Origin: a virus
IMG/VR virus record: IMGVR_UViG_3300033148_002871
Span: 1-20,716 of that record
DNA: 20,716 nucleotides
Direction: 5' to 3' (one strand)
Shown: positions 1 through 20,716 of the stretch, piece by piece
Layout: every line of letters starts with the position of its first letter
Position numbering within the stretch: position 1 is the stretch's first letter
Made by a program: the position numbers and the translations under genes
Notes under the pieces: generated by a model
Told to the model about the DNA's origin: nothing
Databases searched by the model: none
Seen by the model: only the letters and a program-made list of their open reading frames with translations

Positions 1-846
1 GGTTTTAAGTCGAGCATTGAGTTTCCGCAACTTCATTCGTTTGTAAAGTTCGGCTGCCTTGAGTTGAACATCTGGCAAGTCAACAAAATTCAGAGTATCT
101 TTTTCCGCTGCATCACGCTGCTTGATAAATCGAATGATCTCGTTCTCCAACCTCTTGATTCTTGCTTCGATTGCCTTGACATGAGCAGCGGATTGAGCCT
201 TCGCCTTGGCTTCTTTAGGCTTGCCGATGTATTCCCTTTCCACTACCGCCTTTTTCTGTTCTTCCGTCAGACTATCCCACTTCTCGCGTGTCACACTTGG
301 GGGTCTTTGTGTAGATACAGTCGCCCTGGGCTTTATACCGGCGGCAATTTCGGCTTCCTCCGACCCTCTGTATGATGGAGCCATATACCAAGGCAACTTG
401 TCATAAGGAGAAACTTCCCTGGGTAGATTGCTCCGCTCCAACGCACCGATCCGGGCCTCTTTGAGCCTGCGGTCCAGTTCATCTTCTTTAAGCATCTGGG
501 AAGTTATTGCAATGCCCATTGCCCGCTCCAGGTCTGTCACGTATGGGTATTCACCTTTGGGATTCAATGCATTGAGCATACCTTCCAACAGACTGCGCTT
601 GCGGTCTTGACGAGATTTTTGAAGCTCGGCGAGTTGGCTTCTCATCTCCTGTGGAGTTTCTGCCTGAGATAGTCGGGCAAACGCCATGTCTTCCGCTCGC
701 TGCTTCTGAACGTCTGCTACACGGCTGGTGTAGTCGTCCACCATCTTGCTCAACTGCCACAGACCGTATCGATCCGCCGGGTAAGGGGATTGTATGAACG
801 GGCTTCTGGTCTGAGGAAAGCTGATGTGCATAGGTCGTATAGGCAT
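1..846 (-). CDS. Probable ejection/internal virion protein, partial (C-terminus beyond left edge)
   Basis: The reading frame opens with ATG at 846, eight bases after an AGAGGT ribosome site, and stays open for 282 codons to the window edge, so the C-terminus is missing. The start MPIRPMHISFPQTRSPF is proline-rich. The rest is strongly charged and mostly helical, with likely coiled coil around residues 40-80 and 220-282 (for example KAIEARIKRLENEIIRF). No enzymatic motif is visible. It is the last gene seen in the tail module, 26 bp after another ejection-type gene. In P22-like phages this place is taken by internal proteins ejected with the DNA, so an ejection or tail-associated role is inferred from position and composition, not homology. 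A tail-needle or chaperone role is also possible. Confidence 0.75.
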   Translation of the reverse strand, partial: MPIRPMHISFPQTRSPFIQSPYPADRYGLWQLSKMVDDYTSRVADVQKQRAEDMAFARLSQAETPQEMRSQLAELQKSRQDRKRSLLEGMLNALNPKGEYPYVTDLERAMGIAITSQMLKEDELDRRLKEARIGALERSNLPREVSPYDKLPWYMAPSYRGSEEAEIAAGIKPRATVSTQRPPSVTREKWDSLTEEQKKAVVEREYIGKPKEAKAKAQSAAHVKAIEARIKRLENEIIRFIKQRDAAEKDTLNFVDLPDVQLKAAELYKRMKLRKLNARLKT

Positions 847-872
847 AGTGTTACCTCTTAGTTTCCAAAAGC

Positions 873-1667
873 TCAACCAAACTTAGAGCCGGGACCAACA
901 CCAGGCGCATATACCGGTGGGCGGGTATACATATTGCCAGCAGCACCGCCGCTGCCACCAAACGCACCACTCAATAATCCAGCAGACAAAAGAGTTGTTC
1001 CCATACCCATAAGTGGCAAGATCGCACTCTGAAACGCACCCGGCTGATAATACATTTGTGGCTGATACCACGGCTGGTAGGCAAGCATCTGCTGCGCTAA
1101 TGGTGCTTGTGTCTCATAGGGGAACATCTGAGTCCCAAGCCGCTGGGCATATCGGGCCTGAGCCTGTTGACCGGCAATTTGACGGGGCAATGCTCCGTAT
1201 TGCATCGCCGCGGCCAGACGGGAATACGGATTGTCCCTTGCCCGCTCCTGCTCGTAGAGACTGCCCAGGAGTGATGCACGATTAGCAGCGAAGCGTGAAC
1301 GGAGTTTTCCTTCCGCACCGATACTCGGCGATGAATAGAGCATACCGCCTAGCTGCGACCGGCGGCGCAGAGCGCTGGCGGCCTCTTCCTCTTCGAGCTT
1401 CAATTGCTCTCTCAAGCCTGCATAAAGCGGGGACATTCTAGGATCGGCGAATGCACCACCGCCCATGATGTTCATCAATGTCGCTTGTCCCGCCCGCTCT
1501 GCTTCGCTCATGCCGGGCACTTCCAGGAGCGGCATCTGCTCAGCTCCCGCCCGTCGCATCAACCCTTGAAGCAACGATCGCGCCTCAGGTGCCCAAGGCG
1601 TCTCTTTGATCCTCGGAGCCGGGGCCTCTTTCATCTCGCCGCCGAAAAAGTTGCTTAGCCATCCCAT
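873..1667 (-). CDS. Probable DNA ejection / internal virion protein
   Basis: 264 aa, starting MGWLSNFFGG at an ATG preceded by TTAGGAGATTAAATT, a good ribosome site. Residues 18-35 hold a proline-rich segment (PRIKETPWAPEARSLL) of a kind I associate with short phage internal proteins. Residues 85-145 are Glu/Arg-rich and probably helical. Residues 195-210 carry three YQP repeats. Residues 212-237 form a hydrophobic Gly/Ala-rich stretch (ILPLMGMGTTLLSAGLLSGAF) that could insert into a membrane. A helical protein with a hydrophobic glycine-rich tail, encoded at the end of the tail genes, fits an ejection protein that crosses the host envelope with the genome. There is no catalytic motif. Assignment rests on architecture and gene order. 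Confidence 0.8.
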   Translation of the reverse strand: MGWLSNFFGGEMKEAPAPRIKETPWAPEARSLLQGLMRRAGAEQMPLLEVPGMSEAERAGQATLMNIMGGGAFADPRMSPLYAGLREQLKLEEEEAASALRRRSQLGGMLYSSPSIGAEGKLRSRFAANRASLLGSLYEQERARDNPYSRLAAAMQYGALPRQIAGQQAQARYAQRLGTQMFPYETQAPLAQQMLAYQPWYQPQMYYQPGAFQSAILPLMGMGTTLLSAGLLSGAFGGSGGAAGNMYTRPPVYAPGVGPGSKFG

Positions 1668-1678
1668 AATTTAATCTC

Positions 1679-2590
1679 CTAATCGCCTGACAAGGAAAAG
1701 CTCTTGTGATAATCAGTGTCCGTAATCTGTGGGGAATATCTTAAAAGTAAGGGAATCGTAGCATAAGTGATCGGCATATTACTACCAGGACCAAGGCCCC
1801 CTTTGTAGCAATACAAACCCAAATCGCCTGCAGCCAATCCCGCATCACCTCCGGCCGAGACCCATGCATATACCTTATGCCCTATACAATGAAGCAAATA
1901 TCCAAGATTAGTGCCATCACCTAATCTATACCTTCGGTTAGTATCAACCGCCGCTTGGTCATGTCCTGATCCATAAAACTTTGCCTCTGTTCGCAATAGC
2001 GTATGGTCGTGACCAGATTCAGCAACAACCTCAGTTGCAGTATCATCTAACACATCTGCTGCTATGAAATTTTCATAAGGATCGGCATCATAATAAACAT
2101 GGCCTTGGTTTAGATCGGAAAAAATGACCTCAGGAGAGATAATCCTATTCCTCCAATCAATTGAATGATCTAAAAGTACAATATCGCTCTGGCTATTTTC
2201 AGCAGGTACAGCAGCCATTGTCAGTCGGAGAACGAACAATCTCAATCCAGGCAGATCCCATACGATCTGCGAATTTATCTTCGTAAGCGCTTCGCCTTCC
2301 TCCCCATCCGATATCGGATAATCCTCCCAAACAGAAGGTGTGTCACCGGACCCGCGAATGATACTCCCCTTGGCGGGGTCGGCGTCAGCTACAGTATCCG
2401 TCCGTCGAATGGTGGACAGGAGCTTGCTCTTTGGCGTAGATTCGTAAATGTCGGCAATATCATCCCACGCCCGGCGGTGCGATTCGTCCAAAACCGCCGC
2501 CAACGCCCGCACCGCATTCGCTAACTTCTCGATGCTATCGAGATCGTCCATCGGCGGAATGAGCAAGTTTTTGCTTCCCGTCTGTCCCAT
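1679..2590 (-). CDS. Tail-module structural protein of unknown function (303 aa)
   Basis: I place the start at ATG 2590 (MGQTGSKNLLIPPMDDL). Its ATG shares one base with the TGA of the upstream tail hub gene (TGATG), and a GGTGGG lies about 9 bases upstream. An in-frame extension to 2755 would sit wholly inside the hub gene and is rejected. Residues about 15-55 look helical (DSIEKLANAVRALAAVLDES). The rest is beta-rich, with a Gly-rich C-terminal region around 250-285 (GGDAGLAAGDLGLYCYKGG). I do not recognise the family. Its position between the hub and the ejection proteins suggests a minor tail, needle or fibre-attachment protein. This is inference from order only. It is probably translationally coupled to the hub. 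Confidence 0.75.
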   Translation of the reverse strand: MGQTGSKNLLIPPMDDLDSIEKLANAVRALAAVLDESHRRAWDDIADIYESTPKSKLLSTIRRTDTVADADPAKGSIIRGSGDTPSVWEDYPISDGEEGEALTKINSQIVWDLPGLRLFVLRLTMAAVPAENSQSDIVLLDHSIDWRNRIISPEVIFSDLNQGHVYYDADPYENFIAADVLDDTATEVVAESGHDHTLLRTEAKFYGSGHDQAAVDTNRRYRLGDGTNLGYLLHCIGHKVYAWVSAGGDAGLAAGDLGLYCYKGGLGPGSNMPITYATIPLLLRYSPQITDTDYHKSFSLSGD

Positions 2591-4221
2591 CAGTTCGTAC
2601 CCACCAAAATGTACTCGAATACGACCCCGATAAATCGGAAATGATTCATCGCCGATATCTTTAGCAGAAAATGTCTCGCCCGGTAATCGCAGGGCAAATC
2701 GGCAACAAGGATATCCTTGCTTCCCGCAAGCGATACAGAACCCACCGGCTGCCACGCCGTCTCGTGGTCCCGTTTCAACTCGACGGTCAACTCGCCCGCA
2801 CCCTCCCTGCGCGCATAGACCTTGATCTTGCTGAGCCGTTTGAATGTGGCCAGAGCGTGCTTTTCGGCAAGATCGGTGCTCAGAACCGCGTAACCTGTAT
2901 AATCATTTCCGGCATCAAGTTCGCTATTGTGCGGAGCGTAGCTATACCCATTGTTATCGCTGCAAAGATCAGTGCGGAAATTAGCATCGGCAACGATGTT
3001 ATCAATAGTGTCCCACCCAATCTCATCAATGCTGGGGAATGGAATCGTATCAATGGTATAAGCAGTCTCACGCTCATACTCACCAAAGGCAACCACCGGC
3101 ATCTTCCGACTACACCATCGCCCGTCAAGGTAGACCAGCACACGATTGTTTTCCGTTACCTCGCCCTCCGACATTGGTACGTTAGTCTTACAAGGGATCG
3201 CAAACCACATTTCGCCGTATTCGTAGACGTACGTTGCCTGTATTTTGTGAACGTATTCCGGCGGAATGTCCTTTACGAAGATGTCCACCGGATCGGAGAT
3301 AACCGAATAATCATTCAGCGCCCCCCTAACCTGGCGAATGGTGTAGTCTGAAGCGAAGAAGTACAAGTCGCCGGCAATACCGTTAACGATGGAATGCGGA
3401 GCGTAGGTGCCAAGGCTCTCACTCATCACCGCCGAGTTGAACACATCATCCGTCGATACCAGCCACATGCGGTAAAAGCTCCGCTCTTTGAAGATTAGGA
3501 GAAAGTCCTGAAAGTTACCCAATCCCATTATCTGATCCCCGCCAGGAAAGACCTTGGAACCGGCGTCAGAGCCAGCATCAGAGCTATTCCACTCTTCATA
3601 CTGACCGATCTTGCTCCAGTAAAGGGCCTGTCTCTTAGCGCTGCCGCCTACAGTAACGTTAGCCAAAAATAGGTAGTTCTCGAAAACCGCAACATACTTC
3701 GCCTTTGTCAAATAAACCTCATCATCTGCAACTTCAATGCCGTTATCAGCATCATCTACAACAGCAAAGTTACCCGTACCCTTCCACCATTGCACCTTGT
3801 CGACGTTATTAGTCGCAACAACGATAGGCCCCAATGTATCATCATTAAATGTAACCACGCTCCAATCATCACAATTGCTGCTGCATTCAAATTTTTCATC
3901 CCAAGCGGACGTTCCTGTATTCCAGTGATAAATGTGGGCCTTGGTAAAGGCTAACAGAAACCCTCCACCATCCTTGTCTTCATACCAATGGTAGCACAAG
4001 ATCGGATATGTATCGGGCGTCTGCACATGGGTAAAAACGGGTTCCTCACCACCGGTAGACGACTGCAATTCTTTCGCCCGCATAGTAGCGCGATGTATCT
4101 CGCCCCGGCGGAGCATGACGTTCTCATTGTTCACCGTGAACGCCGCAGGCAGGAGGATCGAGGGGAAGTCCTGCTTAATCCCCATTACTGGTGCGAAGAT
4201 GCCGAAACGCTCTAAAGCCAT
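2590..4221 (-). CDS. Tail hub / packaged-DNA stabilization protein, P22 gp10-like beta-propeller
   Basis: 543 aa from ATG 4221 (MALERFGIFAPVMGIKQDFP), which has GGAA eight bases upstream. A GTG at 4227 also fits the frame but is too close to that ribosome site. The protein shows repeated beta-blade style segments: YHWYEDKDGGGFLLAFT, GPIVVATNNVDKVQWWKG, NYLFLANVTV and QALYWSKIGQYEEWN around 170-220, then LLIFKERSFYRMWLV and LYFFASDYTIRQVRG around 240-310. The 'YWS.IG..E.W' and 'FFAS.Y.IR' segments resemble tail hub proteins of the P22 gp10 type, which plug and extend the portal after packaging. Position after the adaptors and a fibre gene supports this. A T7 gp12-like nozzle is the main alternative. 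It stops at TGA 2592-2590, overlapping the next start. Confidence 0.8.
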   Translation of the reverse strand: MALERFGIFAPVMGIKQDFPSILLPAAFTVNNENVMLRRGEIHRATMRAKELQSSTGGEEPVFTHVQTPDTYPILCYHWYEDKDGGGFLLAFTKAHIYHWNTGTSAWDEKFECSSNCDDWSVVTFNDDTLGPIVVATNNVDKVQWWKGTGNFAVVDDADNGIEVADDEVYLTKAKYVAVFENYLFLANVTVGGSAKRQALYWSKIGQYEEWNSSDAGSDAGSKVFPGGDQIMGLGNFQDFLLIFKERSFYRMWLVSTDDVFNSAVMSESLGTYAPHSIVNGIAGDLYFFASDYTIRQVRGALNDYSVISDPVDIFVKDIPPEYVHKIQATYVYEYGEMWFAIPCKTNVPMSEGEVTENNRVLVYLDGRWCSRKMPVVAFGEYERETAYTIDTIPFPSIDEIGWDTIDNIVADANFRTDLCSDNNGYSYAPHNSELDAGNDYTGYAVLSTDLAEKHALATFKRLSKIKVYARREGAGELTVELKRDHETAWQPVGSVSLAGSKDILVADLPCDYRARHFLLKISAMNHFRFIGVVFEYILVGTN

Positions 4222-4232
4222 AAACACACTTC

Positions 4233-5093
4233 CTAGAAGGGCAATTCCACGGCGGTCAACACTCGCGGATACGTTGCCCCATCTTGATAGTTAGTCGCAT
4301 CGTCTTTTTTCCACTGCACTTTGAAATTGTGCGACGCCGAACTGAGTCCCGTTGCAAGCCATTGCATCATCGTTGAATGATTCGCGGCATTACTTCCTAC
4401 CTCCCAGACCACCACATGTTTTTCAACAGTATCAACAAGCAATCTCAAATAACCCTTGTGATATTCCGTTGTTCGCATTGAAGCGGAGAACATCACGAGA
4501 ACCTTTCCACCAGTTGTGGTCAGGTCTATGGACATATCCGTCATGTCCACCCAATCCCCCGTAGTCTCCGATATGTCCGATGATCCCACGGCTTGGCTCG
4601 CCTGACCGGACGCCAGCTTAGCAGCCGTTACCGCCCCAGCTGCAATCTGAGCCGTATCAACTCCAAGCGCCTTGATTTGAATACCATTACTGGCGTCAAC
4701 CTCGATAGTATCATCGTCGACAATGGTGCTTGTTCCGGGGCTAAGATCGGCAATGACGATCTTCCAGTTTCCCTCACTGGTCAATTGCTTGGGCATACCA
4801 TCTACTTCGCTTCGGAAGAACAGTTCCGCCTTATTAGAAACATTTTTGGTATAAAGAACGAACTTATTCGCGGGAACGGCGGGGTCCTCGGTAAGCGGTT
4901 TGCAAAACGTAACCTTTTTGTGTTGACATGCATCGGTATCTATTTGCTCATTACCAGTTAACGGAAAATAAATATCCCATGCATCAAACCGTTCCTGAAG
5001 TGCCCGTTTGATTAATCGTATCTCATCGTCAATAACGAAAGGCTTATCCGATCCGCTAGGGGTACTTACATCAAAGCTATATGACCATGCCAT
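4233..5093 (-). CDS. Tail fibre-like protein
   Basis: 286 aa, ATG 5093 preceded by AGGAAGGTGAATT. The N-terminus (residues 1-60) holds DDEIRLIKRALQERFD, then a short FPLTG segment and IDTDACQHKKVTF, resembling N-terminal attachment regions of phage fibre proteins ('..D..IR.LK.AIRERL..'). Residues 137-165 contain NGIQIKALGVDTAQIAAGAV followed by TAAKLA, matching the low-complexity 'I.TAQIA.GAVT..KLA' repeats often found in fibre shafts. Residues 170-286 form a compact beta-rich C-terminal domain, probably the tip or receptor-binding part. The gene lies between an adaptor and the tail hub, 11 bp from each neighbour. Function as a fibre is inferred from these shaft-type repeats; the receptor is unknown. 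Confidence 0.78.
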   Translation of the reverse strand: MAWSYSFDVSTPSGSDKPFVIDDEIRLIKRALQERFDAWDIYFPLTGNEQIDTDACQHKKVTFCKPLTEDPAVPANKFVLYTKNVSNKAELFFRSEVDGMPKQLTSEGNWKIVIADLSPGTSTIVDDDTIEVDASNGIQIKALGVDTAQIAAGAVTAAKLASGQASQAVGSSDISETTGDWVDMTDMSIDLTTTGGKVLVMFSASMRTTEYHKGYLRLLVDTVEKHVVVWEVGSNAANHSTMMQWLATGLSSASHNFKVQWKKDDATNYQDGATYPRVLTAVELPF

Positions 5094-5104
5094 AATTCAC
5101 CTTC

Positions 5105-5956
5105 CTAAAGATCTCTGTACTTCGTGAACGCCGGTTGACGGCGCAGATTGTTCTTCCGCTTGGCAATTTCAGATTCGTACAACTGCATGTACTTCGCGGC
5201 GTGCTCCGGGGACCCTTGAATCTGCGACAATTGGCCAAGCCACAACAAAACCAGCACGCCGTTATAGATGCATTCGCGGAATCGCTCGGAAAACCTGATG
5301 TTGGTTAGATCATTGGGATGATAGTAAGAGTAATCCAGGTTGATCGTATACACGCCGTCGGGGTGCGGCTTGAGATAGATCACACTGCAAACCGCACCAT
5401 CGAGAATTACATATTCTTCCGGCTCACCTGTGGAAGGCGAAGATTCTCCCTCTATATAATCCTGATATTCGCCAGGCGTGATTAGGTCCAAGTGATTCCC
5501 CGCCGAGATAGCAATCTCAAGGCTTCTCTTGAAATTCACCCCCAACCCATAAGAACCATCAGCGGTAACGGTGATCGTATCGCCGTCACTCTCACCGCTG
5601 GCGTCCCCGCTGACCTTAATTACGGTGCTGCTCGTATAAGCAGTAATAACATAACTGTTCTCGGTGGCAGTAAAAGCGATTGCTTTTCCCACCATCGAGG
5701 GATAGAACGTTGCCGTCGGTGCCGTAATAGTGCTCTCGCCAGTGATCGTACTATAAATCGGCGCACCGTCGGCGGTGTTAGTCGCCGTCATCCACGTAGT
5801 GATTGTGCCGGAGGTCTTGAGAAAATCGTCGCGACTGCTGACGTCATATAAGACGCTTCGGATTTCTTCGTCGATATCGTTGGGAGGCGACATGACTCCC
5901 AATCCCCGAAGCCGCTTAATAACGACTGACTGCACTTCCGATTTTTTGATGCTCAT
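5105..5956 (-). CDS. Head-tail adaptor-like protein, second paralogue with inserted beta domain
   Basis: 283 aa, ATG 5956 overlapping the TGA of the upstream 46-aa gene (ATGA). It is related to the 191-aa adaptor two genes upstream: both begin M-[SA]-I-x-K, share 'DxDxEhxxVLxDhS...FL', and share the helix 'FS[ED]xF[RK]E.I..GV' near the end (residues 222-233 here). Residues about 52-135 have no counterpart in the 191-aa protein. They look like an inserted Thr/Ser/Ala-rich beta domain (STITAPTATFYPSMVG... SYVITAYTSSTVIKVSG). In podoviruses such small helical proteins sit beneath the portal and connect it to the tail hub. The adaptor role is inferred from family resemblance and position between capsid genes and tail hub. 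Confidence 0.78.
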   Translation of the reverse strand: MSIKKSEVQSVVIKRLRGLGVMSPPNDIDEEIRSVLYDVSSRDDFLKTSGTITTWMTATNTADGAPIYSTITGESTITAPTATFYPSMVGKAIAFTATENSYVITAYTSSTVIKVSGDASGESDGDTITVTADGSYGLGVNFKRSLEIAISAGNHLDLITPGEYQDYIEGESSPSTGEPEEYVILDGAVCSVIYLKPHPDGVYTINLDYSYYHPNDLTNIRFSERFRECIYNGVLVLLWLGQLSQIQGSPEHAAKYMQLYESEIAKRKNNLRRQPAFTKYRDL

Positions 5957-6093
5957 TTCGATCTCTTACGCTTGGCGATGGATCGTTTAACGGCGGCGGT
6001 CGCCTGTGCGCCACTGCCGGTTCTGTTATAAACATGTCGCCACTGCCGATGTTCCTTGGCGGTCAACTTGTGTTTGCCGATCTTAGCTGGCAT
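5953..6093 (-). CDS. Very basic 46-aa phage protein
   Basis: Translation of the minus strand from ATG 6093 gives MPAKIGKHKLTAKEHRQWRH, then a short middle and a KRSIAKRKRSK tail, ending TGA at 5955-5953. The ATG follows AAGGAG at ideal spacing, and the stop overlaps the next gene's ATG as ATGA, so the frame is well supported despite its size. It has 14 Lys/Arg plus three His in 46 residues and only one acidic residue (Glu14). No domain is recognisable. The charge suggests binding to DNA or RNA, or to an acidic protein surface. Being encoded between the two adaptors suggests a small head-tail junction or packaged protein. This is inference; a ribosomal-protein-like or spurious origin seems less likely given its signals. 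Confidence 0.75.
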   Translation of the reverse strand: MPAKIGKHKLTAKEHRQWRHVYNRTGSGAQATAAVKRSIAKRKRSK

Positions 6094-6106
6094 CGTTTGT
6101 TTCTCC

Positions 6107-6682
6107 TTATTCTTCCGCCCTATCTGCATAGCGAATCTTTAACGCCTCGACCTGTTCATCGTAGAAAGCCTTATGCATCTGCGCCGCCGTCGCCTCAGCC
6201 ATCTGACCAAGGCCCTCGTAAACCTTCCAGCAGACACCTTCGATAATCGCCTCCTTGAAGTCATCGCTGAAGACGATGGTATCCACGTCGGAAGTCTCGT
6301 AGGCATGATAGATCGTTAGCCCCGTTTCAGCCGATGCTATGGGATGAACGTAAATGGAATCGTTGAAAATGGCGAAGCTGTTAGGTGTACCTTCGATGGT
6401 ATCAGCGCTCAATCGGGTTAGAAACTCCGGAAACGTGAGCTTGTCCAGCTTGACCTTCGTCACCGTGATAGTCACGCCACGAAGCGGGCGACGATACTCC
6501 GACGGCAGCGCAACGGTATGCCCACCGGCGGAAATCGTCACCGTATTGGACTTCTCCAAAAACGGCCACTTGGTAGACAGATCCAGCAGGACCGCCGCCA
6601 ACTCATCATCCACATCCGCCAGAGTTGTCCGCGTAGTCCGAGCCTTCACTTCCGCCAGAACAGCATCTTTGGTGATCGCCAT
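6107..6682 (-). CDS. Head-tail adaptor-like protein, first paralogue
   Basis: 191 aa, ATG 6682 preceded by GAGGTTTTGCT. N-terminal residues 1-45 are helical with 'DVDDELAAVLLDLSTKWPFL', followed by a small beta region (49-125) containing LPSEYRRPLRGV and ending IYVHP. C-terminal helices (139-191) start FSDDFKEAIIEGVCWKVYEG. This layout matches small podoviral adaptor/connector proteins that bind the portal underside. It is a shorter relative of the 283-aa protein encoded two genes downstream. The stop TAA at 6109-6107 lies within 13 bp of the next start. The mRNA leader of this gene carries a perfect 15-bp inverted repeat ending just before its ribosome site, so its translation or upstream transcription may be modulated. 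Confidence 0.8.
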   Translation of the reverse strand: MAITKDAVLAEVKARTTRTTLADVDDELAAVLLDLSTKWPFLEKSNTVTISAGGHTVALPSEYRRPLRGVTITVTKVKLDKLTFPEFLTRLSADTIEGTPNSFAIFNDSIYVHPIASAETGLTIYHAYETSDVDTIVFSDDFKEAIIEGVCWKVYEGLGQMAEATAAQMHKAFYDEQVEALKIRYADRAEE

Positions 6683-6693
6683 AGCAAAACCTC

Positions 6694-6734
6694 AGTTAGT
6701 GGGATGAACCGAGTTGCGATTCATCCCACTAACT
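6694..6734 (-). repeat. Perfect 15-bp inverted repeat / hairpin upstream of adaptor gene
   Basis: The arms 6694-6708 (AGTTAGTGGGATGAA) and 6720-6734 (TTCATCCCACTAACT) are exact reverse complements separated by an 11-base loop. On the mRNA strand the hairpin begins about 13 bases after the decoration gene's stop and ends only a few bases before the GAGG ribosome site of the 191-aa adaptor. There is no long U run after it, only TTTT inside the leader. It looks more like an mRNA processing, stabilising or attenuating hairpin than a clean terminator. A protein-binding operator is an alternative because the repeat is perfect. Confidence 0.8.
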
Positions 6735-6746
6735 CTTAAATGCTTG

Positions 6747-7577
6747 TTAGACATTACCGTTGTGGTGGACAAAGACCTTCAAATCGATCAAATATGCTTC
6801 GTTGTCCTCATGCTCCGCACTATAATCACCCTGACATTTGATAAGAACATCGCCAGAGATATCCTCAGCCAGTTCCTTGGCAGCACCCGTTGGAGCAACA
6901 ATGTGATTAACCACAGTGCCATTAAGATCGGTTTCCCACTTGCCGACAACTTTGATCTTGCCGCTCGATCCAGCGGTATTAACTGTTACCCAAAGATCGA
7001 AGCTGATTGTGTCATCATTAGCCGCCGGCGTTACATCGCCGGTCTGAAGAATGGCTTCGGTCCCCAATAAGACTTTCAGGTCCATCGTGTCGCCGCTATT
7101 GAAATCAGCGAACAGGACCATGCCTTGAATATGGATTACATCTCCTGCTTTGAGTTCTTCACCTGAAAGGGTAACAGTGCCGGGAAAGTCCACGAAGGTA
7201 GCTTCCGTATCCACCAACTCCGCTCCAGCTGCGGTGGTTGCATAAACTAATTGGCAATCCGAACGGTTCGGATCGTAGACAATCCGATGGTCGGCTCCGG
7301 TGAAGCCCTGGACCTTCATGTGACCGCCAACCTCATCCACGATTTCGATGTCGAAGTCCGTACCGGCTGACCAGAACTCGACAATGCCGTTGCCCAATGC
7401 AGCGTAAGCCGTTGAACTCAGCACTCCCGACACCCAGGGCAACTCCGTCTTGATCGCATCCGAATACACGGTGGCGATAGCACCGTCAGCCGTCAGAATC
7501 GACACCTTGAGCCCCGATACGATCGGTTCGCCATTGGGGTCGACAACTTGAAAAAAATACTTTTTCAATCCGTACAT
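6747..7577 (-). CDS. Probable head decoration / head fibre protein
   Basis: 276 aa, ATG 7577 after a CCAGGGAGAATAAATC ribosome site. The N-terminal 100 residues (MYGLKKYFFQVVDPNGEPIV, then SGLKVSILTADGAIATVYSD) have the look of a beta-sandwich capsid-attachment domain: a 'V.DP.GEPI..GL.V.I' strand pattern followed by 'GIVEFW' and 'DFDIEIVDEVGGH'. Residues 110-276 form a second all-beta domain with jelly-roll-like alternation and an acidic C-terminal region. It immediately follows the major capsid gene, the usual position for decoration or head-fibre proteins. No catalytic residues are apparent. A minor capsid cement protein is the preferred reading; a fibre is the alternative. Confidence 0.7.
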   Translation of the reverse strand: MYGLKKYFFQVVDPNGEPIVSGLKVSILTADGAIATVYSDAIKTELPWVSGVLSSTAYAALGNGIVEFWSAGTDFDIEIVDEVGGHMKVQGFTGADHRIVYDPNRSDCQLVYATTAAGAELVDTEATFVDFPGTVTLSGEELKAGDVIHIQGMVLFADFNSGDTMDLKVLLGTEAILQTGDVTPAANDDTISFDLWVTVNTAGSSGKIKVVGKWETDLNGTVVNHIVAPTGAAKELAEDISGDVLIKCQGDYSAEHEDNEAYLIDLKVFVHHNGNV

Positions 7578-7621
7578 GATTTATTCTCCCTGGTCTCAAA
7601 GACCGTTAAGGATCACTTTTC

Positions 7622-7660
7622 TCAGTCAAGGTCTACGCAGCCTTAATCAGGATCTACGCA
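7622..7660 (-). repeat. In-frame tandem duplication of the capsid gene's last codons across its stop
   Basis: On the minus strand, TGCGTAGATCCTGATTAA (7660-7643, encoding C-V-D-P-D-stop) is followed after one GGC codon by TGCGTAGACCTTGACTGA (7639-7622, encoding C-V-D-L-D-stop) in the same frame. The two 18-mers match at 14 positions. The second copy lies outside the capsid gene. Readthrough of the TAA would add exactly seven residues. Confidence 0.6.
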
Positions 7661-8764
7661 GGTATCCACAGTGATGACACCGTAATCTTCACCGTTGAAT
7701 CGAGGTTTCCCGGCAACGTAAATTAGGTCAGTCGCCACGCCGGGCTTGCGTCCATAGTCGAACATTTTGGCGTACCAACTGGGGCGCTGAGCGTAAGCGT
7801 GAACACCGGCTTGGGCACCCAGGAACAGCGCACGAGCAATACTCACAGTATAGGTCGCATTAGCCGAATCGCCGGATTCAAAGTATGTCTCCGGACCATT
7901 ACCAGCCGCGCCCGTACGAGTCTGAATCGACTCGCTTTCGTGAATGACCACACCATTCCAGATACCTAACGCGCCGGAGAAGATCGGGTTCTTGCGACCG
8001 CGAATGTTCGCCGCCTGCTGTGCCGCAAGCCACGCAGTCTCACCGCGCAGGGCCTTGGCCTGAAGGGGGTGAATAAGCATCACGTAATGGTCTTCACCGT
8101 CAACCTTCACCGGGCGAATCTTAGGGATCGCCGCTTGCGCCTTGCGCTTGATGATGTCGATGACCTTAGTACCGAACAGAAAATCCAAGTAATCGGTGGC
8201 ATCATCTTGACCGATCGTCGCATCAGACGTACCGGTCGTAACGACACCGGCAGCAGTTTGACCGCCGTACCATTTCCTGTTATTGCTAGGCGACACCGCT
8301 GCAACAATCGTCCCGTCATCATCCCGAATTGCAGGATTGGCGAGACCTGAGAGCGCAAGGAACGTATCGTTGTCGAACATGTTAGCGAGCCACTCCGACA
8401 ATGCATCCTTGGCCTCGGCCATAAGATTGAAAACGGTTCGCTGCGCCGTCATCTTGCCCTTGAGCCTTACACCATTACCACGCTCGTGAACCGTCGTAGA
8501 CCAATCATAGAGGGTCAAGTTTTCCTCATTGCCTTCGATTGTCCCATCATCGCCAGTGCCCTGACCCTTCAACTGCATGCGCAGGCCAAAGGTGATCTTA
8601 TCACCCTTGGATTTGGTCAGTTCGTTCTTGACTTGAATGATATTGCTGGCGGTTTCACCAACGAATTTGCCAAACCACATCTTCTTCAAGGCATCCCGAA
8701 ACAGGGCCGCAGACCACACCTCTTTCGTTAGATTGTCATCACTTCTAAAAGCTGTATCAGCCAT
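7643..8764 (-). CDS. Major capsid protein, N4-gp56-like family
   Basis: 373 aa from ATG 8764 (MADTAFRSDDNLTKEVWSAA). A GGAGAAAGGAA ribosome site lies upstream; a longer in-frame start at 8815 would run back through the terminator hairpin and is rejected. The N-terminal 'LTKEVWSAALFRDALKKMWF' and following 'KNELTKSKGDKITFGLRMQL' and 'ERGNGVRLKGKMTAQRTVF' are characteristic of the N4-gp56/DUF4043 group of HK97-fold capsid proteins. 'HYVMLIHPLQAKALRGETAW' and 'GALGIWNGVVIHESESI' in the second half fit the P-domain of that group. The scaffold is encoded separately just upstream, as expected. A terminator-like hairpin only 33 bp before the start implies readthrough, antitermination or mRNA processing must deliver its message. 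Confidence 0.9.
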   Translation of the reverse strand: MADTAFRSDDNLTKEVWSAALFRDALKKMWFGKFVGETASNIIQVKNELTKSKGDKITFGLRMQLKGQGTGDDGTIEGNEENLTLYDWSTTVHERGNGVRLKGKMTAQRTVFNLMAEAKDALSEWLANMFDNDTFLALSGLANPAIRDDDGTIVAAVSPSNNRKWYGGQTAAGVVTTGTSDATIGQDDATDYLDFLFGTKVIDIIKRKAQAAIPKIRPVKVDGEDHYVMLIHPLQAKALRGETAWLAAQQAANIRGRKNPIFSGALGIWNGVVIHESESIQTRTGAAGNGPETYFESGDSANATYTVSIARALFLGAQAGVHAYAQRPSWYAKMFDYGRKPGVATDLIYVAGKPRFNGEDYGVITVDTCVDPD

Positions 8765-8796
8765 GATTAAGTTTCCTTTCTCCGCAGCCGCCGAAC

Positions 8797-8838
8797 AAAA
8801 AACCCCGGCAAGCAACGCCTTCGCGCTGCCTACCGGGG
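8797..8838 (-). terminator. Rho-independent terminator-type hairpin between scaffold and capsid genes
   Basis: On the minus strand the stem CCCCGG...CCGGGG (arms at 8833-8838 and 8803-8808) continues inward with about eight further pairs including G-U pairs, closing near 8820-8822. It is followed directly by six U residues (8802-8797). It shares its upstream 35 bases and its tail with the hairpin at 9763-9810. There is no room for a promoter between it and the capsid ribosome site, so termination is probably partial or regulated. Confidence 0.8.
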
Positions 8839-8893
8839 CTCGGATTGTTTCCGTTATCCCTAAGCTGCGTCTGTTATGTTCAGCCTGTCAGGG

Positions 8894-9649
8894 CTACTTC
8901 TTGACGGTGAGCATGTCTTCTAATTTAGAATTGGCCCGAAGCTGTTTTTCCAACTCAGCCTCAGGCATGCTCATAAACCTGTCATATTCCGCACCCAATT
9001 CCGACACGTCGCCACCGCCGCTGCCCTTAGGGGTCGAACCTTCCTTAAGTTTGTCCACGAGGCGGGCATTTCTGACCGCCTCACTACGCTTGCGAAGCAT
9101 AGGAGAACGCCGCAAGCAGCATTCATACGCTTCGCGTGCGGGGTCGGGGCTGTTGTTGATATTGATCTTGTCACCCTTGGTCAGGTGCGACCCGCCCTCT
9201 CGAAGAACGGTATCGTAATCCAGCCCTTCACCCATCTTTTCAGCCGTCAATTCCGCTCTGGCCGTTTCCTCGGATTCCATATACCGGCGACTAAGAGCTT
9301 CCTGTTCGTTTTTTTGAACCTGAGCTTTGTCTTGCTCGCGCACCTTGGCGAATAACTTTCTCGCCTCGGCAACGGTAAGAACATCATCATCGTCAAGCTC
9401 ATCATCAGTGTCCTCCTTGCTCTTGGCTCGATCAGCCAATTGCAAGTTGAGATCGGTCAGTTGTTGTTGGAGTGATCCTATCTGCTCCTCCAACTGTTGC
9501 CGCCTCTGTCGCTCGGCTTGAACATCCTTGACCAGCCCCTTCGCTTCCTTGGTCTGCATTATGTCGAAACCATCCGGAAGCTTCGGCTGCTCATTAGTGT
9601 TCTGCGACTCCGAGTTGTCGCTACCAGTATTTTTTTCTTCGTCAGCCAT
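8894..9649 (-). CDS. Capsid scaffolding protein
   Basis: 251 aa from ATG 9649 (MADEEKNTGSDNSESQNTNE), chosen because AAGGAGT lies nine bases upstream; a TTG at 9685 is an implausible extension. The protein is highly charged and low in aromatic residues. It has an acidic, Asn/Ser-rich start and a predicted coiled coil at residues about 45-80 (QAERQRRQQLEEQIGSLQQQ). It also has an acidic DDELDDDDV stretch and a C-terminal helix ending ELEKQLRANSKLEDM. This architecture and its location between portal and major capsid genes are typical of phage scaffolding proteins, which guide procapsid assembly through a C-terminal helical capsid-binding segment. Sequence similarity was not tested. The gene is bracketed by two related terminators, so it may be expressed as its own unit. 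Confidence 0.82.
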   Translation of the reverse strand: MADEEKNTGSDNSESQNTNEQPKLPDGFDIMQTKEAKGLVKDVQAERQRRQQLEEQIGSLQQQLTDLNLQLADRAKSKEDTDDELDDDDVLTVAEARKLFAKVREQDKAQVQKNEQEALSRRYMESEETARAELTAEKMGEGLDYDTVLREGGSHLTKGDKININNSPDPAREAYECCLRRSPMLRKRSEAVRNARLVDKLKEGSTPKGSGGGDVSELGAEYDRFMSMPEAELEKQLRANSKLEDMLTVKK

Positions 9650-9654
9650 TGCGA

Positions 9655-9741
9655 TTACTCCTTCCTTGGTTTTTGCGGGCTCCAAGTCGCCCGATACCTG
9701 CTATACCCAGCAGTAAGGTTATCCCGTGAAATACCCGTCAC
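9655..9741 (-). CDS. Candidate 28-aa leader ORF before scaffold gene
   Basis: A GTG at 9741 opens a frame reading VTGISRDNLTAGYSRYRATW followed by SPQKPRKE, ending TAA at 9657-9655, five bases before the scaffold ATG and overlapping its ribosome site. The residue mix looks protein-like, and the stop would place terminating ribosomes on the scaffold start. However, the ribosome site is weak (a GGGG about 13 bases upstream) and no family is recognised. It could be a leader peptide coupling to scaffold translation, or chance. Confidence 0.3.
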   Translation of the reverse strand: MTGISRDNLTAGYSRYRATWSPQKPRKE

Positions 9742-9762
9742 GGTTGCGGTGATTCCCCAAAC

Positions 9763-9810
9763 AAAAAGCCCTGACCAGACCATGCCAAAAGGAATGGCCT
9801 AACCAGGGCT
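9763..9810 (-). terminator. Rho-independent terminator between portal operon and scaffold gene
   Basis: On the minus strand AGCCCTG (9810-9804) pairs with CAGGGCT (9773-9767). The inner stem pairs again around TAGGCCATTCC / GGCATGGTCTG, closing on a TTTT loop. Five U residues follow (9767-9763). It lies 42 bases after the stop of the 54-aa gene. The sequence entering the hairpin is nearly the same as at 8797-8838. Confidence 0.8.
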
Positions 9811-9851
9811 CGGATTTTTGCCGTTGTCCCTACGTATTCAATTGTCAATGA

Positions 9852-10016
9852 CTACTCCAACCGCACACACTCTTCCCTGTTTATGTTGGGTGCATGCCCG
9901 TTGAAAAAATTTACCTTAATGGACCCATGAAAGTCCGGTTGCTCTTCCAATAAACTTTGAAAGTATCGAAGAAGCTTCTCTAAAGTCGCCTTCGTCTTGG
10001 TTGTCTTATCCGTCAT
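9852..10016 (-). CDS. Conserved-position small phage protein, 54 aa
   Basis: ATG at 10016-10014 overlaps the portal's TGA as ATGA, and the frame runs 54 codons to TAG at 9854-9852. The protein begins MTDKTTKTKATLEKLLRYFQ and ends NINREECVRLE. The N-terminal half is basic then helical; the middle holds FHGSIKVNFFNGHAPN, probably beta. It is too short for domain recognition and I do not know the family. Support comes from the stop-start overlap with the portal, sensible composition, and a terminator placed just after its stop, which makes it the last gene of the terminase-portal transcript. A minor packaging or head protein is plausible; no specific function is claimed. Confidence 0.7.
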   Translation of the reverse strand: MTDKTTKTKATLEKLLRYFQSLLEEQPDFHGSIKVNFFNGHAPNINREECVRLE

Positions 10017-11881
10017 GACGCCGCCCCCGCAAGCTCGACCTGGAGCTTCGCCATTTCCATCTGCTGTTTTTGCATCTCCATCTCTTGCTTCTGCACATTT
10101 ATCCTGCGCTGTTCTTCCGCTACTTGAGCCGCCGCCGCCTCCCGCTGCTCAATGTCCTTGACCATCTCATCCTTATTCGGGAGATTCGATACTTCCAGAA
10201 TGTGTTTCGGATTGATCGGCAACCCAGCGCGAAGAGCCTCGATCAACAACTCATAATTGGCAAGCTGAATCGTCGGAGCGGTCGGACTCTGAGATACCTT
10301 GACTCCGTATCGCCCCGTGGCGAATGATGTAAGCTGCTCCATATCCACATCGAGATTCTTCTCGCTGATGAGCGCAGCGATCTCCGCATCAGAATACAAC
10401 TTCGATCTGCTGTTTCCAGTTATGTCCGGTAGACGAATGAAATCCACCAGGGTTTGCGCGTAAATCTGGCGGGTGAAGTTGAAGTTATCAAAGAGGATTT
10501 CGTTAACGAGCATCCCCTGATTCTTCCGCAAAAGCGCCAGCCGCCCGGATTCGTGTGCCGAGGATTCTCGCCCTTGAAGATCGGGGTTCACCCCGCTAAT
10601 CCGGTCTATATCCGCCGAGCTCTGCTCCGCTATCGTCATATGTCCTACCGAAAGCGGAGAAGGATTGATCCGCTCCAATGTCTTACCCGGGTTAAGCTTG
10701 ATCTGATGACCGGGTTTAGAGCCGAACTCTTTCAACTCATCCCAGCCTTCAGAAGTCAGGGCGTCACGATCCCCCATCCATCCGCTATTCGCCGATTGAT
10801 TCAGATGATGAAGCACCTGAGATCGCCGCTTATTGTGTTCCTTTTGCGGGTCGACAAGGTTGTCTATTACCCCCATGATGTTATCGTTTACGTGATAAGG
10901 GCAGAATCGAGCAAAAGGATAAACCGTCAAACCGCCATACGGATCGTCCCTGTTTTCCAACAGAATATCACCGGTAAACGTAGTGACGTGGAGCACGGGC
11001 GCAATCCGCTCCTTGATCGTCCATACTCCCTTTTCGTTTGCCGTTCTCGCCAGTGCCTTGGCGACGTCCTCCTTCTTGGGACCAATGCGCATAAACTCCA
11101 AAGTGGATACATTCACCAGGAATTTCCGCCGCTCGTAACTGCGCCACCAGCATTCGTAAACCCGGAACCGATATTTCCGTTCGCTGACTCCGTCGCCCCC
11201 TTGCTGCTCATCGCTGTAATCGTTGGTCTCATGAAGTGGATCAGCATCACCGATATCATTACCAGGCATTGCAGGATCGGCTCCTTCCCTTAACGCCGCC
11301 ACGTCAATCTCATTTTTCATATCCGGGTATCGGAGCAGCAATTCCTCCTTATCCGCCCAAAATCGTCGAATGATGTACTTAGCGCTGCGATTGAGATCAT
11401 ACTCCATCACTTCGCGATCTTCGATCACATCGAAGGGAGAGAGCTTTTGGATAACCAAATCCCCGTTCAACGGATCGTTATTGTAGTCGATATCAAAACT
11501 CAACCAGCCCTTACCGCAGATAATCCCATCAAGAAACGCCGCCGAAAATTCCCATTCGCCATTAGAAATGTCCTGAGTATGCTTGGCAAGTTCCGTCAAT
11601 ACAGCTGCAACCTTCTCTGTGCCCCCACGCCGGGCGTAAACCTTGATGTCCTGACGGTTCTGTCGCTGCACGCCGCTCAAAAGATTGATGACTGGCAAGA
11701 TTCGATTAATGGTAAAAGCGGGCCGTCCCTCATTTTTAAGTATTTCCAAATCAGCCGAGTCCCATTGCTCCCCCAGATAGAACCGATACGCCGTCCGTGC
11801 GCGACTACACCAGTTCTGGTTGTCCGCCAGACCTTTCTTAAGAAAACCCTTAACCTTCGCCAATAGTTCTTCGTCGTTCAT
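10013..11881 (-). CDS. Portal protein, P22-like family
   Basis: 622 aa from ATG 11881; a GTG at 11887 overlapping the terminase stop (GTGA) is an equally possible start. Signature segments of P22-type portals are present near the N-terminus: FYLGEQWDSADLEILKNEGR, then PAFTINRILPVINLLSGVQR, then QNRQDIKV. ENRDDPYGGLTVYPFARFCP and 'DNLVDPQKEHNKRRSQVLHH' appear in the middle. The last 70 residues are a Glu/Gln-rich coiled coil (AEEQRRINVQKQEMEMQKQQ), comparable to the C-terminal helical barrel of P22 portals. The dodecameric portal forms the DNA entry vertex, binds the terminase during packaging and later carries the adaptors. It directly follows large terminase, the standard order, with likely translational coupling. 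P22 portal is about 725 aa, so this one is shorter. Confidence 0.93.
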   Translation of the reverse strand: MNDEELLAKVKGFLKKGLADNQNWCSRARTAYRFYLGEQWDSADLEILKNEGRPAFTINRILPVINLLSGVQRQNRQDIKVYARRGGTEKVAAVLTELAKHTQDISNGEWEFSAAFLDGIICGKGWLSFDIDYNNDPLNGDLVIQKLSPFDVIEDREVMEYDLNRSAKYIIRRFWADKEELLLRYPDMKNEIDVAALREGADPAMPGNDIGDADPLHETNDYSDEQQGGDGVSERKYRFRVYECWWRSYERRKFLVNVSTLEFMRIGPKKEDVAKALARTANEKGVWTIKERIAPVLHVTTFTGDILLENRDDPYGGLTVYPFARFCPYHVNDNIMGVIDNLVDPQKEHNKRRSQVLHHLNQSANSGWMGDRDALTSEGWDELKEFGSKPGHQIKLNPGKTLERINPSPLSVGHMTIAEQSSADIDRISGVNPDLQGRESSAHESGRLALLRKNQGMLVNEILFDNFNFTRQIYAQTLVDFIRLPDITGNSRSKLYSDAEIAALISEKNLDVDMEQLTSFATGRYGVKVSQSPTAPTIQLANYELLIEALRAGLPINPKHILEVSNLPNKDEMVKDIEQREAAAAQVAEEQRRINVQKQEMEMQKQQMEMAKLQVELAGAAS

Positions 11882-11883
11882 CG

Positions 11884-14424
11884 TCACATCGCCATTACAC
11901 TAAGTTCGCTGCCTTCGCGATAGGCATCCTTGTAACTCCTACGCCTGCGCGGCAGGTCGGGCGAAATCCGATCCAGGGCATAGTTTCCCATGATCCAGGC
12001 GTCCGCCCGGTCGGGACTCCGACCCAGTCGCTTCTTGATGTCCTCTTTAGGCTCGATCACGATCCGCGTGTTACGAAAATGGTATCGCGGTGCACACAGT
12101 TGCCGCCTCAATTCCAAATCGTCATGCTTCAATTCCACATCGCCCGCTGCTAAATCCTCCGCCGCCTTCCACCACATCTCAGCGCGGACGTTGTGAAACT
12201 TCGCCAGGTTGTTCGACTTTGCGGCGGAATTAATCTCGATAACCTCATATTGGTCCCCGGCCATCTGTCGAAGTTGATCCACCACTCCACCGCCCACGCC
12301 GTCACCATCTACCACGACGGCCTTTACCTTCCGCTCCAAGGCCGTCACATGCAGAAGATTCGCCGTATGCACCAAGTCTTTCTTGCCGTAAATCTTCTCA
12401 TCAAGAATGTCCGTCTCTTCCATGTAGTAGATGACGGTCTCATCGTCGCCGAATCGGGCAACGTCGCAGGCCAGCAGCCGCCGCTTGTAGGGCTTGTGGA
12501 AAGTCACTTCCGCCGCGTTGCGCAGCCATGCGGCCTGTATGACCTGATCCGTACCTTCCAATACATCCCAGGAACCATATAGATATGCCTCGATCAATTC
12601 GGGACGATGCTTGAAACTATCCTTCAACTCGTCGACATATCCTTGAGGCAACCAGGGATTATCAGCAGGCAGCGATTGAACGAACCGCCGATCAGCCGTA
12701 GGCTTATCGATGAATTCTTCTTTCAAAAAAGAGGCAGCGGGATTCGCCGTGAACAACCCCTTGGGCGGGATCGTAATGTCATTGATGACAAGCCGTCGCG
12801 TGGCGCGAAGCGTGCTCACATCATCCCGCGTGCATTCTTCAGCCTGGTCGAGGAAGAAGAATGCATACTCTGCCGAATTGAACTTGCTGAGTGTTTCACG
12901 GTTATCAAGCCCACCGTAATCAAGCTTCACCTTACCACCTATGACGATTTCCTTATCACCTGTCCGTAACTCATATACGTCAGATGGAATAGCCTTTATC
13001 CACGTCTCCAACGTAGTATCAGTGAAGTGCTTGGAAATCTTACGACCCAAGAACCCAACTGGGATAGGGCGCTTGCATGATTCGATCTTGCAATCCTCAA
13101 TGATCTTCAAACAAAGCCAAAACGACCACATGCAGCCCAGGTAACTGTTATGAGTCGGAATCAATGATTTCCCTGCAAGGTAGAGACGGCTTGGGCTGTC
13201 GACTTCAATACATCTAACCGGGACCGTTGTAACTCGGTCACAGGCTACAATATATCGCCTTCTTGTGCGTAAAGTTGGATTGGTGTTCTGTCGAATCTTC
13301 TTGCGATAGAGTCTACATACAGGCAAGGCCGTGCAGAATTTTATACGATATCTGTCCTTGCATCGCTTCCCCTTCAGCCAAGCCTCTGATTGCCGAATAG
13401 TTACCTTAATCCCCAATCCCACAATCAACTCATGCACGTCATGCGCAAGACGTTCGTCGGACAAACATATCTCTACGCTACCGCGATCCGTCACATGGCC
13501 ATCTGAATCAATTAACCCCTGCAACAGCGATAGCCGTTGCTCGATGGAACCTCTCTTATACTCGTCGGGAATATGCTTATTGCGATACAGCCCCATTGCT
13601 TTCAACATGACCGCAAGACCGCGAATGCCCCAACCAAACTTATTGGACTTCTGCTTTTTGAGGACAAAGCCATCCTTGCGTATCTCGTCGATTACTTGCA
13701 AATCCGGGTTAGTAATTGCTCCATTGCGAGCAGTGCCATCTCCTAACCACACCCCTAACGTATAAGGCGGAATCGACAGATCGGCCTGTGGATATTGCAG
13801 CGGATCACATACTCGAACGGAATGATTTATAAACTCATTGTGATATAAAGTTTGGGCTATCTCTTCCGTGGTCCTGATCCCGCCAGCATTGGATTGTTTG
13901 TATTTATATTGCCGTGCAGCATTCCGCAGAGCCAAGTCCGGTTTCTTACCAGTGCCACGCGAGGGGCGCCTCAATCTCCGGGCCGCTCTAAATTCTTCCG
14001 TATGCCTAGCATTATTGCATCGCTCTCGATACATTTCGGTAAACCATTCATGCCCCTTGTCGGCAACAATCTCAGACCCATCGCTAAAACGAACCTTGTA
14101 ACAATCATGCTTACGATAGACAGGACTACGCCCAATAACAGAGCAAGGAACACCGCGCTCATCAAAAACCTGGTTACCAACACGAATGGTCCCCATTGTT
14201 TTCCAACCATCTACCGTAAGTATTGGCGTATCAAGACTTGTGGCTTTCCCGCCTCCCTTTGCCCCGCCGAACAGAACTTCCTTAACAGACGGATTTTCCA
14301 GCAAATCCCATGCAGTGGTCTGCCGGGGAGACAGTTGGAATCGAACAGCCGATTCAGTTGTTGCCGAACCGCTCGATTCTTGCGGCTGATTGTTCTGCAT
14401 TTTGACCATACGTTTTTTCAACAA
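11884..14424 (-). CDS. terL: Terminase large subunit interrupted by an intein
   Basis: 846 codons counted from a TTG at 14424; ATGs at 14409 and 14400 are likelier starts, but none has a clear ribosome site and all overlap the small terminase, suggesting coupling. Numbering from 14424: Walker A is GGAKGGGK (53-60) completed by S427, because residues 61-426 are an intein. After removal the product is about 480 aa, normal for the family. Walker B is FFFLDQAEE (522-530). The RNase H-like nuclease shows LLACDVARFGDDE (D654), VVVDGDGVGGG (D706) and GRSPDRADAW (D805/D808). The enzyme pumps DNA into the procapsid through the portal and cuts concatemers. The unspliced precursor has a broken P-loop and should be inactive for packaging. 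Confidence 0.96.
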   Translation of the reverse strand: MLKKRMVKMQNNQPQESSGSATTESAVRFQLSPRQTTAWDLLENPSVKEVLFGGAKGGGKATSLDTPILTVDGWKTMGTIRVGNQVFDERGVPCSVIGRSPVYRKHDCYKVRFSDGSEIVADKGHEWFTEMYRERCNNARHTEEFRAARRLRRPSRGTGKKPDLALRNAARQYKYKQSNAGGIRTTEEIAQTLYHNEFINHSVRVCDPLQYPQADLSIPPYTLGVWLGDGTARNGAITNPDLQVIDEIRKDGFVLKKQKSNKFGWGIRGLAVMLKAMGLYRNKHIPDEYKRGSIEQRLSLLQGLIDSDGHVTDRGSVEICLSDERLAHDVHELIVGLGIKVTIRQSEAWLKGKRCKDRYRIKFCTALPVCRLYRKKIRQNTNPTLRTRRRYIVACDRVTTVPVRCIEVDSPSRLYLAGKSLIPTHNSYLGCMWSFWLCLKIIEDCKIESCKRPIPVGFLGRKISKHFTDTTLETWIKAIPSDVYELRTGDKEIVIGGKVKLDYGGLDNRETLSKFNSAEYAFFFLDQAEECTRDDVSTLRATRRLVINDITIPPKGLFTANPAASFLKEEFIDKPTADRRFVQSLPADNPWLPQGYVDELKDSFKHRPELIEAYLYGSWDVLEGTDQVIQAAWLRNAAEVTFHKPYKRRLLACDVARFGDDETVIYYMEETDILDEKIYGKKDLVHTANLLHVTALERKVKAVVVDGDGVGGGVVDQLRQMAGDQYEVIEINSAAKSNNLAKFHNVRAEMWWKAAEDLAAGDVELKHDDLELRRQLCAPRYHFRNTRIVIEPKEDIKKRLGRSPDRADAWIMGNYALDRISPDLPRRRRSYKDAYREGSELSVMAM
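13147..14244 (-). mobile_element. Class 3-type intein with LAGLIDADG homing endonuclease inside terL
   Basis: 366 aa, from A61 to N426 of the precursor, splitting Walker A between K60 and S427. Block A reads ATSLDTPILTVDGWKTMGTI, so position 1 is Ala rather than Cys or Ser. Block B is DGSEIVADKGHEW, with His125 and Trp127 two residues later. Block F is VPVRCIEV, with Cys405. Block G is LIPTHN before Ser+1. Trp in block B, Cys in block F and Thr before the penultimate His form the Trp-Cys-Thr signature of class 3 inteins, which start splicing from the block F cysteine. The endonuclease motifs are LGVWLGDGT (223-231) and LLQGLIDSDGH (300-310), both with their catalytic Asp, plus a block D 'KHIPDEY'. 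The element appears intact and possibly mobile. Confidence 0.93.
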
Positions 14425-14836
14425 CGATTTTCACGCCGCCCGTAACAGCAACATCCTGACGATTGCTCCATCGTAAGCGGTTGCGATTCGTCAGCCAAAG
14501 AGTTATCGCCTGTATACTCGGTTGAACTTGTTTTGTGACGATCTTGCGACCGACGAGATCGCCGTCCTCGTCGAATTTTTCCGTAACCTCGTCATACTCA
14601 TAACCCAGGGCGATCTTCTTCAGCGCCCCCTCGATCTGGGTCGTGTCGTATTCGTCCATCCCGCGCAAGACCGCCTTAGCGAACTCAGGATACTCACGCA
14701 GCCAATCGTCAATCTCGTCCTTGCTTACATCGAACAACTTACCCAGATGCGCCCTGTCAAAACCTCCGGCAGAAGCAACGTAAGCTTGCCTGCAATACTC
14801 AGGCTTGTACTTGCTGATTGTGTCTGTTTCAGTCAT
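14354..14836 (-). CDS. terS: Terminase small subunit
   Basis: 160 aa, ATG 14836, eight bases after the upstream gene's stop, with AGG nearby. Residues 8-50 (KYKPEYCRQAYVASAGGFDR, then AHLGKLFDVSKDEIDDWLRE) have the helix-turn-helix pattern of small terminase DNA-binding domains. 'YPEFAKAVLRGMDEYDTTQI' leads into the helical oligomerisation region, and 'QPSIQAITLWLTNRNRLRW' near 105-123 is a recognisable motif of this family. The protein recognises the packaging site and loads the large subunit. The last 20 or so codons overlap the start of terL in another frame, consistent with coupled synthesis in a fixed ratio. Confidence is high because of both motif and neighbour. Confidence 0.9.
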   Translation of the reverse strand: MTETDTISKYKPEYCRQAYVASAGGFDRAHLGKLFDVSKDEIDDWLREYPEFAKAVLRGMDEYDTTQIEGALKKIALGYEYDEVTEKFDEDGDLVGRKIVTKQVQPSIQAITLWLTNRNRLRWSNRQDVAVTGGVKIVVEKTYGQNAEQSAARIERFGNN

Positions 14837-14844
14837 CGCACAAC

Positions 14845-16269
14845 CTATAAAATCCCATATGCGTCGTTATTGGCGTACAGATCATTGTTCGGTAATCCAT
14901 ACGGGCTTGTGCCATACTGGTCGTTAAACTGACTGGCAAGAATATTCTGACCACCAGGGCCATATTGATCATTTCGGTCATAAATCCCAAAGTAAACATT
15001 CACGTTGCCATCGCCATCGGTCACGTTATCCGTAGCACGGATTATGTTGGTCCCCGAAGCATTTACGTTCTGGACCGTACCACCATGTATCCGACAATCT
15101 GTGTTCAAGACGGAAATGTTGTCCCCGTCCAATGTACCCGTCAACGTCACCGACGCACTTACTAGATTGAATTCGTTCCCGCTGTTATCCGCATGTCCCT
15201 TCAAAATGCTGTTGACGTTTGCTGTCGATGCAAGTTTAAGTTTCCCATGCCCTGTGCTATTAGAGTCGCCCAATATAACATCGTTACACGCCAAGTCACC
15301 CGTCAGAATCAGACTCATTGAATCCCCCGCACCGTCACCATATACCTTCAGATCCCCTGCTCCGAGGTCAACCCCAGCTAGTGTTAGTTCTGTAGATCCA
15401 ACCGAATTAACTATAAAATTCATATCTTCTATGACAATATCCGCCCCTGGTGCATAAGAAACATTCTGTATTCCAACATGACAAGAGACAGTTCCTGTTA
15501 CATTCCACCAATTTGCAGCGGCAGGAGAGATCCAAAGAGTTTTGTCATCAGGAGACGCTGGAGTCGTTAGCGTTCCTGCGACAGTCAATTTCCTAACCTG
15601 TGAAGGATCGACAACGCTGCATGTGACCCCTTCAGGAACAACAAACTCCTGAATCCTTTTCCAAGAAAGATCAAGATCTCCATCAGCACTCATTGTCCAT
15701 TCGCCTGTTGAAGTGAGTGTTCCTCCATCTACGACAATATCTCCTGCAACGGTATGGTCACGGCCATCGTCATTATAAGTCCCTGCACTAAGCTTAAACC
15801 CGTCTGGAGAATGAATTGAAACCGCCTTATAACTAGTACACGTACCTGCACTTTTATTTATCTCCACCGCTGGCAGAGTTATAGACGGGTCTACACTCAG
15901 AGCCTGAGAACCATAACCATCAATCACCAACTTTCCATTCCAACCAGACAGATCCGTTCCTAATGCCGCTTGAACACTTCCCTCTGCTCCACAAGAAACA
16001 TCACCTGCTCCAGTTATTGTTCCTCCGAAGATAATGTTTCCATCAACGTCTATATTGTTCGTAAGTGTTAATGTCGATGTATAAGTCGTCATTGATAGCG
16101 TATAAAGAGCATTTGAATTCACGTTCACAGTAACGGCACCTGAATTGGAATCAAAGACGACAATGTCGCCATTGGCAGGTACATTCCCTGATCCCGCTAC
16201 TCCCCCAGACTCATTCGCCCAGGTATTGTCAGCGGACCAATCTCCCGTCAGTGCATACTGAGTAGCCAT
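14845..16269 (-). CDS. Beta-solenoid-like virion or surface protein with C-terminal ND-x-Y-G repeats
   Basis: 474 aa from ATG 16269, which shares a base with the upstream TGA (TGATG) and has GGAGAG eight bases upstream. The start (TQYALTGDWSADNTWANESG, then GNVPANGDIVVFDSNSGAVT) resembles beta-strand repeats of autotransporter-type passenger and beta-helix proteins ('W....NW..G.VP..GD.V.F'). Nearly the whole length is Gly/Thr/Ser/Asp-rich with turns recurring every 20-25 residues (GNIIFGG..., AGDIVVDGGTL, LTVAGTL, LTGTLDG), fitting a right-handed solenoid. The last 45 residues switch to NDQYG, NDQYG, NDLYA, NDAYG repeats. No signal peptide or enzyme motif is seen. A fibre, spike or head-surface protein is likely; its place ahead of the terminase rather than in the tail module is unusual. 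Confidence 0.75.
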   Translation of the reverse strand: MATQYALTGDWSADNTWANESGGVAGSGNVPANGDIVVFDSNSGAVTVNVNSNALYTLSMTTYTSTLTLTNNIDVDGNIIFGGTITGAGDVSCGAEGSVQAALGTDLSGWNGKLVIDGYGSQALSVDPSITLPAVEINKSAGTCTSYKAVSIHSPDGFKLSAGTYNDDGRDHTVAGDIVVDGGTLTSTGEWTMSADGDLDLSWKRIQEFVVPEGVTCSVVDPSQVRKLTVAGTLTTPASPDDKTLWISPAAANWWNVTGTVSCHVGIQNVSYAPGADIVIEDMNFIVNSVGSTELTLAGVDLGAGDLKVYGDGAGDSMSLILTGDLACNDVILGDSNSTGHGKLKLASTANVNSILKGHADNSGNEFNLVSASVTLTGTLDGDNISVLNTDCRIHGGTVQNVNASGTNIIRATDNVTDGDGNVNVYFGIYDRNDQYGPGGQNILASQFNDQYGTSPYGLPNNDLYANNDAYGIL

Positions 16270-16550
16270 CAAACACTCTCCGTGAAGTTGCTTTGGTCAC
16301 AGTCATCACTAACCCTCAATCTGACATCTACTAGAGCATTTTTGCCATCCTGGGCAGTTACTCTATAAGGTCCAAGAGTCTCCAGGAGCCGTCCATCCAA
16401 TTTGACTTCCACAGTCAATTCTCCACCTTTTGGAAGAATATAAGCCCCGTACTGGTGTCTTCCCTTTACCGAATCTCCTTCTCTTTCAATAAAGGGGACC
16501 GGCTGGGCATCGCGAATAATAGGCTCAGTCACACATTGCAATTCAGGCAT
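16269..16550 (-). CDS. Hypothetical small protein upstream of beta-solenoid gene (93 aa)
   Basis: ATG 16550 (MPELQCVTEPIIRDAQPVPF) is preferred over a TTG at 16565 because a GGGAA lies upstream of the ATG at workable spacing. The chain is probably all-beta: 'GAYILPKGGELTVEVKLDGR' and 'GPYRVTAQDGKNALVDVRLR' read as paired strands, with an acidic end (VSDDCDQSNFTESV). I do not recognise it. It is the first gene behind a sigma70-like promoter, and its TGA overlaps the ATG of the beta-solenoid gene. The two are probably co-translated and may work together, for example as base and shaft of one structure. This partnership is inference. Confidence 0.65.
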   Translation of the reverse strand: MPELQCVTEPIIRDAQPVPFIEREGDSVKGRHQYGAYILPKGGELTVEVKLDGRLLETLGPYRVTAQDGKNALVDVRLRVSDDCDQSNFTESV

Positions 16551-16571
16551 TGGTCTTATTCCCAAAAAGAC

Positions 16572-16618
16572 ATTATATTTTCAACGGTCATTAAACACAC
16601 TTATTTGTTGATCGTCAA
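16572..16618 (-). promoter_or_regulatory. Sigma70-like promoter for the packaging/structural operon
   Basis: On the minus strand TTGACG (16618-16613) and TTTAAT (16595-16590) are separated by exactly 17 bases, each one mismatch from consensus. A perfect TATAAT also occurs at 16577-16572, though its matching -35 region is poor. The 105-bp gap is AT-rich, and it is the only clear break between the DNA metabolism genes and the packaging genes. A six-T run lies just upstream (RNA sense), but I could not fold a convincing terminator stem before it. Confidence 0.5.
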
Positions 16619-16670
16619 ACAAAAAATCCCCCAGGTTTGTAATAAACGGTAAAACAGGAAGTTATGGCTG

Positions 16671-16955
16671 TTAATTTCCCCCCGCCTCGAACCATTGACG
16701 ACTCAAAATCATGGCTTTTTCCCAGGAATCAGCGGCAACGGAATAGTGCGTCCGCCAACCGCGGGCTTCGTCCGTATGATTGGTATGCTTGATATGCAGA
16801 ACCTTGCCAAGTTCTCGGAGGGCACGTCGCACACGACCCCGGGGTACCCGATCATCAGGAAAGCAATCTTCCGCCAGGTCCGCCACACAGGCCCCTGCAG
16901 GCTCCCTAGGTAGATACGTCAAGACGAGTAAAGCATCCTTGCTTAATCTTATCAT
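16671..16955 (-). CDS. Probable winged-helix DNA-binding protein (94 aa)
   Basis: ATG 16955 overlaps the upstream TGA (ATGA). Residues 3-50 (RLSKDALLVLTYLPREPAGA, then CVADLAEDCFPDDRVPRGRV and RRALRELGKVLHIKH) have the helix / helix-turn-helix spacing of a winged helix. A likely wing follows at 51-72 (TNHTDEARGWRTHYSVAAD). No ligand-binding domain is present. As last gene of the replication cassette, directly before the promoter of the structural genes, it could regulate the early-to-late switch or assist replication. This role is inferred from fold and position. I do not recognise a specific family. Confidence 0.65.
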   Translation of the reverse strand: MIRLSKDALLVLTYLPREPAGACVADLAEDCFPDDRVPRGRVRRALRELGKVLHIKHTNHTDEARGWRTHYSVAADSWEKAMILSRQWFEAGGN

Positions 16956-17209
16956 TTTTCATCTTCTTCCTCGTCCCCCAAAAACTCACTCAAATCATCA
17001 TTCACCAATGGCATGCTGCGAAGCAAGGCACGATTGATATGCTGTACCAAACCAAGACAAACGACCGCATCACCACGATATAACGCAACAACACGCCACG
17101 GATCCTCTTCCCGCTTCCCAGGTACCATGAAGCCCAGCACCACATGAGGGAATCTGCTCCTTATCTCCTTCCACAAACCGCCCGTCGGAACTGTTTCAAG
17201 ATCGATCAT
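16952..17209 (-). CDS. Hypothetical protein with acidic C-terminus (85 aa)
   Basis: ATG 17209 overlaps the upstream stop by four bases, and its own stop overlaps the next ATG, so it is embedded in a coupled operon. The protein starts MIDLETVPTGGLWKEIRSRF and has alternating hydrophobic strands (VVLGFMVPGK, WRVVALYRGDAVVCLGL). It ends in a run of acidic residues (FLGDEEEDEK). The acidic tail would be compatible with DNA mimicry or with binding a basic partner, but nothing firm can be said. No family is recognised. Its neighbours are a winged-helix protein and a nuclease-helicase pair, so a DNA-transaction accessory role is the default guess. Confidence 0.6.
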   Translation of the reverse strand: MIDLETVPTGGLWKEIRSRFPHVVLGFMVPGKREEDPWRVVALYRGDAVVCLGLVQHINRALLRSMPLVNDDLSEFLGDEEEDEK

Positions 17210-17412
17210 TTTGTCGTGAATCTTAGCATTAATACGTAATCTTCATTGCCATCTTTGCATACTTCGGCAATGCCGATACGTTTTCCAGCTTCTCTCCGCA
17301 ATACAACCGCTATCCGGTCGATCTCGACTGCTTCTGCGTCTGTTTCCGACGCAAGTCGTAAGGTAATCCCCCGCCGATCCCATGCATGTTGTTCCGCCAA
17401 CTCAACCTTCAT
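17206..17412 (-). CDS. Hypothetical protein (68 aa)
   Basis: ATG 17412 lies inside the end of the VRR-NUC gene (11-base overlap), preceded by AAGG, and its stop overlaps the next ATG. The sequence MKVELAEQHAWDRRGITLRL continues with a helix (ETDAEAVEIDRIAVVLRREA) and a closing strand (EDYVLMLRFTTK). It may form a small alpha/beta domain. No motif or family is recognised. Tight overlap on both sides argues that it is a real coupled gene and probably acts with the nuclease and helicase encoded just upstream. Confidence 0.6.
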   Translation of the reverse strand: MKVELAEQHAWDRRGITLRLASETDAEAVEIDRIAVVLRREAGKRIGIAEVCKDGNEDYVLMLRFTTK

Positions 17413-17716
17413 TGCCCTTGCCTTTGTTTCCTATCGCCATAATCTTGGATACATCGTCCCAGGATGTAACCACTTCCGCCGGTGCCCCCGCTCCCCTGAT
17501 CCGCTCCAAGGTATGTTGCTGCAACGTCGTCGGTTTCCCGCCAGCACGCTTGACCTCGAAAAAAAAGACCATGCCCTCAGCCACGACCAACAAATCAGGC
17601 AATCCACGCTGCTGATAAATCGAACCATGCAGCTTGACCCACCAGATCCCCAGCCTGTCCAAGTGCCGTGTAATGTCCTTAATGATCGCCTTCTCACTTC
17701 GCAACTGTTTCGTCAT
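17402..17716 (-). CDS. VRR-NUC domain nuclease (PD-(D/E)XK superfamily)
   Basis: 104 aa, ATG 17716 within the last codons of the helicase gene (23-base overlap), with GGTGG upstream. The whole protein is one minimal VRR-NUC domain: an N-terminal helix (SEKAIIKDITRHLDRLGIWW), the core 'RGLPDLLVV' with D41, 'MVFFFEVKRAGGKPTTLQQ' with E54-x-K56 and Q66, and a terminal helix/strand (IRGAGAPAEVVTSWDDV). These are the D...ExK...Q residues expected for metal-dependent cleavage. Stand-alone phage versions are thought to act as structure-specific or Holliday-junction-type nucleases in replication and recombination. Coupling to an SF1 helicase suggests the two form a functional pair. Family assignment is firm; the substrate is unknown. 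Confidence 0.9.
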   Translation of the reverse strand: MTKQLRSEKAIIKDITRHLDRLGIWWVKLHGSIYQQRGLPDLLVVAEGMVFFFEVKRAGGKPTTLQQHTLERIRGAGAPAEVVTSWDDVSKIMAIGNKGKGNEG

Positions 17717-19412
17717 GTTGCACCACCTTTTGAATGTTCACCGAAGAAACGCCGGCGGGGTCACAGAGAATCAACGTCTCTCTTGCCCTGGTCAAACCAA
17801 CGTAAAAAAGCCGTATCACACTGTCCCGAGGCTCACCCTTACTATCCCATGCCCGCATACCGGACGGCGACAGGTCGGGAAAGAGAATTACTACATCCGC
17901 CTCAGAACCCTTGAAGCTGTGGATCGTGCCCACATAAAGACGCGGCGGAGCCGTCAGCGCCCGGGCGCCATGGACCTCAGCCACCTTGAGCGGATACCTG
18001 GCAGCCTTGACCTTAGTCCCCAATAACCGATCCGACCACCACGCCACTATCCTCTGTCGTGACACTACCGACTCACCGGCATCGCCACCACGAGCTGCGA
18101 GCATCCCCAACAGATTATTTAATGGATCAGATCGAAACAGCTCTAGAAGACTAGCAATCCCTATCTCCTTGTCCAATGATAGAGCCACCCGTATCTGCTT
18201 CTTGGCACCATAGACTAGCAATCCCTCACTCCTGAGCACGGACACCCACCGATTAAGTTCCGCCGGCGTCCAGGGACGGGCTTTGTCCCCGTAGCTCGGT
18301 ACGTCGTACCGGAGGAAATCCGCCAGCCGCTGAGCCATCGTAACGCCTCGAGCCACCGTCAACGGATTCCAGCCGCCCCGCTTCGGTCGCCAAGGATTAG
18401 CATAGGGAAGCCCGCGACGCCGCAGAACCTTGAGCAACGGATAGAGAAAGAACGAACATGACGCCGCAAACATCACAGTCTTGCCCTCTGCCAAATACCG
18501 CTCGGCCAGGTCCACCGCCCGCTCAGGCGCCCGCCACGTAGCCTTGTGCCGCAGCACGGTCCCATCGTAATCGCGCGGCTGATAATCGATAGGTCGATAG
18601 GTCGACAACTGCTCCACCCATCGCATCGACGCCCGGTAGACGGTTCTGGGGACGCGATAGGACTGCGTGAGCACGCGCCTCCGCTCCCGGGGGATGGACT
18701 CATCCAGGAATATCTCCGGGTGAGCGCCTCGCCAGACATAGAGGGCCTGGTATGGGTCACCCGTGACGATCAGCCGCCCGCAAGCCGCCCCCCACTTGCA
18801 GAGCAACGCATACTCCAGCGCCGATAAGTCCTGCGCCTCATCCGCGATGACGATCAACGGACTGCCCGGCGCATGCTCTGTATCATGTAACGCCATCTCA
18901 ATCATATCCGTGTAGTCTATCACACCCGCATCGGCCTTCCACGCCTCCCACGCCGCGACGAACGCTTGCACGCGCGACGGCCACAAATCTCGCTCGACCA
19001 TCCTCGCCCGCAACAGGTGATACCGCCTCGCAAGCTCATCGCCCATTGACCGCTCGTGGGCCATCTGCTCCCAATCGGGATCGTCGGGATCCACCTCACG
19101 GCCCGCCAGCCGGTAGGCCGGATGGGCCTCCCCAAAGTCCGCCAGATGCGCCTCGGCCACCTCCGGGCAACCCAGCGCCCGATAGGCGTGGCTGTGCAAC
19201 GTCCCCACACACTTCTCCGGTAGCGGCAAGTCACGTCCCGCTATCTCAGCGGCGGCGTTGCGCGTAAGCGAGCACAGCAGGACCGGCGTCTTGTTCTCCG
19301 GATGCCACTTCCGCGCCCACGCCACCCACTGGCGCGTTTTTCCGGCCAGATGAGACGTCTTACCACAGCCGGGGGGGCCTATGATGATGTATGTGCCATT
19401 GATTGCTCTCAC
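17694..19412 (-). CDS. UvrD/Rep-like superfamily 1 DNA helicase
   Basis: 572 aa with a GTG start at 19412, supported by GGAG nine bases upstream; the protein begins right before motif I, so little could be missing. Motifs in order: Walker A GPPGCGKTS (12-20), Ia LCSLTRNAAAEI (46-57), Ib GTLHSHAYRAL (70-80), II DEAQD (191-195), III GDPYQALYVWRGA (218-230), IV QSYRVP (250-255), V VGTIHSFKGSEADVVIL (494-510), VI RLFYVGLTRARETLIL (534-549). All catalytic elements are present, so it should be an active ATP-dependent 3'-5' translocase. There is no fused nuclease domain; a VRR-NUC nuclease is encoded next with overlap. It probably acts in phage replication or recombination. Confidence 0.95.
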   Translation of the reverse strand: MRAINGTYIIIGPPGCGKTSHLAGKTRQWVAWARKWHPENKTPVLLCSLTRNAAAEIAGRDLPLPEKCVGTLHSHAYRALGCPEVAEAHLADFGEAHPAYRLAGREVDPDDPDWEQMAHERSMGDELARRYHLLRARMVERDLWPSRVQAFVAAWEAWKADAGVIDYTDMIEMALHDTEHAPGSPLIVIADEAQDLSALEYALLCKWGAACGRLIVTGDPYQALYVWRGAHPEIFLDESIPRERRRVLTQSYRVPRTVYRASMRWVEQLSTYRPIDYQPRDYDGTVLRHKATWRAPERAVDLAERYLAEGKTVMFAASCSFFLYPLLKVLRRRGLPYANPWRPKRGGWNPLTVARGVTMAQRLADFLRYDVPSYGDKARPWTPAELNRWVSVLRSEGLLVYGAKKQIRVALSLDKEIGIASLLELFRSDPLNNLLGMLAARGGDAGESVVSRQRIVAWWSDRLLGTKVKAARYPLKVAEVHGARALTAPPRLYVGTIHSFKGSEADVVILFPDLSPSGMRAWDSKGEPRDSVIRLFYVGLTRARETLILCDPAGVSSVNIQKVVQHDETVAK

Positions 19413-19439
19413 GATTCCAACTCCACAATGCTACTTCAC

Positions 19440-19463
19440 AATCTCTCTCTTTATCTAGAGATT
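19440..19463 (-). repeat. Short inverted repeat in helicase leader
   Basis: AATCTCT (19440-19446) and AGAGATT (19457-19463) are exact 7-base inverted arms in an otherwise CT-rich run (plus strand), ending about 28 bases upstream of the helicase GTG start on the mRNA strand. It could form a weak hairpin or an operator. The surrounding low-complexity TCTCTC sequence makes a chance match possible. Confidence 0.3.
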
Positions 19464-19505
19464 TTATTTTTCCATCTCTCGCGCGCGGGCGCTCGTGTCC
19501 CTTTT

Positions 19506-19596
19506 GTCATAACTGTCATAACGTTGCTATAATATCTCTTATGACGGTTAAGATACTGTGTGATAAGGATATATATCTGTATCATAACGTCATAAC
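19506..19596. repeat. Cluster of GTCATAAC octamers in AT-rich gap between primase-like and helicase genes
   Basis: Plus-strand GTCATAAC occurs at 19506-19513, 19515-19522 and 19589-19596. A one-mismatch copy (ATCATAAC) sits at 19581-19588, abutting the last. An inverted TTATGAC lies at 19539-19545. Copies one and two are nine bases apart, copies three and four eight. The sequence between is AT-rich (TATAATATCTC, GGATATATATCTG). The whole 222-bp gap (19413-19634) holds no gene. Such a repeat plus AT-rich pattern is typical of iteron origins or repressor operators; which applies is undecided. Confidence 0.65.
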
Positions 19597-19634
19597 CAAT
19601 TTTGCTTTTTGTTTTTCAAACTCTATATACATAG

Positions 19635-20716
19635 CTATGACATTATGGCTTTGGCCCAGAACGATCTTGTGCTGCGCTCACCACCATAACGGAAGAATAC
19701 CGTAACTCTAGCATAGCCACAGACTTTCAAGCAATCACATAGTTCTGCATGTGTGATCTTCTCGTGTTGAAGTATGCGCATATGCTTATGTAGTTCGCCG
19801 GCATGGATATGACACATATCGTTTCTGATGAATGGTTCGGAGATGGATGCCGCTTCTTGCCAGTCTTCCTCTTTCATGGGTGGATGGTCATCGAGATAGG
19901 ATTTAATCCATTGTTTTGTTTGGTACGCGTCGGTCATTTCTTCGTTTTCGACTACTTCAACGACCTTTGCGAGGCATTGACAGACATTATCCCAAGTCTT
20001 TCGTTTGGTGGTCTTTATAAGAACTCGTGTTGCCTCATATAGACGTGAGCGGAAGTGATCCGGCGACAGAACATCTTTTGTGGTTCCCATGCGCACCCAA
20101 CGTCCGTCGCTTAATTGGAGGCTGTATCTGGCATTTTCCTGTCCATGCTGAACCCACCGCAGGATAGGGATTCCCAATACGGCTGAAAGCTTTTCCAGGA
20201 GGGCCTTTTTTGTCGTAGCGTCCGCAGTGCCATTTTGTGTGTATTCGGTATCGGCGTCTTTGATGGCATCCGCCAGTATGGTTATTGTTTGTTTATTGTT
20301 CATCTCGGCCATAGTCCTGTTTTCCCGTATTGCTTCAGCCTCGGTTATGATCTGATCCTCGGCCATTGCCTGCATTGCAGTTTCAGCCAGTTTTGCTATT
20401 GTTCGGTCATGTTTTGCTGTCTTTATCGCCTTTCCGATGGTTCGCTGCATATAATCTCGGCGCAGTGCTTTGGTCACGTCCAGATCGTGCAATCGGCGGA
20501 AGGCGATGATGGTATTGGCGATTTCCTGCTCCGTCCAGTTGGCGTAGGCCGTGGTATTGGCGATACTTTGGTCGTACTCGCTCGGGCTGGGGAACTCGGG
20601 GCGTCTACGTTGCCACGTTTTTTTGAATTTCGCATCATTTTCGAGTAAGGGGATAAGTTTGTTCGGCGGTGGTTCAGCGTCGGATCGAAGGATCAGCGGG
20701 TCCATCTTCAAGCCCT
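19635..20716 (-). CDS. Phage primase-like replication protein, C-terminal part (N-terminus beyond right edge)
   Basis: The frame is open through the right edge; a TTG at 20711 gives 358 codons, but the true start is probably outside the window. Residues 5-75 (numbered from the TTG) carry a recognisable pattern from phage bifunctional primase/helicase-type proteins: 'DAEPPPNKLIPLLENDAKFK', 'SPSEYDQSIANTTAYANW', then TEQEIANTIIAFRRLHD and RDYMQRTIGKAI. In those proteins this lies C-terminal to an AEP-type primase domain ('SEYD.SLA..A..AGW..QEI..LI...RR'). Residues about 175-230 are beta-rich (RYSLQLSDGRWVRMGTTKDV). The end (HAGELHKHMRILQHEKITHA...) looks like a winged helix. No Walker A is visible in this part. 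It stops at TAG 19637-19635. Confidence 0.7.
   Translation of the reverse strand, partial: GLKMDPLILRSDAEPPPNKLIPLLENDAKFKKTWQRRRPEFPSPSEYDQSIANTTAYANWTEQEIANTIIAFRRLHDLDVTKALRRDYMQRTIGKAIKTAKHDRTIAKLAETAMQAMAEDQIITEAEAIRENRTMAEMNNKQTITILADAIKDADTEYTQNGTADATTKKALLEKLSAVLGIPILRWVQHGQENARYSLQLSDGRWVRMGTTKDVLSPDHFRSRLYEATRVLIKTTKRKTWDNVCQCLAKVVEVVENEEMTDAYQTKQWIKSYLDDHPPMKEEDWQEAASISEPFIRNDMCHIHAGELHKHMRILQHEKITHAELCDCLKVCGYARVTVFFRYGGERSTRSFWAKAIMS

Follow-up and report, generated by a model that had tools for sequence, protein, structure and literature searches.

Class 3 inteins, insertions into P-loops and inteins of phage terminases, including some in the Walker A motif, have all been published before (PMC5050341). 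Class 3 inteins of known structure include Mch DnaB1 from M. chimaera (6rix) and Msm DnaBi1 from M. smegmatis (6bs8), and members of the class have been tested biochemically (PMC5222942, PMC6195587, PMC7664689). In Msm DnaBi1, oxidation leads to a disulfide between Cys48 and the catalytic Cys118 that reversibly blocks splicing; the authors of that study called Cys48 non-conserved and found that all of their Cys48 mutants failed to splice (PMC6195587). In phages, the inteins of the large terminase subunit (TerL) have been shown to splice, and two of them, TerL1-b and TerL1-c, cut intein-free alleles in tests (PMC5050341).

The viral DNA analysed here, hereafter the window, is a stretch of 20,716 nucleotides (IMG/VR record IMGVR_UViG_3300033148_002871). 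We conclude, with a probability of roughly 93%, that it encodes a class 3 intein that is full length, including a LAGLIDADG homing endonuclease, and lies between the Walker A Lys and Ser of the large terminase of a P22-type phage.

The intein and its terminase host

A minus-strand frame of 846 codons (positions 11884-14424) encodes a large terminase that is split by an insert of 366 residues (13147-14244, minus strand; residues 61-426 of the frame). The N-extein (14245-14409, if the first ATG in frame is taken as the start) has LFGGAKGGGK as its last residues, with the Walker A half GGAKGGGK at 14245-14268, and the C-extein, which comprises the remaining ATPase and the nuclease (11884-13146 including the stop; PHROG terminase large subunit, 2e-26), starts with SYLGCMWSF. 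Once joined, these flanks form the Walker A loop GGAKGGGKS that is found uninterrupted in related TerLs, and the original prediction had thus located the insert correctly, between the Lys and the Ser of this motif. The start codon of TerL is probably an internal ATG, at residue 6 or 9, which lowers the size expected for the spliced product from the predicted ~480 aa to 472-475 aa.

The neighbouring genes, also on the minus strand, encode the small terminase, upstream and overlapping the TerL start (14354-14836; PHROG terminase small subunit, 3e-26), and a P22-type portal protein that adjoins TerL downstream (10013-11887; Pfam P22_portal, 4e-97). Three further minus-strand genes are located upstream of the packaging genes and encode a small Hjc/VRR-NUC-like nuclease (17402-17716), a UvrD-like helicase (17694-19412) and a protein with a weak match to the RepB-primase C-terminal domain (19635-20711). 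A second contig, of 38.5 kb, carries the same sequence, with 100% identity over the 12.4 kb compared.

The intein extends from Ala1 to Asn366 (all coordinates on the minus strand). Ala1 (14242-14244) leaves position 1 without a nucleophile, as is typical of class 3 inteins, which have neither Cys nor Ser there. Block B, SEIVADKGHEWFTEM (14032-14076), contains Asp62-x-x-His65-x-Trp67; block F provides Cys345 (13210-13212), at the position of the class 3 nucleophile; block G ends in Thr364-His365-Asn366 (13147-13155), and the +1 residue is the Walker A serine itself (13144-13146), as judged from uninterrupted TerLs. The Trp-Cys-Thr set that defines the class (B:12, F:4, G:5) is therefore represented by Trp67, Cys345 and Thr364, which align with the corresponding residues of relatives and of class 3 inteins with solved structures. 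The prediction had listed these residues in frame numbering, as Trp127 of block B, Cys405 of block F and Thr424 of block G, together with the Ala start and Ser +1, and each of them is present as described.

As expected for an intein, the insert is in frame, its joined flanks match uninterrupted TerLs and its structure model contains a Hint fold. This AlphaFold model (pLDDT 92.1, pTM 0.90) has a splicing domain that superimposes on 6riy, 6rix and 6bs8 with TM-scores by target of 0.82-0.84, and its whole fold resembles that of PI-SceI. The same three class 3 DnaB inteins are the top PDB matches of the window intein at the sequence level (6rix, 6bs8 and 6riy, E 1e-23 to 4e-23). The mycobacterial DnaB mini-inteins (6bs8, 6rix) share with the window intein Ala1, Asp62-x-x-His65, Trp67, the block F Cys, Thr-His-Asn and Cys48, as well as an insertion in a P-loop before Ser, but they have no endonuclease and interrupt a bacterial replicative helicase, whereas the window intein is full length and resides in a phage terminase. 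The mycobacteriophage inteins TerL1-a to -e (PMC5050341) share the terminase host, and several of them are inserted in the P-loop, at Lys/Thr or Lys/Ser; those of Minerva and Sassay, which we aligned, have the same Trp-Cys-Thr set as the window intein. However, mycobacteriophage TerL inteins are only 34-39% identical to the window intein and belong to actinobacterial phages with another TerL family.

Relatives, class and Cys48

Hundreds of other inteins can be aligned with the insert over its full length. In a set of 161 sequences, consisting of the window intein and 160 relatives taken from contigs of viruses and bacteria, His65, Trp67 and Cys345 are invariant (161/161). With the diagnostic Trp and Cys so constant, the insert alignable throughout and 71 related TerL frames uninterrupted at the site, the observation lies far outside chance. 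Moreover, His65, Trp67 and Cys345, as well as Cys48 and Asp169, lay outside every search pattern used to gather the relatives, whereas the share of Ala1 is biased, the patterns having included the block A start or part of block A. Several relatives (among them L158, L160 and L165) have the Trp of block B and the Cys of block F but start with Leu, Gly, Gln, Arg, Met or Asp, indicating that in this intein family position 1 is less constrained than Ala alone would suggest.

Three class 1 inteins starting with Cys1, used as controls, have Leu at the position of Trp67 and Gly at that of Cys345, and form a separate clade in the tree (support 100/100), apart from all the other inteins; the branch uniting the window intein with its nearest relative has moderate support (91/62). 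Class 1 is ruled out on three counts, namely residue 1, the residues found in blocks B and F, and the tree. The insert is thus a class 3 rather than a class 1 intein: its residue signature, its homology to class 3 inteins of known structure, its tree position and its fold all uphold the class proposed originally. That this class is rare compared with class 1 is true only in a relative sense: in the phage and bacterial contigs searched, class 3 inteins are frequent, with at least 577 viral and 295 genome loci encoding relatives of the window intein. The Pfam profile Intein_splicing (PF14890) matched neither the window intein nor any of the 44 class 3 relatives scanned (E 0.001); in these 44 inteins, Pfam finds only the endonuclease part. 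Since the splicing profile is blind to class 3, such inteins are easily overlooked and terminases carrying them easily mis-annotated, the host gene being called exonuclease or helicase.

It had also been suggested that splicing could be switched by redox state through the single block F cysteine. Cys345 is indeed the only block F nucleophile, but the window intein contains ten cysteines, and the relevant second one is Cys48 (14101-14103, minus strand), which occupies the same position as the residue that forms the redox disulfide with the catalytic Cys in Msm DnaBi1 (PMC6195587). The redox idea should therefore rest, by analogy with that intein, on the Cys48-Cys345 pair; on this basis, redox gating of the window intein is plausible, a Cys48 partner for the catalytic Cys being present. 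A stronger proposal would make the intein more than a selfish element, with a Cys48-Cys345 disulfide stalling splicing, and hence packaging, under oxidising conditions. The behaviour of Msm DnaBi1, likewise a class 3 intein inserted in a P-loop before Ser, speaks for such a switch, as does the retention of Cys48 in 126 of the 161 sequences (78%; 78/104 after thinning at 60% identity). However, Cys48 is absent from a second class 3 sublineage that occupies the same TerL site, its conservation may reflect folding, because all DnaBi1 Cys48 mutants lost splicing, and the benefit to a phage remains hypothetical. We thus regard a true redox switch as rather unlikely.

If the window intein behaves like the class 3 inteins that have been tested (PMC5222942, PMC6195587, PMC7664689), its splicing would start from the block F cysteine: Cys345 would attack the Lys-Ala1 peptide bond, producing a block F branched thioester, the N-extein would be passed to the Walker A Ser (+1), Asn366 would then cyclise with the help of His365, and an acyl shift would leave the exteins joined and GGAKGGGKS restored. 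Until then, the P-loop of the precursor is broken, with its Lys and Ser 366 residues apart, and from established P-loop chemistry normal ATP binding by the motor is not to be expected; ATP binding and packaging should therefore need splicing.

That the insert belongs to class 1 or class 2 and merely resembles class 3, with a Cys345 dispensable for splicing, is very improbable. The missing position-1 nucleophile is also a class 2 trait, and the class 2 route is in principle open to inteins that carry the class 3 signature (PMC5222942), but Trp67, Cys345 and Thr364 are all there, the first two invariant among relatives, and the homology is to biochemically tested class 3 inteins, with the class 1 controls standing apart. 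Equally improbable is a decayed intein that has lost splicing and left the phage with no working terminase: inactive class 3 intein pseudogenes do exist, such as Arth_1007 of Arthrobacter (PMC3196547), but here the frame is open with no stops, every catalytic residue is present, the terminase parts are intact on both sides, the structure model has high confidence and an identical sequence occurs in a second contig.

Endonuclease and repeated entry into the Walker A site

The class 3 intein of the window includes a LAGLIDADG homing endonuclease region (approximately 13285-13797, minus strand), detected above cut-off by Pfam LAGLIDADG_3 and Hom_end and consistent with the PI-SceI-like model. Both motifs typical of these endonucleases are present, each with its catalytic Asp, namely Asp169 (13738-13740) and Asp248 (13501-13503), in agreement with the earlier statement that both had been kept. 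These two residues and Lys223 are also retained in nearly all relatives, with the reservation that the counts for Asp246 and Asp248 are biased by the block E search pattern. The endonuclease may be active and would then carry the intein into empty GGAKGGGKS alleles.

Such empty sites are abundant. A search of viral contigs, with the terminase portion as query, retrieved 80 related loci, most of them with an uninterrupted GGAKGGGK followed by Ser or Thr (71 uninterrupted TerL frames were used for the profile). Two of the loci (L023 and L024) have an intein at exactly the same TerL site and another (L072) starts within the end of one. The exact DNA pattern GGAKGGGK/A identified eight contigs with TerL inteins, seven of them distinct when this virus is counted, and all of these inteins have Ala1 and a block F Cys. 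No Cys1 intein was found at this site in viral contigs with the DNA pattern GGAKGGGK/C, which covers the exact motif only; Ser1 inteins are indistinguishable from empty sites by DNA pattern.

Seven viral-contig TerLs display another peculiarity at this spot, a stop codon (TGA or TAG) right after GGAKGGG, with 4 to 6 additional bases ahead of the Walker A Lys codon (e.g., GGC-TGAGC-AAG, GGC-TAGGC-AAG and GGT-TGAC-AAA). Two belong to the TerL family of the window (L048/L130 and L067/L127) and five to the KTW TerL family (L109, L114, L141, L321 and L331), so that the same spot is affected in unrelated TerLs. Downstream, the remaining terminase can be read without interruption, in six of the seven cases in a different frame. 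Recoding, a repair scar after homing-endonuclease cutting and an assembly artefact are candidate readings.

The TerL inteins located at GGAKGGGK/S split into two class 3 sublineages. Six inteins from uncultivated viruses (L145, L146, L147, L149, L151 and L156) share with the window intein both the identical site and the class signature, and five of the six belong to the second sublineage, devoid of Cys48. The window and L149 terminases are 50% identical, versus 32% for their inteins; conversely, the window intein is 44% identical to that of L147, versus 30% for the exteins. The AU test, for groups picked after the tree was seen, rejects the hypothesis that the GGAKGGGK site was invaded only once, in an ancestor, both when the window and L149 inteins are held together (p=3e-9) and when all seven are (p=9e-103). 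The Walker A Lys/Ser site has therefore been entered at least twice, independently, by different class 3 lineages.

The nearest named relative of the window intein is located in the DnaB-like helicase of Brevibacterium phage Rousseau (OV696622; 44-48% identity over the whole intein). It is also inserted in a P-loop, at GK/T, but its host protein is a helicase, indicating that the lineage moved between unrelated P-loop proteins.

Since class 3 inteins and Walker A inteins of TerL had already been published, the window intein is a good new example and not a new kind of element, of a mechanistic class that is uncommon but known. With it, a terminase associated with a P22-type portal joins those that carry, here at the Walker A Lys/Ser, a well-formed class 3 intein complete with its endonuclease. 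The analysis further contributes the evidence that one site was invaded twice independently, a tally of conserved residues and a new reading of Cys48: roughly three in four of the relatives sampled keep this residue, which makes a general class 3 thiol switch directly testable. Tentatively, and against the odds as we see them, Cys48 and the block F Cys might form a conserved redox pair in the main lineage of class 3, through which the inteins inserted in P-loops of phage packaging motors and helicases would share one thiol switch controlling ATP binding, with the TerL Walker A Lys/Ser site entered repeatedly and, in our survey, only by class 3 inteins.
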